In this document: positions 1-64,000 of the stretch, one piece after another
Position numbering within the stretch: the first letter of the stretch is position 1
Layout of the letters: each line of letters starts with the position of its first letter
Assembly (NCBI RefSeq): GCF_003731635.1
Contig: NZ_RCUA01000037.1
Location: 1-64,000, forward strand
Source of the DNA: Marisediminitalea oceani
Lineage (GTDB): Bacteria; Pseudomonadota; Gammaproteobacteria; Enterobacterales; Alteromonadaceae
DNA length: 64,000 nucleotides
Direction of reading: 5' to 3'
Translations under genes and position numbers: made by a program
The notes under the pieces: generated by a model
Databases searched by the model: none
Told to the model about the DNA's origin: nothing
Seen by the model: only the letters and a program-made list of their open reading frames with translations

Positions 1-60
1 CGTTATTAAGTGTAATGCTACCACTTAAAACAGTGTTCGGGTTTAGTCTGCCACTACATA

Positions 61-110
61 CTGCGAAGCAGAGCCCGCGTGTTTGTGTCCCCAAGATTTG
101 ATTGTTATGT
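61..110 (-). repeat. half attC site (integron recombination site), broken
   Basis: These 50 bases match 879-928 of the intact attC at 48 of 50 positions, including the tip hairpin CTGC-GAA-GCAG, one arm and the R-type box (GTTATGT on + at 104-110). The complementary left arm seen in the intact sites is missing: bases 1-60 do not pair with the retained arm. It is therefore half an attC, with a breakpoint near base 60, or a strongly decayed site. It follows the possible cassette gene at 115-429. Confidence 0.6.
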
Positions 111-114
111 TCGT

Positions 115-429
115 TTATCTTACTGCCCACTGTTTCCAACCTGATGACGTAAATAACTCGTACATTGAGGGTAATTTTTTAGCTTCCAACGCTGGGGGAA
201 CTTGCCCCCATTTTGCCTTACAAAATGCTACGGCTTTTAGTCTATTTCTTCGAGCTAAAAACAAGCCTGGTGTTCTTACTGCTCGGCATTCTTCATTGCA
301 GAGTTTTACAATGTGACTTCTAAACTTTCGGAACTCCAAAGAATTCCAATTTTGACTTCTATAGCGAAGTGATGATCGCTTCTTTTTCAAGAGCACAATA
401 ATAAAATTCTTCCTATAAGAACATAACAC
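115..429 (-). CDS. hypothetical cassette reading frame, 104 residues
   Basis: An open frame fills the third cassette, from the recombination box of the neighbouring attC (GTG at 429) to a TAA just before the half attC at 61-110. The product is basic in its first half (KKKR, RYR, FRKFR) and has no membrane segment or motif that I recognise. The GTG start lies inside the recombination box and has no clear ribosome binding site, so translation is doubtful. Many integron cassettes of marine bacteria carry such frames with no known function. It may be a real small protein or a non-coding cassette. Confidence 0.3.
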   Translation of the reverse strand: MLCSYRKNFIIVLLKKKRSSLRYRSQNWNSLEFRKFRSHIVKLCNEECRAVRTPGLFLARRNRLKAVAFCKAKWGQVPPALEAKKLPSMYELFTSSGWKQWAVR

Positions 430-525
430 TTAAATATGGGGCACAAACAGGCAGGCTACAATGGCGAAGCCGCCTGCCTGTTTGTGTCCCAGCCCGCCTG
501 CGGGCGTCATAATTTTTTGTTAGGT
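421..525 (-). repeat. attC site of the second cassette
   Basis: The site runs from ACCTAAC on the minus strand (GTTAGGT on +, 519-525) to GTTATGT on the minus strand (ACATAAC on +, 421-427), 105 bases. Between the boxes are long complementary arms: CACAAACAGGCAGGC on one side and GCCTGCCTGTTTGTG on the other. This is the imperfect hairpin that integron integrases use as a folded single strand. The TAA stop of the gene at 520-831 lies inside the first box, a compact arrangement typical of cassettes. Confidence 0.85.
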
Positions 526-831
526 GACATGCTTAATACTACCTTGGATAAACATTACTAATACACCCAACAAAAAGTAAATAATTGGGAGCAAATCCCA
601 GTGGCCGTAATTGCCATAATTTTTGTAACTACGGACCGATTGCCAAACTGACAATATAAATACCAATAAATAAGATGCTGCAATAACGACTACTTTAATG
701 CTAGAAACTGTCGGATTATTAGTGAAGCCGGCCCCAAATGCGAGTGACATTAGGCTTATAAATAGGGTTAGAGGCAGCAGGATAATGCCGCCGATTAATA
801 AACTAAAATTCCTTGTCAGCCATCTGTTCAA
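520..831 (-). CDS. integron cassette protein, small multi-pass membrane protein
   Basis: A 103-residue protein of unknown function carried by the second cassette. It has three hydrophobic segments, at about residues 9-35, 44-63 and 80-95, with the basic stretch SVRSYK between the second and third, so it is probably an inner-membrane protein. The frame is open up to 864, but that would begin inside the attC of the preceding cassette. The chosen start is TTG at 831, six bases past the recombination box, with AGGTG as a possible ribosome binding site. The stop overlaps its own attC. No family was recognised. Expression would depend on a promoter in the attI/intI region or in the first cassette. 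Confidence 0.6.
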   Translation of the reverse strand: MNRWLTRNFSLLIGGIILLPLTLFISLMSLAFGAGFTNNPTVSSIKVVVIAASYLLVFILSVWQSVRSYKNYGNYGHWDLLPIIYFLLGVLVMFIQGSIKHVT

Positions 832-837
832 TGTGGC

Positions 838-928
838 ACCTAACACCCTAATTTGGCGGCACAAACACGTGGGCTAAACTGCGAAGCAGAGCCCGCGTGT
901 TTGTGTCCCCAACATTTGATTGTTATGC
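838..928 (-). repeat. attC site of the first cassette
   Basis: A 91-base site bounded by GCATAAC (minus strand; GTTATGC on +, 922-928) and GTTAGGT (minus strand; ACCTAAC on +, 838-844). The arms CACAAACACGTGGGCT and AGCCCGCGTGTTTGTG pair around the tip CTGC-GAA-GCAG. The right half is nearly identical to the half site at 61-110, the site homogeneity expected of a sedentary chromosomal integron. Confidence 0.9.
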
Positions 929-930
929 AC

Positions 931-1269
931 TTACACCAAAGACCCATCAAGAGCAGCAAAGGCAATAGGTACACATCCAAGCAGCGTTATAACTGCCCCC
1001 CAAAATAATGAACGAATAGCATTTTTTAAACCGCGATATTCCAACCAAAGTTGAGTGATGATTAACAGCACTAAAGGCAGGCTAATTGAAAACATAATGG
1101 CAGCGACATATTTTTCTTGAACAGTAAGGGAAAACCTTTCCAATTCCAATATGTAGCTCAAATTGAAGTAAAAACTAACGCCCGTAAAAATGGCGCAAAA
1201 CGATAGCATAAACGCCGCCTTTACCAGGCTTATTGTTGACTCGTTGTCTTCCGAATATATGTTTTCCAT
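931..1269 (-). CDS. integron cassette protein, small multi-pass membrane protein
   Basis: A 112-residue protein of unknown function in the cassette next to attI, the position usually expressed best. It has an acidic N-terminus (ENIYSEDNES) and three or four hydrophobic segments, at about 18-37, 55-75 and 84-106, so it should be an inner-membrane protein. The ATG at 1269 is preceded by AAGGAT at a good distance. The TAA stop lies two bases before the recombination box of its attC. No family was recognised. The neighbouring cassette also encodes a short hydrophobic protein, but the two sequences are not obviously related. Confidence 0.75.
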   Translation of the reverse strand: MENIYSEDNESTISLVKAAFMLSFCAIFTGVSFYFNLSYILELERFSLTVQEKYVAAIMFSISLPLVLLIITQLWLEYRGLKNAIRSLFWGAVITLLGCVPIAFAALDGSLV

Positions 1270-1587
1270 TTCATATCCTTATAAAACAATTGGGGTTTAC
1301 TTGGTGCATAACAATTTAATAGATTTCAAAATGGTGTAAACATTTACACCATTTTGACTTTTATTTTTAAACCTTAAGATACGCTTTATTTTATCAAAAT
1401 CAATTCTTTGCAGTGCACTGTTTTGGTTTGGCTTGCCTGTTAGGCGTGAAATACTCCAAAGTGGCTTCTTATTTAATAGAGGCCTATTTGAACTTAAAAG
1501 TGAGTCAGTAACGCTCCAAAATCCCATCCTCTGGTCAGTATTTCCTGGTTTCTTATCCTGCTAGTTTAGTCACTTTTGGAAGCCGCT
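1270..1587. other. attI region and divergent leader between first cassette and intI
   Basis: This 318-base stretch holds the insertion point of the integron. The box GTTATGC (minus strand; GCATAAC on +, 1306-1312) marks the junction of attI with the first cassette, whose leader carries the AAGGAT ribosome binding site at about 1275. The rest, to 1587, is AT-rich and should hold the cassette promoter and the intI promoter. GGAAG at 1578-1582 is the probable intI ribosome binding site. A 76-codon frame on the minus strand here has no supporting feature. Confidence 0.7.
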
Positions 1588-2553
1588 ATGCAATCGCCAT
1601 TTTTATTAGCCATACAGGAGTTTATGATCGTTAAGCGTTACGCTAAAAGAACAATTCAAACCTATTTATATTGGATTGCTGACTATATTCGCCACCAGAA
1701 TTATCAGCACCCCAAAAAAATGGGCGACCATGAAGTGCAGCAATATTTAACCTATTTATCAATTAAACGTAAGTTATCAGCTAGCAGTCAGACAAGTGCG
1801 TTAAATTCCCTGGCCTTCCTGTATAACAAATACCTCGGGCAACCACTTAGTGATGAATTGGAGTTTGTAAACAGCGGAAAGGCCCGAAAACTACCCGTGG
1901 TGCTTACTATTGCTGAAGTGCAAAAGTTGCTCAGCCATATTCCAGAACCCCAGTGGTTACCGGTTTCCTTACTTTATGGCAGCGGATTACGTTTAATGGA
2001 GTGCGTTTGGCTTCGCGTGAAAGATATTGATTTTGACTATAAATGTATTCGTATCTGGTTTGGCAAAGGCGCAAAACATCGGGTTGTCACCCTGTCCGAT
2101 ACGCTTGTTACTCCGCTTAAACTCCAATGCGAAAAAGTAGCCCTGCAACTTAAAAGAGATCTTCAGAACCCTGAGTTTAAAGGCGTATGGATGCCTAATC
2201 TGTTGGATAAGAAATTCAAATCAGCCAATACATCATTAGAATGGCAGTACCTCTTCCCGGCACGCAAATTAAGCACGGATCCCGAAACCAAACTTACTCG
2301 CCGTCATCATATTGATGAAAAGCAAATTCAGCGTGTTGTACGCCATACCGCCCACGATATAGGCTTGGAAAAAGCCGTAACACCGCATACGCTACGCCAT
2401 TCATTTGCAACACATTTACTATTAAAAGGGGCTGATATTAGAACAGTGCAAGACCAACTGGGCCATGCCGATGTGAAAACCACCCAAATCTATACGCATA
2501 TATTACAACGAGGCGGAAACGCGGTGATTAGCCCGCTCGAGCTACTGAAGTAA
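1588..2553 (+). CDS. intI: integron integrase (tyrosine recombinase)
   Basis: Site-specific recombinase that inserts and excises cassettes between attI and attC. It has 321 residues. The N-terminal SAM-like domain covers about 1-90, with the SPFL, RYA and RTIQTYLYWI pattern typical of IntI. The catalytic domain has Arg135 (GSGLRLME), His267 and Arg270 (HTLRHS), His293 (LGHAD) and Tyr302 (TTQIYTH). The IntI-specific insertion that recognises extrahelical attC bases lies at about 195-245 (region around LFPARKLS and RRHHID). The start is ATG 1588, after GGAAG; a TTG 12 bases upstream is less likely. It reads away from the cassettes, the standard integron layout. The frame is intact, so the integron may be active. 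I saw no convincing LexA box upstream. Confidence 0.95.
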   Translation: MQSPFLLAIQEFMIVKRYAKRTIQTYLYWIADYIRHQNYQHPKKMGDHEVQQYLTYLSIKRKLSASSQTSALNSLAFLYNKYLGQPLSDELEFVNSGKARKLPVVLTIAEVQKLLSHIPEPQWLPVSLLYGSGLRLMECVWLRVKDIDFDYKCIRIWFGKGAKHRVVTLSDTLVTPLKLQCEKVALQLKRDLQNPEFKGVWMPNLLDKKFKSANTSLEWQYLFPARKLSTDPETKLTRRHHIDEKQIQRVVRHTAHDIGLEKAVTPHTLRHSFATHLLLKGADIRTVQDQLGHADVKTTQIYTHILQRGGNAVISPLELLK

Positions 2554-2579
2554 AAAGCGGGCCTTTCCTGCTAAATTAA

Positions 2580-3146
2580 TTAGTCTTTATCGTAAAGAAT
2601 ATCCATAACATCGGCCAGTTCGGTTTTACCGGCGCGCACTTCTTCTTCACTCATATCGGCAATTTCATGGGGGAACACTAACCAATCGTCACTTTCGTTT
2701 ACGTAATAGTCAGGCACGATATCGGTTTTATTGTTCTGCGGCTTATAATACGGGCAGGCAATACGGATATCTTTTGGCATGTTCAGGCGCATCAGCTTTT
2801 TAATTTGCTTAATTAATGCGTCTACGCTGCGGCCCGAGTCGAACACATCATCCACAATCAGCAGTGCGTCTTCGGCATTGGCATTTTCAATCAGGTAATG
2901 CAGGCCATGCACGCGAATCTCTTTGCTTTGCTTATTAATGCCGTAATACGAAGAGGTTCTTACCGCTATATGGTCGGTGGGAAATTTTTTAAATTCAAAA
3001 AACTCCTGTACCGCAATACCAATTGGCGCGCCGCCCCGCCAGATCCCAACAATAAATTGCGGACGAAAGCCGTCCTTATACACTTTGGAGGCAAGTCGAA
3101 ATGAATCCTGAAGCAGATCCGCCGACGTAATAAAGACTTTATTCAT
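2580..3146 (-). CDS. phosphoribosyltransferase (purine-salvage type)
   Basis: A 188-residue type I phosphoribosyltransferase. The PRPP-binding motif VDDVFDSG is at residues 98-105, with the PPi-loop region GIWRGGAP at about 34-41 and the C-terminal hood containing DDWLVFPHE. Such enzymes join PRPP to a nucleobase in the cytoplasm; this one resembles small hypoxanthine/xanthine-type enzymes, but the base cannot be fixed from sequence. ATG 3146 was chosen although the frame extends 19 codons upstream, because the family begins close to this Met. It lies tail to tail with intI and 98 bases downstream of the LolC-type gene on the same strand, so the two may be cotranscribed. Confidence 0.85.
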   Translation of the reverse strand: MNKVFITSADLLQDSFRLASKVYKDGFRPQFIVGIWRGGAPIGIAVQEFFEFKKFPTDHIAVRTSSYYGINKQSKEIRVHGLHYLIENANAEDALLIVDDVFDSGRSVDALIKQIKKLMRLNMPKDIRIACPYYKPQNNKTDIVPDYYVNESDDWLVFPHEIADMSEEEVRAGKTELADVMDILYDKD

Positions 3147-3244
3147 AGAATCGGTAACCGAGCGAAAGAAAAGAAAAAGATTATAGAAAATTTTATGCCA
3201 CAATGCACGGCAAAACCCAAAAACCTGACCATTTAATCAAGTTT

Positions 3245-4450
3245 TTACGATTCCTGCTGTAAAACCTTAGCCGGTTGTACTTTCATGGCCCGTTGCGCGG
3301 GATAACAGCTCGCCAGCAGGCATAATCCTAAGGAAAACAGGGTTACCCAAACCACCTGATGCCATTGCATATCAATGGGTAAGCCTGGCCCATCGGCAGA
3401 TAACGCCAGATATATTCCCAGCAGTTCCAGAATATCGTTAATATACACAACCGCTAAAATGCCCAGCACAGCACCAATCAATGCGCCTTTAAGGCCGTTA
3501 AAGATGCCGTTGAGCATAAATATGGCGCGCACTGTGGCTACCGTCATGCCCTGGGAGAGTAAAATAGCGATGTCACCACTTTTTTCCGACACCACCATCA
3601 CCAGGGCCGACACAATATTAAATGCCGCCACCGCAATAATCAGCAGCAGCATTAAAAACATCATGTTCTTTTCCATTTTTACCGCATCGAACAACGGCCC
3701 CTGGCGCGAACGCCAGTTACTTGTTGAATAACCCGCCTGTTCAAGCTCAGCCACCACACCCTGATAATTAAACGCATTGTTTAAAAACAGCCGCACATCC
3801 GCCGGGCTGTCTTTAGGTTTACGCAGTAACCGGGTTAAATCGTCCAGCCGTAAATAAATCACTTTGTCGTCAAGCTGTGAGCCCAGGTTAAATAATGCGG
3901 CAATGGTTACCAAACGCTGGCTCGGCATGCGGCCAAAGGGCGTATAAACACTGGCACCGGCAGCCATTACCCGTATTTGGTCGCCCACATTCACGCTCAG
4001 TTCCTGCGCCAGTGCGCGGCTGATGATAGCGCCAAACTTAATTTCTTCAAGGCGCTCAAAATTACCTTCCAGCATGTAGTCGCTCACAATGCTGTGTTTA
4101 GCCATTATTGCCGGGTCCACGCCTTGCAACTGCACGCCGCGCAAAGCCTGGCGGGATTGCACCAGGCCTTCTGCTTCCCTGAAGGGGCTCGCGGCACGCA
4201 CTTCCGTTAAGGGCAGTTGCAGCACGTCATCAACACTGGCGTTATGCGCTACTACCTGTGGCACAATGCCTAAAATCCGCTGGCGTAGCTGGGCTTCAAA
4301 ACCGTTCATTACCGAAAGCACAATAATCAGCGACATAAGCCCCAGGGCAATCCCGGCTACCGAGAAGCGGTTAATAAAGGCTACAAAGCTGTTGTGTTTG
4401 CCTGCGGTGGAGTAACGCAGTGCAATATAGGCGGAAAGCGGATAGGCCAT
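3245..4450 (-). CDS. lolC: lipoprotein-releasing ABC permease, LolC/LolE family
   Basis: A 401-residue inner-membrane permease of the LolCDE complex, which extracts outer-membrane lipoproteins and passes them to LolA. The N-terminal transmembrane helix at about 25-47 (LMSLIIVLSVMNGF) carries the typical LolC/E signature, followed by a periplasmic domain to about 260 and three C-terminal helices in an FtsX-type domain ending in YPAQRAMKVQPAKVL. Length matches the family. The usual partners lolD and lolE are not in this window: 98 bases downstream lies a phosphoribosyltransferase gene and then the integron. It is divergent from the PilZ-like gene. LolC and LolE are paralogues, so the letter is tentative. 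Confidence 0.85.
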   Translation of the reverse strand: MAYPLSAYIALRYSTAGKHNSFVAFINRFSVAGIALGLMSLIIVLSVMNGFEAQLRQRILGIVPQVVAHNASVDDVLQLPLTEVRAASPFREAEGLVQSRQALRGVQLQGVDPAIMAKHSIVSDYMLEGNFERLEEIKFGAIISRALAQELSVNVGDQIRVMAAGASVYTPFGRMPSQRLVTIAALFNLGSQLDDKVIYLRLDDLTRLLRKPKDSPADVRLFLNNAFNYQGVVAELEQAGYSTSNWRSRQGPLFDAVKMEKNMMFLMLLLIIAVAAFNIVSALVMVVSEKSGDIAILLSQGMTVATVRAIFMLNGIFNGLKGALIGAVLGILAVVYINDILELLGIYLALSADGPGLPIDMQWHQVVWVTLFSLGLCLLASCYPAQRAMKVQPAKVLQQES

Positions 4451-4613
4451 GAAATTTCACCTGTACCTGGGCAGTGGGGGCTTGGTATTCATCTTTCCCT
4501 GCACTACTCTTAATCAATACGGTACGTTGTACGTTTTAATGATAAACAAAGACTTAAGCTCGGTGCATAATACGTGTAAGCTACCCTGCACACAAGTCAG
4601 CCTGGAGAGTATT

Positions 4614-5207
4614 GTGGAATCGTTAACCCTGGCAGAAAAACAAGCTCAGTTTAATGAGTTTTTCTTAATCAGCCACGCTATTAAGGTCAATATGCGTCAG
4701 CTCGACGAGCACTTTGCCCTGCCAGACAACGAACAACTCGAAGACCACATGCCTTATGCCTTTCGTATTGCCAGCGAGATGGCCTCTATCGAATCCCAGG
4801 CGCTGCGCCCGTTGCGTAACCTTAGCGATCACGCATCCGAACTGGTTAACTACCTTAATCATCAGTCACGCAAAATCGATTTGATGATGTCCTACATTTT
4901 ACACCAACAGGACGATCCGGATTACCGCTTTGAAAGTATCAGGTTCGGCGGCGGTGGCGTGATCATTGAGCACCCCACCCCATTGGATGTAGGCACTCAG
5001 GCAGAACTTAAACTGTTCGTCTCCGAAGAAGCCGCGGCCATTTTCTGCTACGGCGAAGTTATTACTTGCCAGCAGGAATCGGACGGCTACCATATAGCCT
5101 TCATTTTTACCCGGATCCGCGAACAGGATCAGGAACTGTTAGTCAGAGCCAGTTTGCATTTACAAACGCAGCAGCTTCGCAAGCGCAGCCAGAATAAAAA
5201 CGCTTAA
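4614..5207 (+). CDS. PilZ-like domain protein
   Basis: A 197-residue cytoplasmic protein. The first part (about 1-100) is helical and includes two Asp/Glu-rich helices; the C-terminal part (about 105-180) resembles a PilZ beta-barrel, the family that binds cyclic di-GMP. The canonical RxxxR and D/NxSxxG signature is not clear: the expected positions read FESIRFGGGGVIIEH. It may be a divergent PilZ fold that does not bind the nucleotide. The start is GTG 4614, with GGAGAG five bases upstream. The frame stays open to ATG 4449, which overlaps the divergent lolC start codon and has no ribosome binding site. It precedes mfd by 49 bases. Confidence 0.6.
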   Translation: MESLTLAEKQAQFNEFFLISHAIKVNMRQLDEHFALPDNEQLEDHMPYAFRIASEMASIESQALRPLRNLSDHASELVNYLNHQSRKIDLMMSYILHQQDDPDYRFESIRFGGGGVIIEHPTPLDVGTQAELKLFVSEEAAAIFCYGEVITCQQESDGYHIAFIFTRIREQDQELLVRASLHLQTQQLRKRSQNKNA

Positions 5208-5256
5208 TCTGCAAGCCATAAATAAAAACGCTCAAAAAAAGAATCGTTAAGGAATC

Positions 5257-8200
5257 ATGACAACCACGCTTAATTCTTTGCCACTGCCCAAAACCAAGTC
5301 GTCAGCCGGTTTTCAGGACCAACAGCAATGGGGGCAGTTGCAAGGCAGTAGCCGCGCGCTCGCCGTTGCCCAGGCCAGTCAGCAGGCTGGTCGCCCTATC
5401 GTGCTGGTTACCGCAGATACGCCTTCGGCGCTCAAACTCGAAAAAGAAATCCGCTATTTTCAGGGCAGTCAGCACAGTGTTCCGGTTACCCTGTTTCCCG
5501 ACTGGGAAACCCTGCCTTACGATACGTTCTCGCCGCACCAGGATATTATTTCCCAGCGTCTGGAAACCCTGTTCCGGTTAACTCAGGAACCCAGCGGCAT
5601 TTTTATTGTGCCCATCAATACTCTGATGCAGCGTTTGGCCCCGGTGGAATACATTGGTCAGCATTTATTGCTGTTAAAGCGTGGCCAGCAACTGGATCGC
5701 GACCAGTTCCGCCGCCAGTTAGAGCAAGCCGGTTATCTGCATGTCAGCCAGGTAATGAGTCACAGTGAGTTTTCTATTCGCGGCAGTATTATCGACCTTT
5801 ACCCCATGGGCTCTAAAGATCCCTACCGCATCGATTTGTTCGATGACGAGGTCGACAGTATTCGCCTGTTCGATCCCGACACCCAGCGTTCCAGCAATGC
5901 GGTGGAAGAGATCCGCATGTTACCGGCCCGGGAATTCCCCACCGATAAAGCCGCGCTCAACCTGTTTCGTCAGCAGTTTTTAGAGCGCTTCGACGCCAGT
6001 AACAGCGCCGAGTCGGTGTTTAATCAAATTACCCGTGGCACCATGCCAAGCGGTGTGGAGTATTATCTGCCGCTGTTTTTTGAAAAAACCGCCACACTGT
6101 TTGATTACTTTCATCCCGACACCCTTATTATGTTACATGGCGATGTCAGTGATGCCTGCGAATTCTTCTGGGCGGATCTGAATGAGCGCTACGAACAGTA
6201 CCGCTACAATAAACACCGCCCGTTGCTGGCGCCCATGGAGCTGTTTTTACCGGTAAACGAATTATTCGCCGGCCTCAAACAATGGCCGCGGGTCGCACTG
6301 GCTTCGCAGCCACTCGACGAGGCAGCCGGCAAACACAACCTGCATTGCGAAAAGCTCGATGATATCGCGTTAAATCCGCAAAAGAAGCAGCCTGCTCAGG
6401 CCTTATTAACTGCCTTATCCGAGGCCAGCGAGCGCGGTGCAAAAGTGCTGTTTTGTGCCGAATCACAGGGCCGCCGGGAAAACCTGCTCGGCATTTTAAG
6501 TAAGTACCAAATTAAGCCCGTAGAGTTTGCCCACTTCGACGATTTTCTTACCAGTCACGAAACGGTCGGCATTTCCATTGGCATGGTAGAACACAGTTTC
6601 CGCTGGAACAATCCCGACGGTGAGCTGCTGTTTATTACCGAAACTCAGCTGCTCGGCCATAAAATCAGTCAGCGGCGTTTGCGAACCGCGCAAAAGCCTA
6701 CCGACGAAAACGCCATTATTCGCAATCTGGCGGAACTCTCTGTAGGCCAGCCGGTGGTGCATCTCGACCATGGCGTTGGCCGCTATATTGGCCTGCAAAC
6801 CCTGGATGCCGGTGGCGTTACTACCGAATTTTTAACCATTGAGTACGCCAAACAGGCCAAGTTATATGTACCGGTGGCCTCGCTGCACTTAATTTCTCGC
6901 TACAGTGGCGGTGAGCAGGATTCAGCGCCGCTGCATAGCCTGGGCTCCGATGCCTGGGAAAAAGCCAAGAAGAGAGCGGCCGAGCGCGTGCGCGACGTGG
7001 CCGCAGAGCTCCTCGATGTGTACGCCAAGCGCGCTGCCAAACCGGGCTTTGCCTACCCCATTACCTGGGAAGAATATCAATCCTTTGCCGACAGCTTTCC
7101 GTTTGAAGAAACCGCCGATCAGATGCAGGCCATCAACGCGGTTATTCAGGACATGGGTAGCCCACAGGCAATGGACCGCCTGGTGTGCGGTGACGTGGGC
7201 TTTGGTAAAACCGAAGTGGCTATGCGCGCCGCTTTCTTAGCCGCTAATCAGGGTAAACAGGTGGCCATTTTAGTACCCACTACCCTGCTGGCGCAGCAAC
7301 ATTTCGAAAACTTTAAAGACCGCTTTGCCAACTGGCCGTTCCGCATTGAGGTGGTCTCCCGCTTTGTTAGCGGTAAAGCCACCAAATCGGTGATGGACGG
7401 CATCGAAAACGGCACTGTGGATATTGTGGTGGGTACCCATAAACTGCTCAGCGACACTATCCAGTTTAACGATTTGGGCCTTGTCATCATCGACGAAGAA
7501 CACCGCTTTGGCGTGCGCCAGAAAGAGAAGTTTAAAGCCCTGCGCGCCGATGTGGACATTCTTACCCTTACCGCTACGCCCATTCCACGTACGCTGAATA
7601 TGGCCATGTCGGGGATGCGTGATTTATCGATTATCGCCACTGCGCCAGCCAAGCGTCTGGCCATCAAAACTTTTGTGCAACAGCGCGATAAAGCGGTTAT
7701 ACGCGAAGCCATCATGCGTGAAATTCTGCGCGGCGGACAGGTGTATTTCCTGCACAACGAGGTAGAAAGCATTGCCCGCACCGCCGAGGAAATCGCCGAA
7801 ATAGTGCCGGAAGCCCGCATTGCCGTAGGCCACGGTCAGATGCGTGAGCGTGAACTTGAGTCGGTAATGAGTGACTTTTATCATCAGCGTTTCAATGTGT
7901 TGGTGTGTACCACCATTATCGAAACCGGTATCGACGTGCCCACCGCCAACACCATAATCATGGACCGTGCCGACCATCTTGGTCTGGCGCAGTTGCACCA
8001 GTTGCGTGGCCGGGTTGGCCGTTCTCACCATCAGGCCTATGCCTATTTGTTAACCCCGCATCCTAAGCGCATGACCCGCGATGCCGCCAAGCGTCTGGAA
8101 GCCATTGCCAGTCTGGAAGACTTAGGCGCAGGCTTTGCCCTGGCTACTCACGATCTGGAAATTCGTGGTGCCGGTGAGTTACTCGGCGAAGACCAGTCCG

Positions 8201-8757
8201 GCCAAATCGCCAGTGTGGGTTACTCACTTTACATGGATATGCTGGAACAAGCGGTCGATGCCCTTAAGGCCGGTAAAGAGCCGTCACTCAGCGATGCTAA
8301 CCGCCTGCATACCGAAATCGAATTGCGCATCCCGGCGCTGTTGCCGGAAGATTACATTGCCGATGTGAATACCCGGTTGTCCCTGTACAAGCAACTGGCC
8401 AGCTGCAAAAACAGCGACGATATCGAGGCCTTCCAGATTGAATGTATCGATCGTTTTGGCCTGCTGCCGGATGCCGCGAAAAACCTTATTGCGGTGGCCG
8501 AGCTTAAACTCAAAGCCCGCCGCGTAGGTATTCATAAGGTCGAAATGACCGCTACTGGTGGTACCATCGAATTTAACGAAGACACGCCGGTAGACCCCGG
8601 TTTTATTATCCAACTGGTACAAACCCGCAATAAAATGTTTAAGTTCGAAGGCAGTCAAAAACTGCGGATCGTGAAGAAAACCGAGACAGCCCGCGAACGA
8701 TTAGCTATGGTGGACGGGCTTATAGAAGAATTTGCCAGGGAGATCAGCCAGGCATGA
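5257..8757 (+). CDS. mfd: transcription-repair coupling factor Mfd
   Basis: A 1166-residue DNA translocase that removes RNA polymerase stalled at lesions and recruits UvrA. Order of parts: UvrB-like module (about 1-340), RNA polymerase interaction domain with a CarD-like fold (about 490-560, around VVHLDHGVGRYIGL), superfamily 2 motor with Walker A GDVGFGKT (about 645), DEEH box (about 747), TATPIPRT and the RGRVGRS motif, and the C-terminal autoinhibitory domain. Length is normal for the family. ATG 5257 follows AAGGA. The stop overlaps the next gene (ATGA), so mfd and csiV are translationally coupled; this order is also known from vibrios. Confidence 0.97.
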   Translation: MTTTLNSLPLPKTKSSAGFQDQQQWGQLQGSSRALAVAQASQQAGRPIVLVTADTPSALKLEKEIRYFQGSQHSVPVTLFPDWETLPYDTFSPHQDIISQRLETLFRLTQEPSGIFIVPINTLMQRLAPVEYIGQHLLLLKRGQQLDRDQFRRQLEQAGYLHVSQVMSHSEFSIRGSIIDLYPMGSKDPYRIDLFDDEVDSIRLFDPDTQRSSNAVEEIRMLPAREFPTDKAALNLFRQQFLERFDASNSAESVFNQITRGTMPSGVEYYLPLFFEKTATLFDYFHPDTLIMLHGDVSDACEFFWADLNERYEQYRYNKHRPLLAPMELFLPVNELFAGLKQWPRVALASQPLDEAAGKHNLHCEKLDDIALNPQKKQPAQALLTALSEASERGAKVLFCAESQGRRENLLGILSKYQIKPVEFAHFDDFLTSHETVGISIGMVEHSFRWNNPDGELLFITETQLLGHKISQRRLRTAQKPTDENAIIRNLAELSVGQPVVHLDHGVGRYIGLQTLDAGGVTTEFLTIEYAKQAKLYVPVASLHLISRYSGGEQDSAPLHSLGSDAWEKAKKRAAERVRDVAAELLDVYAKRAAKPGFAYPITWEEYQSFADSFPFEETADQMQAINAVIQDMGSPQAMDRLVCGDVGFGKTEVAMRAAFLAANQGKQVAILVPTTLLAQQHFENFKDRFANWPFRIEVVSRFVSGKATKSVMDGIENGTVDIVVGTHKLLSDTIQFNDLGLVIIDEEHRFGVRQKEKFKALRADVDILTLTATPIPRTLNMAMSGMRDLSIIATAPAKRLAIKTFVQQRDKAVIREAIMREILRGGQVYFLHNEVESIARTAEEIAEIVPEARIAVGHGQMRERELESVMSDFYHQRFNVLVCTTIIETGIDVPTANTIIMDRADHLGLAQLHQLRGRVGRSHHQAYAYLLTPHPKRMTRDAAKRLEAIASLEDLGAGFALATHDLEIRGAGELLGEDQSGQIASVGYSLYMDMLEQAVDALKAGKEPSLSDANRLHTEIELRIPALLPEDYIADVNTRLSLYKQLASCKNSDDIEAFQIECIDRFGLLPDAAKNLIAVAELKLKARRVGIHKVEMTATGGTIEFNEDTPVDPGFIIQLVQTRNKMFKFEGSQKLRIVKKTETARERLAMVDGLIEEFAREISQA

Positions 8758-10187
8758 GGCGTATAATTGGTAGCCTGCTCGCACTCAGTTGTATAACCGC
8801 TTACCCGGTACACGCTAACGACGAAGACAAATGGTGGTTCGACATCGAGGTAATGCTGTTCGCCCGCGATACCGCGGTGAGCGATCTGGCCGAACGGTTT
8901 GAACGTCAACAGGTATTAAATACACCCAACACCGACTGGGATTTACTCACTGAGTATTACCAGCCAGACATTACCATGGTGTACAACTCATTACCGGTCT
9001 GCAACGCCCCCACATCACCACTGTGGGCAGAGGCGCCCTCACAGGAAGAAATCCTGCGCGATTATTATATCGAGCCGGAGCCGGTAGAACCTGCATTAGA
9101 TGACCAGGCCGGGCTTGTTGAAAATGGCAACACGCCGGAGTCTGAGCCGGGCAATCAGGAGAGCGAGCTATTCAGTGATGAAAACAGCGCAGTCACTGAT
9201 AACAATCAGGCTTTGCTGGCTGATGAAACCACTCAGGGCATAGAAGTTTCAGAGAATACCTTTGTTCAACCAGAGCCTGAAATTATCCCCCCTGCGCCTG
9301 ATGCCATTGCGGCCTACTGGTTGTCATTTAACTTAAATGAAGAACAGCTCACGCCGGTAAGCGTAAAACGCCGCCCGCTCAATTGTGTAACGCCCCCAGA
9401 GCCCAATTTAAAACCGCAAAGCTGGCAGTGGCAGAAACCGGATCTCTACGTGCCACCGCGTCAGCAAACGCCGCTTTATGTGCACGGAGCCAATTTTAAA
9501 CGGGCTAACGGCCCGCACCTGCTGCCCACTAATCAGCTCTCACAGGATGATATCTACACCAGCATTCGCTGGCGCAAAGGTATCGAGCGACTGGCTCACT
9601 TTAGCTGGCGTCAGCAGGTTAAATTTGGTCAGGATAAAGCCGAAACCCTGCGTTTGTTTGCCGGCCAGAATTTTGCTCAGCAGTTTACTCAAAATGGCGA
9701 TCTGCGCCCGCAACAATTGCCGTCCGGTGAAGATCCATTGGCAGAACAAAACGCCGAGCTGGCCGAACCGGCAGATAGCTTTTTTACCGAGCTGAATCAG
9801 CGCCTTAATAACCCGCAGCCAATCAGTTTTGCCGGTATGACAGCACCACCGGAAACCAACGATGACGGCGATACTCAGTCAGATGTGAAGCGTTTATCCC
9901 CTATCTGGGAGCTTGACGGCTTTATTCAGATATACCTTAAATACATCAACCGGGTGCCCTACCTGCACATTAACAGCGAGCTGTTTTATCGACAGCCAGT
10001 GCTTTCGGCCACTAGCCTGCCCGGCGCTGCGCCGGCCTACGAGCTGGTGTCTATTCCGTTTTCCCAGCAGCGCCGCGTGATCAGTACACAACTGCATTAT
10101 TTTGACCATCCGCTGTTTGGCATGCTGGTACAAATACGCCGTTACGATCGCCCCGCAGCGCCGCAACCCGCCGAGGAACAAGACTAA
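8754..10187 (+). CDS. csiV: CsiV family periplasmic protein
   Basis: A 477-residue exported protein with a signal peptide (about 1-22, ending VHA) and the conserved N-terminal start of the mature chain KWWFDIEVMLFAR. In Vibrio cholerae CsiV binds peptidoglycan and supports LpoA/PBP1A under D-amino acid stress. Its position directly after mfd, with a four-base overlap, supports orthology. Between about 100 and 180 it carries a long Glu/Asp-rich, Pro-rich stretch that looks disordered. The conserved C-terminal domain around LDGFIQIYLKYINRVPYLHINSEL (given here as a region, about 380-400) is followed by a closing segment rich in aromatic residues. Confidence 0.85.
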   Translation: MRRIIGSLLALSCITAYPVHANDEDKWWFDIEVMLFARDTAVSDLAERFERQQVLNTPNTDWDLLTEYYQPDITMVYNSLPVCNAPTSPLWAEAPSQEEILRDYYIEPEPVEPALDDQAGLVENGNTPESEPGNQESELFSDENSAVTDNNQALLADETTQGIEVSENTFVQPEPEIIPPAPDAIAAYWLSFNLNEEQLTPVSVKRRPLNCVTPPEPNLKPQSWQWQKPDLYVPPRQQTPLYVHGANFKRANGPHLLPTNQLSQDDIYTSIRWRKGIERLAHFSWRQQVKFGQDKAETLRLFAGQNFAQQFTQNGDLRPQQLPSGEDPLAEQNAELAEPADSFFTELNQRLNNPQPISFAGMTAPPETNDDGDTQSDVKRLSPIWELDGFIQIYLKYINRVPYLHINSELFYRQPVLSATSLPGAAPAYELVSIPFSQQRRVISTQLHYFDHPLFGMLVQIRRYDRPAAPQPAEEQD

Positions 10188-10189
10188 TC

Positions 10190-10729
10190 ATGAAAATCTA
10201 TACCAAAACCGGCGATCAGGGTGAAACCCAGCTTTACGTCAACAAGCCACAAAAAGTGGCCAAAGACGACGCTATTATCGAATGTTACGGCAGTCTTGAC
10301 GAACTCAATGCACAAATTGGCCTGTTAAGTGCTCGCCTGCAGGCAGATGAACTGGGCAGCGACAGCGACTTAGCCATGCTGGCAGCCATTCAGAATGCCC
10401 TGTTCAGCGTTGGCTTTGCGGTATCGGCCAGCTCTACCCTGGCCCCGGATGCGGTAGTGGATTTAGAATCCCATATTGATGTGATGCAAGCCGACCTACC
10501 GCCGCAAACCAGCTTTATTTTACCCGGTGGCTGTGTGGCTGCTGCGCAGGCTCATGTTTGTCGTACCGTGTGCCGCCGTGCCGAGCGACGCATGATCAGC
10601 ATGGCCAAACACACCGAAGTCTCAGAACTCGCCCAGCAATACGTTAATCGCTTATCCGACTGGCTGTATGTGTTTGCCCGGTATCTCAACGCCAGAGCCG
10701 GCGTGGCAGATGTGCCGGTTAGCCGCTAG
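10190..10729 (+). CDS. PduO-type ATP:cob(I)alamin adenosyltransferase
   Basis: A 179-residue enzyme that transfers the adenosyl group of ATP to cob(I)alamin, giving coenzyme B12. The N-terminal ATP-binding signature KIYTKTGDQGET is at 2-13, followed by YGSLDELNAQIG (about 34-45); the later FILPGG and CRRAERR motifs of the PduO family are also present. Length is typical. It starts two bases after csiV stops, so mfd, csiV and this gene may form one transcript. It ends facing the DASS transporter gene. The family has trimeric cytoplasmic members; no cobalamin biosynthesis genes are nearby, so salvage is the likely role. Confidence 0.9.
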   Translation: MKIYTKTGDQGETQLYVNKPQKVAKDDAIIECYGSLDELNAQIGLLSARLQADELGSDSDLAMLAAIQNALFSVGFAVSASSTLAPDAVVDLESHIDVMQADLPPQTSFILPGGCVAAAQAHVCRTVCRRAERRMISMAKHTEVSELAQQYVNRLSDWLYVFARYLNARAGVADVPVSR

Positions 10730-10733
10730 GCGT

Positions 10734-12104
10734 TTATAACCGGGTTACAACCACCACACCAGTAATAACCAGCCCCACCAGAATATTCAGCATGGTGCCC
10801 TCGCGCACCATGGTCTGAATGGGGATCCGGCCGCTGCCATATACAATGGCATTGGGCGCTGTAGCTACCGGCATCATAAAGGCGCAGCTGGCGCTAATAG
10901 CGGCAGGCATCATCAGCACAATAGGATCCACGCCAATCGCGGCCGACGCACTGGCCAGAATTGGCATAAGCAGGGTCGCGGTAGCGGTATTAGAAGTAAT
11001 TTCGGTAACAAAACTCACTGCCAGGCACAATACCAGCAAAGTCAGCACAATGGGCAGAGCAGACAGTCCGGTAAGTGCTTCACCAAGTAATAAACTTAAG
11101 CCCGAAGCGGTAAACGCCTTGGCCATGCAAATACCGCCCGCAAACAGCAGTAACATGCCCCACGGGATCGCCTCAGCGGTTTTCCAGTCGAGCAGTTGAT
11201 CGGGCTTTTCTTTATCGCCGTTGGGTACCAGAAACATCAGCACCACACCGGCAATGGCAATAGTGCTGTCACTCACCAGCGTCATACCCGTCCATACCGA
11301 CCAGTAAGGGCGGAATATCCAGGCCAGCGCCACAATGCCAAACACGATCAGCACCCGCTTTTCCGCCGGGCGCCAGTCACCGGCCTTTGGTAAATCACAA
11401 TCCGGCATATCACTTAATTTGCGGGTCAGCCAGAACGCCATTATCGGAATCGCGATCAGTACTATGGGTACACCGGTCATCATCCAGTTAATAAAACTGA
11501 GCTCCGTGCCGGTGGTTTGCTGATACACACTCATAAAAATAATATTCGGCGGTGTGCCGATGGGCGTGCCCACCCCGCCCAAACTCGCTGAGTATGCAAT
11601 GCCGAGTAACAAGGCAGCAGCCAGTTTTGGCGAGTTCATCGAAGTGATAATGGCCATAGCAATAGGCAGTAACATTAAAGTGGTAGCGGTATTGGATATC
11701 CACATGCTCAGCACTGCCGAGGTGAGCATAAAGCCCAGCACCAGCCGTCTGGCACTGGACGCTCCGCATAAGCGCAGCATGTATACCGCAATGCGGCGGT
11801 GCACACCCGACTTCTCCAGCGCTTTGGAGAGCATAAACGCACCCATCAGCAGCAGGATCACGTGGCTACCCAGTGCTGATGCCGCTTCTTTATAATCAAT
11901 TACGCCCGCCATAGGAAAGGCCACAAACGGGATAAGCGAGGTCACCGGAATAGGCAGTGCCTCAGTCACCCACAAGATGGCAATTAATAGTGTTAGCGCG
12001 GCCGTCAGACTGAGTGCCTGGTCTAAACCGTTCGCGGCCAGCACGCCCCATAACAATGCACTGACCACAACGCTGAATACGATGACTTTATTTTTAACTT
12101 TCAT
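10734..12104 (-). CDS. DASS/SLC13 family sodium-coupled carboxylate transporter
   Basis: A 456-residue inner-membrane transporter with about eleven transmembrane segments. Both sodium/substrate hairpins are visible: SNTATTLMLLP (about 133-143) and EITSNTATATLLMP (about 385-398), together with GTPIGTPPN. Family members import succinate, malate, citrate or sulfate with sodium. The start ATG 12104 lies inside the end of nagZ (11-base overlap in a different frame), so the two genes are translationally coupled; a longer upstream frame is ignored. A dicarboxylate transporter linked to muropeptide recycling is unusual. The substrate cannot be assigned. A second DASS gene lies at 38194-39663. Confidence 0.9.
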   Translation of the reverse strand: MKVKNKVIVFSVVVSALLWGVLAANGLDQALSLTAALTLLIAILWVTEALPIPVTSLIPFVAFPMAGVIDYKEAASALGSHVILLLMGAFMLSKALEKSGVHRRIAVYMLRLCGASSARRLVLGFMLTSAVLSMWISNTATTLMLLPIAMAIITSMNSPKLAAALLLGIAYSASLGGVGTPIGTPPNIIFMSVYQQTTGTELSFINWMMTGVPIVLIAIPIMAFWLTRKLSDMPDCDLPKAGDWRPAEKRVLIVFGIVALAWIFRPYWSVWTGMTLVSDSTIAIAGVVLMFLVPNGDKEKPDQLLDWKTAEAIPWGMLLLFAGGICMAKAFTASGLSLLLGEALTGLSALPIVLTLLVLCLAVSFVTEITSNTATATLLMPILASASAAIGVDPIVLMMPAAISASCAFMMPVATAPNAIVYGSGRIPIQTMVREGTMLNILVGLVITGVVVVTRL

Positions 12105-13089
12105 AGCGTTGCCACACCTCACAGGCTTGCTGGTAGGTTTGTTCTGCCGTTGCTGAGAGCTGCCAGCCACTAAGCCGGCTCAGGCGATGAGAAGGTTCAA
12201 GCGTGTTCGGCAGGCCGTTTAAAATGGCCAGCGCACCGGCCGTATTGTTACACGCCAGCACCATATCACAGCCGGCAGCCAGTGCCTGCTCGGCGCGCTC
12301 GGGGTATGTACCGGCCACAGCTGCGCCTTCCATAGATAAATCATCGGAAAAAATCACCCCGTCAAAGCCGAGCTTGTCACGCAAAATGGTTTGTAACCAG
12401 TAAGGCGAAAACCCGGCGGGCTTATCGTCGATGGCCGCAAATCGCACGTGAGCTGGCATGATGGCATCAATTTTTTGCCGGGCGATGAGGTCTGCAAACG
12501 GCACCAAATCCTGCTGCTTGATGGTTTGCCAGTCCCGTTCATCCACCGGGGTATCAATGTGTGAGTCAGCCACCACGCTGCCATGGCCGGGAAAGTGTTT
12601 GCCGGTAGAGGGCATGCCTATGGCGTGCATGCCGTCTATTAGGCACCCGGCCAGACGGCTCACTACCCCAGGGTGTGGCGAGAAACCGCGATCGCCAATA
12701 ACATTGGACACACCGTTAATGTCCAGCACCGGTGCAAAACTAATATCAATATCCAGCTGTTTAAGCTCGTAACCCATAATCACACCGCAGGCATAACTTA
12801 ACGCGTCGGCGTCATTATCATTATCGGTTAGCTGCAGTATCTGCCCCATGGCGGGTAGCCGGGTAAATCCGGGGCGAAAACGCTGTACCCGGCCGCCTTC
12901 ATGATCCACAGCGATGATCAGCGGTTTGCCTGCCGCCTCACGAATATCCTGAACCAACGCCCTGAGTTGATCTACCGACTCGTAATTGCGCGTAAACAGG
13001 ATCACACCACCGGTAAGCGGGTGCGCTAGCATGTCGCGTTCATCTTGCTGTAAACTGAGGCTGCGACAATCGATCATTACTGGTCCCAT
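12094..13089 (-). CDS. nagZ: beta-N-acetylhexosaminidase NagZ
   Basis: A 331-residue cytoplasmic glycoside hydrolase of family 3, which removes N-acetylglucosamine from anhydromuropeptides in cell-wall recycling. The protein starts MGPVMIDC and has HPLTGGVILFTRNY, EGGRVQRF, the mobile-loop catalytic histidine in GKHFPGHG (about 165-175) and the nucleophile Asp in FSDDLSMEGA (about 240-250). ATG 13089 follows GGAG; the frame extends eight codons further but the family begins at this Met. It overlaps the DASS gene by 11 bases. It is divergent from the acylase gene at 13294. Confidence 0.96.
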   Translation of the reverse strand: MGPVMIDCRSLSLQQDERDMLAHPLTGGVILFTRNYESVDQLRALVQDIREAAGKPLIIAVDHEGGRVQRFRPGFTRLPAMGQILQLTDNDNDADALSYACGVIMGYELKQLDIDISFAPVLDINGVSNVIGDRGFSPHPGVVSRLAGCLIDGMHAIGMPSTGKHFPGHGSVVADSHIDTPVDERDWQTIKQQDLVPFADLIARQKIDAIMPAHVRFAAIDDKPAGFSPYWLQTILRDKLGFDGVIFSDDLSMEGAAVAGTYPERAEQALAAGCDMVLACNNTAGALAILNGLPNTLEPSHRLSRLSGWQLSATAEQTYQQACEVWQRYES

Positions 13090-13293
13090 GCTGACTCCTG
13101 GACTCCAATGCATTGTTTTACAATGCTAAACTGCTTAGGACGTGGCGACAAACAAAAGTTAAGCTTCACTAGCGCAATAGCGCTGCCACCCGCTTAAGAC
13201 GCTGGCAGAGAAAATCGTGAAGCGGTGGTGAGCTACACCATCAAACTGCCGCCGAAAGGCTTTAAGCATAAGAAAAAACAGGGAGTATTACAC

Positions 13294-15582
13294 GTGTTAA
13301 ATTGGTTAAAACGGATCGTACTGGCGGCAATTGGCCTGCTGATCATTGCGGTGATGGCGGTTTACTTTACCCTGCGTCAGTCACTACCGGCCTTAGACGG
13401 CGATCGCATTGTCAGTCAGGTTCAGCAACCCGCTACTTTATCGCGCGACGATCTCGGCCAGGCAATTATTCAGGCCGATTCACGCAAGGAAGCCATGTAT
13501 TTACTTGGCTTTGCTCACGGCCAGGACCGTTTCTTCCAGATGGATCTGCAACGTCGGGTTGCCGCCGGTGAGCTGTCTGAGTGGCTGGGTAGCATGGCCC
13601 TCGATGTCGATAAAACCGGTCGTTTTCACGAATTCCGTCGCCGCGCCAACACCATCTATGCGCAGCTGCCCCAGGCACAAAAAGACATTCTGCTTGCTTA
13701 TACCGAAGGGGTTAATCAGGCCGTCGAAGAACAATCTGCCCGTCCCTTCGAATATATTCTGACTAATTTTGAGCAGGCCCCCTGGTCACCTGAAGACAGT
13801 ATTCTGGTGATCCTCAGCATGTACCTCGATTTACAAAGTGGTAATGTTAATCGCGATCTTACCCTGACCGAAATTAAGCATCAGTTTGGCCAGCCCATGG
13901 TCGACTTTATTTTGCAGCCGAGCCAGTATCAGGCTGCTCTGGATAACAGCCAGCTCACCGGCGATGTGGAAACTCCATTGCTCAAAGCGCGCCCGGCTGC
14001 AGTGAGCAACAACACGGCCGAAATGGCCTTTCGCACCGAAATTGGCAGTAACAACTGGATTGTGGGCGGCGCACTCACCGAAAGCGGCGACGCGCTGCTG
14101 GCCAGTGACATGCATTTAGGCATGCGCGTACCGATTATCTGGTATCGCGCCCAACTCAATTATGCGGTGGACCAGTACGACGTGTCGCTGACCGGGGTTA
14201 CCTTACCCGGCGTACCCGGCGTCATTGCCGGCACCAATGGTCATATCGCCTGGGGCTTCACCAATGCCTATGTGGATACCGCCGACTGGGTGCTGATTGA
14301 CCGCAGCGAAGTGACAGCCGTGGAAGAAACCATCAACGTAAAAGGTGAGCCGGAGACTTATAAGCGGCTCACCAGCCAGTACGGCCCGGTTCGCCAGTTA
14401 GGTACGCGCTTTTACGCCTTAAAATGGACCGCCCAGGAACCCTACGCGGTTAATCTCATGCTTAACCAGCTAGACACCAAACTGTCGGTACTGGAAGCCA
14501 TTCCGGTGGTCAGAAAGCTCGGCATCCCGGTGCAGAACATTGCCCTTGGTGACACTGCCGGTAACATTGCCTGGATGCCAGCTGGCGCAGTCCCGGCCCG
14601 TAAAGTGCCGCATAATACGGCCATTACACCTGAGCAGCTGGACGGTTTATGGAACGTCGATGAAATGGACCTGCCAGTAGTAATGAATCCATCATCACAT
14701 CGCATCTGGACCGCCAACTCGCGAGTTATTGGCACTGACGACCTCGACCGCTTTGGCGATGGTGGCTATGCCCTTGGCGCACGAGCTCAACAGATCCGCG
14801 ACCGCCTGTTCGATTACGAACAATTTGACGAACAACGTTTCTACCAGATCCAGCTCGATAATGAAGCGCGCTTTCTGCAGCCCTGGCATGCCCTGCTCCG
14901 TCAGTTATTAAAGCGCAATTCCGGCTACTTTGCCGCCGATATCGAAGCGCTGGATAACTGGCAAAACTGTGCCTGCGCCGAGTCGGTAGGCTACACCCTG
15001 GTGAAGCACTTTCGTCGTCAGGTAATTAACACCACATTTGCGCCCCTTAGCGAAGCCCTTAAACCCAAGCATCTGAGCCTGCGGTTTGTATCCAGTAACC
15101 TCGAACCGGCTATCTGGCAGCTTATTCGCAGTGAAAACACCCAGTGGTTGCCAGAGGGCCAGAACGACTGGCAAAGCTATATGCTGAGCCAGTATGAGCA
15201 GGCGCGGCAACAGTTGCAGGATAAACACGGCGCGTCAAAGGATTTATCGACCCTGGCCTGGGGTAAGGTCAATAAGCAAGCCATTACCCATCCTTTTGCC
15301 GGACAGATCCCGGTGTTCGGCAAGGCGTTAAACATGCCGGAAATTCCCGGCTATGGCGATACTTTCATGCCGGCGGTTCAGGCCCGTAGCTTCGGTGCTT
15401 CCCAGCGCTTGTTTGTGCGCCCCGGCCAGCTCGATAAAGCGGTATTAACCATTCCGGGTGGGCAGTCCGGTCATCCGCTCTCGGCATTTTATAAAGCCGG
15501 TTTCGATGACTATGCTAAGCATCGCATGACCCCACTATTGCCAGGTAAGCCTTTGCATACGCTCACTTTTATGCCAGAGTAA
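13294..15582 (+). CDS. penicillin acylase family Ntn hydrolase
   Basis: A 762-residue member of the penicillin amidase/acyl-homoserine-lactone acylase family. A short N-terminal membrane segment or signal anchor (about 8-28) sends it to the periplasm. The precursor should cleave itself before Ser252 in IGSNNW, freeing the N-terminal nucleophile of the beta chain; the spacer region and the later motif GRYGDGGYALGARAQQIRD-like sequence near 495-510 (here FGDGGYALGARAQQI) fit the family. GTG 13294 follows GGGAG by eight bases and begins LNWLKRIV; the open frame 23 codons upstream is unlikely to be used. The substrate is unknown: homologues cleave acyl-homoserine lactones, beta-lactams or other amides. 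Confidence 0.85.
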   Translation: MLNWLKRIVLAAIGLLIIAVMAVYFTLRQSLPALDGDRIVSQVQQPATLSRDDLGQAIIQADSRKEAMYLLGFAHGQDRFFQMDLQRRVAAGELSEWLGSMALDVDKTGRFHEFRRRANTIYAQLPQAQKDILLAYTEGVNQAVEEQSARPFEYILTNFEQAPWSPEDSILVILSMYLDLQSGNVNRDLTLTEIKHQFGQPMVDFILQPSQYQAALDNSQLTGDVETPLLKARPAAVSNNTAEMAFRTEIGSNNWIVGGALTESGDALLASDMHLGMRVPIIWYRAQLNYAVDQYDVSLTGVTLPGVPGVIAGTNGHIAWGFTNAYVDTADWVLIDRSEVTAVEETINVKGEPETYKRLTSQYGPVRQLGTRFYALKWTAQEPYAVNLMLNQLDTKLSVLEAIPVVRKLGIPVQNIALGDTAGNIAWMPAGAVPARKVPHNTAITPEQLDGLWNVDEMDLPVVMNPSSHRIWTANSRVIGTDDLDRFGDGGYALGARAQQIRDRLFDYEQFDEQRFYQIQLDNEARFLQPWHALLRQLLKRNSGYFAADIEALDNWQNCACAESVGYTLVKHFRRQVINTTFAPLSEALKPKHLSLRFVSSNLEPAIWQLIRSENTQWLPEGQNDWQSYMLSQYEQARQQLQDKHGASKDLSTLAWGKVNKQAITHPFAGQIPVFGKALNMPEIPGYGDTFMPAVQARSFGASQRLFVRPGQLDKAVLTIPGGQSGHPLSAFYKAGFDDYAKHRMTPLLPGKPLHTLTFMPE

Positions 15583-15613
15583 ACGACTAACCGGTAATTT
15601 GAGAAAGGCCACA

Positions 15614-16081
15614 ATGACCCCTGCAATAAAACTGCTCGAGCGCGGTAAACATGCTCACCAGGTGCTCAGGTATGAGCATGATAAACAGGCCGAGTCCTTC
15701 GGCCTGGAAGCGGTTGAAAAACTCGCCCTGGAGGCGCCCACCGTGTTTAAAACCCTGGTGGCCGAACTGGACTCGGGGAAACTCGTGGTCGCTATTGTAC
15801 CGGTCACCCATCAGTTAAACCTCAAACAACTGGCTAAAGCGGCCGGAGCCAAAAAAGCACAAATGGCGCCACCGGCCAAAGTAGAAAGCACTACCGGTTA
15901 CGTGCTTGGCGGTGTCAGTCCGTTGGGCCAGAAGAAAGCCTTACCCACGTTTATCGACCAAAGCGCAACTCAGTTCGAACTGATTTACTGCAGTGCCGGT
16001 AAACGCGGGCTGGAAATCGAACTCGCCCCGCAATTACTTGCCAGTCTGACCCGCGCCACCTTTGCGCCGCTCGCCGCATAG
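15614..16081 (+). CDS. ybaK: Cys-tRNA(Pro) deacylase YbaK/EbsC
   Basis: A 155-residue trans-editing enzyme that removes cysteine from mischarged tRNA-Pro. It starts MTPAIKLLERG, has YEHD, the conserved lysine in FKTLVAELD, STTGYVLGGVSPLGQKK (about 95-111) and the closing GKRGLEIEL, very close to the E. coli protein. ATG 15614 follows GAGAAAGG. It is 31 bases after the acylase gene on the same strand and 16 bases before the zinc-ribbon gene, so the three may be cotranscribed. Confidence 0.95.
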   Translation: MTPAIKLLERGKHAHQVLRYEHDKQAESFGLEAVEKLALEAPTVFKTLVAELDSGKLVVAIVPVTHQLNLKQLAKAAGAKKAQMAPPAKVESTTGYVLGGVSPLGQKKALPTFIDQSATQFELIYCSAGKRGLEIELAPQLLASLTRATFAPLAA

Positions 16082-16097
16082 TTTAGAAAGTCTTTCT

Positions 16098-16598
16098 ATG
16101 AAGTGCCCGCGAACGCAAAGTGAACTCACCCGCATCAACGTGGGTAAAGTGCCAGTATTTGTGAGCGAAGCCTGTGGCGGTGTGTTTTTAGCAAACCAGA
16201 CGCTGGCGCTATTTGAGTCTCCACAGGAAGAGCGCGGCCACGCGCTGGAAAAGCACCTGCGCCAGTTTCATCATGCCCTGCCCGCACTGGATGAGCGGGT
16301 TAATTGCCCTGCTTGCGATGACACAGTAATGCTTCGTCGTTTTTACAGCCCACTGCATGTGGTGGAAATTGATGAATGCCCGGGCTGCGGTGGTATATGG
16401 CTGGACAGCGGCGAATTATCCCAATTACAACAGTTAATGCTTAACCCTAAAGAGCGAGCCCTGTTACGCCAGCAATTAATGAGTGAACACCGTCCTGAAA
16501 ACATTGAGGGGATGGCGCATTTGCGGGACAGATGGATAAAGCGCAGTGACAAAATAGATAAACTCTTTGAACTGGCCGACTACCTGGCCCGCTGGTAG
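16098..16598 (+). CDS. zinc-ribbon (zf-TFIIB type) protein
   Basis: A 166-residue cytoplasmic protein. The N-terminal CPRTQ segment lacks a complete first ribbon, but a full one is present at about 74-105: CPACDD, then CPGCGGIWLDSGEL, the signature of the zf-TFIIB family. The C-terminal third is helical and charged (HLRDRWIKRSDKIDKLFELADYL). Proteins of this family are widespread in proteobacteria and have no assigned role. The start ATG 16098 has GAAAG upstream; an open frame 12 codons further overlaps ybaK. It faces the gene at 16603-17190 end to end. Confidence 0.75.
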   Translation: MKCPRTQSELTRINVGKVPVFVSEACGGVFLANQTLALFESPQEERGHALEKHLRQFHHALPALDERVNCPACDDTVMLRRFYSPLHVVEIDECPGCGGIWLDSGELSQLQQLMLNPKERALLRQQLMSEHRPENIEGMAHLRDRWIKRSDKIDKLFELADYLARW

Positions 16599-16602
16599 TA
16601 AT

Positions 16603-17190
16603 TTACTCGACTTCAGATACAGATGCGTCAGCTGACTGGCGAAAACGTTCCTGCCACATTGCCTTGGCCTGTTTAGTATCTGCTTCGCCGGGAGTTTCTG
16701 TGTCGCTAAGCTCACGCGCAATATCCATAATGATGGCATCACGGGCGGCAATCAGCCGATCGGCCTCCGCAAATAAATCACGGGCCTCGGGGTATTTGGT
16801 TTTTAAGGCATCAATGCCCTTCAGCTGATAATAATGCTGTTCAAAAGCCTCGTTAAATAAAGCCCGTTTAGCATGAAAGACCAGGTACTCACGGCCCTTC
16901 TCTGAACTGATAAAAGTAATATCACTGTCGGTCAGCTCGGCGGCTTTGGCCACCTCTACGGCTTTTTGTTGCCATTGCTCAATGGCCGCCTGGTCGTCAT
17001 TTTTTACCGCAGTAGCCATGCCTGCTACCAGATCACTGGCATGCAGAATTTGCTGCCGAAACGCCATTGACGCCAGCTCTGCCTCATCATACTCCGGCAT
17101 GACGGGATCATCAGACCCATTAAACTGCCAGAAAGCGACCACGGCCAGCAGGATTAAGCCAATAACTACGACGATTTTCTTTGAAAACAT
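16603..17190 (-). CDS. hypothetical membrane-anchored protein
   Basis: A 195-residue protein of unknown function. A single hydrophobic segment at about 6-23 (IVVVIGLILLAVVAFW) anchors it, and the remaining 170 residues, acidic and mostly helical, should lie in the periplasm. No cysteine or lipobox is present, so it is not a lipoprotein. ATG 17190 was chosen; the frame runs 21 codons further upstream without a start that fits better. It ends four bases from the zinc-ribbon gene on the other strand. No family was recognised. Confidence 0.6.
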   Translation of the reverse strand: MFSKKIVVVIGLILLAVVAFWQFNGSDDPVMPEYDEAELASMAFRQQILHASDLVAGMATAVKNDDQAAIEQWQQKAVEVAKAAELTDSDITFISSEKGREYLVFHAKRALFNEAFEQHYYQLKGIDALKTKYPEARDLFAEADRLIAARDAIIMDIARELSDTETPGEADTKQAKAMWQERFRQSADASVSEVE

Positions 17191-17315
17191 AACAACCTGT
17201 ACAACATATTGGAAAGAAATTGAGAAAGGATAGTTTACTACGCCTGAGCACAAAACGCATTGCGCGACTGTACCGCTCTATGTACCGATGGCTCGGTTAA
17301 CAGCAATAGTGGTGA

Positions 17316-17351
17316 TAAAAATAACGAGCCGGAAGGTACCGGCCCGCATTT
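17316..17351 (-). terminator. intrinsic terminator after ihfA
   Basis: Hairpin of GAGCCGG and CCGGCCC (17326-17345 on +) with a six-base loop. On the minus strand it is followed by GTTATTTTTATC. It lies 13 bases past the ihfA stop codon. An A/T run on the other side may make it work in both directions. Confidence 0.6.
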
Positions 17352-17363
17352 TTGATACGAGGT

Positions 17364-17663
17364 TTACTCTGTCGGTGGTTTGGAATTTTCCACGCGACTT
17401 TTTAACTTCTGACCCGGACGGAATGTCACCACCCGACGCGCTTTAATCGGAATGTCTTCGCCGGTTTTTGGATTACGGCCAGGACGTTCGTTTTTGTCGC
17501 GCAGATCAAAGTTACCAAAACCGGATAGTTTCACTTGTTCACCGGATTCCAGTGCGCCTTTGATTTCTTCAAAAAACGCTTCCACTAAATCTTTAGCGTC
17601 CTTCTTATTAATACCCAGTTTTTCGAATAAGTGTTCAGCCATTTCGGCTTTGGTTAGTGCCAT
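17364..17663 (-). CDS. ihfA: integration host factor subunit alpha
   Basis: A 99-residue DNA-bending protein, partner of IhfB. It starts [14 protein letters not shown] and has the beta-arm [17 protein letters not shown] (about 60-76) with the proline that intercalates into DNA, and a C-terminal [12 protein letters not shown]. It lies five bases after pheT, the classical pheS-pheT-ihfA order of gammaproteobacteria. IHF also serves sigma-54 promoters, two candidates for which are in this window. Confidence 0.97.
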
Positions 17664-17668
17664 AAAAT

Positions 17669-20056
17669 TTACTCTCTTAACGCTGCCCCGAATTCCGACT
17701 CAAGCCCTTGAATCACTGAATCTACCGCTGCTTGTATTTCCGCATCTTCCAGTGTTTTGCCCGGATCCTGCAGGATTAAAGACAATGCCAGGCTCTTTTC
17801 ACCGTCAGCAATTCCCTGTCCTGTGTACACATCGAACAAGTTTAGGCCAACTAGTTGATTTACGCCAATTTTTTCAACAAATTTTATTATATCGCCTACT
17901 TTCACGGTTTGTTTAACCGTAATGGCGATATCACGGCGGTTTGCCGGGTACTTCGAAATCGGCTGTGCCTGAGGTAATTTGCGGTCTGTGAGGGCCGCTA
18001 ATTCAAGTTCAAACAGAAACACTCTTCCGTTAGTGCCCAGTTGCTTACTGAACTGCGGGTGTACCGCGCCCAGCCAGCCAACACATTTATCGTCCAGGTA
18101 AATCGCCGCCGACATACCCGGATGCAATGCAGAATGCGTTTCTGTATTAAAAGTGACCGTTTTTTCCTTTCCAGTCAATGCTAAAAGTGCTTCAACGTCT
18201 GCTTTTGCATCAAAAAAGTCCACCGGCTTGTCATTAGCATCCCAATGTTCATCATAACGACGACCAGCAACTACCCCTGCCAGCATCGGTTCCTGACGAA
18301 TGCTGTTTGGTGCTTCTGCATCCGGAACAAACCGCAGGCCGGTTTCAAACAAACGAATACGCTGTTGCTGTCGCTTCTGGTTATATGACGTTGCCTGTAA
18401 CAGTCCCGGCCATAAACTTACCCGCATAATCGACATGTCCGCCGATATAGGATGTGGCAGCACAAGGCCATTACTCTCAGGGAAAAGTGCATTTTGTATT
18501 TTTGGATCGACAAACGAATACGTAATGGCTTCGTTATAGCCGCGATTCAGCAATACCGATTTCACGGTATTCACCGATAACTGCTTCTCGGTTGCCGGTA
18601 ACATCGACAAGGCCGCGACCGGTGCCTGATTAGGAATACTGTTGTAACCGTATACCCGGGCCACTTCTTCGATTAAGTCTTCTTCAATCTCAATGTCAAA
18701 GCGATAGCTTGGTGCCGTAGCTACCCAGCCTTCATCGGTTTCTTTGGCATCGAGCCCTAAACGCGCAAGGATTTCGCTCACCGTGTCAGCGGCAATATCA
18801 ATACCCAGCACCTTAGCTAAGCGCGCTTTGCGTAAAGTCACTTCGGCACGAGTCGGAATATCACTTTCGCTCACTGCTTCAACCACCGGACCGGCTTCAC
18901 CGCCGCAGATTTCTAAAATCAGCTGGGTAGCGCGCTCCATTGCCGTGGCTTGTAATTGCGGATCCACTCCACGCTCATAGCGGTGTGAGGCATCGGTGTG
19001 CAGACCATACTGACGGGCTTTACCCATAATCGCATCCGGGTGGAAAAACGCGCTTTCCAGCAGAATGTCGGTAGTATTTTCGTCGGTACCGGAATGCAGA
19101 CCACCAAAGATACCAGCCATAGCCAGCGCTTTGTTGTCATCGGCAATGACCAGGGTGTTATCTTTTAGCTCAACTTCGGTTTCATCCAGTAAGGTGAGCT
19201 TTTCACCAGCCGTTGCCATGCGAACATTAATACCGCCTTCAATGGCAGCCAGGTTAAACGCATGCATCGGATGACCCAGCTCCAGCAGTACGTAATTGGT
19301 TACGTCGACAATCGGGTCGATACTACGGATACCGCTGCGGCGCAGTTTCTCGGTAAGCCAAAGAGGAGAATCAGCTTTAACGTTAACGCCTTTAACCACC
19401 CGGCCAAGATAGCGCGGGCACGCCTGAGGTGCGCTTAAGCTAATGGCAAGTTTATCTTCAATAGCCGCAGCAACCGGTGCAACAACCGGCTCGCACACAT
19501 CGGCTTTATTCAGTACGCCCACTTCGCGGGCAACACCACGCAGACCAAGGCAGTCAGCACGGTTAGGGGTAAGGTCGACTTCGATAGTGACATCATCCAG
19601 ACCAAGGTAGTCACGAATGTCTTCACCTACCGGCGCGTCCAGCGGCAATTCAATAATACCGCTGTGGTCGTCACTCACGCCCAGCTCAGAATAGCTGCAC
19701 AGCATGCCAAACGATGGCTCGCCACGCAGTTTGGCTTTTTTGATTTTAAAATCGCCCGGCAGTACCGCGCCCACTTTGGCAACGGCAACTTTTAAGCCCT
19801 GACGACAGTTTGGTGCACCGCAGACAATATCAACCAGTTCATCATCGCCTACGTTAATTTTGGTGACTCGCAGCTTGTCAGCGTTAGGGTGCTGACCACA
19901 TTCCACTACTTCACCTACCACCACGCCGCTGAATTCACCAGCAACCGGTTCTACACCATCAACTTCCAGACCAGCCATGCTCAATTGTTCGCACAGCTCA
20001 TCCCGTGATACGGCGGGGTTAACCCACTCTCTTAACCATTTTTCACTGAATTTCAT
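17669..20056 (-). CDS. pheT: phenylalanyl-tRNA synthetase beta subunit
   Basis: A 795-residue subunit of the alpha2-beta2 synthetase. An N-terminal tRNA-binding OB fold (about 40-150, [19 protein letters not shown] region), B3/B4 editing domain, B5 domain, catalytic-like module and a C-terminal anticodon-binding ferredoxin fold (about 700-795, [13 protein letters not shown]) are all present. Length equals the E. coli protein. It starts 11 bases after pheS and is cotranscribed with it. Confidence 0.97.
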
Positions 20057-20067
20057 TTTGCTTTGCC

Positions 20068-21078
<1,011 letters not shown>

Positions 21079-21204
21079 CTAACACCCACTGCTGTTATCG
21101 CCCCGTGCGGGACAGCCGCAGCAGCGGGTAAATAAAAGGCCGTTATTTTACACAAAGGATAAAAGCCGCGGCTACCCTAACAAGCTGATTTCAGCAAATA
21201 AAAT

Positions 21205-21244
21205 CAAAAAAACCGGCAAATGGGGCGAAAACCACCCTATCCGG
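21205..21244 (-). terminator. intrinsic terminator after the isochorismatase-fold gene
   Basis: On the minus strand a hairpin formed by CCGG-GGG and CCCC-CCGG arms, with a small bulge, is followed by TTTTTTTG. It lies 21 bases past the stop codon at 21266 and separates this gene from the pheS leader. Confidence 0.5.
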
Positions 21245-21265
21245 CGATTATTTTGCTCTGTCAGG

Positions 21266-21805
21266 CTACTTTATTAGCGGCAGAATCGATTTAAACTGCT
21301 CAGTGTCAGCCCTTTCAAGTAGTTCAAACAAGGCCATTTCCACACCGGTGAGCTGGGCGCCAGCACTCTGCATTTTTTGCAGCGCCAGCTGTTTATTGGC
21401 CGGATTACGGGATGACACGCAATCGCTGAGCAAATGCACCTGTTTACCACTGGCCAGTAAATCAATCACAGTCTGGTACACGCAGATATGGGCTTCGATG
21501 CCACACACCAGCCATTGTGAACGATTCAGCGCCTTAACCTGCTGCTCTATGCCTTCGGTGCGAAGTGCACTAAAGGTGGCTTTTGCAAAGGCTTCTCCGG
21601 CAGGAATAAACTGATTGAGTTCCTCTACCGTCGCCCCGAGTTTATCGGGCAACTGCTCGACAAACAGCACCGGAATGCCCAGGGTTTGCATGGCTCTGAT
21701 CATAGTGGCTATTGAGTTAATCATGGCGTCGCTGTTGTCGACCAATCTTGCCAGTTTGCCCTGCACATCAATAACGATAAGGCCGGTTTCCTGCTGTACT
21801 AACAC
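21266..21805 (-). CDS. isochorismatase-family cysteine hydrolase
   Basis: A 179-residue cytoplasmic hydrolase. The catalytic Asp is Asp13 (LIVIDVQGKLA), the lysine lies in FAKATFSAL and the nucleophilic cysteine in CGIEAHICVYQT (about 108-119). The closest pattern is the YcaC-like branch, whose substrates are mostly unknown; the fold also includes amide hydrolases such as RutB. GTG 21805 follows AGGAG by seven bases; an upstream GTG 16 codons earlier lacks a ribosome binding site. It is divergent from the TonB-dependent receptor at 22195, so a link to uptake of an amide or nucleobase is possible but unproven. Confidence 0.8.
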   Translation of the reverse strand: MLVQQETGLIVIDVQGKLARLVDNSDAMINSIATMIRAMQTLGIPVLFVEQLPDKLGATVEELNQFIPAGEAFAKATFSALRTEGIEQQVKALNRSQWLVCGIEAHICVYQTVIDLLASGKQVHLLSDCVSSRNPANKQLALQKMQSAGAQLTGVEMALFELLERADTEQFKSILPLIK

Positions 21806-22115
21806 AAGCTGCTCCTGTTTGTTTACTATGCTCTGACTATAGCAAATAACCACCTGAATGTATTAAAACCAATCCGCGCCAATACGCTGGTCACTGGTCG
21901 CAAATTCTTGTTTGTTTATCGTGCAGCGAGGTGTTTTTTTGGTGCAAAACCGTGCACATAGCGTTTCGTCATTCATATTTTACCAATCCAGTGGTGCGAC
22001 CAGCGAAAAAAATCACGCCATGCTCATTAATAACTCAAAACATTGGAATAAAACAACTTTATTTAACTTCCCTCACACCGAAATTAATTATATGACATTA
22101 TACTTTCGGCCAATT

Positions 22116-22131
22116 CAGACCAACTGGTCAG
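22116..22131 (+). promoter_or_regulatory. RutR-like operator, copy 1
   Basis: CAGACCAACTGGTCAG contains GACCA-NN-TGGTC, the core of the E. coli RutR box (TTGACCA-NN-TGGTCAA). It ends six bases before the -24 GG element of the receptor promoter, so a bound protein would block polymerase. Related sites occur at 59633 and 62747. Confidence 0.65.
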
Positions 22132-22135
22132 GTTT

Positions 22136-22151
22136 TGGCACGCGATGTGCT
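22136..22151 (+). promoter_or_regulatory. sigma-54 promoter of the first TonB receptor
   Basis: TGGCACGCGATGTGCT has the invariant GG and GC of sigma-54 promoters ten bases apart and the full TGGCACG -24 element. Transcription would start near 22162, about 30 bases before the receptor start codon. Confidence 0.7.
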
Positions 22152-22194
22152 CTGCCGTGGCGGGACTTTTCCATAACACTCAACAGGGAATTCT

Positions 22195-24771
22195 ATGAAG
22201 CACACCTATTCGTTTAACCCGATAGCGGCCGGTATTGCGTTATTTTTTCTAAGCAGCCAGTTCTCCGCTTATGCACAGGAAGCAGCAGAAGTCAGTGAAG
22301 CTGACGTAGAGAAAATCGATGTACTGGGTAAGAAAACTGATTATTACTCAATCATGCCGGATGGCAAAAACAGCAGTGCTTTTGGATTGGATAAAAGCCT
22401 GTATGAGACGCCGCGTTCAATTACCGAAATCAGTGAAGACCTGGTCGACAAGTTTGCGCTGCGCAGCGTGGATGATCTGGTGCGCCTCACCCCTGGTGCA
22501 TTCACCAGTTCATTTTTCGGTATTAAAGGCGCCATGGACATCCGCGGCGAGCCAGCTGATAACTACTTCCGTGGCTTTCGTAGGATTGCTAACCCGGGTG
22601 CATTCAACACCATTGTCCGTGGTGCTGAAAAACTCGAGGTAATGCGTGGGCCGGTTTCACCGTTATACGGCAGCGGCAGTGTGGGTGGCCAGCTCAACTA
22701 TACGCCTAAGTCGGCCAAGGTTGGCGGCAGTAAATATATTGATGAAGTTACCGGTGACCTGTCGGTTACCGTGGGGTCATATAATCAGCGCATCATCTCC
22801 GGTAGTCTGGGGATTCCGCTGGAAATCGGTGGCAAATACGGCGGTCTGCAGCTATTTGCCGAAGTTGAAGACTCCGAGTCGTTTTTCGACGGTTATGAAC
22901 CTTCCAGCGAGCTGGTCCAGGCCGCCGTTGACTTTGATTTGTCGGACAACACCACCTTGCAGTTTGGCGTACAGTACCAAACCACCGACAGTATTCAGGT
23001 ACCTGGCTGGAACCGGGTAACCCAGGATTTAATTGATAACGGCACCTATATCACAGGTGCAGCGCCAATTCGCAACTCAGATAATCCTATCGGGGCAGAT
23101 ACCCTGTTACCGCAGGAGTCTTCTTTCATTGCACCTTTTGCACCCAGCTTCCTCAACAACGCCTTCAGTAACGTTAACAGCTGGTGTACGGCGGCGGATG
23201 CCGGTAGCGGCAATGCCATGTATAACGGCTTTGAAGTGAGCTGTGCCGGTGGCTTTGGTAACTTCCTGGCCGACCGCACGCTGGATAACCCCTATGCACT
23301 AACTGATGTTGGTACGGCACAAATTGATCATCAGACGACCTTTATTGATGATCATGACTATGCCGACACTACCGCAATTACCGCTTACTTCGACATTACC
23401 CACGAATTCGACAGCGGCACGGTGTGGAAAAACGAAGCGTTTTACGACTACATGGATCATACCAAGTTTCAAAGCTGGGGCTTTACCGCTTATTATCCCG
23501 ATGCTTTCCTGTATGAGTTACGCAGCAGCCTGACCTTCGAATACGAAGGCGACGGCTTTATGGCCAATAGTATTGTGGGCGTCAACTATCGAAATGAAGA
23601 GCTCGATAACTATGCAGCCTGGATGGACGAAACCTTTGACTTCAGGGATATCACTGTGGGCCCAACGGCTAACGACCGTATTTCCCCGGCGTCTTTCGAC
23701 CCCTACCAGAATGCCACTTTACTGTATGACGCCGACGGCAACGTCACCGGCGTAGAAGGTACGCTAACCCGTAATTTCAACGAAGTGCATTTGTCTAAAA
23801 CCGCTAATGTGGGGACTTTCTTCCTGACGGATTTCACCTACGGCAAGCTGAATTTATTACTCGGCGCGCGGTATGATTACTTTGATGTGGAGTCTGAAAA
23901 CGGCTGGGTGGCCTACCTTGGCGATCCACAGGGTAACGGCGTAATTTCAGGCAGTGACACCGCGTTCAGCTTTAATACCAGCGTGTCTTACAATGCCGAC
24001 GGTATTATCCCCTACGTGACTTACTCTGAGTCTAACTCTCTGAGTACCAACCAGTTAGGCGGCATCATTCCAACCACGATTGAAAACAGCCAGTACATTC
24101 AGGAGTCTACCCTGCAGGAAATCGGTGTGAAGATGAACCTGTTGGATAACCGCCTGTATACCGCTATCGCCTGGTACGATCAGGATAAAACCTACCGTGA
24201 CAGTCAAACCGGTGCACTGGTTGCCGTATATGGTGACGGCCTGGAGTTTGAAATGCGTGCGCTGGTAAATGAGAACCTGTCGATACTGGCAACGGCTACT
24301 CATACCAATACTGAGGAAGTCAGTAACGGTGCACTGGCGGTAATCAACGGTGCCGATTTTGCGGCTCAGAATGGTTTGAACCCTGAAGACGTCTACGGCG
24401 GTCGTATTGCCGGCCCTCGTTCGGCGTTTGTGGGCATGAACACCCGTATGGAACGCGGCGGCTTACCGGATAATATTGTTAGCATTTATGGTACCTGGGC
24501 ACAGGAGCTGGGTGCTGGCGATGTTACCGGTAGCCTTGGTCTTACCTGGGTAGATGAAACCTACACCGACATCATGCAAACGGTAATGTTACCAAGCTAC
24601 ACCGTAGTCAACGGCTCGGTCAGTTATGCGCAGGGTCCGTTCACCGGACTGCTACAGGTTAATAATCTGATGGACGAGGAATATTACACCTCAGCAGATT
24701 TGTTCGACTCTGTGGTAGTTAAGCCCTCAGCAGGCCGCACTTTCTCGCTAACACTGACCTACGCTTTCTAA
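22195..24771 (+). CDS. TonB-dependent outer-membrane receptor
   Basis: An 858-residue receptor. It has a signal peptide (about 1-27, ending SAYAQ), a TonB-box-like KIDVLG (about 39-44), a plug domain (about 70-190, with ETPRSITEIS, VDDLVRLTPGA and EKLEVMRGPVSPLYG) and a 22-strand barrel ending in phenylalanine (LTLTYAF). ATG 22195 follows AGGGAA. The receptor shares long stretches with the one at 62850, for example GWN-VTQDLIDNGTYITG (about 267-284), so they are paralogues. Substrate is unknown; the shared RutR-like operator and sigma-54 promoter, and the position of the paralogue beside an NCS2 permease, suggest a nucleobase, nucleoside or ureide rather than iron. A hairpin follows the gene. 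Confidence 0.9.
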   Translation: MKHTYSFNPIAAGIALFFLSSQFSAYAQEAAEVSEADVEKIDVLGKKTDYYSIMPDGKNSSAFGLDKSLYETPRSITEISEDLVDKFALRSVDDLVRLTPGAFTSSFFGIKGAMDIRGEPADNYFRGFRRIANPGAFNTIVRGAEKLEVMRGPVSPLYGSGSVGGQLNYTPKSAKVGGSKYIDEVTGDLSVTVGSYNQRIISGSLGIPLEIGGKYGGLQLFAEVEDSESFFDGYEPSSELVQAAVDFDLSDNTTLQFGVQYQTTDSIQVPGWNRVTQDLIDNGTYITGAAPIRNSDNPIGADTLLPQESSFIAPFAPSFLNNAFSNVNSWCTAADAGSGNAMYNGFEVSCAGGFGNFLADRTLDNPYALTDVGTAQIDHQTTFIDDHDYADTTAITAYFDITHEFDSGTVWKNEAFYDYMDHTKFQSWGFTAYYPDAFLYELRSSLTFEYEGDGFMANSIVGVNYRNEELDNYAAWMDETFDFRDITVGPTANDRISPASFDPYQNATLLYDADGNVTGVEGTLTRNFNEVHLSKTANVGTFFLTDFTYGKLNLLLGARYDYFDVESENGWVAYLGDPQGNGVISGSDTAFSFNTSVSYNADGIIPYVTYSESNSLSTNQLGGIIPTTIENSQYIQESTLQEIGVKMNLLDNRLYTAIAWYDQDKTYRDSQTGALVAVYGDGLEFEMRALVNENLSILATATHTNTEEVSNGALAVINGADFAAQNGLNPEDVYGGRIAGPRSAFVGMNTRMERGGLPDNIVSIYGTWAQELGAGDVTGSLGLTWVDETYTDIMQTVMLPSYTVVNGSVSYAQGPFTGLLQVNNLMDEEYYTSADLFDSVVVKPSAGRTFSLTLTYAF

Positions 24772-24797
24772 GCGCAGCTCAGCTCAGCTCAAAAAGT

Positions 24798-24828
24798 ACA
24801 AGCCCCGGCATTGTCCGGGGCACTTGTA
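24798..24828 (-). terminator. terminator hairpin between receptor and csbD genes
   Basis: TACAAG-CCCCGG and CCGGGG-CA-CTTGTA form a stem with a two-base bulge around a six-base loop. On the minus strand it is followed by TTTTT, directly after the csbD stop. It may also stop the receptor transcript from the other side. Confidence 0.65.
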
Positions 24829-25020
24829 TTAGCTGTTCAGCGAATCAAATTCCTGACGCGCTTTGTCGCGGCTCATGCCATACTTTTCCTGCATTTTGCC
24901 GTAAAACTCTTCGAAGTTGCCTTCCATTTGTTCTACTTCGTCATCGGTAAGTTTGCCCCACTTCTGCTTAACTTTACCGGTTAACTGGTTCCACTTAGCT
25001 TTAGCGATATCGGTATTCAT
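24829..25020 (-). CDS. CsbD-like stress protein
   Basis: A 63-residue charged protein of the CsbD family. The core is WNQLTGKVKQKWGKLTDDEVEQ-type sequence at about 10-32, followed by a second helix with EFYGKMQEKYG. Members are abundant soluble proteins induced by general stress; the molecular role is unknown. ATG 25020 is preceded by AAGGAG at seven bases, which decides it against a longer frame starting 38 codons upstream. It has its own terminator. Confidence 0.9.
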   Translation of the reverse strand: MNTDIAKAKWNQLTGKVKQKWGKLTDDEVEQMEGNFEEFYGKMQEKYGMSRDKARQEFDSLNS

Positions 25021-25209
25021 ATCTTGCTCCTTGTCTTTGAAAATTGCGCAAGCGTTGAAAAACTGATGCGCATATGAAAACAACATAAGGACTAATGCGA
25101 GAGTTATACCAAAAATTAATTCTATATATTTCAATATATTAAGAAATATGATACCCAGAACGAAGACATCATAGAAAACTCTTACAGGCTGTTAGTGCAA
25201 GAGTTACAA

Positions 25210-25233
25210 GGCAGGTTGCGAATGCAACCTGCC
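25210..25233 (-). terminator. perfect hairpin after the RND pump gene
   Basis: GGCAGGTTGC and GCAACCTGCC form a perfect ten-base stem with a GAAT loop, six bases past the RND stop codon. No T run follows on the minus strand (TTGTAACTC), so it may act as a transcript-stabilising hairpin rather than a strong terminator. Confidence 0.4.
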
Positions 25234-25239
25234 GGCTGG

Positions 25240-28200
25240 CTATTTTTGAATTTTAAACACCAGACTGTAGAGCACGGGTACAAACACCAGCGTCAACAGC
25301 GTGGCAAAGCCCAGTCCAAACATGATCACCACCGCCATGCTGGCAAAGAAGTCATCAAACAACAGCGGGATCATCCCCAGGATGGTGGTAATTGCCGCCA
25401 TACAAACTGGCCTTACCCGGCTGAGTGTTGCGTGAAACAGCGCAGAATACGGCGCTTTACCCTCTTCCAGTTCCAGCTTCACCTGTTCAACCAACACAAT
25501 GCCGTTTTTGATGATCATGCCCGACAGGCTCAAAAAGCCCAGCAAAGCCATAAACCCGAAGGGCGCGCCGGTGATCAGCAATCCATAACTCACACCAATT
25601 AATGCCAGCGGAATACAGGCCCAGATAATGCCGGCAATGCGCGCAGAGGCAAACAGCAGCACGGTGGTAATAAACATGATCAAGTAGCCTACCGGTAACG
25701 AGCCAAAAATGGCTTTCTGCGCTTTACTTGAAGCTTCAAACTCGCCGCCCCACTCCAGCTCATAGCCATCCGGTAACGGGATCGCCTCAATTTTGCTCCG
25801 TACGCGGGAGAATAACTTTGATGCAGTTTCGTTACCCAGTATATCGTGGTCGGCCATTACCGTTAGTGTACGCTTACGGTCGCGACGCATGATAATGGGA
25901 TCTTCCCAGCTGATATCAAAGCGTTTTACCACCTGCGTTACCGGAATGTACTGCTGGGCCGTAGCCGAATAAATTTGCAGGTTTTCCAGGTTATCGGCGG
26001 TTAAGCGCTCCTGCGGCGGTGGCCGGCTAATAATAGGCAATAAGTCCGTGCCATCGCGGTAAACGCCTATTTGCGCACCGGAAAAACTGGTTAACAGCAG
26101 GTTGTCCAGATCGGCTTTACTGATGCCCACGCGGCGGGCGGCCGCTTCATTAAAGATAGGACGGATCACTTTGGTTTGCTGACGCCAGTTATCGCGAATA
26201 TTACGCGCGCCGCTATCGGCTGCGAGGATCGCTTTAGCTTCTTCAGCCAGGCGGCGCAGTTCGGCTGGTTCCGGGCCACTGAAGCGCGCTTCAATCTTAG
26301 CATCGGTGGAAGGACCAATCTCCAGCCGTTTTATCTTATAAAATACTTCGCTGAATTCTGTTTCCATGTAATCGCGCAAACGCGGTAACTGAGCTTCCAG
26401 CGCCTCGCCATCGCGCATCCGGATCACCAGTTGTGCATAGGTCGCATAGCTTTTCTCAGTCTGGTAAGTCAGCATAAAGCGGGTCAGGCCCTGACCCACT
26501 GTAGAAGTAACTTCTTCCACGCCGTCTTCGTTTAACAGGTGCTGTTCGATGTGGTTAATTTTATCTGCATTCACGCGAATATCGGTACCGGCCTTATGCC
26601 AGATATCCACCAGAAACATCGGTGTGGTGGAAGGAGGGAAAAACGACTGTTTAACGCTGCCAAAGGCAATCACCGCACTGACCAGCAAGGCCACCATGGC
26701 CACTACAGTCACCACCCGAAACTTGAGCGCGACATGCAAAATGGTGCTGAATACATCAAAAATCAGGCCGTTGTAGAGCTCCTCGCTGCCTTTAAGTTCA
26801 TCATCGCCGGCGTTATTGGCATCTTTAAACAGTAATGAGGCAAAAAATGGCGTGAGAGTGATAGCGGTAACCCAGCTCAACAATAAGCTGACAAACAACA
26901 CCCAGAACAGGCTGCCGGCAAATTCACCGGTGGCATCGCTGGATAAGCCGATGGGCGCAAAAGCAATAATAGCAATCACTGTGGCGCCCAAAAGCGGCCA
27001 CATATTCTGACTCACCACGTAAGAGGCCGCCTGGGCTTTGCTGTAGCCCCTTTTCATGGCGATGAGTATGCCTTCGGTCACCACAATGGCGTTATCCACC
27101 AGCATCCCCAGTGCAATGATCAGCGCCCCCAAAGATATACGCTGGAGGTTAATCTCCATTTGCTGCATAAAGATAAAGCTGCCGAGCACGGTTAACAGCA
27201 GGATCAGGCCAATCAGCAGGCCGGATTTAACGCCCATGAAGATCAGCAGCACTACAATTACAATGCCAACGGCCTCGGCCAGGTTAAGAATAAACCCCTG
27301 TACCGAATTATCTACTTCGATGGGCTGATTGTAGATAAAGCTGGTTTGCATCCCGACCGGGCGCATGTATTCCAGCTCATCCAGACGCTCCATAATACGT
27401 TCGCCCACGTCCACTACGTTAACGCCATCGGCAAAGGATATGCCCAGTAACAGCGACTGCTCGCCGTTGTAATGGATAAGATTAGACGGCACTTCCTCGT
27501 AGCCCCGGTAAATGCGTGCTACGTCTCCCAGGTAAATTCGTTCTGAGGCACCAGCCTGACTGATCAGCAGGTTTTCCAGTTCCTGCACGGATTCAAATTC
27601 CCCGGTGGGATTGATGCGGATGTACTCATCACCAATTTTGACTTTACCGGCGTTTGACACCTGGTTCTGACTCACCAGCAAGGCGCTGATGCGGCTGGGG
27701 CTTATCCCCAGTGATGCAATTTGTGAGCGGGCAATTTCAACAAACACCTGCTCCTGTTGCTCGCCCTGAACGGTTACCTTGCCAACGCCCTCTACCAGGA
27801 TCAGCTCCCGCTTGAGGTAGTCCACATAATCGCTAATATCCTTATACTGGTACCCTTCCCCGTTGATGGCTATCAACATGCCATACACATCGGCAAAATC
27901 ATCCATTACTCTGGGCGGATAAACACCGGATGGCAGGGATGGCGTGAGATCATTAATTTTGCGACGCATCTCTTCCCAAATCCCGCGCAACGCGTCTTTG
28001 CGATAGATGCTTTTCATCTCTACGGTAATCTGCGACTGGCCCGCCGTGGAAATCGACGTGATGTTGTCGACGTAAGGTAATTCCTGAATAGCGTTTTCGA
28101 TGGGGTATGTCACTTCTTCTTCAACCTGAGTAGGCGAAGCTCCGGGATACTGGGTGATCACCATGGCTTTTTTAATGGTGAACTGAGGATCTTCCAGTCT

Positions 28201-28299
28201 GCCCAGGCCAAAAAAGGCAACAGTGCCACCAATGAGCAGGATCAGCGTGACCAGCCAGCTCGTGGTGCGGTTTTTAACAAAATATCCGGCAATGTTCAC
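25240..28299 (-). CDS. RND efflux transporter, inner-membrane pump
   Basis: A 1019-residue proton-driven pump of the AcrB/HAE-like superfamily. It has the first helix at about 12-30, two large periplasmic loops, and two blocks of transmembrane helices (about 335-530 and 850-1015) with GMLVDNAIVVTEG (about 398-410), the helix 4 motif with the proton-relay aspartate. It forms a tripartite system with the membrane fusion protein encoded two bases upstream; no outer-membrane channel gene is in the operon, so a shared TolC is likely. The start is GTG 28299. The closest subgroup appears to be the one paired with lipoprotein adaptors and drug or solvent export. Expression is probably controlled by the divergent LysR gene. 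Confidence 0.9.
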   Translation of the reverse strand: MNIAGYFVKNRTTSWLVTLILLIGGTVAFFGLGRLEDPQFTIKKAMVITQYPGASPTQVEEEVTYPIENAIQELPYVDNITSISTAGQSQITVEMKSIYRKDALRGIWEEMRRKINDLTPSLPSGVYPPRVMDDFADVYGMLIAINGEGYQYKDISDYVDYLKRELILVEGVGKVTVQGEQQEQVFVEIARSQIASLGISPSRISALLVSQNQVSNAGKVKIGDEYIRINPTGEFESVQELENLLISQAGASERIYLGDVARIYRGYEEVPSNLIHYNGEQSLLLGISFADGVNVVDVGERIMERLDELEYMRPVGMQTSFIYNQPIEVDNSVQGFILNLAEAVGIVIVVLLIFMGVKSGLLIGLILLLTVLGSFIFMQQMEINLQRISLGALIIALGMLVDNAIVVTEGILIAMKRGYSKAQAASYVVSQNMWPLLGATVIAIIAFAPIGLSSDATGEFAGSLFWVLFVSLLLSWVTAITLTPFFASLLFKDANNAGDDELKGSEELYNGLIFDVFSTILHVALKFRVVTVVAMVALLVSAVIAFGSVKQSFFPPSTTPMFLVDIWHKAGTDIRVNADKINHIEQHLLNEDGVEEVTSTVGQGLTRFMLTYQTEKSYATYAQLVIRMRDGEALEAQLPRLRDYMETEFSEVFYKIKRLEIGPSTDAKIEARFSGPEPAELRRLAEEAKAILAADSGARNIRDNWRQQTKVIRPIFNEAAARRVGISKADLDNLLLTSFSGAQIGVYRDGTDLLPIISRPPPQERLTADNLENLQIYSATAQQYIPVTQVVKRFDISWEDPIIMRRDRKRTLTVMADHDILGNETASKLFSRVRSKIEAIPLPDGYELEWGGEFEASSKAQKAIFGSLPVGYLIMFITTVLLFASARIAGIIWACIPLALIGVSYGLLITGAPFGFMALLGFLSLSGMIIKNGIVLVEQVKLELEEGKAPYSALFHATLSRVRPVCMAAITTILGMIPLLFDDFFASMAVVIMFGLGFATLLTLVFVPVLYSLVFKIQK

Positions 28300-28301
28300 C
28301 C

Positions 28302-29396
28302 TTACAGCCCCCGCTCTTTATGCCAGACCCGAATGGTTTCACCGGCCTTTAAGCGGTGCACGCCGGCGGCCACAATTTGCTCGCCATTTTGTAACCCGCC
28401 GGTCACCACAAAACCGTCGTCGGTGATGCTGCCTAAGGTAACGGCGCGCTTTTCAAGCTGATTACTGCTATTAACCACAAACACGTAGCTCTGCTCGCTT
28501 TCGCCGGTGCCGTCTGAAAAAATGGCCGCAGCGGGCACGTTCCAGCCGCCGTTTTTCACTTTCAGGATCTGATCGAGTTGCGCTCGGACAGTCGCCGACA
28601 TGCCTGGGAACACATTAAAGGTTTCCGGGCGGGCCAGTTGAAAGACTACTTTGTAAGTGTTGGTCGCCGCATCAGCGTCGGTATCATATTCTTTGAGCCT
28701 GGCACGAAAAACCTGCTCTGGGTGGGTATCAAAACGCACTTCCGGCTGATACTGGCTATCTTTATCCACATTCGACAGCATGTCTTCGGGGATTTGAATG
28801 GCCACATCCACCACGGTGTTTTTTTGCAGCGAAAAGACTGGTTGCTGGGCAGTGATACTTTCGTAGTTTTCTACATAACGCTGCGCAACCTGACCGGCAA
28901 AGGGCGCGTGTAATTCGGTATAGGCCAGGTTTGTACGGGCCGATTTTAATGCTGCTTCAGCCACTTTTAACTGTGCCTGAGCTTCGTCAAAACCGGCTTT
29001 AGAAGCCAGTTGTTTATCGAGCAGGGTTTTAGCGCGGTCAAACTGCACCTTGGCCAAATCGTAATTGGCTTTGGCCTGATCCACGGCTATCTGATAATCA
29101 GTCGGATCCAGTGTGGCCATGGTATCGCCCGCCTCAACGTGCTGACCGGCAGTCACATTCAGTGAATTGAGCTCACCCGACACCCGAAAAGCCAGGGTTG
29201 CTTCCTCACTGGCTTCAACCACCGCAGGAAATTCACGGTATCCACCGCGATCCACACTACTTAAGGTAATGGTTTTCACCAGTTTGTTATTTTGATTTTC
29301 GGCGGCCGTGGTTTCCGCTTCACCACTGCAACCGGTAATGGCAATTAACAGCGCAGCAGCGACCAGGCTGCTGCGAGTCAGACTCATGAGGTTCAC
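28302..29396 (-). CDS. RND efflux membrane fusion lipoprotein
   Basis: A 364-residue periplasmic adaptor. The signal peptide ends in the lipobox ITGC (Cys23). Then come a beta-barrel/lipoyl half (VSGELNSLNVTAGQHVEAG, about 72-90), an alpha-helical hairpin (about 100-160), the second lipoyl half (LHAPFAGQVAQRYV) and a C-terminal membrane-proximal domain. It bridges the pump and an outer-membrane channel. GTG 29396, eight bases after AGGAG, was chosen over ATG 29387. It is followed after two bases by the pump gene and is divergent from the LysR gene at 29489. Confidence 0.9.
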   Translation of the reverse strand: MNLMSLTRSSLVAAALLIAITGCSGEAETTAAENQNNKLVKTITLSSVDRGGYREFPAVVEASEEATLAFRVSGELNSLNVTAGQHVEAGDTMATLDPTDYQIAVDQAKANYDLAKVQFDRAKTLLDKQLASKAGFDEAQAQLKVAEAALKSARTNLAYTELHAPFAGQVAQRYVENYESITAQQPVFSLQKNTVVDVAIQIPEDMLSNVDKDSQYQPEVRFDTHPEQVFRARLKEYDTDADAATNTYKVVFQLARPETFNVFPGMSATVRAQLDQILKVKNGGWNVPAAAIFSDGTGESEQSYVFVVNSSNQLEKRAVTLGSITDDGFVVTGGLQNGEQIVAAGVHRLKAGETIRVWHKERGL

Positions 29397-29488
29397 TTAA
29401 TCTCTCCTGATACTAGGCACTGGCAATATACGCCAACTTAAACCAAAATAATATTTAATCTATTTTACTAAAAACTTAAATTTAATTT

Positions 29489-30382
29489 ATGACACTAGAG
29501 CAATTACGCATGTTTGTTACCGTCGCTGAGCAAGGCAGTATCGCCAGAGCGGCTGAAATACTGCACAAAACCCAGCCGGCTTTATCCATTGCTATCAAGC
29601 GTTTTCAGGAGGAATTACAGCTTTCCTTGCTGAAAAAAACGGCAAATCGATTGCAACTGACCGCTGACGGCCAGCGTTTACTGCCCCACTGCCTTTACCT
29701 GTTACGTCAGGAAAAGGATATCGGCACACTCGCTTTTCATTTAAAACAGGGCCATGAGAGTAAAATCGAATTTGCTTTTGATACTATATGCCAGCAGGAC
29801 AGCTTTTTCGACGCCATCATCGACACTCAGCAACGATTTCCCCAAACCGAGTTATATCTTTCGGCGGTGCAGCGCTTGGGAGCTATTCAGCGGCTTATAG
29901 ATGGTACGGCTGATATCGCGGTATCCCCCTGGACCCATTCGTTTCACGAACTGGCCAGTTTTGAAACCCAGCCCTTCGGCCGCTTTGATGTGGTGGCGGT
30001 TATCCATCAACGCCTCCTTAGCCATTATGACCGCCCGCCCACGTCTTCCAGTCAGCTCAGGGACATCCCGTTACTGATGCCACAATCTTTTGATATTGAT
30101 TTGAATATTGAAAAGGTCATGGGAGTGGTGCCAAGCTCAACCATTCGAACCAACGACACAAACACTCAAAAAGGCCTGTTATTGCGCGGGGCTGGCTGGG
30201 GCTATATTCCGCAAAATACCATTACCGAAGAGCTACAAACGGGCACACTGGTACAACTGGTATTAGATGATGTGACCTCATCCATTCGCGGCGAGATAAA
30301 CCTGGTGCGGGAAAAGAAACGCCCCCGGGGGCCGGTGGCGACGTTTTTGTGGCAGGCATTAACGGCTATGGCAACAGCTTAA
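29489..30382 (+). CDS. LysR family transcriptional regulator
   Basis: A 297-residue regulator with an N-terminal winged helix-turn-helix (about 2-60, SIARAAEILHKTQPALSIAIKRFQ region) and a C-terminal substrate-binding-like domain (about 90-290). It is transcribed away from the RND efflux operon with 92 bases between the two start codons, the usual layout of a LysR protein and its target. The AT-rich gap is the likely binding region. The effector is unknown. Confidence 0.88.
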   Translation: MTLEQLRMFVTVAEQGSIARAAEILHKTQPALSIAIKRFQEELQLSLLKKTANRLQLTADGQRLLPHCLYLLRQEKDIGTLAFHLKQGHESKIEFAFDTICQQDSFFDAIIDTQQRFPQTELYLSAVQRLGAIQRLIDGTADIAVSPWTHSFHELASFETQPFGRFDVVAVIHQRLLSHYDRPPTSSSQLRDIPLLMPQSFDIDLNIEKVMGVVPSSTIRTNDTNTQKGLLLRGAGWGYIPQNTITEELQTGTLVQLVLDDVTSSIRGEINLVREKKRPRGPVATFLWQALTAMATA

Positions 30383-30412
30383 CCGGCCGTTAAGCCGGTT
30401 AAGCTTTACTGA

Positions 30413-32077
30413 TTAACGGTTATCAGCCACTTTGCTTTCATTTTCAGCAAACCAGTCGAGGCGCATATCCCAGTGATAGCGATGTTCTGGCAATAGTGGC
30501 GGTTGCTCGGCATCGATTTCACTCAATACGTTAGTCGCTTCGGTGATAGTTGCATCACGGCCAAACAGGTAGCTCTGCTCCTTTACGATGGTCTGATACG
30601 CTTTGTTCAGCGCCAGGGCTCGCTCGGGGCTCGGGGTAATAAGCTCATACACCGAGTTAGCCTGTTTTACTTTTGCTTCATTTAGCTCACCGTCTGCGTT
30701 GAACCAGCGAGCCAGCATTTCGGCGTTCTGGCGGAATTCGTCACCGCCCCCTACACGTTTCATGTAAGTAAGAAATTCGCCTTCCTGCTCGTTAATATTG
30801 GGCACGTCGTCAATCTCATGCAGGTTAATGTAACCCCAGCCTTTGGCTCCGGGCACCTTGCGGGCAAAGGAAAAGGTCTGATCAAAGGTTGAACCCACGG
30901 TTTTGTGGCAACCATTACAAAAAGCCAGCTCCTGTTGATGCTGCGGCCGCAGTTGCCCTTGGGCATCCTCGATATAGGCATTCAGCGTCCAGCCAAAGCC
31001 ATTATCGATGCCCTTTTCCTCGCTCAAATATCGGGTTTGCGGCAGCTTCTCAAAGGCCTTGTCTTTGGCTTCTGCATAGTAAGCTGAGGCTAGGCTTTCC
31101 TTACTGCGAAACAACGCCTTTTGCATATAGCGCACTTCTTTCATCCGCGGCGCATTGTAGATCTGGCCCTCATCATCCACACCAATATAACGCACTGTGT
31201 GCAATAGCTCGGTGCCCTGGGGGTAAAGCTGATAGCTCAGCTCAATGTCGCTGGCATCACCAACATAGTGAATTTGACGCTGAATGTGAGTAATTGCCTC
31301 ACTGAGCGCGCCGTCGCCATTTAAATCCATGCCGATAGTCTGCTCATTAAGTTGCGGCACCGCCAGGCTATTCACATCCTTAAGGGCCATTTCCAGCAGG
31401 GTCAGGTTAGCCAGGTATACATCTTCACTGTATTCCCCCTTACGCTGCTGAAACGCTTCGGGCAGACGGATCATGGCATCACCGGTTGAACCGTTGGTGG
31501 GCCAGAACGTGCTGGGGAAAGGCTTATAGTTATACGCGACCCAGCCGCTGCCGTCATTGGCTATGCCATGCTCGCCGAAGGCTTTAGCGGGGTAACTGAG
31601 TTGTTTAATCTGCATTTCTGCAGGCAAGCCATTAGCGGTGCTGGCGGTGTAATTATCCTCGCCGATATAATCCAGAATCGCTTCATCGCTGATACCGGCA
31701 ATCAGTTCGCGGCGGTCAACAAACAGGTTTTTCCAGCTGTTCGTAAGCCCTACATCCGAAAATTCGTAGTTGCCCTGCAAGGTACCGTCGCCCATCTGGT
31801 TGGGGCGATTCTCGCTATTATCGTAACTCTGGTGGCAAGCGTAACACGGGTTATTTTTGCCGTTGGTTTTGGTGTAGCACTGCGGCGGAATAACCGACTC
31901 AGGGTTATACACTTCATTGTGCTCCATGTACGCCAGTGCGGGAATATCATCCCCTTCTGAATAGGGATAAACCGTATCTTGTGCACTGGTTTGAACCGCG
32001 CTTTCGTCTTTGCAGGCACTGAGAAGCATGGTGCTCATCAGCGTTAGCATTGTCAGTGTGATCGTTGTTTTTTTCAT
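30413..32077 (-). CDS. lipoprotein with two c-type heme motifs
   Basis: A 554-residue exported protein of unrecognised family. The signal peptide ends in LLSAC (Cys22), a lipobox. Two heme-binding motifs are visible: CYACH at 78-82 and CNGCH at about 388-392, far apart, so it is probably a diheme periplasmic or surface cytochrome. The region between (about 95-380) has no motif I know but is Trp/Tyr rich. ATG 32077 gives a normal signal peptide. It follows the PhoX-like gene on the same strand but a terminator lies between, so it probably has its own promoter or relies on read-through. An electron-transfer or peroxidase-like role is possible, not shown. Confidence 0.7.
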   Translation of the reverse strand: MKKTTITLTMLTLMSTMLLSACKDESAVQTSAQDTVYPYSEGDDIPALAYMEHNEVYNPESVIPPQCYTKTNGKNNPCYACHQSYDNSENRPNQMGDGTLQGNYEFSDVGLTNSWKNLFVDRRELIAGISDEAILDYIGEDNYTASTANGLPAEMQIKQLSYPAKAFGEHGIANDGSGWVAYNYKPFPSTFWPTNGSTGDAMIRLPEAFQQRKGEYSEDVYLANLTLLEMALKDVNSLAVPQLNEQTIGMDLNGDGALSEAITHIQRQIHYVGDASDIELSYQLYPQGTELLHTVRYIGVDDEGQIYNAPRMKEVRYMQKALFRSKESLASAYYAEAKDKAFEKLPQTRYLSEEKGIDNGFGWTLNAYIEDAQGQLRPQHQQELAFCNGCHKTVGSTFDQTFSFARKVPGAKGWGYINLHEIDDVPNINEQEGEFLTYMKRVGGGDEFRQNAEMLARWFNADGELNEAKVKQANSVYELITPSPERALALNKAYQTIVKEQSYLFGRDATITEATNVLSEIDAEQPPLLPEHRYHWDMRLDWFAENESKVADNR

Positions 32078-32090
32078 AGTGTCTTAAACG

Positions 32091-32117
32091 CAAAAATCCG
32101 GGTGCCAGGCACCCGGA
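32091..32117 (-). terminator. intrinsic terminator after the PhoX-like gene
   Basis: TCCGGGTGCC and GGCACCCGGA form a long stem; on the minus strand it is followed by TTTTTGCGTTT. It begins about 20 bases past the PhoX-like stop codon at 32138. Confidence 0.8.
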
Positions 32118-32137
32118 CAAATTTGACAGTGTGTTAC

Positions 32138-33985
32138 TTACTTCTGAGCTGGCTCATACATCCACAGGGTATTGTTTTCCTGGAAACCATCTTCACCAAT
32201 CAGAATACGGCCATCGTTCATAACGATAACGTTATCCGGCTGCGACAGTTGGTCCACATCACAACGCTCTGCACCAGTCAGGCTTGAACGGTAAGTAGAA
32301 CCCATTACCACAGGCTCAATGCGAGAGATGTTGTAGTTCTCGCCAAGACGAGCACGGTAAACGCCACCACAGTCTTTAACGCGGGCAGACAGTTGCATGT
32401 CGCCTTCGCCGTCCGTCATAGTGTTGTCGATATCTGAGATGCCGATGTAAACGTAAGCATCGGTTACGATTTCACCTTCAATAGTATCCACGCCTTCAAC
32501 CGCTTCCTGAGCGCGTTTGTGGTTAACTGAAATACCTTCCAGCTTACGCCACTCGGCCGTTGCGCCCATGGCTTTGGCCGCCGCACGTGACTCAAGGAAA
32601 GCTACCCGATCGTCCATAGCCTGACCGGCAGTCACTTTACCACCGCCGTTAGCTACGGTTGGGTAAGTGGCATCACCATTGGCCCAGGCTTCCACATCGG
32701 CCAGCGTGATATAAGAGCTCTCGCCGTCAACGTAGTCGTCGGTACCAATGCCGTTGTATTCGTCAATCCAGGCGCGGATGGTAAGGTTATCGCCGCTGGC
32801 CAGCTCTACCCACTCAACATCAAAGCCAGTAGTAGCCGGATCGTTCTGGCCCACATCCTGGGTCAGTTTGGCGCCATATAAAGTACCGGCACTTAAGTCT
32901 TCCGCTACATCAGCAACAAACTTAAACAATACGCCGCCGGTGTCGTCCTGAGACAGGTATACGGTGCGGCCATCAGGCATTACGGTTGAGTTTTCGTGCT
33001 CGTAACGGCCCATCGCCAGGTGCTTCACAATAACTGGCTCATCGGCAGCAGGCTCAGTGACTTCAGCAATGTAGCCGTAGTTATACGGGTTTGGTACATC
33101 TGGTGCAGTCATTTCCCACATGCGGCCGATACGCGCGTTGGTAGCTACTTCATTAGGATCATTCCAGCTGGCATCAGTGGTGCTGTCGACAGTTGAATCA
33201 ACTACCCACTCTTCTGAAGTCAACGGCGTGCCCCAAGGAGACATTGAACCAAAGCAGTTAGCGGCTGTGCCCCATACTGGCGAGAAGTCGAGCATCATAA
33301 CATCGGTAACGGTCCACATGCCCTGCTCGTCACGCTCGATCTGCATACGGCTCATGCCGCCTGGCAGCTCTTCCCAGTTAGAAAACAGGTAGCCCTGGCC
33401 TTCGCCGGTAGGCAGGAAGCCGTTAAAGTCAGGCATGTCGTTTTCCAGTACCAGCGTACCGCCGTCAAGGGTATAAATGTGACCCAGACCTTCAGGCAGC
33501 TCACCGTTATAAGTATCGCCAGTCTGACCCAGAACCTGGTACTGACCAATAGCAGTAGTCACCAGCTCTTTTTCTTCCTGTGAAGCAGGTACCGGTGAAT
33601 CCGGTAACGTCGCTGGCAGATTATTAAAGTTTACGCCGGCCAGTACACCCACGGTGCCGGTGTTAATGGGCATGCTGTTGATGCTGTTAGTAGCGGTATT
33701 GGTGCCTGATGGGTGCTGCACGTTAAAGAACAGATCGCCCTCGTCAGTAAGAAAGATACCAGTGACTTCAGCACCCAGTGGTACGGTAGCGATACGGGTT
33801 AATTTACCTACAGAATCGCCGCTCTCTCCCTGCGGGCCTTGTTCGCCTGGTGCGCCCTGTGGGCCTTCAGCACCAGTTGCTCCATCAACGCCGTCGTCAC
33901 CGTCCAGTGAACAGGCTGATAATCCCATTGCAATGGCGAGCGCCAGCGCAGAATAACGAATACCGCGAAATAGTTCTTTTTGCAT
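32138..33985 (-). CDS. PhoX-type (DUF839) lipoprotein with collagen-like segment
   Basis: A 615-residue exported protein. The lipobox is GLSAC (Cys25). Residues 29-57 are a Gly-X-Y repeat (GATGAEGPQGAPGEQGPQG), rare in bacteria and likely a stalk or spacer. The rest matches the PhoX/DUF839 beta-propeller family: FSNWEELPGGMSRM, SPWGTPLTSEEW and GRYEHENSTVMPDGRTVYLSQDD. PhoX enzymes are calcium/iron alkaline phosphatases that free phosphate from organic esters. Most are Tat-exported; this one appears to be a Sec lipoprotein. ATG 33985 follows GGA at seven bases; upstream Met codons add no signal. A Pho box lies about 100 bases upstream, supporting a phosphate-starvation role. Some DUF839 proteins have no known activity, so the enzymatic call is moderate. 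Confidence 0.78.
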   Translation of the reverse strand: MQKELFRGIRYSALALAIAMGLSACSLDGDDGVDGATGAEGPQGAPGEQGPQGESGDSVGKLTRIATVPLGAEVTGIFLTDEGDLFFNVQHPSGTNTATNSINSMPINTGTVGVLAGVNFNNLPATLPDSPVPASQEEKELVTTAIGQYQVLGQTGDTYNGELPEGLGHIYTLDGGTLVLENDMPDFNGFLPTGEGQGYLFSNWEELPGGMSRMQIERDEQGMWTVTDVMMLDFSPVWGTAANCFGSMSPWGTPLTSEEWVVDSTVDSTTDASWNDPNEVATNARIGRMWEMTAPDVPNPYNYGYIAEVTEPAADEPVIVKHLAMGRYEHENSTVMPDGRTVYLSQDDTGGVLFKFVADVAEDLSAGTLYGAKLTQDVGQNDPATTGFDVEWVELASGDNLTIRAWIDEYNGIGTDDYVDGESSYITLADVEAWANGDATYPTVANGGGKVTAGQAMDDRVAFLESRAAAKAMGATAEWRKLEGISVNHKRAQEAVEGVDTIEGEIVTDAYVYIGISDIDNTMTDGEGDMQLSARVKDCGGVYRARLGENYNISRIEPVVMGSTYRSSLTGAERCDVDQLSQPDNVIVMNDGRILIGEDGFQENNTLWMYEPAQK

Positions 33986-34083
33986 TATTTTTTCCATCTT
34001 GTGTGTGCATGAATACAGCGGCCTGAGTGCTGTACCCGGATTAAATTTGCGCGAATAGCTTGAACACAAGGTGTGAAAATGCG

Positions 34084-34101
34084 GTGACAGCCACATGACA
34101 A
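34084..34101 (-). promoter_or_regulatory. Pho box upstream of the PhoX-like gene
   Basis: On the minus strand TTGTCATGTGGCTGTCAC matches the PhoB consensus CTGTCAT-N4-CTGTCAC at all but the first fixed base, with the expected 11-base period. It ends 98 bases before the start codon. Confidence 0.75.
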
Positions 34102-34249
34102 ATGGGTGAAGGTTTTATTAATACAAGATGATAATCAGCAAGTTATGATAAGACAGGCTAACAGCCATGCGGCATTCATCTATTTTGAGCAGGTATTATT
34201 GCCGCTGGTATGTTTTGAGAGGAATCGTTTTTATCGGCGGGTCGAAAAA

Positions 34250-34429
34250 CTAAGCGGCCTGTTTACCGGCGTTAAAGCCTTCAATAAAGCCACTGACAAA
34301 ATCAGGGCCGGCCAGCCCAACCAGCAGACATAGGGCAGATATCAGCATTAGATTGCGGTTATTTTTTCTGTAGCCCAGCGTCATTAAAACAATGAACAAT
34401 ATAAGGCCGGTAATTTCCACATAGACCAT
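34250..34429 (-). CDS. small two-helix membrane protein, 59 residues
   Basis: An open frame on the minus strand with ATG at 34429, AGGA seven bases upstream and a TAG stop at 34250. The product has two hydrophobic segments (about 6-20, GLILFIVLMTLGY region, and 27-44, LMLISALCLLVGLAGP region) separated by the basic turn RKNNRN, and a polar C-terminus ending KQAA. This charge and hydrophobicity pattern is that of a small inner-membrane hairpin protein. It lies upstream of the Pho box and the PhoX-like gene on the same strand, and downstream of the rplT terminator. No family was recognised. The overlapping frame on + looks like its shadow. Confidence 0.6.
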   Translation of the reverse strand: MVYVEITGLILFIVLMTLGYRKNNRNLMLISALCLLVGLAGPDFVSGFIEGFNAGKQAA

Positions 34430-34594
34430 GGTTAAATCCTTTTAAATTGTACTGCGATAACAGTAACAGCGTACCAGACAATTTCATCCCAGTTACTGCA
34501 TTGGCGGGCTTCTATATTTAATGAAGCGCTAGTATTGCCGTTTTTGCTTTTGGCCGTCAAGTTAGCCTGCTGAGGAATTTTTTTTGCAGAAACG

Positions 34595-34625
34595 AAAAAC
34601 GGCGAGCATCCTGCTCGCCGTTTTC
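34595..34625 (-). terminator. terminator of the thrS-infC-rpmI-rplT operon
   Basis: AAAACGGCGAGCA and TGCTCGCCGTTTT form a 13-base stem with a short loop; on the minus strand TTTTTCG follows. It lies about 30 bases after the rplT stop. Confidence 0.9.
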
Positions 34626-34655
34626 CGAAAGAACTTAAACTTAATTAGTTAATAA

Positions 34656-35012
34656 TTAAGCTAATGCGCCTTTAGCCGCGTCGACTAATGCGCTGAAAGC
34701 CGCTTTGTCATGAACTGCGATGTCGGCAAGGATCTTACGATCGATTTCGACAGACGCTTTTTTCAGACCGTTAATGAAACGGCTGTATGACATACCGTTT
34801 TGACGAGCCGCAGCGTTGATACGTGCAATCCACAGTTGACGGAATTGACGCTTACGCTGACGACGGTCACGATAAGCATATTGACCAGCTTTAGTTACAG
34901 CCTGTACCGCTACGCGATAAACGCGTGAACGAGCACCGTAATAACCTTTAGCTTGTTTTAAAACTTTTTTGTGACGTGCACGTGCAATAGTGCCGCGTTT
35001 AACTCTTGCCAT
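34656..35012 (-). CDS. rplT: 50S ribosomal protein L20
   Basis: A 118-residue primary rRNA-binding protein needed early in 50S assembly. It starts [19 protein letters not shown] and has the [21 protein letters not shown] block of the family. It follows rpmI by 16 bases. In enterobacteria L20 also represses its own operon by binding the leader upstream of rpmI; the 121 bases between infC and rpmI could hold such a site. Confidence 0.98.
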
Positions 35013-35028
35013 TATTCAGTCTCCTCGA

Positions 35029-35226
35029 TTAAACGTAAGGCAGCATGCGCTGAACTAATTTAGTATCAGAGTCATGAACCAGTTTTTTGCCACGCAGGTG
35101 ACGTTTACGCTTAGAGCTCTTCTTAGTCAGGATGTGACGTAAGTGAGACTGTTTGCTTTTAAAGCGGCCTGAGCCCGTTTTCTTGAAACGTTTGGCAGCA
35201 CCACTAACAGTTTTCATTTTAGGCAT
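35029..35226 (-). CDS. rpmI: 50S ribosomal protein L35
   Basis: A 65-residue, strongly basic ribosomal protein of normal family length. It starts [20 protein letters not shown] and ends in the conserved LVQRMLPYV. It lies between infC (121 bases upstream) and rplT (16 bases downstream), the standard order. Confidence 0.98.
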
Positions 35227-35347
35227 TGCTAAAACTCCGCATTGTTTAGGGTGGCTAATTATCGGTGTGCAGTCACCTTTATAGCCAGTTAATGTTTGCA
35301 GCAGGGTGTTTTGGGGTGCAGATTCCCAAAAACTTTAAAGACCACTA

Positions 35348-35887
35348 CTACTTCTTAATTGGAGCGAGCACCATGATCATCTGACGGCCTTCCACACGAC
35401 GTGGGAAAGACTCGCAGTTAGCAATGTCTTCCAAATCGCCTTTAACGCGGTTTAAAAGTTCAATGCCAATCTCTTGGTGAGCCATTTCACGTCCGCGGAA
35501 ACGGATCGTGACTTTGGCTTTATCGCCACCTTCCAGAAAGCGACGCAGGTTGCGCAGTTTTACCTGGTAATCGCCTTCATCAGTGCCAGGGCGAAATTTA
35601 ATCTCCTTGACCTGAATTTGCTTCTGTTTTTTCTTCTGCTCTTTCTGAGCCTTCGATTTTTCGAAGAGGAACTTGCCGTAGTCCATAACTTTACAGACTG
35701 GCGGCTCAGCGTTCGGACTAATTTCAACAAGATCTAAACTTGCTGCTTCGGCAGAACTCATTGCTTCATTTATCGAAACAACGCCTACCTGGCTTCCATC
35801 AGCGCCAATTAAGCGCACTTCTCTTGCAGTAATTTCATCGTTAATCCGGGCTTTATCACCCTGAGCCTTATTGTTAGCGCCTTTAAT
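35348..35887 (-). CDS. infC: translation initiation factor IF-3 with AUU start
   Basis: A 179-residue factor that prevents premature subunit joining and checks start-codon pairing. The N-terminal domain holds [15 protein letters not shown], the linker [10 protein letters not shown] and the C-terminal domain [21 protein letters not shown] search limited to common start codons would begin at GTG 35818 and lose 23 residues that match IF-3. Reading upstream, the conserved sequence continues to ATT at 35887, preceded by GGAGG at eight bases. AUU is the start codon of infC in enterobacteria, where IF-3 discriminates against it and so represses its own translation; the same control is expected here. 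It follows thrS by 132 bases. Confidence 0.95.
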
Positions 35888-36019
35888 GTGCTATTCCTCC
35901 AACTACTTTAATCTTTACCTGATTCCCTGTTTTCAACAAATTATATGGAAATCAGACACTTGCTTATTTGCATAGTACAACGACAGCCACGCTGCATAAT
36001 TAGATGCGCGAGTATACCG

Positions 36020-37936
36020 TTATTTGATGATTTTTCCAGCGATTTCTTCACCCGCCAGCGTAATAAAGTCTTGTAAAGGCATACTGCCTAAATCTTCACC
36101 ACGACGAGAACGCACAGCAACCTTGCCTGCTTCCATTTCTTTATCGCCAACCACCAGCATATAAGGTACGCGTTTTAGCGTATGTTCACGAATTTTAAAA
36201 CCAATCTTCTCATTTCTCAAGTCGGTCTTCACTCTAAAGCCCTGAGCTTGCAGTGAATCGACCACCTGTTGGGCATATTCGGCCTGGTTATCGGTAATGT
36301 TCATCACCACCATTTGCTTCGGTGCCAGCCATAATGGGAAGAACCCGGCATACTCTTCAGTAAGGATACCGATGAAGCGTTCCAGAGAGCCCAGTACCGC
36401 TCGGTGAATCATTACCGGTACCTTACGCTCACCGTCTTCTGCCACGTATGACGAACCTAAGCGGCCTGGCATAGAGAAGTCGGCCTGCACGGTACCACAC
36501 TGCCATGCGCGATCCAGACAGTCATACAGGGTAAACTCGATTTTCGGACCGTAGAAAGCGCCCTCACCCGGTAGGTATTTAAATTCGATATTTTTGCTGT
36601 GCAGTGCGTCGGCCAAAGCTTTTTCAGCTTTATCCCAGATTTCGTCACTACCCACTCGTTTTTCCGGACGGGTAGATAATTTAACTTCAATTTTTTCAAA
36701 GCCAAAGGTGCCGTAGGCATCGTAAATCATATCGATACAGCTACACACTTCATCGAGCATCTGTTCTTCGGTACAGAAAATATGCGCGTCGTCCTGGGTA
36801 AAGCCGCGTACCCGCATTAAGCCGTGCAGAGCACCGGATGGTTCGTTACGGTGACAACAGCCAAACTCAGCCATACGTAATGGCAGATCGCGGTAAGACT
36901 TAAGGCCCTGGTTAAAGATTTGCACGTGACCCGGGCAGTTCATGGGCTTAATGGCATATTCACGCTTTTCTGATTCGGTGGTGAACATGTTTTCGGCGTA
37001 CTTGTCCCAGTGTCCGGATTTTTCCCACAGGGTACGGTCCATCATTAATGGCCCTTTCACCTCGTCGTAGGCGTACTTACGCAGCATATCGCGCACGTAT
37101 TTTTCCAGTTCGGTATAGATAGACCAGCCATCGTTGTGCCAGAACACCATACCCGGTGCCTCTTCCTGCCAATGGAACAGATCCAGCGTTTTACCGATTT
37201 TACGGTGATCGCGTTTTTCGGCTTCTTCCAGACGCGTGAGGTAAGCTTTTAACTGTTTCTTATCTGCCCAGGCTGTACCGTAAACCCGTTGCAGCATTTT
37301 GTTGTCGCTGTTGCCACGCCAGTAAGCACCGGCCACTTTCATCAGTTTAAAATGATGGCAAAACTTCATGTTAGGTACGTGAGGACCACGACACATATCC
37401 ACGTATTCTTCGTGATGATACAGGCCTGGCTTGTCATCCTGGCTGATGTTTTCATCCAGAATTTCAATTTTGTAAGGTTCATGGCGCTCTACAAACGCAT
37501 CACGGGCTTCCTGCCAGCTAACGGTTTTCTTAACTACGTCGTAGTTGGTCTTAGCCAGTTCCAGCATGCGCTTTTCAAGCTGCTGAATATCTTCCTGGGT
37601 CAGCGAGTGCTCCATATCCACGTCGTAGTAAAAGCCGTTGTCGATGACCGGACCAATGGCCATTTTAACATCCGGATAGAGCTGTTTGATTGCATGCCCT
37701 AATAAGTGCGCGCAGCTGTGACGAACGATTTCCAGACCTTCTTCGTCTTTAACGGTGAGGATCTGTAAGTCTGCATCGTGTTCAATGATATCAACCGCGT
37801 CAACCAGTTCACCATTCACTTTACCGGCAACGGTGGCTTTAGCCAGACCAGGACCGATATCGTTGGCAACATCTAAAACTGAGACAGGGTTATCGAAGGA
37901 GCGCTTGCTTCCGTCAGGAAGAGTAATAACTGGCAT
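36020..37936 (-). CDS. thrS: threonyl-tRNA synthetase
   Basis: A 638-residue class II synthetase. Order: TGS domain (about 1-62), editing domain with [16 protein letters not shown] (about 72-87) and the zinc-binding HxxxH elements, catalytic core with MNCPGH (about 332-337) and [23 protein letters not shown] region, and the C-terminal anticodon-binding domain (about 535-638). ATG 37936 follows AAGGAT. Autoregulation through an operator in the leader is known in E. coli; the leader here (37937-38050) has inverted repeats but I could not show tRNA mimicry. Confidence 0.98.
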
Positions 37937-38193
37937 GAAATATCCTTACAGTGGTGACACCTACTCTGTGCCACTTGTGTTAACGTCTGATGTGAAAATA
38001 CCGCCGACCGCGGCTAAGGGTAAGTTCCCAATTAGGCTCGGATTATAACCATTGAGACGCCACATGCAATGACTGAGTGACCGGTTTGGCCGTGATTTAA
38101 CCCCGCGCCGTGATTTCGCCGTTTTTTTCACCGGTATTTTACCTTTGCGGGCAGCGCTGCACCGAAAAAAAGCTTTCAGTGCAGTCTGAACCA

Positions 38194-39663
38194 TCACTGT
38201 TTAAATCCCGCCGGAAAACCATTCAATTCAAAGCCCCACAGTGCTGGCAATAGCCAGTACACTGCAAAGGACAGTAAAATAATCGAAATAAAGTTCATCC
38301 ATATACCGGTTTTAAACATATCGGCAATTTTCAGGTAACCGGAGCCAAACACAATGGCATTGGGTGGCGTAGCCACAGGCAGCATATAAGCACAGGAGGC
38401 AGCAACGGTCACCGCCACCATCAGCGTATAAGGATGCACATCCAGCGCCAGTGCCATGGGTGCCAGTATGGGCAGCAGAACCGTGGTAGTAGCAAGGTTT
38501 GAGGTTATCTCAGTCAGGAAGTTAACCGCTGCAATTAAAATCGCCACCAGTAAAAACAGCGGTAGGGCTTCCAGTAATACCAGGTGCTGCCCTATCCAGC
38601 TTGCCAGCCCGGACTTCTGAAAGCCACCGGCAATGGCAATTCCGCCACCAAACAACACTATGGTGCCCCAGGGCATTCTGACCGCTTCTTCCCAGGTCAT
38701 GATGGGCTGCGTTTTATCTTTCGAGGAGAACAAAAACAAAGTCGTCGCGGCGGTAATGGCAATAATGGTATCGTCGAGCTGCGGCACAAAGTGTTGCAGA
38801 TAAGAGCGGCACACCCACATCAACGCGGTACCCACAAAGACTGTGAGCACCAGCTTTTCCTCGTAACTCATGGGCCCGAGGGCCTCGCGCAGTTTGGCAA
38901 TTTCCTCACGTCCGCCCGGAAACTGACTGTCTTTGCAGGCAAAGGCAAAACGAGTGAGGTATACCCAGCAAATTGTCAGCAACACTACGCTGATAGGAAA
39001 ACCAAACATAAACCAGGTAGCAAAGCTGATATCAATGCCATAGATCTGCTGCAGGATACCGGCTAGCACCAGATTAGGCGGTGTACCAATAAGCGTGGCC
39101 ATGCCACCAATGGAGGCTGAATAGGCAATAGCCAGCATCAGCGCCTTACTGAACTGCTCGCCCTCTTTGGGGTTTAGTGCTGAATGGCCCAGAAACTGAC
39201 TCGCCACAGCCACGCCTATGGGTAACATCATCACCGTGGTGGCCGTGTTGGAAATCCACATCGACAAAAACGCGGTAGACAACATGAAGCCGAGGATAAT
39301 ACGTGGCACGTTACTGCCAACGACATAAATGATAGTCAGTGCGATACGCCGGTGCAGGTTCCAGCGCTCAATCGCAATCGCCAGAATAAAACCACCCATG
39401 TATAAAAAAATGTATTTGTGGCCATAGGAAGCCGTGACATCGGCGATATTCACACCGCCAAATAGCGGCAACAATACAATGGGCAATAATGCCGTTACGC
39501 TAATCGGTATGGCTTCGGTGATCCACCAGATTGCCACCCACAGGGTAACGGCCAGCACAGCCCCCCCCTGCTGACTCAGATTGTCAGGACTAAACCCCAG
39601 TAAAATACCCAGAAAAACTGCCGGGCCGAGCCCCAGCCCTATTTGCTTGGTTGAAAGCGCCAT
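38194..39663 (-). CDS. DASS/SLC13 family sodium-coupled carboxylate transporter
   Basis: A 489-residue inner-membrane transporter with about eleven helices, paralogous to the one at 10734. It has SNTATTVMMLPIG (about 146-158), GGMATLIGTPPN and the second hairpin TEITSNLATTTVLLP, in which the usual threonine of the SNT motif is leucine. Substrates of the family are dicarboxylates, citrate or sulfate. ATG 39663 begins MALSTKQIGLG; an open frame four codons upstream lacks support. It lies 258 bases upstream of thrS on the same strand; the gap contains no gene. The promoter should be in 39664-39852, shared with the divergent kinase gene. Confidence 0.9.
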   Translation of the reverse strand: MALSTKQIGLGLGPAVFLGILLGFSPDNLSQQGGAVLAVTLWVAIWWITEAIPISVTALLPIVLLPLFGGVNIADVTASYGHKYIFLYMGGFILAIAIERWNLHRRIALTIIYVVGSNVPRIILGFMLSTAFLSMWISNTATTVMMLPIGVAVASQFLGHSALNPKEGEQFSKALMLAIAYSASIGGMATLIGTPPNLVLAGILQQIYGIDISFATWFMFGFPISVVLLTICWVYLTRFAFACKDSQFPGGREEIAKLREALGPMSYEEKLVLTVFVGTALMWVCRSYLQHFVPQLDDTIIAITAATTLFLFSSKDKTQPIMTWEEAVRMPWGTIVLFGGGIAIAGGFQKSGLASWIGQHLVLLEALPLFLLVAILIAAVNFLTEITSNLATTTVLLPILAPMALALDVHPYTLMVAVTVAASCAYMLPVATPPNAIVFGSGYLKIADMFKTGIWMNFISIILLSFAVYWLLPALWGFELNGFPAGFKQ

Positions 39664-39852
39664 AAGAAGAAACAACGTATTGTTATGGTAGTAACTTGTT
39701 ATAAAGACAAAAAAAGTACATTAAATCAAGCGCTCTCGTTTGTTATGTTGAGCGGTTTGTCGGATTCAGACTATTAATGTCGCCGAAAACACTGCTGATC
39801 GTCGTGGCTGGAACTGGCAAATAGGCAAATATATTCCATACTCAGGAAAAGT

Positions 39853-40758
39853 GTGAAGATGCATACAACCATGTGGCAATTTATCAGCGAACAAATCAGT
39901 GAGCACTCCGGCCACTTATTTGTCTGTCAGAACCGTCAACCGGTAGCCGGAGGCGACACCCACCAATGCGCGGTTATTCGCGATGACAGCCAGCGCTACT
40001 TTGTTAAATACCGTACTCTGACCTCGGTAGACAATACCGAGCTGGACGCCGAGGCCGACGGTTTAAAAGCGCTCGCCAATGCCGCCTGTATCCGTACCCC
40101 AAAAGTGATTTGTTACGGCGTGCTGGAAGAAGAACACCAGCTACACGAGTACCTGGTAATGCAGTATCTAAAACTGTCGCAAAGTGCCAGCGAAGACTGG
40201 CTGACCTGCGGTAAACAGCTGGCCCATTTACACCGCACTACCAGCGGCCCGGAATATGGCTGGCCCCGGGATAACTACATTGGCCGCTCGGTACAGGTGA
40301 ATACTGCCACCGACAGCTGGGCCACTTTCTTTGCTGAAAGCCGCATTGGGGCCATGCTGGAACTGCTGGCGCGGCAAGGCCATGTGTGGTGTAACATTGA
40401 TGTTTGTACCACGCAGATTTACCATTTTCTGCAGGACTATCAGCCACAGCCGTCCTTATTACATGGCGATCTGTGGAGCGGTAACCTGGGCTTTCATCAC
40501 CATCAACCGGTGTTATTCGATCCAGCTGTCTACTTTGGCGACAGAGAAACCGACGTAGCCATGACCGAATTATTTGGCCGCCTGCCCGATGCGTTTTACG
40601 AAGGATACAACGCTATCTGGCCGCTCGATGAGGGTTACCGGAGTCGGCGCAAGCTCTACCAGCTTTACCACATCCTTAATCATGCCGTATTATTTGGCGG
40701 TCATTACCTGCAGGCCGCGCAGGACGACATCGTACAACTGAATCAACAACTACTTTAA
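39853..40758 (+). CDS. fructosamine/ketosamine-3-kinase family protein
   Basis: A 301-residue kinase of the FN3K family (YniA-like), which phosphorylates sugars attached to amines and so helps repair glycated proteins. The lysine-bearing strand is YFVKYRT (about 50), the catalytic loop HGDLWSGN is at about 203-210, and the metal-binding DPAVYFGDRETD follows. GTG 39853, five bases after AGGA, was chosen; ATG 39859 is an alternative. It is 10 bases upstream of the DUF3080 gene, probably one transcript. Confidence 0.9.
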   Translation: MKMHTTMWQFISEQISEHSGHLFVCQNRQPVAGGDTHQCAVIRDDSQRYFVKYRTLTSVDNTELDAEADGLKALANAACIRTPKVICYGVLEEEHQLHEYLVMQYLKLSQSASEDWLTCGKQLAHLHRTTSGPEYGWPRDNYIGRSVQVNTATDSWATFFAESRIGAMLELLARQGHVWCNIDVCTTQIYHFLQDYQPQPSLLHGDLWSGNLGFHHHQPVLFDPAVYFGDRETDVAMTELFGRLPDAFYEGYNAIWPLDEGYRSRRKLYQLYHILNHAVLFGGHYLQAAQDDIVQLNQQLL

Positions 40759-40768
40759 GGGCAATTCA

Positions 40769-41815
40769 TTGCAGGAGTCTGGCTGGCAGCACCGTGCCAG
40801 AGGGGTGCTATATTCCCTCGCTTTATTAGTGTGTATAACCGCTTGTTCAACGCATCAGGTGAGCGACGATATCAGTGAATACAGCGAACGGCTGGCGCGG
40901 GTACTGGATACCGGGCTAACCACAGCCGAAGAGCAACCAGCAGCTGACTATCCACAGCGTGAAATGCTGCTTTCGGCGCCGGCGCAGCTGGACATCAACC
41001 TGACCCGTTTTTATCAGTTGCAGCAGTGTGAGCTGGGCAACCTGGTGGCCGAGCGCAACACCGCGCTGGGGAAAATACAGCATTATTCTCAGCGTCTGGT
41101 GTATGAACGCCAGCTATTAGCGGCATTATCAGACTGCATTAACTTTGTAAGCGAACAAAGTGATGAGCCTGCCCGTGAATTGCTCACTACTATGCAAAGC
41201 TGGTATGCGGCCAAGCAGGCTGCCTACCCTGAGCACTGGAGTAATATGCTGGTGCTCAGCGACGAGACCCGGGCCGCCTTTAGCCGGCCTCAGCCAGATC
41301 AGTTGTTTACCGATACGGTAGACATTGCCGGCCAACTCACATTATTCCGGCAGCTCGACAGTTACTTGTCACCCGCCACTGGTATAGAGCAGAGCCTGGA
41401 AGCACAGTTGCAGGCGATTGGCGCCACTCGCCTGCCCGCTTCAGTTTGGCAGGCTCAGCATCAGATAGCAACGCGCTTGCCCACTCTTACCGCACAGCTG
41501 GAACCCTTGCTTGCTAACACAGCCTGCCCCGATGGTAGTGCCACAGAGCAGGCAAACATTTTACGCAATGTGTTTTACCTGTTTTTCATTGAGCGGATCC
41601 AGCCCCTCGGCGGCCATATCAACGATTTTAACTATCAGTTTGCGCCGTTGCTAAACAAATGGCGCGAGGAAGAAGCGCTGCCCGAATCGTTCCGAGCTTT
41701 TTTAACCGTCCAGCAAACTAGTTTCTTAGCTTATCAGCAGGCTATGCAGGACCATGTAAAATTATGGCAGCGCTTTTTGGGGCGCTGTCATCTATCCCCC
41801 ACCGCGCCCGGTTAA
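40769..41815 (+). CDS. DUF3080-type lipoprotein
   Basis: A 348-residue lipoprotein with the lipobox ITAC (Cys26) and a largely helical body, consistent with the DUF3080 family of gammaproteobacterial outer-membrane or periplasmic lipoproteins without known function. The start TTG 40769 follows AAGGG by eight bases and gives a normal signal peptide; it begins 10 bases after the kinase gene. Two cysteines in the C-terminal half may form a disulfide. Family assignment is from memory of its pattern and is moderate. Confidence 0.65.
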   Translation: MQESGWQHRARGVLYSLALLVCITACSTHQVSDDISEYSERLARVLDTGLTTAEEQPAADYPQREMLLSAPAQLDINLTRFYQLQQCELGNLVAERNTALGKIQHYSQRLVYERQLLAALSDCINFVSEQSDEPARELLTTMQSWYAAKQAAYPEHWSNMLVLSDETRAAFSRPQPDQLFTDTVDIAGQLTLFRQLDSYLSPATGIEQSLEAQLQAIGATRLPASVWQAQHQIATRLPTLTAQLEPLLANTACPDGSATEQANILRNVFYLFFIERIQPLGGHINDFNYQFAPLLNKWREEEALPESFRAFLTVQQTSFLAYQQAMQDHVKLWQRFLGRCHLSPTAPG

Positions 41816-41826
41816 CGGAATATCAG

Positions 41827-42462
41827 CTACACCGTATGTTGTAGCGAAAGGTAGGAACCCAGGCCGATTGTAAACAAAAAACAGCCCCATAAAGAGTGCT
41901 CAATAACTACCACCGCCGTGGAGCGGCTTTGCAGATAGCGCATACCAAACATGGCGCCGCCTACTGCCGACAGCGCTACTGCCAGCCAGTTACCGTAAAT
42001 AGCGTGGGCAAAGCCAAATAAAAAGGTACTCGCTCCCAGTCGCAGTGAATGCGTGGGCAGAATAGCTTTATAGCGGTGAAAGAAAAATGTGCGGTAGATA
42101 ATTTCCTGCGGGATCACTGAAAACAATGGGTAAAGCAGTAAGGTTAACAGCCATAGGGAGGTTTGTTCGGCCGGCCATTGCAGGAATGACTCCGGTAACC
42201 AGAAGTACACAATAGCTGCAGTTGCCAGCGCCCAGGGTAAAAACAGGCGAAGTGAAGCTTTGAGATGAGGCTTACCTTCCTGCCAGTTCCATAACCGAAC
42301 CCGTTTAAAAGTCTGATCAGACACCAGCAGCCACAAACAAACGCCGCCAACCCCCGCCAGCAACACCAGCAGATAAGGTCCAAATTGTTTTACCCCGGCC
42401 AGAAACAGCAGCGGCAGTACAATAAACAGGCTGAACAGTTCAAGCCAGCGTTTTGCTTGCAT
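41827..42462 (-). CDS. CPBP family intramembrane metalloprotease
   Basis: A 211-residue membrane protein with six to seven helices. The CPBP/CAAX motifs are present: PQEIIYRTFFFHR (about 127-139, with Gln replacing the first Glu of the usual EExxxR), FGFAHAIYGN (about 156-165) and the third motif VIEHSLWG (about 190-197). These residues form the metal site in the bilayer. Roles in this family include prenyl-protein processing and bacteriocin immunity; none can be chosen here. ATG 42462 was preferred over an upstream TTG. It ends 11 bases from the DUF3080 gene, on the opposite strand. Confidence 0.78.
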   Translation of the reverse strand: MQAKRWLELFSLFIVLPLLFLAGVKQFGPYLLVLLAGVGGVCLWLLVSDQTFKRVRLWNWQEGKPHLKASLRLFLPWALATAAIVYFWLPESFLQWPAEQTSLWLLTLLLYPLFSVIPQEIIYRTFFFHRYKAILPTHSLRLGASTFLFGFAHAIYGNWLAVALSAVGGAMFGMRYLQSRSTAVVVIEHSLWGCFLFTIGLGSYLSLQHTV

Positions 42463-42827
42463 TAACGAAACCCACAACAATATGAAAAATTTATGACGCT
42501 ATAGTGAATTTTATACTATTTTCTCATGACAAACGATGAGTCAGCGCATTTTTTATACTTTTTACCGAGCGCTGAAGCCCTTCTTTATAAAGGCTGTACA
42601 GGCAGATGAGCTACGCAATATGTATGCACAATCGCCCAAGACATCGGGCGGTTTGCCAAAGTATTGGGAAATCAACTGGTTGAAGTAACGGCTATAGTCG
42701 GCATCGCACTGTTTTACAGGTGTTGGTAGCGCAAAGGCTAAAATGAAAGGTAAAAGCTGCGGTGTTCGTGGTAAATATTACCGGCCAGTACGCCTGGCCG
42801 ATTTACCGAGAGGAATTTTGTGAGTTA
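42463..42827. other. intergenic region, possible gene remnant
   Basis: A 365-base stretch between the CPBP and LysR genes. On + at about 42610-42729 an open frame of about 39 codons (AQDIGRFAKVLG, then LVEVTAIVGIALFY) ends at TAG and looks protein-like, but has no start codon or ribosome binding site. It could be the C-terminal end of a decayed enzyme gene. Nothing else was recognised. Confidence 0.25.
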
Positions 42828-43769
42828 TCAGCTATCCACTCTAACCGCATGACCAAGGGTGTCAGACAGGATACGCCGGATCTCATTGCCAAGTTCACGG
42901 AAAAATACCCGCCCCGGCGCGGTATTCCGCCACACCAGATTATGCTGACGCTCAATTGGCGTATCTTTTAATTCACACACGTGCAGTTCGTCCGGTTGAT
43001 GCAGTTCGGAGTGAACATAAAGGCCGGGCAGAAATGCCACGCCCATCCCCATAACCACCATTTGCCGAAGTGTATCTAAACTCGTGCCCTCATAATCCCG
43101 GGTCACCTGGGCGCCGATTTTCATACAGATCTCATGAACCTGATGGTGGAAATGGTGGGCTTCTTCCAGCGTTAACACCGTTTCGCCATGAATTTGCTCC
43201 GGCTCTATATAACGAAGGCCGGACAAAGCGTGGTCACTGGGGACAACAAACTTAAGTGGCTCAATAAACAGTTTACTCGCTACCAGTTGCGAGGATTCCT
43301 GGGAGCCCGGCGAGATAATGATATCAAAATGTCCATCGAACAGACCCTGCACCAATTGCGTGGGCGCAGCTTCCCGCACATAGAACTTTAGCTTGGCGTA
43401 CCTTTTGTGTAACTGCGGCAAAATAAATGGCAGCAAATACGGCCCTAATGTTGGTGGCACCCCAAGCCGGTAGGTAGTTTGGTTACCACCGGCAATGTCA
43501 CGGGCTTTTTCCTCAAAACGGATAGACGATTGCAGTACATCCTCTGCCAGCGGTAACAAGGCGCGGCCCTCCGGCGACAGCAACGTGCCACTGCGGGAAC
43601 GTTCAAACAGGGATATGCCGAGGCTTTTCTCCAGCACGTTAATCTGTGAGGTCAGGGTTGGCTGACTTATGCCTAATACCTGCGCCGCGCGGCGGTAACT
43701 TAGCTCCCTCGCCAGTGCCACAAAGTAGCGAAACTGCGTGTAGGTAACTGACTTGGTTGAGGTGACCAT
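42828..43769 (-). CDS. LysR regulator, OxyR-like without the sensing cysteine
   Basis: A 313-residue LysR protein. The winged helix-turn-helix covers about 8-67 and the effector domain about 98-300. It aligns with OxyR over its length (PTLGPYLLPFILPQLHKRY, GTSLDTLRQMVVMGMGVAFLPGL regions). OxyR senses peroxide with Cys199 and Cys208; here the first position is His206 (LEEAHH) and only the second, Cys215 (HEIC), is kept. Disulfide switching is therefore not possible in the usual way, and another signal is likely. It is divergent, 137 bases away, from the first of two carbonic anhydrase/SulP pairs, and an ATAG-N7-CTAT element is in that gap and again before the second pair. It is the likely regulator of both. 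Confidence 0.85.
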   Translation of the reverse strand: MVTSTKSVTYTQFRYFVALARELSYRRAAQVLGISQPTLTSQINVLEKSLGISLFERSRSGTLLSPEGRALLPLAEDVLQSSIRFEEKARDIAGGNQTTYRLGVPPTLGPYLLPFILPQLHKRYAKLKFYVREAAPTQLVQGLFDGHFDIIISPGSQESSQLVASKLFIEPLKFVVPSDHALSGLRYIEPEQIHGETVLTLEEAHHFHHQVHEICMKIGAQVTRDYEGTSLDTLRQMVVMGMGVAFLPGLYVHSELHQPDELHVCELKDTPIERQHNLVWRNTAPGRVFFRELGNEIRRILSDTLGHAVRVDS

Positions 43770-43800
43770 AAACTTAAGTCCAAATAAATAATGCCAACAT

Positions 43801-43838
43801 ATAGCCTTAGGCTATCACGAAGTAAACTATTTTTCTAT
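43801..43838 (+). promoter_or_regulatory. shared LysR-type operator, copy 1
   Basis: ATAGCCTTAGGCTAT is a perfect palindrome of the form ATAG-N7-CTAT, the half of an OxyR site, followed by CACGAAGTAAAC and TATTTTTCTAT. The 38-base element is identical at 32 positions to 46245-46282. It lies between the LysR start and the first carbonic anhydrase gene. Confidence 0.7.
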
Positions 43839-43906
43839 TAACCTATCAGGTAACAATGATTTGGTATTTTATATAATTTTCTATTTTCATATTTAGGAGC
43901 GACTAA

Positions 43907-44566
43907 ATGGACCACGTTATCTCTGGTGTTGCAAAATTCCAACAAGAAGTTTTTCCAGAAAAGAAGGCAGCGTTTAAAAAGCTCGCCACTGGTCAAAATC
44001 CTGAAGTGCTTTTCATTACCTGTTCTGATTCACGTATCGACCCTAACCTGGTCACACAAACAGAACCAGGCGACCTGTTTATCTGCCGTAATGCCGGTAA
44101 CATAGTGCCGCCACACAGCAACCAGACTGGTGGTATGACGGCCTCTATCGAATTTGCTGTTGCAGCGCTTGGTGTTACCCACATCGTTGTGTGTGGCCAC
44201 TCTGACTGTGGCGCGATGAAAGGTGCCATTGCCCCGGAAGCGCTTACCTCGCTACCTCATGTAAAAGAATGGCTGGGCCACTGCCGCGTTGCTACCGACG
44301 TAGTTAAAGAGCGTTGTGGCTGTGACTCACTGAATAAAGATGACCACTTACAGCTGGTGACCGAAGAAAACGTAGTACAGCAACTTCAACATCTGCGCAC
44401 TCACCCTGCGGTAGCGGCTAAAATCGCCACTGGTCAGGTACAACTGCACGGCTGGTTCTACAACATCGAGACTGCTGAAGTACTTAACTACGATGAGAAA
44501 GCCGGTAAATTCGTGCCAATGGAATCTGCTTTTGCCGCCGAGGAGCAATTGGTAGCAAATAAATAA
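43907..44566 (+). CDS. beta-carbonic anhydrase, first copy
   Basis: A 219-residue enzyme interconverting CO2 and bicarbonate. Zinc ligands Cys39 (TCSDSR), His98 and Cys101 (GHSDCG), with the Asp41-Arg43 dyad, are all present. ATG 43907 follows GGAG. No signal peptide, so it is cytoplasmic. It lies 14 bases before a SulP gene, and the product should trap or release bicarbonate moved by that transporter. It is closely similar to the second copy at 46347, with an almost identical first 60 residues. Confidence 0.96.
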   Translation: MDHVISGVAKFQQEVFPEKKAAFKKLATGQNPEVLFITCSDSRIDPNLVTQTEPGDLFICRNAGNIVPPHSNQTGGMTASIEFAVAALGVTHIVVCGHSDCGAMKGAIAPEALTSLPHVKEWLGHCRVATDVVKERCGCDSLNKDDHLQLVTEENVVQQLQHLRTHPAVAAKIATGQVQLHGWFYNIETAEVLNYDEKAGKFVPMESAFAAEEQLVANK

Positions 44567-44580
44567 CAGGGATCTTGTAA

Positions 44581-46113
44581 ATGAAATTGGACCTATCTTT
44601 CAGTGAAATAAAAAACGATTTACCCGCGAGTATCGTGGTGTTTTTCGTTGCCCTGCCTTTATGTCTGGGTATTGCGCTCGCCTCTGGTGCGCCGCTGTTC
44701 TCCGGTATTATTGCAGGCATCGTCGGCGGTATCGTCGTCGGTTTATTTAGTGGTTCACGGCTGGGCGTTAGTGGCCCGGCTGCGGGCCTGGCAGTAATTG
44801 TATTTGACGCTATTGCCACACTGGGCAGCTGGGAGTTGTTCCTGGTTGCTGTGGTGTTATCCGGTGTTATTCAGCTTATTATGGGCTTTGCCCGGGCTGG
44901 TTTTATTGCGTATTTTATTCCCACTTCAGTGATCACCGGTATGCTTGCCGGTATTGGATTACTGATCATCCTTAAACAAATTCCTTACCTGTTTGGCTGG
45001 CATGCCGACTTCCTCGGTGAAGAAGCGTTTATGCATGCTAATGGCGAGAATACCTTCTCTGCTATCGAACATGCGCTTAGTCTGATGTCGCCTGCCGCGA
45101 TACTGATTTCCGGCGTATCACTGGTTCTGCTGGTAATTTGGGATAAGTTTCTGGTGCCGCGTCACAAAATTTTCCAGCTTATTCAGGGCCCGATTGTGGT
45201 AGTACTGTTAGGTATTCTGGCTTCAGTAATGATGCGCCAGGCCGGTACTCCGCTGGATCCGAGCATGCTGGTTTCACTACCGGTAATTAACAGCTTCAGT
45301 GACTTCACCCAGGAACTGGCGTTTCCGGATTTCTCGCAAATCTTCAATATGGACGTACTCACCATTGCTATCGTGATGGCGGCCGTTGCCAGTATTGAGA
45401 CGTTATTATGCGTGGAAGCCACCGATAAGCTTGATCCGCAGAAAAATGTTACGCCAACTAACCGCGAGCTCAAAGCTCAGGGGATGGGTAATATTATCTC
45501 TGGTCTGGTAGGCGGCCTGCCAATTACTCAGGTAATAGTAAGAAGCTCGGCCAACATCGCGTTTGGTGGTAAAACCAAGCTGTCAGCCATTATGCACGGT
45601 GTATTCCTGCTGGTAGCAGTACTGGCGATTTCCTCCATGCTCAACCTGATCCCGCTGGCGTCACTGGCTGCAATCCTGATTGTGGTAGGCTATAAGCTGA
45701 CCAAGCCGGTCATGTTTAAAGTGATGTATCAGAATGGCTGGGAACAATTCCTGCCGTTTGTAACCACTATTGTGGTGATGATTTTTACCGACCTGTTAAC
45801 GGGTGTATTTGCCGGATTGGGCGTGAGCATCTTCTTTACCCTGAAAAGCAGCTTCCTTAATGCTTATCAGTTTAAAGAAACCATCAATGAAGACCATGGT
45901 GAAAAGACTCATCATATTGTTCTGGCCGAGGACGTTTCTTTCTTTAACAAGCCAAGCATTCTGAAAAAGCTCAATTCGATCCCGGGTAACTCAAAAGTTG
46001 TGCTGGATTTCTCTAACACCAAGTCCATTGCATTTGATGTGAAGGAAATGATTAAAGATTATATCGACCAGGCACAAACCAAAAACATTCGGGTCGAGAC
46101 CATTAAGTTTTAA
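44581..46113 (+). CDS. SulP family anion transporter, probably bicarbonate, first copy
   Basis: A 510-residue inner-membrane protein with ten or more helices followed by a short STAS domain (about 430-510). The N-terminal FFVALPLCLGIALASGAPLF region and the GVSGPAAGLAVIV motif (about 61-73) are typical of SulP. SulP members carry sulfate, dicarboxylates or, as in BicA, bicarbonate with sodium. Pairing with carbonic anhydrase and absence of sulfur genes favour bicarbonate. It is cotranscribed with the enzyme gene. A terminator follows at 46175. Confidence 0.88.
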   Translation: MKLDLSFSEIKNDLPASIVVFFVALPLCLGIALASGAPLFSGIIAGIVGGIVVGLFSGSRLGVSGPAAGLAVIVFDAIATLGSWELFLVAVVLSGVIQLIMGFARAGFIAYFIPTSVITGMLAGIGLLIILKQIPYLFGWHADFLGEEAFMHANGENTFSAIEHALSLMSPAAILISGVSLVLLVIWDKFLVPRHKIFQLIQGPIVVVLLGILASVMMRQAGTPLDPSMLVSLPVINSFSDFTQELAFPDFSQIFNMDVLTIAIVMAAVASIETLLCVEATDKLDPQKNVTPTNRELKAQGMGNIISGLVGGLPITQVIVRSSANIAFGGKTKLSAIMHGVFLLVAVLAISSMLNLIPLASLAAILIVVGYKLTKPVMFKVMYQNGWEQFLPFVTTIVVMIFTDLLTGVFAGLGVSIFFTLKSSFLNAYQFKETINEDHGEKTHHIVLAEDVSFFNKPSILKKLNSIPGNSKVVLDFSNTKSIAFDVKEMIKDYIDQAQTKNIRVETIKF

Positions 46114-46174
46114 CCTTCGTCATGCGCCAGCCTCCCCCCCAACCGGGTTGGCCATTACAGCAGAACGTTAACGT

Positions 46175-46201
46175 AAAAGGCAGCCATTTGGCTGCCTTTT
46201 T
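46175..46201 (+). terminator. terminator after the first SulP gene
   Basis: AAAAGGCAGC and GCTGCCTTTT pair around CATTTG, followed by a T. It ends the first anhydrase/SulP unit, so the second has its own promoter. Confidence 0.9.
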
Positions 46202-46244
46202 GTTATATCTATCCCACCTTAGTTGAATAAAACTCCCTGGACTT

Positions 46245-46282
46245 ATAGCCTATAACTATCACGAGGTAAGCTATTTTTCTAT
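46245..46282 (+). promoter_or_regulatory. shared LysR-type operator, copy 2
   Basis: ATAG-CCTATAA-CTAT followed by CACGAGGTAAGC and TATTTTTCTAT. It matches copy 1 at 32 of 38 positions and keeps the ATAG-N7-CTAT spacing although the inner palindrome is not conserved. It lies about 65 bases before the second anhydrase gene. Confidence 0.7.
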
Positions 46283-46346
46283 GAGACTATAATATAACAA
46301 TATTTTAACAATCATAAATCTTACAAACGACGAGGAGTAAGTTGGT

Positions 46347-47003
46347 ATGGATCATGTCATTTCTGGCGTAGCAAAGTTTCAAAATGAAGTGTTCCCGGAA
46401 AAAAAAGCCGCGTTTAAGAAACTCGCTAACGGCCAAAATCCGGAAGTATTGTTTATTACCTGTTCTGATTCACGTATCGACCCTAACCTGGTAACTCAAA
46501 CTGAACCGGGTGATTTATTTATCTGCCGTAATGCCGGCAATGTTATCCCCCCGCACAGCAACGAAACCGGCGGTATGACTGCATCGGTTGAGTTTGCCGT
46601 AGCCGCCCTTGGTACTACGCATATCGTAATCTGCGGTCACTCTGACTGTGGCGCGATGAAAGGAGCAATTAACCCGGAGGCGTTATCCGCTCTGCCCCAT
46701 GTGAAAGAATGGCTGGGTCACTGCCGGGTAGCGACTGAAGTAGTAAAAGAGAAATGCGGTTGTGATGAACTGAACGCAGAAGATCATTTACAGTTAGTTA
46801 CCGAAGAAAATGTGGTACAACAGTTACAACACATCAAAACCCATCCGGCGGTCGCTGCGAAGCTTGCCACCGGACAGGTAAAACTGCATGGCTGGTTTTA
46901 CAACATTGAAACTGCAGAAGTCACCTGTTATCAGGAAGAAACCGGTAAGTTTGGCCCCATGGACGAAAAATACGCCACCGAGCTGGTTTCTAAACACAAG
47001 TAA
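46347..47003 (+). CDS. beta-carbonic anhydrase, second copy
   Basis: A 218-residue cytoplasmic paralogue of the enzyme at 43907. The zinc ligands Cys39, His98 and Cys101 and the Asp41-Arg43 dyad are kept, so it should be active. The proteins differ mostly in the last 30 residues. ATG 46347 follows GAGGAG. It starts 25 bases before its own SulP gene. DNA identity between the copies is clearly lower than protein identity, which argues for an old duplication. Confidence 0.96.
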   Translation: MDHVISGVAKFQNEVFPEKKAAFKKLANGQNPEVLFITCSDSRIDPNLVTQTEPGDLFICRNAGNVIPPHSNETGGMTASVEFAVAALGTTHIVICGHSDCGAMKGAINPEALSALPHVKEWLGHCRVATEVVKEKCGCDELNAEDHLQLVTEENVVQQLQHIKTHPAVAAKLATGQVKLHGWFYNIETAEVTCYQEETGKFGPMDEKYATELVSKHK

Positions 47004-47028
47004 ACCTAACAACTGTTAAGGAAAAGTC

Positions 47029-48675
47029 ATGAAGAACTTATTTGCTAATGTTCGTGGCGATATTACCGGCGGTATTACCGCCGGCGTAGTTGCACTGCCG
47101 CTGGCACTGGCTCTGGGCGTTGCGTCTGGTGTTGGTCCGATGGCAGGTATGTATGGCGCCATTGCGGTGGGCTTTTTTGCGGCACTGTTCGGTGGTACGC
47201 CATCGCAAATCTCCGGCCCGACCGGACCTATGGTGGTGGTGCTGGCCGGTTTATTTGCCAGTTTATCGGGCAACGTAGAGCTCATTTTTACTGCCGTGTT
47301 ACTGGCTGGTTTATTCCAGATTTTATTTGGTTTTCTGGGCATAGGTAACTATATCCGCCTGGTGCCCTACCCGGTTATTTCTGGCTTTATGTCGGGGATC
47401 GGGGCCATTATTATTATTCTGCAGATTGGCCGGTTACTGGGTCATGAGCCGCCAGGGGGAACTCTGGGCGCACTGGGTTATATCCCTACCGCGCTGGCCG
47501 ACATAAACTTTGCCACGCTGGCACTGGGTATTGGTACACTGGTAATTGCCTATAAATGGCCAGCCAGCCTCGGTAAGTATGTACCGGGCGCCCTGGCTGC
47601 GTTAATTATCGGTACCAATGTCAGCCTGTTCATTACCAATGTACCCATTTTAGGCGACATTCCAACCGGTCTGCCAAGCCTGCATCTGCCTACTTTTGAA
47701 AGCTCTACGCTGTTATTAGTACTTGAGGCGGCGTTTATTCTGGCCATTCTGGGCGCTATCGACAGTCTGTTAACGTCACTGGTTGCCGACAACATGACCC
47801 GTACCCGTCACGACAGCTCCAAGGAACTGATTGGTCAGGGTATTGGTAACACAGTAGCCGGTCTGATTGGTGGTATTGCCGGTGCCGGCGCCACCATGCG
47901 TACTGTGGTTAACATTCGCAGCGGCGGTAAAGAACGCTTATCAGGTATGGTTCATGCGCTGGTATTACTGGCTGTTGTGCTTGGCCTGAGCCCGCTGGCC
48001 AGTGCTATTCCGCATGCCGTACTTGCCGGTATTCTGGTAAAAGTGGGCCTGGATATTGTGGACTGGAGCTACCTGAAACGTGCTCACAGCGGTCCGCGCT
48101 GGGACTTTGCGCTGATGCTGCTGGTACTGGGTCTGACCGTATTTGTTGACCTGATCACAGCCGTAGGCGTTGGTGTGGTATTGGCTGCATTGGCTTACGT
48201 TCGTCAGATTGCCCAGCTGCAAATCGAAGAACTGAAGAAAATTCCGGATACGCTCAACGATCCTAAAGAAAACGCCCTGCTTGAAAAAGCCCAGGGCAAG
48301 GTCAGTATCTTTAGTTTTGGCGGCCCGTTAAGCTTTGGTGCGGCGGCTGATTTAGGTCACCATGTGCGCGAGTGGGTCAAGCCTGGCTCCCGGGTACTCA
48401 TTCTGGACTTCTCCAGGGTGCCCACCATGGACGTATCCGCTTCCATGGCCGTAGAGACCGTAACATCGGATGCCAAGAGTTCCGGCCGACAACTGATGGT
48501 ATGTGGCGCTTCCGATAAAATTAAAGAAGTGCTGGGTAATGTGAATGCTTCCTCTGCGGAAATTCTCACCTACCCTACCTTACTTGAAGCTCTGGAGTCG
48601 GCAGTGTCGATTATCGAGGATAGTGGAAAAAAGTCGCCGAAGCATGATGACAGCTCCACACTGTCTCATGCTTAA
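47029..48675 (+). CDS. SulP family anion transporter, probably bicarbonate, second copy
   Basis: A 548-residue inner-membrane transporter with ten or more helices and a full STAS domain at about 425-530 (VSIFSFGGPLSFGAAADLG start, ILDFSRVPTMDVSA core). It contains GVVALPLALALGVASGVGPMAGMYG (as a region, about 16-40) and ISGPTGPMVVV. It is more distant from the first SulP protein than the two anhydrases are from each other, so the two transporters may differ in affinity or ion coupling, or the pairs may have exchanged partners. A strong terminator follows. Confidence 0.88.
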   Translation: MKNLFANVRGDITGGITAGVVALPLALALGVASGVGPMAGMYGAIAVGFFAALFGGTPSQISGPTGPMVVVLAGLFASLSGNVELIFTAVLLAGLFQILFGFLGIGNYIRLVPYPVISGFMSGIGAIIIILQIGRLLGHEPPGGTLGALGYIPTALADINFATLALGIGTLVIAYKWPASLGKYVPGALAALIIGTNVSLFITNVPILGDIPTGLPSLHLPTFESSTLLLVLEAAFILAILGAIDSLLTSLVADNMTRTRHDSSKELIGQGIGNTVAGLIGGIAGAGATMRTVVNIRSGGKERLSGMVHALVLLAVVLGLSPLASAIPHAVLAGILVKVGLDIVDWSYLKRAHSGPRWDFALMLLVLGLTVFVDLITAVGVGVVLAALAYVRQIAQLQIEELKKIPDTLNDPKENALLEKAQGKVSIFSFGGPLSFGAAADLGHHVREWVKPGSRVLILDFSRVPTMDVSASMAVETVTSDAKSSGRQLMVCGASDKIKEVLGNVNASSAEILTYPTLLEALESAVSIIEDSGKKSPKHDDSSTLSHA

Positions 48676-48693
48676 CAACTAACCGATAATATA

Positions 48694-48720
48694 AAGAGCG
48701 CCAACTGGCGCTCTTTTTTT
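48694..48720 (+). terminator. terminator after the second SulP gene
   Basis: AAAGAGCGCC and GGCGCTCTTT pair around AACT and run into seven Ts. Confidence 0.95.
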
Positions 48721-48800
48721 GTGCCTGGAAAAACAGATACCCCTTTGGCGCTTAGTCGGCTACACTAATTATGAAATATACATACTAGCTGGACTTTGAA

Positions 48801-49622
48801 GTGGCTGATAATAATGGTGTTTTAGCGCGAATTCGTGACAAGTATACCGACTTGTCACCCTCTGCGCGGGCTATCGCCAATTACCTGCAACAGTTTCCGC
48901 TGACCATAATCAGCGACTCCACCGCCGAAATTGCGGCCAAAACCAATACCTCCAAAGCCACCGTTAGCAGGCTGTTTCGTCAACTCGGCTATGCATCCCA
49001 TCAGGATGCCAAACAGGACGTAGTGCTGCAGCGTGACGCCGGTATTCCGGTTAAACAAACGCTCACCCAGCATGATTATATCGCTGCCGAGCTTGGCAAC
49101 CTGCAACGTACCCTGGAGTCGATTCCGGGCGAAGAAATTAACCAAATTGCCGCCATTCTGGCCAAGGCGCCGCGGATCACGCTTATTGGCTATCGCAACA
49201 GTTATCCGGTGGCCCTGCACTGCCGCCAGCAACTCAAGCAGATCAGGCCCAATGTGCGGTTATTACCTCAGCCGGGGCAGAGTCTTAGTGAAGATTTAAT
49301 GGATCTGGCCGACGACGAAGTTATTGTGGTGTTTGGCTTTCGTCGCCGCCCACGTATTTTTGCCCGTATGATTGAAGCATTACCGGCGCAGCGCACCATT
49401 TTGCTTACTGATCCCACCGGTCAGGTTTATCAGGACCGCGTCGGCCATACCCTGGTGTGTCAGTTGGGCAACCAGTTCGCCTTTGATAGTTATGCCGCGC
49501 CCATGAGTCTGGTATCCGTAATCTGTAACCAGGCCTACACCTTACTGGGAGAGGAAGGCGATCACCGGGTGTCGACCATCAGTCAGCTCTATGCTCAGAT
49601 GGGTGAGCTTGATCCGGAATAA
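48801..49622 (+). CDS. RpiR-family transcriptional regulator
   Basis: A 273-residue regulator. The N-terminal HTH_6 domain covers about 3-77 (SPSARAIANYLQQ, STAEIAAKTNTSKATVSRLFRQLGY region) and a SIS ligand-binding domain covers about 120-250. Start is GTG 48801 with GGA upstream. In Klebsiella an RpiR-type repressor, HpxU, controls allantoate catabolism; this gene lies 3.4 kb upstream of an allantoate operon whose promoter has a palindrome of the RpiR type, so it is a candidate HpxU counterpart. The ABC and MFS genes between them weaken the link. Confidence 0.85.
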   Translation: MADNNGVLARIRDKYTDLSPSARAIANYLQQFPLTIISDSTAEIAAKTNTSKATVSRLFRQLGYASHQDAKQDVVLQRDAGIPVKQTLTQHDYIAAELGNLQRTLESIPGEEINQIAAILAKAPRITLIGYRNSYPVALHCRQQLKQIRPNVRLLPQPGQSLSEDLMDLADDEVIVVFGFRRRPRIFARMIEALPAQRTILLTDPTGQVYQDRVGHTLVCQLGNQFAFDSYAAPMSLVSVICNQAYTLLGEEGDHRVSTISQLYAQMGELDPE

Positions 49623-49727
49623 GCTGCTGTAATTCATATTCTGAAACAATCAAAAGCTTGGCGAACCTGGCCGCCAGCGTAAAATACCCGCTACTTACAG
49701 GAACTAAGTGAAAAGGACGCAATACGG

Positions 49728-50684
49728 ATGCTCAGTCAACCCAGTGAAAACGCGTTGGCGCTTAATCAGATCAGCAAAACCTATGCAGGTGAACAGGTAT
49801 TAAGTCAGCTTAACCTGGCTGTCCCTTATGGCAGCGTGTATGCGTTTTTAGGCAATAACGGCGAAGGTAAATCCACCACCATCAGAGTGCTCACTGGCCT
49901 GGAAGCGCCGGATGCTGGCAGCGTTACAATTTGCGGTGACAGCCTGTATGCTAAACGCCGCTCTTTACTGTCTCGCTCAGCCCGTTTTGTGCCAGATTAC
50001 CGCCTGTTACACCGCCTTGGCGGACTGATTGATGCGCCCAGCCTTTACCCAAACCTTACCGCCGCCGAGTTTTTATCCATTGGCTGTGGTATTAAAGGCC
50101 TGCCGGTCAGTGAGATAGACCGGGTATTGGCGGTGGTCTCCTTAACCGACGCAGCCAAACGGCTTGTCGGCCAGTTTTCGTTAGGCATGAAACAGCGGCT
50201 CGCCATCGCCCACACCTTACTGGGTGATCCTGAATTGCTTATCCTCGATGAGCCTACCAACGGCCTCGACCCCAGCGGTATTCGCGATATCCGTCAGTTG
50301 CTCAGTGAACTACCGGCCAGCACCGGCACCACGGTATTTTTCTCTACGCATAACCTCGATGAAGTGGAAAAAATGGCCACTCGCTTTGCGGTATTAAAGG
50401 ATGGCCGCATTCGTTTTGAATCAGATATCCCAAGCTGGAAAGCCGCGCAACAGTTCAATATGACACTGGAAGTGGGCGACGCTAACGCTGCTCATACGGT
50501 ACTTTTAAAACACGGTTTTCAGAGCAAGATGACTAATCCCAACACGTTACGGGTCGAGGGGCTGCCCCGTGATGAGCAACCGCGGCTACATGCCCTGTTG
50601 GTGAATGAAGGCATTGAGTTATTTCAGTCTTACCAATGTAAAACCTCGTTAGAGCAATGGTTTACCAATGAACATACCGATTAA
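49728..50684 (+). CDS. ABC exporter ATP-binding protein
   Basis: A 318-residue ATPase. Walker A GNNGEGKST (about 42-50), signature FSLGMKQR (about 146-153), Walker B LLILDEP followed by TNGLDP, and the H-loop in FSTHNLDEVE are all visible. The last 100 residues extend beyond the standard domain, as in bacitracin/lantibiotic-type exporters. It overlaps the permease gene by 17 bases. A half copy of the palindrome before the ureide operon (TGAAACAATC, about 49641-49650) lies upstream, possibly by chance. Substrate unknown. Confidence 0.88.
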   Translation: MLSQPSENALALNQISKTYAGEQVLSQLNLAVPYGSVYAFLGNNGEGKSTTIRVLTGLEAPDAGSVTICGDSLYAKRRSLLSRSARFVPDYRLLHRLGGLIDAPSLYPNLTAAEFLSIGCGIKGLPVSEIDRVLAVVSLTDAAKRLVGQFSLGMKQRLAIAHTLLGDPELLILDEPTNGLDPSGIRDIRQLLSELPASTGTTVFFSTHNLDEVEKMATRFAVLKDGRIRFESDIPSWKAAQQFNMTLEVGDANAAHTVLLKHGFQSKMTNPNTLRVEGLPRDEQPRLHALLVNEGIELFQSYQCKTSLEQWFTNEHTD

Positions 50685-51435
50685 TCCATTTCCTGGCCTG
50701 AGCCGGCTGCTGGCAGTTGAGTGTCTCAAGCTCAAGCGCACATCAACGCTGTTGATGGTATTTGCCCTGCCTCTTCTGGTGGTGCTGTTTTCCACCGGAT
50801 TAGCCGTTAAATCACAGAACCTGGCAGGCTTTGACGCCCAGGCCTGGCAACGTTGGTGGATGGGTGTCATGGCGTTATGGAGCTACTTTATGCTGCCGAT
50901 GTTTATTGCGCTCATCACCGGCGCCATTAATGGTAATGAGCACAAAAATCACGGCTGGCGCCTGATGCTGGCACTACCGGTCAACCTCTACTCACTCTAT
51001 ATTGCCAAACTACTCCTTGGCGTGCTGTTAACCGCATCAGCCCTGCTGTGGCTATGGTTGAGTGGTTTGCTTGCCACCTTACTGATGACCGCGTTGGGAG
51101 CCCCAGGGGAAACGGAATACGGCATGGTATTACTCAGCGCGATGCCAGCCCTGATGCTGACTTCCCTGCCCGTACTTATCATCCAACATGCGGTGAGCTG
51201 GCGATTTGGTAATATTATTGTACCGCTCTCGGTCGCGGTCATGGCCACTATGGGGATTGTCCAAATAGGCAGTTCAGAATACTGGGTCTGGTATCCGTGG
51301 AGCTATATGACGATGTCGGCAATGGGCGGCACCGAAGAGCTGCGGCATCATGCAGTTTGGTTATCACTGGCCGTGGCCACGGGGTTATTCTGGTTAAGCA
51401 CCTTACTGGCAGCCAGCCACAAACGCGCTGGCTAA
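50668..51435 (+). CDS. ABC-2 type permease
   Basis: A 255-residue inner-membrane protein with six hydrophobic segments, at about 25-48, 68-90, 112-140, 150-175, 183-205 and 230-248. It resembles ABC-2 permeases of the lantibiotic-immunity type. The 17-base overlap with the ATPase gene shows they act together. ATG 50668 is the first codon of the overlap. Exported compound unknown. Confidence 0.78.
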   Translation: MNIPINPFPGLSRLLAVECLKLKRTSTLLMVFALPLLVVLFSTGLAVKSQNLAGFDAQAWQRWWMGVMALWSYFMLPMFIALITGAINGNEHKNHGWRLMLALPVNLYSLYIAKLLLGVLLTASALLWLWLSGLLATLLMTALGAPGETEYGMVLLSAMPALMLTSLPVLIIQHAVSWRFGNIIVPLSVAVMATMGIVQIGSSEYWVWYPWSYMTMSAMGGTEELRHHAVWLSLAVATGLFWLSTLLAASHKRAG

Positions 51436-51474
51436 CAGGCAACTGCTCCCAATTAGCCAGGGCTAAAGCTGGTT

Positions 51475-52755
51475 TCAACCTGACGCACTGGCATCAGTCG
51501 TATCATGCTCTGGTAAATGTTCGGTGCGCGGATCAATCTCAAATGCCGCAGGCGTGGTAATACCCGCCGACGGCTGAAAAGTAGGATGCGAGTCACTGGT
51601 ATCAGGTAGCACGTGGCTACGACGGCGAACAATTACGATAACGGCAAACAATGATAAAAAGAAGGTCATGTAGGCATACAGTCCTTTTGCACCCATAATC
51701 CCCATCAGAAAAGCGGCTAATGGCCCGCCGATGGCAGAACTGATGCCATAAGTGATGAGCATTCCACTGCCGATGGGCAGAAAATCCTTGGCCGTGGCAT
51801 TGTCATTCACGTGAGCCAGACAAATGGCATAGGAGGTCATACAGGTACCGCCCCAGAGAAACGCCAGTATTGCTGCCGGCCAGCCAGCAAACCCTGACCA
51901 GTATGACGCCAGCACTATAGCCAGTGATATCAAACCGCCAGCCAGCGCGTTGTAAATTAAAATAATGCGCCGGTCGTAGCGGTCAGAAAAACGCCCTACC
52001 GGGATCTGAAAACAGGCGCCACCGAGAACGGTAGCCGACATAAACATGGCCAGTTGCGCATTACTGAAGTTGCTTTCGGCGGCAAACACCGGCCCCAGCG
52101 ACCAAAAAGCGCCCGTCACCAGGCCCAGGATCACTGCGCCAATCATGGCGATATGCGAATGCTGCCAGACTTTCTTAAAACTCACTGTTACGCTGTTGAC
52201 CTTCGCCGGTGCCAGCGACAGCGTTAGCGAAACAGGTATAATCGACAGCGCAACAAAGATTGCGGCGATGCTAAAGAGTAACGGATAACTGGCATCCGCC
52301 AAAAGGAGCAACTGTTGAGCCAGGGTAATCATCAACAGGTTAAGCATTGAGTAAAACGACAAAATCGTACCGCGATTACTTGCATCAGCGCGTTCATTAA
52401 GCCAACTCTCAATAATCATATACAGCCCGGACACACCTGCCCCCAGGGCGAAGCGCAGCGCCAGCCACAACACAAACGACTGTAACCAGGCAAACAGCAG
52501 GGTGAAAATGAGATAAGCACAGGCCAGTACCGCGAACCCGCGGATATGCCCCACCCGCTGCAGCACATGGGGCGTCGCCAGACAACCACCGATGATCCCC
52601 AGAAAATAGGCCGAGCCGGTTAAGGCGACTTCCACGGCAGTAAAACCCAGCTGATTGGCGGCCACGGGCAAGAGCGTCAACAGTAAACCATGACCCAGTA
52701 GTAACAGCGCATCAGACAACAACAGTGCAGAAATTGGCAGCAGCGAACGAACCAT
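51475..52755 (-). CDS. MFS transporter, YcaD-like
   Basis: A 426-residue transporter with twelve helices and a hydrophilic C-terminal tail of about 45 residues. Conserved features include GRFSDRYDRR (about 252-261), the loop motif between helices 8 and 9 side, and IIESWLNERADASNRG (about 112-127), typical of the YcaD group, whose substrates are unknown. It is convergent with the ABC permease gene and divergent from the ureide operon, with which it may share a regulatory region (52756-52991). Confidence 0.82.
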   Translation of the reverse strand: MVRSLLPISALLLSDALLLLGHGLLLTLLPVAANQLGFTAVEVALTGSAYFLGIIGGCLATPHVLQRVGHIRGFAVLACAYLIFTLLFAWLQSFVLWLALRFALGAGVSGLYMIIESWLNERADASNRGTILSFYSMLNLLMITLAQQLLLLADASYPLLFSIAAIFVALSIIPVSLTLSLAPAKVNSVTVSFKKVWQHSHIAMIGAVILGLVTGAFWSLGPVFAAESNFSNAQLAMFMSATVLGGACFQIPVGRFSDRYDRRIILIYNALAGGLISLAIVLASYWSGFAGWPAAILAFLWGGTCMTSYAICLAHVNDNATAKDFLPIGSGMLITYGISSAIGGPLAAFLMGIMGAKGLYAYMTFFLSLFAVIVIVRRRSHVLPDTSDSHPTFQPSAGITTPAAFEIDPRTEHLPEHDTTDASASG

Positions 52756-52925
52756 AAAGAGCAGTCACGCGGATAGAAGTAATAACTTTACGATACAGAG
52801 TGAACGTAAAATTGCCAAGGCAGTTAGCACTTTTGCCGCTGGCAAGGCGAATACCATGCCTCTAACAACTACTCAGCGCGTAAAACGCCCTGCTTTGTTA
52901 ACAAGAACAACAACAATTTAACAAA

Positions 52926-52961
52926 CGTTTCACTTGACTTATTGGTGAAACGATTGTTTCA
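52926..52961 (+). promoter_or_regulatory. palindromic operator before the ureide operon (RpiR-type candidate)
   Basis: TGAAACGATTGTTTCA (52946-52961) is a TGAAAC-N4-GTTTCA palindrome. Just upstream, CGTTTCAC (52926-52933) forms a perfect eight-base inverted repeat with GTGAAACG (52945-52952). Three half-sites in 36 bases, about 31 bases before the first gene, suggest cooperative binding of a dimeric regulator. A possible -35 TTGACT lies between them. Confidence 0.65.
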
Positions 52962-52991
52962 TAGGGCTATCCTTCTGTAACATTAAACTTC

Positions 52992-54194
52992 ATGGATCAT
53001 TTTACCGTTAGTTCGCCATTTGTCTGGCAACCAGCGCCCACTGTGGTGCCTGCTGAACAAGCCAGTACACCTGCTGCCAATGCAGATAACGATAGCGTTA
53101 AATCGTTGTCGGGCCTGCGCGTGGCAGTGAAAGACCTGTTTGCTATCAAAGGGACTGCCACCACCGCGGGTAATCCCCACTGGCTGGCCACGCACCCGGT
53201 AGCCGGGACTACTTCCAGCGCCGTGACCAAACTGGTATCAGCGGGTGCCAAAGTTGCAGGCAAGACCATTACCGACGAACTGGCTTACAGCTTAAACGGG
53301 CAAAATATCCATTACGGTACGCCGCAAAATCCACTAACGCCTGAGCGCCTGCCCGGCGGTTCATCCAGTGGCTCGGCCGTAGCAGTATCGGCCGGCCTGG
53401 CCGACATTGGTCTGGGCACCGATACCGGCGGCTCTATTCGGGTACCGGCCAGTTATAACGCACTGTACGGCATGCGCCCTACTCACGGCCGTATCAACAC
53501 CGACGGCCTGGTCGCCCTGGCGCCCGGATTCGATACCATCGGTGTGATGGCAAAAAGCCTTGAAGTGCTCGAACGCAGCATGAACTGTTTATTCGACTCG
53601 CCGGTGACAGATAACCCGGCTCTGTCGTCTTTGGTGGTGTACCAAACGGCAGTGGATAACAGTGAGCAGGCAAGCGCCGCTAATCAATGGCTTGCGTCCC
53701 TGCCAATTGCTAGCCAGACAGGTGATTTCAGTCAGCTGGAACAGCTACCGCTGGCTGAAACATTCAGAGTGTTACAGGGGCGTGAGATTTGGCAAACTCA
53801 TGGTGAGTGGATCACAAACACTCAGCCGGTCTTTGCACCGGATATTGCCGAGCGATTTAACCAAAGCGCCCAAATCAGCGACGCCGAGGTAGAACACGCA
53901 ACACACATACAACAACAGGTACGTCAGCTTTTAGCGTCATTGCTAGGCGGTAACCGCGCCATAGTGCTGCCCACCACACCGGGTTGCGCACCGCGGTTAA
54001 CAGCCAGCGCGGCCGAACTGACCGACTACCGAAAACAATTATTATCATTAACTGCCTTAGCCGGACTGGCGGGTTTACCACAACTGCATTTGCCGTTATT
54101 TCGCCTGAATGACGCACCCTGTGGCTTATCACTGATAGGCCCTGCGGGCAGTGAAACCAGCCTGTTCGCTCTGGCTCGTACCCTTACGGAATAA
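52992..54194 (+). CDS. amidase-signature hydrolase, candidate oxalurate hydrolase
   Basis: A 400-residue amidase-signature enzyme. The Ser-Ser-Lys triad is visible: Lys47 (AVKDLF), the cis-serine in GGSSSGS (about 124) and the nucleophile Ser148 in GTDTGGSIRVPA. It is the first gene of an operon that should make oxalurate (from PucG-type chemistry) and consume oxamate (HpxW), so the missing step, oxalurate to oxamate, is the natural proposal; in Klebsiella hpx clusters the amidase HpxY is found with HpxW. It is shorter than AtzE/HpxY relatives, and the small partner HpxX/AtzG is not in the operon. Other amide substrates remain possible. No clear ribosome binding site precedes ATG 52992. Confidence 0.75.
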   Translation: MDHFTVSSPFVWQPAPTVVPAEQASTPAANADNDSVKSLSGLRVAVKDLFAIKGTATTAGNPHWLATHPVAGTTSSAVTKLVSAGAKVAGKTITDELAYSLNGQNIHYGTPQNPLTPERLPGGSSSGSAVAVSAGLADIGLGTDTGGSIRVPASYNALYGMRPTHGRINTDGLVALAPGFDTIGVMAKSLEVLERSMNCLFDSPVTDNPALSSLVVYQTAVDNSEQASAANQWLASLPIASQTGDFSQLEQLPLAETFRVLQGREIWQTHGEWITNTQPVFAPDIAERFNQSAQISDAEVEHATHIQQQVRQLLASLLGGNRAIVLPTTPGCAPRLTASAAELTDYRKQLLSLTALAGLAGLPQLHLPLFRLNDAPCGLSLIGPAGSETSLFALARTLTE

Positions 54195-54205
54195 GAATAG
54201 AAAGC

Positions 54206-55804
54206 ATGACAAAACAACAACACACTGCTTTTACCGCACCACACTATGCTGCATCGACAGTAGGCAACGATATCCTGCAACGCGGCGGCACCGCCATTGA
54301 AGCCATGGTCGCCGCAGCGGCCTCTATTGCGGTGGAATACCCGCATATGAACGGCCTCGGTGGTGACGGTTTCTGGCTAATCAGTGAACCGGGCAAAGCG
54401 CCGGTGGCTATCGACGCCTGCGGCACCGCGGCCGGACTGGCCGACAGCGATTTTTATCAGGGCCTGGATGCTATCCCCTCGCGTGGAGGCAAAGCGGCGT
54501 TAACCATGGCCGGTGCTGTAGCTGGCTGGCAAAAAGCGCTGGAGATCAGTGCCAACTGGCAATCACCTATGCCGCTGCAGGACTTACTGGCCACCGCCAT
54601 CAGTCAGGCTAACTGGGGCATTGAAGTGACCCAGAGTATGTCGGATGCCAGTTTTAAAACCTTCGATGATTTAGCCGGTGATGAACACTTCAGCCAGTTT
54701 TTAATTAAGGGCAAGGCCCTTAAAAAAGGCAAAATTGTTAAACTCACTAAGCTTGCCAACACCTTACAGCGCCTGGCCGACAACGGCCTGAGTGATTTTT
54801 ATCATGGCGATATCGCCCGCGAACTGGCGGCCGATCTTGAGGCGGCAGGCTCGCCGATTCGCCTGAGCGATTTTAACCAGTACCAGGCCAAAGTCGTTAC
54901 GCCGCTGAGTGTCTCAACCTCGAAAGGCAAACTTTACAACCTGCCAGCGCCTACTCAGGGCATTGCCTCGTTAATTATTCTGGCCCTGTACGACCGCGTG
55001 GTCAGCCAGGGTAACAGCGATGTCGATATGGTTCACCTGCTGATTGAATGTACCAAACAAGCCTTTATTAAACGCAACGAATACCTTACCGATCCGGGCC
55101 GTTTAAGTGTTGAACTCGACAGCTTCCTGACCGATGAAGCACTGGATGAAATGGCCGCAGCCATAAAGCTCGACAGTGCTCTGCCCTGGCCTCAGGAAGC
55201 CAAACTGGGCGACACCATCTGGATGGGCGCCTGTGATAACCAGGGCCGCATGGTCAGCTATATCCAAAGCCTGTACTGGGAATATGGCAGCGGTGTAGTC
55301 AGCCCGCAAACCGGTATTGTGTGGAATAACCGTGGTACGTCGTTCAGCCTTACGCCCGGCCACTTACAACAACTCAAGCCAGGCTTAAAACCGTTTCATA
55401 CCTTAAACCCGGCCTTTGCCGAGCTTAATGATGGCCGGCGCATCAGCTACGGCACCATGGGCGGTGAAGGTCAGCCGCAAACTCAGGCGGCCTTGTTCAG
55501 CCGCTATGTATACCACAATCAGCCACTGGATAAATCCATTGCCCTTGGCCGCTGGTTACTGGGTCGTACCTGGGGCGACCAGTCGCATAACCTCAAAGTG
55601 GAACGCGACCTTAACGAATACGTTGGTGAAGATCTGTTGGCCCGCGGCCACGATATGGTGGTGGTAGATGCCTGCAATGAACTCATGGGCCATGCCGGCG
55701 CAGTGGTATTACACCCGGATGAGACCACCGAAGCGGCCACCGATCCGCGCAGCGATGGCAAGGCCTTCGCGCAAGCTTATACCGCAACAGGAGAAGTACA
55801 GTAA
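54206..55804 (+). CDS. hpxW: oxamate amidohydrolase HpxW-type, gamma-glutamyltransferase fold
   Basis: A 532-residue Ntn hydrolase of the gamma-glutamyltransferase family, without a signal peptide. The precursor should cleave before Thr337 in GDTIWMGACD, followed by SYIQSLYWEYGSGVV; the C-terminal half ends with DPRSDG. Klebsiella HpxW, which converts oxamate to oxalate and ammonia, is cytoplasmic and has this same GDT start of its small subunit; glutathione-type enzymes have a signal peptide. Position between an amidase and a ureidoglycine aminotransferase supports the oxamate role. It follows the amidase by 11 bases and overlaps the next gene by one base. Confidence 0.85.
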   Translation: MTKQQHTAFTAPHYAASTVGNDILQRGGTAIEAMVAAAASIAVEYPHMNGLGGDGFWLISEPGKAPVAIDACGTAAGLADSDFYQGLDAIPSRGGKAALTMAGAVAGWQKALEISANWQSPMPLQDLLATAISQANWGIEVTQSMSDASFKTFDDLAGDEHFSQFLIKGKALKKGKIVKLTKLANTLQRLADNGLSDFYHGDIARELAADLEAAGSPIRLSDFNQYQAKVVTPLSVSTSKGKLYNLPAPTQGIASLIILALYDRVVSQGNSDVDMVHLLIECTKQAFIKRNEYLTDPGRLSVELDSFLTDEALDEMAAAIKLDSALPWPQEAKLGDTIWMGACDNQGRMVSYIQSLYWEYGSGVVSPQTGIVWNNRGTSFSLTPGHLQQLKPGLKPFHTLNPAFAELNDGRRISYGTMGGEGQPQTQAALFSRYVYHNQPLDKSIALGRWLLGRTWGDQSHNLKVERDLNEYVGEDLLARGHDMVVVDACNELMGHAGAVVLHPDETTEAATDPRSDGKAFAQAYTATGEVQ

Positions 55805-56622
55805 TGGATGCATTCATGGAGTTACTGCCAACAATTCTGGCCCTGATGGCCACCGGCGTATTTGCTGGTATTCTGGCAGGCCTGCTCGGCGTAGGCGGCG
55901 GTATTGTTATTGTGCCGGTACTGTACTTTTTGTTTCAGGCACTGGGCGTATCGGCCGACTCAGCCATGTTGATTGCCACAGCAACCTCACTGGCAACAAT
56001 CATTCCAACGTCGGTTAGCTCAATCCGCGCGCACCGTAAAAAAGGTAACGTCGACAGCGACCTGCTCAAACGCTGGGGCCCGTTTATTTTGCTGGGCGTA
56101 CTGCTTGGCAGCTACGCGGTCACCCAGGTGAACGGTGAAGTATTAACCTTACTGTTTGGCGTTATCGCCAGCTTATCTGCCATTAACATGTTTATTGGCA
56201 GCAAAAGCGCCTGGTTTAACGACTTACCCGGCGCCCTTGGCCAGCGAATTATTGCCATTTGCATTGGTTTATTCAGCGCCATGGTCGGCATTGGCGGTGG
56301 CACACTTACCGTCCCTACTCTGACCTTTTGTAATTATCCGGCGCACCGTGCTGTGGGCACCGCCGCAGCGGTTGGCCTGATCATCTCGCTGCCAGCAGCG
56401 ATAACCATGCTGATTTTTGGTCAGGCGCCGGCCGATGCGCCCGATGGCACCATCGGCCTGGTTAACCTGATTGGCTTCGCCGCCATTGTCCCCCTTACTG
56501 TGTTATTCGCACCGGTTGGTGCTGGCCTGGCCAGCAAACTGGATGCCGCAAAGCTCAAGAAAGTGTTTGCCGTGGTACTGCTTATCACCGGCGTAAGAAT
56601 GCTTGCTCAGAGCGTGCTCTAG
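55804..56622 (+). CDS. TauE/SafE family membrane transporter
   Basis: A 272-residue inner-membrane protein with eight hydrophobic segments and the two family repeats GLLGVGGGIVIVPVL (about 24-38) and SAMVGIGGGTLTVPTL (about 156-171). The family exports or moves small organic or sulfur-containing anions such as sulfoacetate. Between the genes for oxamate hydrolysis and ureidoglycine transamination, export of oxalate or import of a ureide are reasonable ideas. It shares one base with hpxW and lies eight bases before the aminotransferase gene. Confidence 0.88.
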   Translation: MDAFMELLPTILALMATGVFAGILAGLLGVGGGIVIVPVLYFLFQALGVSADSAMLIATATSLATIIPTSVSSIRAHRKKGNVDSDLLKRWGPFILLGVLLGSYAVTQVNGEVLTLLFGVIASLSAINMFIGSKSAWFNDLPGALGQRIIAICIGLFSAMVGIGGGTLTVPTLTFCNYPAHRAVGTAAAVGLIISLPAAITMLIFGQAPADAPDGTIGLVNLIGFAAIVPLTVLFAPVGAGLASKLDAAKLKKVFAVVLLITGVRMLAQSVL

Positions 56623-56630
56623 GAGAAAAG

Positions 56631-57854
56631 ATGAAACCCTTAACCATGCCACCCCGACTGCTGATGGGCCCCGGCCCGATAAACTGCTATCCCCGGGTGT
56701 TAACGGCCATGTCGCAACAGTTGGTTGGCCAGTACGACCCGGCCATGACCAGTTGCATGAATGAAGTGATGGCGTTGTACCGTCAGGTATTTGAAACCAA
56801 TAATCACCACACCCTGTTAGTCGATGGTACCTCACGCGCGGGTATCGAAGCTGTGCTGGTGTCTGCACTGGAACCCGGCGATAAGGTGCTGGTGCCTATT
56901 TTTGGCCGCTTTGGTCATCTGTTGTGTGAGATTGCCGAACGTGCCGGTGCCGAGGTACACAGTATCGAAGTGCCCTGGGGCGAAGTGTTTGAGCCTGAGC
57001 AAATCGAAAAAGCCATCCGCGAAGTACAGCCTAAAATGCTGGCGGTAGTTCAGGGCGATACCTCCACCACCATGCTACAGCCTCTGGAGCACTTAGGTGA
57101 GATTTGCCGTCGCTACGACGTGTTGTTCTACTCTGATGCCACTGCATCCATTGGCGGTAACCCGTTTAAAACCGATGAATGGCAGCTTGATGCGGTATCT
57201 GTTGGTCTGCAGAAATGTTTAGGCGGCCCTTCGGGTAGCGCACCGATTACCTTAAGCGAACGCTATGTTGAGCTGGTACGCAAACGTCATCACGTAGAAG
57301 CCGGTATTCGCGAATCTGTCCACCAGTCGGGTTCGGGCAGTCGCATACGCTCCAACTACTTTGATATTCCCATGCTGCTTGATTACTGGGGTGAGGAACG
57401 CCTGAATCACCACACCGAAGCCGCTTCTATGCTGTTTTGTGCACGGGAATGCGCCATTAACCTGATTGAGGAAGGCATTGATAACAGTATTGCCCGCCAT
57501 AAGCAGGCCGGCGATGCCATGCTGGCCGGTGTGCAGGCGCTGAACCTTGAGCCTTTCGGTAACCTCGCGCACAAAATGCATAACGTAGTGGGCGTGGAAA
57601 TTCCTGATGGCGTGGATGGCGAGCAAATCCGCCAGCAACTGCTGCTGGACTTTAATATTGAAATTGGTACCAGCTTCGGCCCGCTTAAAGGGCGTATCTG
57701 GCGGATTGGCACCATGGGATACAACGCGCGTAAAGATGCCGTACTGCATACCCTGCAGTCACTGGAAACCGTGTTACGCCGCGCCGGGCATAAACTGCCT
57801 GGAGGTGGTGGTGTTGACGCCGCGCTGGATAGCTTTTCGGGTTCATCACTATGA
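56631..57854 (+). CDS. pucG: (S)-ureidoglycine-glyoxylate aminotransferase, PucG-type
   Basis: A 407-residue class V aminotransferase. The PLP lysine is Lys195 in SVGLQKCLGGPSG, and LVDGTSRAGIEA, QGDTSTTM and YSDATASIGG are as in the PucG/alanine-glyoxylate group. PucG transfers the amino group of ureidoglycine, the product of allantoate hydrolysis, to glyoxylate, giving glycine and oxalurate. The gene for allantoate amidohydrolase follows with a four-base overlap, which strongly supports this role over plain alanine-glyoxylate transamination. ATG 56631 follows GAGAAAAG. Confidence 0.85.
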   Translation: MKPLTMPPRLLMGPGPINCYPRVLTAMSQQLVGQYDPAMTSCMNEVMALYRQVFETNNHHTLLVDGTSRAGIEAVLVSALEPGDKVLVPIFGRFGHLLCEIAERAGAEVHSIEVPWGEVFEPEQIEKAIREVQPKMLAVVQGDTSTTMLQPLEHLGEICRRYDVLFYSDATASIGGNPFKTDEWQLDAVSVGLQKCLGGPSGSAPITLSERYVELVRKRHHVEAGIRESVHQSGSGSRIRSNYFDIPMLLDYWGEERLNHHTEAASMLFCARECAINLIEEGIDNSIARHKQAGDAMLAGVQALNLEPFGNLAHKMHNVVGVEIPDGVDGEQIRQQLLLDFNIEIGTSFGPLKGRIWRIGTMGYNARKDAVLHTLQSLETVLRRAGHKLPGGGGVDAALDSFSGSSL

Positions 57855-59086
57855 TGGATTTTGCCAGCCTGGCCAACCAGGTGATGTTACGTTGCGATCA
57901 GCTCGGTGCGATTACTCAGTCGCCCGGCATCGTTGACCGTCGCTATCTGACCCCACAGCACCGTCAGGCTAACGATTTAGTGGCCCAGTGGATGCGCGAG
58001 GCAGGGATGACAGTCTGGCAGGACGCCGCGGGTAATCAATGGGGCCGTTATCACAGTACCGACGCCAATGCGCGCTCACTGGTGCTCGGCAGCCATCTAG
58101 ATACTGTGCCCAACGGTGGTAAATACGATGGCATGTTAGGCGTAATTGCACCGCTGGCGGTGGTGCATCATTGTTTCGAAAACGGCATCCGTTTTCCGTT
58201 TCACATTGATATCGTCGGCTTTGGCGATGAAGAAGGTACCCGCTTTGGCTCTACCCTGCTGGGCAGCCGCGCCTTAACCGGCCGCTGGAAAGAGGACTGG
58301 CAGTTACTGCGTGATGAAAACAAGGTGTCACTGCCTGAAGCGATGGCCGAGTTTGGTCTGGCTTTCGATAAGGTTGGCGATGCAACGCTTAAGCCCGACA
58401 GCGTGCTGGGCTATCTCGAAGTGCATATTGAACAAGGGCCGGTACTGGAAGACAAGAACCTGCCAGTAGGTTGGGTAACCGCGATTGCTGGCGCAAAACG
58501 CCTGAATGTGCAATTAAACGGTATGGCCGGGCACGCGGGTACGGTCCCCATGGATATGCGCCAGGACGCCCTGGTTGCCGCAAGCGAAATGGTGCTGGCG
58601 GTAGAGTCCATTGCCAGCCAGTTTGGCATTGTGGCCACCGTCGGCCGACTCGAAACCAAACCCGGTGCAGTAAACGTGATCCCTGGTCAGGTGAATTTTT
58701 CGCTGGATATCCGTAGCGAGCACGACCATAAACGGGATGCAGCGTTACAGCTGATTGAAGAAGTGTTCCGCGACATTGCCCAGCGCCGCCATGTGGATGT
58801 TAACTGGCAGCAAACCCACCATGCCGATGCCGTGCATTGCGATCCTTACCTCTCGCAAACATTGTCCCAGGCTATTCAGCTTAGCGGCCATAACGCTGTT
58901 AGTTTACCCTCTGGAGCCGGCCACGATGCCATGGCCATGGATGCTATATGCCCGGTAAGCATGTTGTTTGTGCGCTGCAAAGGCGGGATCAGTCATCACC
59001 CCGGTGAATCAGTCACCAGCGCCGACGTTGCCGCCAGCTTACAGGTTATTTATCGATTTTTAGACGCTTTTTCGCCCGACTTTTAG
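57851..59086 (+). CDS. allC: allantoate amidohydrolase
   Basis: A 411-residue binuclear metallohydrolase of the M20/AllC-carbamoylase family. Metal ligands sit in GSHLDTVPNGGKYDG (about 75-89), GDEEGTRFGS (about 125), EVHIEQGPVLE (about 190-200) and SHHPGESVT near the end; the dimerisation domain with GMAGHAGTVPMDMRQDAL lies between. It splits allantoate to ureidoglycine, CO2 and ammonia. Related N-carbamoyl amino acid hydrolases share the motifs, but the overlap with the PucG-type gene decides for allantoate. ATG ATG at 57851 overlaps the preceding stop. Confidence 0.88.
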   Translation: MMDFASLANQVMLRCDQLGAITQSPGIVDRRYLTPQHRQANDLVAQWMREAGMTVWQDAAGNQWGRYHSTDANARSLVLGSHLDTVPNGGKYDGMLGVIAPLAVVHHCFENGIRFPFHIDIVGFGDEEGTRFGSTLLGSRALTGRWKEDWQLLRDENKVSLPEAMAEFGLAFDKVGDATLKPDSVLGYLEVHIEQGPVLEDKNLPVGWVTAIAGAKRLNVQLNGMAGHAGTVPMDMRQDALVAASEMVLAVESIASQFGIVATVGRLETKPGAVNVIPGQVNFSLDIRSEHDHKRDAALQLIEEVFRDIAQRRHVDVNWQQTHHADAVHCDPYLSQTLSQAIQLSGHNAVSLPSGAGHDAMAMDAICPVSMLFVRCKGGISHHPGESVTSADVAASLQVIYRFLDAFSPDF

Positions 59087-59115
59087 GCCATTTATCAAGT
59101 AGAAGGATGATACGC

Positions 59116-59481
59116 ATGAAGATACCCAGAATTTATAACGATGCAGACGGCAAGAGCCATTTTGGTGAAGCCGAAATCCCGCTTAAAGATGGCGGCCCAA
59201 TCGGCTTATTATCAGAGAAGATCCCTGCAGGTTCGATTATTTTTCGCGAAACGCCAGCCGACTACGATTTTAAATGGCACCCTGCACCGACACGCCAGTT
59301 ACTGTTCATTTTAAAAGGCCGCGCTGAGTTTACCGTCTCCAATGGTGAGCGCCACGTTTACGGTGCCGGTGATGTGTTATTACTTGAAGATACCGAAGGC
59401 GAAGGCCATTGCAGCCGCGCCATGTACAATGAAGTCCGTCATTCGATTTTTGTTACCCTGCCCGACGGCTTCCCTTATTAA
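59116..59481 (+). CDS. small single-cupin protein
   Basis: A 121-residue protein with one cupin barrel. Visible are KWHPAPTRQLLFILKGRAEF (as a region, about 53-72) and GDVLLLEDTEGEGHCS (about 83-98), so the metal-binding residues His55 and His96-type positions are present but the first motif is atypical. It is too short to be AllE, the two-domain ureidoglycine aminohydrolase. ATG 59116 lies eight bases after AAGG; an ATG nine bases upstream is too close to it. It is the last gene of the operon, 29 bases after allC. A role with an unstable ureide intermediate is an idea only. Confidence 0.8.
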   Translation: MKIPRIYNDADGKSHFGEAEIPLKDGGPIGLLSEKIPAGSIIFRETPADYDFKWHPAPTRQLLFILKGRAEFTVSNGERHVYGAGDVLLLEDTEGEGHCSRAMYNEVRHSIFVTLPDGFPY

Positions 59482-59632
59482 TCAGACGCACAGAGTTCTC
59501 CGTATGGGGCTGGCTGCTCATGAGTCAGTCACGCCCCTCTCTGGTGCAATGGCTTTTTAACGCCGCAAGCGCAAACTACACAGCGTAATTATAATCTTTA
59601 AAATACAGCAACTTAAATGTTGCCCCGCCATT

Positions 59633-59648
59633 CGGACCAAATGGTCAG
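59633..59648 (+). promoter_or_regulatory. RutR-like operator, copy 2
   Basis: CGGACCAAATGGTCAG contains GACCA-AA-TGGTC. Its right arm overlaps a weak -24/-12 candidate (TGGTCAG-ATTA-TTGCT; GG and GC ten bases apart, but the -24 box is not TGGCAC). It lies 30 bases before the exported deaminase gene. Confidence 0.55.
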
Positions 59649-59678
59649 ATTATTGCTTCACCCGTAACGTCTTTTTTT

Positions 59679-61172
59679 ATGTCTACAGTGAGCAATATGT
59701 GCAGTATGTTTTACCGGTGCAATAGCCGCCGTTCAGCCTCCCCTTTGTTTCGTATCCTGTTTGCCGCCGCCCTGACGCTGACTTCACTGTCGGTATTCAG
59801 TGCCGACATGAACACCTGGTTCCGGGAATTCAAGCAGAGTGCCAGTGACCAGACCCTTTATAAATTGCTGTGGTCACTGCCAAAAGGCGGCGATTTGCAC
59901 CATCACTTAAGTGGTGCCGGCTTTAGCGAATGGTGGTACGACATTGCCACCCGCCCGGAACAAAATGGTGGTTACCGTTACTACACTAAAACCCGTTTAC
60001 TGCAATGCCGCGGCTACGGTACCAATGAGTATGGTCCCAATCCACAGAACCTGCTATTCAGAACCATTCAGGCCTCCACCTATGCCGCCCTCAGCGACTG
60101 TGAAAAAAAGGAATATGAACGACTCAGTGAGCTCGACGAAAATACCAGACTCGCCTGGCTCAACAGTATTCGCCTGGACAAAGCCCATGAAGGGCGCAAT
60201 GAGTTTTTCGAGCGCCATTGGCAACGACTTAACGAACTGACTAATAATCCGCATATTGGCGCCCACATCCTGCTGAAAAATATGCAGGCATTCGCGGCAG
60301 AGGGGTTGCAGTACCTTGAGACTCAGGTGAATGTGGATCGCAGTATTACTCCTGAGGGCGAGTTAATGTCGCCGGCAGCGTCGCTGAAGGTCTATACCGA
60401 TATGCTGGCCTCAAAAGCCGCCAGACAAACCGGCGTTACGGTGCGTTTTCAATACGCTCTGCTGCGCTTTTTACCCCATGCAGAAAAGCATTTGCGCTGG
60501 ATGTATGACTTTGTCGATCAGCATCGCGACCTCTATGTGGGCATAAACATGGTGGGCCGCGAGGATAACGACAAAGGTTATCCTCTGCGTTTCCTGCCGG
60601 TGTTACGGGAATTACGCCGCCAGTATCCGGCGATTAATCTGGCTATTCACGCCGGTGAAGTTGATGAACCTAACCAGCATGTAAAAGACACCCTGCTGCT
60701 TGGTGCCCAGCGCATCGGCCACGGCCTGAACACCATTACCGATCCGGACACCTTGCTGCTGATGCGCCATGGCCCGTACCTGATTGAAATTAACCTGATC
60801 AGTAACCGCCTGCTCGACTATACTGAGAATTATGCCAGCCATCCATTTCCGGAGTATTTGCGCACCAATATTCCGGTGGCACTGACTACTGACGACCGCG
60901 GCATGTGGGACAGCACCCTTACCGATGAATACTACGTAGCTGTTAAAGAATTTAATTTATCCTGGCAGGAACTCACCAGTCTTGCCCGCCAGTCTCTTCA
61001 GCATAGCTTTTTAGCCGAAGATGATAAACAAACCGCGCTAAACGCTTATGAACAGCGTTTGCGCCAGTTTGCAGAAGCTCTTGCCGGAGACGGCGTTTCG
61101 CCATTACCGCAAGCCGCCCCTAAACGGCGTTTTATCTGCGACTATCAACCCACTTTGTGTCATCAAGGATAG
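59679..61172 (+). CDS. exported adenosine-deaminase-like protein
   Basis: A 497-residue metal-dependent hydrolase of the adenosine/AMP deaminase superfamily, secreted-growth-factor (ADGF/ADA2-like) branch. A signal peptide ends near 40 (LSVFSAD). Metal and catalytic elements are GGDLHHHLSGA (about 70-80), IHAGEVDE (about 325), RIGHGLNT and the TTDDRGMWDS motif (about 405). It should turn adenosine into inosine in the periplasm or outside. ATG 59679 has no ribosome binding site; ATG 59697 after GTGAG is an alternative that shortens the signal peptide. The NCS2 permease gene begins three bases after its stop. Confidence 0.85.
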   Translation: MSTVSNMCSMFYRCNSRRSASPLFRILFAAALTLTSLSVFSADMNTWFREFKQSASDQTLYKLLWSLPKGGDLHHHLSGAGFSEWWYDIATRPEQNGGYRYYTKTRLLQCRGYGTNEYGPNPQNLLFRTIQASTYAALSDCEKKEYERLSELDENTRLAWLNSIRLDKAHEGRNEFFERHWQRLNELTNNPHIGAHILLKNMQAFAAEGLQYLETQVNVDRSITPEGELMSPAASLKVYTDMLASKAARQTGVTVRFQYALLRFLPHAEKHLRWMYDFVDQHRDLYVGINMVGREDNDKGYPLRFLPVLRELRRQYPAINLAIHAGEVDEPNQHVKDTLLLGAQRIGHGLNTITDPDTLLLMRHGPYLIEINLISNRLLDYTENYASHPFPEYLRTNIPVALTTDDRGMWDSTLTDEYYVAVKEFNLSWQELTSLARQSLQHSFLAEDDKQTALNAYEQRLRQFAEALAGDGVSPLPQAAPKRRFICDYQPTLCHQG

Positions 61173-61175
61173 CGA

Positions 61176-62567
61176 ATGTCACAGCATCACATACTTTACG
61201 CACTGGAAGATAAACCTAGCTTTATGGTTAGCCTGACGGCGGCGGTGCAACACGTTCTGGCCAGCTTTATTGGCGTGGTAACCCCTACCCTGATCATCGC
61301 ATCGGCGCTGGGTTTACAGGCTGAGGTGCCCTACCTGATCAGTATGGCACTGCTGGTTACCGGTATCGGCACCTTTATCCAGACCCGGGGATTTGGCCCG
61401 GTAGGCAGTGGTCTGGTGGCGATTCAGGGCACCAGCTTTGCCTTTATCAGCGCTCTGTTGATGGTCGGAACGACAATTAAGGCCCGGGGAGGAACCAACG
61501 ACGATATTCTCGCCATGATGTTTGGCGTCTGTTTCTGGGGCGCCTTCGTTGAAATTATTCTGAGCCAGTTTATTACTCAGTTGAAACGCGTGATAACCCC
61601 TATTACCACCGGTGTTGTGATTATTGCCATTGGTATTTCGCTGATAAAGGTCGGCATGACAGATCTGGCGGGCGGTTTTAACAGCGATGATTTTGGCAGT
61701 GTGGATAATTTAAACCTGGGACTAACTGTACTACTGGTGATTATTTTCTTTAATGCCCATCGTAACCGCTGGTTAAGATTATCCGCCATTTTTATCGGTA
61801 TGAGCCTGGGTACACTTATCGCTTTTTTTGCTGGCATGACCGATTTCACGGCGCTGACATCGCTACCGGTTTTCAGCTTTCCGCAACCCTTTAAATACGG
61901 CTTCAACTTTGACTGGTCGCTGTTTTTACCTATTGCGTTAATTTACTTTTTTACGGCTATTGAAACGGCCGGCGATCTCACCGCCAACAGTTTATTTTGT
62001 CAGTTACCGATCCGCGGTGAAAAATACCTCAAACGGATCCGGGCCGGCATTCTGGGTGATGGTTTTAACTCATTGATGGCGGCCATCTTTTGTACCTTTC
62101 CCAACACCACCTTCGGGCAAAATAACGGCGTAATACAGATGACAGGCATAGCCAGTCGTAAAGTGGGCTACTTTGTGGCGGCAGTATTTGTAGTTCTTGG
62201 CGTATTTCCCTTTATCGGTGCAGTCCTTCAGGCAATTCCAAAACCTGTGCTGGGCGGCGCCACACTGGTGATGTTTGCTATGGTCGCAGTGGGCGGTGTT
62301 AAGATCCTGACCAGCGAACCATTGACTCAGCGCAACAGCCTGATTACCGCGTGTTCGCTTGGCATGGGGCTGGGCGTAATGATGGTCGGAGACGTGCTTG
62401 CTCAGTTGCCACCGTGGCTGGCCAACATATTTGTATCTCCGGTTACCACCGCAGGGTTAACCGCAATTGTTCTTACCGTAGTGTTGCCAGGCAGTAAAGT
62501 AGCCGACACCAGTACCGATAGTTTGCAATCTGACGTGACAAAGCAACAGCCATGTACAGAGAAGTAA
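61176..62567 (+). CDS. NCS2 family nucleobase permease (uracil/xanthine/urate type)
   Basis: A 463-residue inner-membrane transporter with fourteen segments. Present are the helix 1 motif QHVLASFIGVVTP (about 25-37), the substrate-binding helix 8 glutamate in TAIETAGD (about 262) and the NAT signature QNNGVIQMTGIASR (about 311-324). It imports a nucleobase with protons. The helix 8 and signature residues fit the xanthine/urate group better than UraA, but this is not decisive. ATG 61176 follows AAGGA. It is cotranscribed with the exported deaminase and sits upstream of the second TonB receptor. Confidence 0.9.
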   Translation: MSQHHILYALEDKPSFMVSLTAAVQHVLASFIGVVTPTLIIASALGLQAEVPYLISMALLVTGIGTFIQTRGFGPVGSGLVAIQGTSFAFISALLMVGTTIKARGGTNDDILAMMFGVCFWGAFVEIILSQFITQLKRVITPITTGVVIIAIGISLIKVGMTDLAGGFNSDDFGSVDNLNLGLTVLLVIIFFNAHRNRWLRLSAIFIGMSLGTLIAFFAGMTDFTALTSLPVFSFPQPFKYGFNFDWSLFLPIALIYFFTAIETAGDLTANSLFCQLPIRGEKYLKRIRAGILGDGFNSLMAAIFCTFPNTTFGQNNGVIQMTGIASRKVGYFVAAVFVVLGVFPFIGAVLQAIPKPVLGGATLVMFAMVAVGGVKILTSEPLTQRNSLITACSLGMGLGVMMVGDVLAQLPPWLANIFVSPVTTAGLTAIVLTVVLPGSKVADTSTDSLQSDVTKQQPCTEK

Positions 62568-62746
62568 ACAGTTGGCCCGGTTCTGATCGGGCTTCAGGTT
62601 TACATGGTGCAGTGTTCAGAGAATACTCCCTGAAATGGTGCATCGCACTGAACAAACATTCGTCGTTAACAATTAAGTAACGAAAAGACATTGTCGGGCC
62701 ATAAGTTTTATCTTTAAATATCAATCAATTAAAAATAAAACCAACC

Positions 62747-62762
62747 CTGACCACATGGACAG
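62747..62762 (+). promoter_or_regulatory. RutR-like operator, copy 3
   Basis: CTGACCACATGGACAG contains GACCA-CA-TGGAC, one mismatch from the palindrome. It is followed by GATTTTGGCAC, nearly the same as the GTTTTGGCAC after copy 1, and lies at the same distance (one base more) from the -24 element. Confidence 0.6.
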
Positions 62763-62767
62763 GATTT

Positions 62768-62783
62768 TGGCACTAAACCTGCA
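62768..62783 (+). promoter_or_regulatory. sigma-54 promoter of the second TonB receptor
   Basis: TGGCACTAAACCTGCA has GG and GC ten bases apart, an exact TGGCAC -24 box and CTGCA at -12. It lies 67 bases before the start codon. The region 62568-62746 upstream contains inverted GGTGCA/CGCAC elements that could bind an activator. Confidence 0.7.
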
Positions 62784-62849
62784 GTGTGCAAGTCTGCATA
62801 GATAAATCTCACTTAAATTTACAAAAAATCCGAGAACATGAGGAACACC

Positions 62850-64000
62850 ATGAAAACGACCAAATTTAGTGTGGCGCCGATTGCGCTGGCCGTCACCAGC
62901 AGTCTGATGCTATCAACTGCTGCCTTTGCGCAGGAAGAGCCATCTGATGCTGAAATCGAAAAAATTGAAGTAAAAGGCTCTCTGGGCAGCTTACCTGGCC
63001 AGGACGTCGAAGCTGTTTTCGGTTTTGGTAAGTCAATTCTGGAAACGCCTCGTTCTGCATCAACCATCTCTGATGAGCAAATGGAACGTTTTAACGTATC
63101 CGACATTGACGAACTGGTCGCTTTCGCTCCAGGTACCTTTACCCAGTCATTTTTTGGTGTAGCCGGTTCCCTGGATATTCGTGGTAACCCTGGTGAAGCT
63201 TATTTCCGTGGCATGAAGCGTCTGGACAACCCGGGTAACTACCCTACGCCAATTGGTGCATCAAGCCGGGTTGATATTGTTCGTGGTCCGGCCTCGCCAA
63301 TTTATGGTCCGGCTAAAATTGGCGGTTATCTGAACTTTAATCCAAAATCAGCTGCAGTGGGACGTGGTAAGTACATTGATGAGCCTACTGGCGCAATGTC
63401 TTACACCATGGGCACCTGGGATAAAAGCGTTCTGACCGCTGAAGTGGGTGGTCCGGCGACCATCGCTGGTAAAGATATGGGTTTCTACGTGTACGGTGAG
63501 CTTGAGAATTCTGGCAGTTATTATGACAACACCCAGACCGACCAAACTATCATTCAGGCAGCTTTTGACGTTGATGTGAGTGATAACGTTAACATTCAGT
63601 TTGGTGGTATGTACCACGATTACGCGGGTAATCAGGTTGCCGGTTGGAACCGATTAACACAGGACCTGATTGATAACGGTACTTACATTACAGGTACCGC
63701 CAAGCCATTGGATACTGATGGCGATGGCTCGATTTCGCATCAGGAATACGATGCCGTCGAAAATCTTATCAACCCCTTCATTTATACTCCAACGCCAGCT
63801 GGCTGGACGGATGATGATTTTGACGATTTGATGCAACTGGATAATCCGGGTACCGCTAAACTTAAAGGTAATCAGGTACTGGTTGCCGCTGATGACCGTT
63901 TGGAAAATGATGTAACAACGTTGTACTTTGACGTTATTTACTATTCGGACTCTAACTGGGAAATCAAAAACCAGTTGTTTTACGAAGCCTACGAAAATAT
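62850..64000 (+). CDS. TonB-dependent receptor, second copy, cut by window end
   Basis: The first 383 residues of a TonB-dependent outer-membrane receptor; the rest lies beyond the window. It has a signal peptide (about 1-27, ending AFAQ), KIEVKGS as a TonB-box-like element, and a plug with ETPRSASTIS, ELVAFAPGTFTQSFFG, SLDIRGNPGEAYFRGMKR and VDIVRGPASPIYGPAKIGGYLNF elements. It is a paralogue of the receptor at 22195, sharing GWN-LTQDLIDNGTYITG and the ordered promoter elements. An acidic DTDGDGSIS segment at about 290-298 resembles a calcium-binding loop. ATG 62850 follows AGGA. Position after the NCS2 permease suggests a nucleobase-related substrate. Confidence 0.9.
   Translation, partial: MKTTKFSVAPIALAVTSSLMLSTAAFAQEEPSDAEIEKIEVKGSLGSLPGQDVEAVFGFGKSILETPRSASTISDEQMERFNVSDIDELVAFAPGTFTQSFFGVAGSLDIRGNPGEAYFRGMKRLDNPGNYPTPIGASSRVDIVRGPASPIYGPAKIGGYLNFNPKSAAVGRGKYIDEPTGAMSYTMGTWDKSVLTAEVGGPATIAGKDMGFYVYGELENSGSYYDNTQTDQTIIQAAFDVDVSDNVNIQFGGMYHDYAGNQVAGWNRLTQDLIDNGTYITGTAKPLDTDGDGSISHQEYDAVENLINPFIYTPTPAGWTDDDFDDLMQLDNPGTAKLKGNQVLVAADDRLENDVTTLYFDVIYYSDSNWEIKNQLFYEAYEN

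Follow-up and report, generated by a model that had tools for sequence, protein, structure and literature searches.

A LysR-type protein encoded in the window (the whole analyzed stretch of 64,000 nucleotides) is, with a probability that we put at roughly 0.7 from sequence and gene context, a dedicated local non-peroxide regulator that serves the inorganic-carbon supply of a heterotroph, most likely by activation. It has lost the sensing cysteine of OxyR and is linked to carbonic anhydrase (CA) and bicarbonate-transporter genes, and most likely it therefore tunes inorganic carbon rather than peroxide defence. Direct comparison places it in a clade separate from OxyR, without Cys199, and ties it to a conserved DNA element and to CA/SulP gene pairs, with which it is jointly present or absent.

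Results

Organization of the locus

The gene for the regulator (42828..43769, minus strand; 313 aa) is divergent from two consecutive units on the plus strand, each consisting of a beta-carbonic anhydrase gene and a SulP gene: CA1 (43907..44566) with SulP1 (44581..46113), and CA2 (46347..47003) with SulP2 (47029..48675). All of these genes, which a preliminary description of the same DNA had reported, were located again here. The genes flanking the locus encode a DUF3080 protein, an Rce1-like protease and an RpiR-type regulator.

We assigned beta-carbonic anhydrases by the Pro_CA domain together with the C-x-D-x-R and H-x-x-C motifs. CA1 and CA2 are near copies (85%) that score 172.8 and 168.5 bits against PF00484 (cut-off 25.7), both with CSDSR and HSDC, and the best solved structure for CA1 is 5swc (E 1.7e-56). 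Their genes are the only PF00484 genes of the genome, in which we found no alpha-CA (PF00194). The genome also has no detected RuBisCO large subunit, and we rejected a carbon-fixation locus for this reason.

The two SulPs belong to different subfamilies (35% over the aligned stretch), and resemblance to BicA is limited to SulP2: neither passes the curated BicA model NF050096 (880 bits), with scores of 546.9 bits for SulP2 and 123.8 bits for SulP1 (PF00916, 213.3 bits). SulP2, which has a STAS domain, matches 6ki1 with E 2e-109 and is identical to it in the alignment at T69, D258, T262, G300, A301 and T302, which we take to be the substrate-site residues of BicA. SulP1 may carry bicarbonate, though its distance from BicA puts this role in doubt.

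A conserved element before both units

A 38-base element identical at 32 positions had been described before both units. We recovered it, with copies beginning at 43801 and 46245 (32/38); 60 pairs of dinucleotide shuffles gave no match better than 25/38. The conserved element is in fact longer: it spans 52 bases, TGATAG-N7-YTATCACGA-N7-TAT-N2-TTCTAT-N4-CTATCAGG, and includes a third box, CTATCA; in copy 2 of the window this box is degenerate. The two putative regulator elements lie on the plus strand at 43799..43850 (E 2.1e-12 in its own genome) and 46243..46294 (E 8.2e-10); both were among the 28 copies from which the profile was built.

The preliminary description had also given each unit its own promoter and terminator. 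The terminators are borne out, in that intrinsic terminator-like stems found by stem search follow unit 1 (46175..46200, plus strand) and unit 2 (48693..48716, plus strand), and no other stem among the 13 of this kind in the region (7.6 in shuffles) is as long as these two. A candidate promoter was found for unit 1 only, where the element adjoins a -35-like box and abuts a putative promoter, GTAACA-16-TATAAT (43850..43877, plus strand; a consensus match only). Sigma-70-like sequences matching at 10 of 12 positions number 4 in the region, against 9.2 in shuffles; one is the candidate for unit 1, and none was found for unit 2 at this threshold. No -10 box is common to the elements as a column consensus.

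We found the element before nearly every carbonic anhydrase-led unit inspected, and an unlinked CA/SulP1 unit in another genome (G035) also carries a good site. Across 80 intergenic regions, the ATAG-N7-CTAT core is perfect in 52, has one mismatch in 11, and has at least two mismatches, which is chance level, in 17 (6 Microbulbifer, 2 Zhongshania and 9 others); synteny is kept in 16 of these 17. Over 63 loci, the element profile gives E ≤0.1 in only 34, and E 0.001 in 18. A third good site in this genome stands upstream of the gene for a small, unrelated secreted protein, and no peroxide genes occur among the element sites inspected. Of the genome's seven one-mismatch core sites, the four inspected (C59, C85, C7 and C17) all lie inside open reading frames and were rejected.

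Linkage and distribution

Both the element and the CA/SulP pairing are widely kept in relatives, which the preliminary description had proposed as a check: strong element matches occur in 34 of 36 genomes of the genus, the same 34 that carry the regulator, and 76 of 80 regulator loci from a wider sample face CA and/or SulP genes. The remaining two genus genomes (G012 and G015) lack the regulator, a strong element and a BicA-like SulP, and hold only a distant CA (27-29% identity). Within the genus, the regulator is divergent from a CA gene in 30/30 loci returned. The 80 wider loci are drawn mainly from marine Gammaproteobacteria and are not independent, because many are close relatives; three of them face an Mrp Na+/H+ antiporter operon, and one (L193) faces neither. 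Of 19 OxyR-type loci, 12 of which score above the OxyR cut-off, none has a CA, SulP or Mrp gene closer than 1.5 kb. In other families, 7 of 24 genomes have an element match with E ≤0.05, none below 0.0045.

The Mrp-linked regulators bear on the nature of the signal. An Mrp operon lies opposite the regulators L180, L182, L199 and that of G144 (L084), and an element match stands in between; in the tree, the Mrp-linked regulators make up a supported sub-branch (99/99, or 97/97 when L193 is counted in). Since an Mrp operon is the apparent target of this sub-branch, the signal may be pH or Na+ rather than inorganic carbon itself. The protein could then be a regulator of pH/Na+ homeostasis that responds to high external pH or Na+, with inorganic-carbon supply secondary; pH homeostasis can draw on CA, on Na+/HCO3- symport and, in those other genomes, on Mrp Na+/H+ antiport. 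We consider this unlikely, though a serious alternative: Mrp linkage is limited to 3/80 loci, and in the three regulators concerned the Cys199 position is Ser and the His208 position Tyr, with His205 missing in two of them, so their signal may differ. Moreover, the cassette-free genomes hold another CA, which suggests that CO2 hydration is the need being served.

The regulator compared with OxyR

Alignment with E. coli OxyR (NC_000913) places His206 of the regulator at the Cys199 site and Cys215 at the Cys208 site, in agreement with the replacement of the first cysteine and the retention of the second that had been read from the window. The 80 relatives have no Cys at the 199 position (H 47, L 25, S 3, A 3, T 1, P 1). 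The highest-scoring profile for the regulator is OxyR (193.6 bits), followed by GltC (126.7) and CynR (118.4); its score is below the 329-bit cut-off of the curated OxyR model NF008361, a weak test in that the genome's own two-cysteine OxyR-type protein, encoded elsewhere, is also below it (182.9 bits). A fold model of the regulator (pLDDT 85.5) finds its best PDB matches in OxyR and then CcmR.

The phylogeny that had been suggested as a check puts the regulator outside Cys-bearing OxyR: 32 rows of its clade fall on one side (97/99), opposite 12 OxyR rows (89/82, not starred). This tree omits three outgroups as well as L081 and L087, which have uncertain N-termini. The three outgroups, all long rows, are NhaR and IlvY of E. 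coli and an S. meliloti LysR protein, possibly CbbR, whose record carries no annotation; an earlier tree that included them gave no such split: neither the regulator clade nor OxyR lay on one side of a branch, and NhaR joined L081 and L087. We attribute this disturbance to the inclusion of long-branch outgroups.

We also considered HHFHH as a conserved cluster of metal-binding His residues, but it cannot be a universal sensor: the His206 position is Leu in 25/80 regulators, and the Mrp-linked three have Tyr for His208. The His205 equivalent is present in 77/80 and that of His208 in 70/80, and the HHFHH stretch is modeled with low confidence (pLDDT 62-71).

The invariance of Cys215 (80/80) and the standing of OxyR as the closest solved structures would suit a redox or peroxide regulator that still acts through this one cysteine. 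We nevertheless judge this very unlikely: the peroxidatic Cys199 is missing throughout, no peroxide gene adjoins the inspected sites, the genome has its two-cysteine OxyR-type protein besides, and the Cys208 equivalent is not diagnostic of OxyR, because E. coli CynR, the cyanate regulator, has a cysteine there too. A regulator that resembles CynR and answers to a different anion, such as cyanate or sulfate, while CA restores the bicarbonate that the pathway consumes, would fit the divergence of E. coli CynR from the beta-CA gene cynT and a SulP1 that is not BicA-like, SulPs being carriers of many anions, but is highly improbable given that no cyanase is among the genes adjoining the locus, that the CynR score is well below that of OxyR, and that SulP2 is BicA-like.

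Discussion

The preliminary description had proposed an OxyR relative turned into a CO2/bicarbonate (or pH) regulator. The tie to CA/SulP holds, by synteny, the shared element and joint absence, in a genome with no detected RuBisCO large subunit; CO2, bicarbonate, pH and Na+ are candidate signals. Our reading of a local regulator of inorganic-carbon supply would work as follows, with binding, direction of control, SulP substrates and signal all inferred. The clade next to OxyR would keep OxyR-type DNA recognition (ATAG-N7-CTAT) without the peroxidatic cysteine, and the regulator would bind the 52-base element that precedes each CA/SulP pair. When bicarbonate is in short supply, presumably at low CO2 or high seawater pH, it would turn on CA and a BicA-like, presumably Na+-driven, bicarbonate importer, and the bicarbonate would supply PEP carboxylase, acetyl-CoA carboxylase and other carboxylases. 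We tentatively suggest a further step: an OxyR-fold protein may have been converted from peroxide sensing to direct inorganic-carbon/pH sensing, and the residue at its peroxidatic site (His, Leu, Ser, Ala) may have been adjusted together with the target (CA/BicA or Mrp antiporter). Marine heterotrophs would then have a dedicated inorganic-carbon regulon analogous to cyanobacterial CcmR/CmpR control.

A similarity search would call this regulator OxyR, a peroxide regulator, in marine groups that include Alteromonas, Halieaceae, SAR86 and Microbulbifer, and our comparison disagrees. If our reading is true, heterotrophs own a conserved bicarbonate-supply regulon with a defined operator, targets, and natural members of the genus that lack the cassette. 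It would be a case of the OxyR fold changing its signal yet keeping its DNA site, and would bear on how ocean CO2/pH change acts on heterotrophs, for example Alteromonas helper strains. In the open-access literature, judged on title and abstract, we found no description of the present regulator. A term search of the main text of two Alteromonas CO2 papers (PMC9723591, PMC11748131) returned no carbonic, SulP, LysR or OxyR, and passages of PMC10880623 and PMC8567241 name no such regulator.

Comparison with known systems

The nearest family by profile and structure is OxyR (E. coli oxyR; PDB 1i69, 4x6g), with which the regulator shares the recognition-helix sequence SQPTL, the ATAG-N7-CTAT core and the Cys208 equivalent. 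It differs in the loss of Cys199 across its clade (80/80), in its score below 329 bits, in its separate clade, and in its place beside CA/SulP or Mrp genes. E. coli has a similar arrangement in CynR and cynT, where the gene of a LysR protein diverges from that of a beta-CA, but this is a cyanate system and has no SulP, and CynR matches less well by profile (118.4 bits). Cyanobacterial CcmR/NdhR and CmpR, also LysR proteins, regulate inorganic-carbon uptake in photoautotrophs that have RuBisCO. Among the fold matches CcmR (5y2v) comes directly behind OxyR, but the sequence matches are weaker (CcmR 122.8 and CmpR 34.9, against 213.1 bits for OxyR).

BicA, the SulP-type Na+/HCO3- symporter, is resembled by SulP2 in the 6ki1 match and the substrate-site residues; SulP2 falls below the equivalog cut-off and is a putative transporter from its sequence, and SulP1 is distant. 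The pairing of CA with SulP was reportedly noted by Felce and Saier in 2004. According to PMC12628692, E. coli without yadF and cynT could be rescued at low CO2 by SulP-CS of Thiomicrospira pelophila; a term search of the text of this paper returned no LysR, CbbR or 'regulator'. In contrast to such CA/SulP pairs of autotrophs, and to SulP-CS, the present locus lies in a genome with no detected RuBisCO and has its own OxyR-like regulator and element.

Organization of the locus

The LysR-type regulator gene (42828-43769, minus strand) lies divergent from two plus-strand units, each with a beta-carbonic anhydrase (CA) gene first and a SulP transporter gene second: CA1 (43907-44566) with SulP1 (44581-46113), and CA2 (46347-47003) with SulP2 (47029-48675). 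All the components named in the preliminary description were located in the window. That description also gave each unit its own promoter and terminator: terminator-like stems do follow both units (46175-46200 and 48693-48716), but a promoter match was found for unit 1, with none as good for unit 2. The unit 1 match, GTAACA-16-TATAAT (43850-43877; a consensus match only), begins at the end of the upstream element, and a promoter-abutting position is a usual site for an activator. Among named records that have the whole locus, Alteromonas alba is nearest, its five genes matching at 99-100%. CA1 and CA2 share 85% identity while SulP1 and SulP2 share only 35% over the stretch that aligned, which indicates that one CA gene was duplicated or homogenised next to transporters unrelated to each other.

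A shared upstream element

The 38-base ATAG-N7-CTAT elements before the two units agree at 32 of 38 positions, as first reported, while 60 shuffle pairs gave 25 at most. The element is longer than 38 bases. A 52-base profile (43799-43850 and 46243-46294 in the window) from non-redundant copies, 30 compared and 28 of those aligned, has three parts, TGATAG-N7-YTATCACGA, TAT-N2-TTCTAT and CTATCAGG, with ATAG (3-6), TAT (15-17), CTAT (37-40), TAT (46-48) and A50 invariant among the 28. Among the loci inspected, it starts 79 to 145 bases 5' of the leading gene in nearly every CA-led unit (the weakest, at L021, scoring 19/38), and no comparable match lies 5' of the second gene. Where no CA gene is detectable, it precedes SulP instead (G105: L078/L087; G060: L081). 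At L081:9315-9791 and L087:9359-9835, a 159-residue open reading frame immediately 3' of the regulator gene, with no Pfam family for the L087 copy, has a degenerate element with 2 mismatches, readable on both strands.

In the own genome (4,987,953 bases, 90 contigs) three places reach E 0.001 with the profile, two of them at the locus. The third (G000:C41:11600; L116:4601-5053) lacks the third box and lies 5' of a gene for a small secreted-looking protein of 113-121 residues, which carries two GKPPFKR-like and DVAQFE repeats and scores above cut-off with no Pfam family. A gene for a retropepsin-like protease is divergent from it, and places orthologous to this one occur in L207, L209, L210, L211 and L212. 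The small protein is a possible further member of the regulon.

Co-occurrence within the genus

A regulator orthologue is present in 34 of the 36 genus genomes examined, the own genome and 35 others (33 copies intact, G005 split across two contigs), and absent from G012 and G015. Strong element matches (E < 2e-7) occur in the same 34, bearing out the proposed conservation before anhydrase/SulP units; matches at E 0.05 or better occur in 7 of 24 genomes of other families (best 0.0046). In G035 a second strong element (C1:348487), on a contig other than the regulator's, lies 5' of a CA/SulP1 unit whose genes share 84% and 87% identity with those in the window; the element therefore marks CA/SulP units, not just the surroundings of the regulator.

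The locus is the CA supply of these cells. In the own genome, where beta and alpha classes were searched, both PF00484 genes lie at this locus and there is no PF00194 alpha-CA; it also has no RuBisCO large subunit. In 18 of 22 genus genomes scanned, beta-CA genes lie solely at the regulator locus by coordinates; G002 and G003 carry a second, distant type in addition, and G012 and G015 that type alone. These four distant enzymes, which we take to be of the Can type, are 27-31% identical to the window CAs. G012 and G015 also lack a BicA-like SulP (best match 33-34%, versus 81-83% in G001 and G010). Thus regulator, element, CA and BicA-like SulP were gained or lost jointly, as far as two lacking genomes tell.

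Distribution beyond the genus

Of 295 sampled genomes of the family, 35, in 12 of 52 genera, match the regulator at E 1e-48 or better; in one of them (G243, 34%) the matching protein is a two-cysteine OxyR. Among named genomes, a scan gave at least 562 relatives. The best 80 of these, analysed here, are not independent cases, some being closely related; they come from Alteromonas, Aestuariibacter, Aliiglaciecola, Paraglaciecola, Microbulbifer, Zhongshania, Spongiibacter, Parahaliea, Luminiphilus, SAR86, Pseudohongiella, Oleispira and others, plus a few MAGs whose labels name other phyla. Two loci with the regulator and a SulP1-like gene (L162, L183) are on contigs whose labels assign them to Planctomycetota and Vicinamibacterales MAGs, reflecting either lateral transfer or misbinning. 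The regulator span at L192:7001-7933 is interrupted by an in-frame stop codon: a broken copy, a frame slip in the match or an assembly error.

Opposite these best 80 regulators, 56 loci have CA plus SulP, 17 have SulP without CA, and 3 (two of them on short contigs) have CA without SulP; another 3 have an Mrp antiporter operon, and the last, L193, has none of these genes, while none of 19 OxyR-type loci (12 over the OxyR cut-off) has CA, SulP or Mrp within 1.5 kb. Of the 80 intergenic regions, 52 hold an exact copy of the element core, where mononucleotide shuffles of those 52 predict 0.46. Another 11 carry the core with a single mismatch, and the other 17 (6 Microbulbifer, 2 Zhongshania, 9 others) have two or more mismatches, the chance level. 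The full profile matches at E 0.1 in 34 of 63 loci searched and at E 0.001 in 18, indicating sequence divergence of the element in loci beyond the Alteromonas group. Comparison of the loci shows one regulator clade with one putative operator type and a small predicted CA/SulP regulon, and makes a strong case for a regulatory link.

Proposed mechanism and signal

We propose that the regulator would bind across the element boxes as a LysR tetramer and activate the adjacent promoter, whereupon CA and the BicA-like SulP would feed bicarbonate to the carboxylases of a heterotroph living in seawater. The signal may be inorganic-carbon shortage, or the accompanying pH/Na+ state. The latter is made a serious rival by a supported sub-branch of regulators (99/99; 97/97 with L193 included), with Ser at the Cys199 position, that face Mrp-type operons in Pseudomaricurvus (L182), an Oleispira MAG (L180), Thalassotalea eurytherma (L199) and G144 (L084; MnhE, MnhG, MnhB/MbhD, MnhC-like and MnhD-like by Pfam). 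An element match lies between regulator and operon, whose first gene, as far as matched, encodes a universal stress protein except in L180. In Pseudohaliea rubra (L178:209-6782), MnhB-like genes lie ~4 kb past the SulP gene facing the regulator, which shows that SulP and Mrp genes can occur close together.

The main text of two Alteromonas CO2 papers (PMC9723591, PMC11748131), as far as consulted, does not mention the locus genes, and the open-access literature, judged mostly by titles and abstracts, yielded no description of this regulator subfamily.

Comparison with known systems

OxyR structures are the best match to the regulator by profile and predicted fold (pLDDT 85.5, pTM 0.72), followed by CcmR. 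Its best profile is the OxyR model, at 193.6 bits against a cut-off of 329, a shortfall that is weak alone because the own genome's two-cysteine OxyR-type protein (G000:C80:66431, EHCMTGHAVSAC) scores 182.9. Aligned to E. coli OxyR, the best 80 of at least 562 relatives never have Cys at the Cys199 position (H 47, L 25, S 3, A 3, T 1, P 1) and always have it at the Cys208 position, upholding the preliminary description of an OxyR relative without the peroxide cysteine. E. coli CynR shares the Cys208-position cysteine, which is therefore no argument for redox control. An initial tree that included long outgroup rows did not cleanly separate the regulator clade from OxyR; a 45-row tree parts 32 clade rows (97/99) from 12 OxyR rows (89/82), the regulator standing apart from OxyR. 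By sequence membership the regulator is not OxyR, and a peroxide role is unlikely.

OxyR-type DNA recognition appears to have been kept, with sensing altered, since cores within one mismatch of TGATAG-N7-CTATCA lie immediately 5' of the Cys-bearing OxyR genes at L108 and L109; that at L112 has two mismatches, and the own two-cysteine gene (L080) has no site within two. The recognition helix reads SQPTLTSQI in the regulator, SQPTLSGQI in E. coli OxyR and SQSTLSTAI in the own two-cysteine protein. The earlier observation is confirmed and extended: the regulator represents a subfamily of LysR proteins neighbouring OxyR, with a putative inorganic-carbon regulon that is conserved.

The nearest solved structure to CA1 is 5swc, presumably the Synechocystis CcaA enzyme. 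SulP2 matches BicA (6ki1) at E 2e-109, scores 546.9 bits on the BicA equivalog model (cut-off 880) and keeps T69, D258, T262, G300, A301 and T302, which we take to be the BicA bicarbonate and sodium site, whereas SulP1, which matches 6ki1 at E 8e-22, falls in another SulP subfamily.
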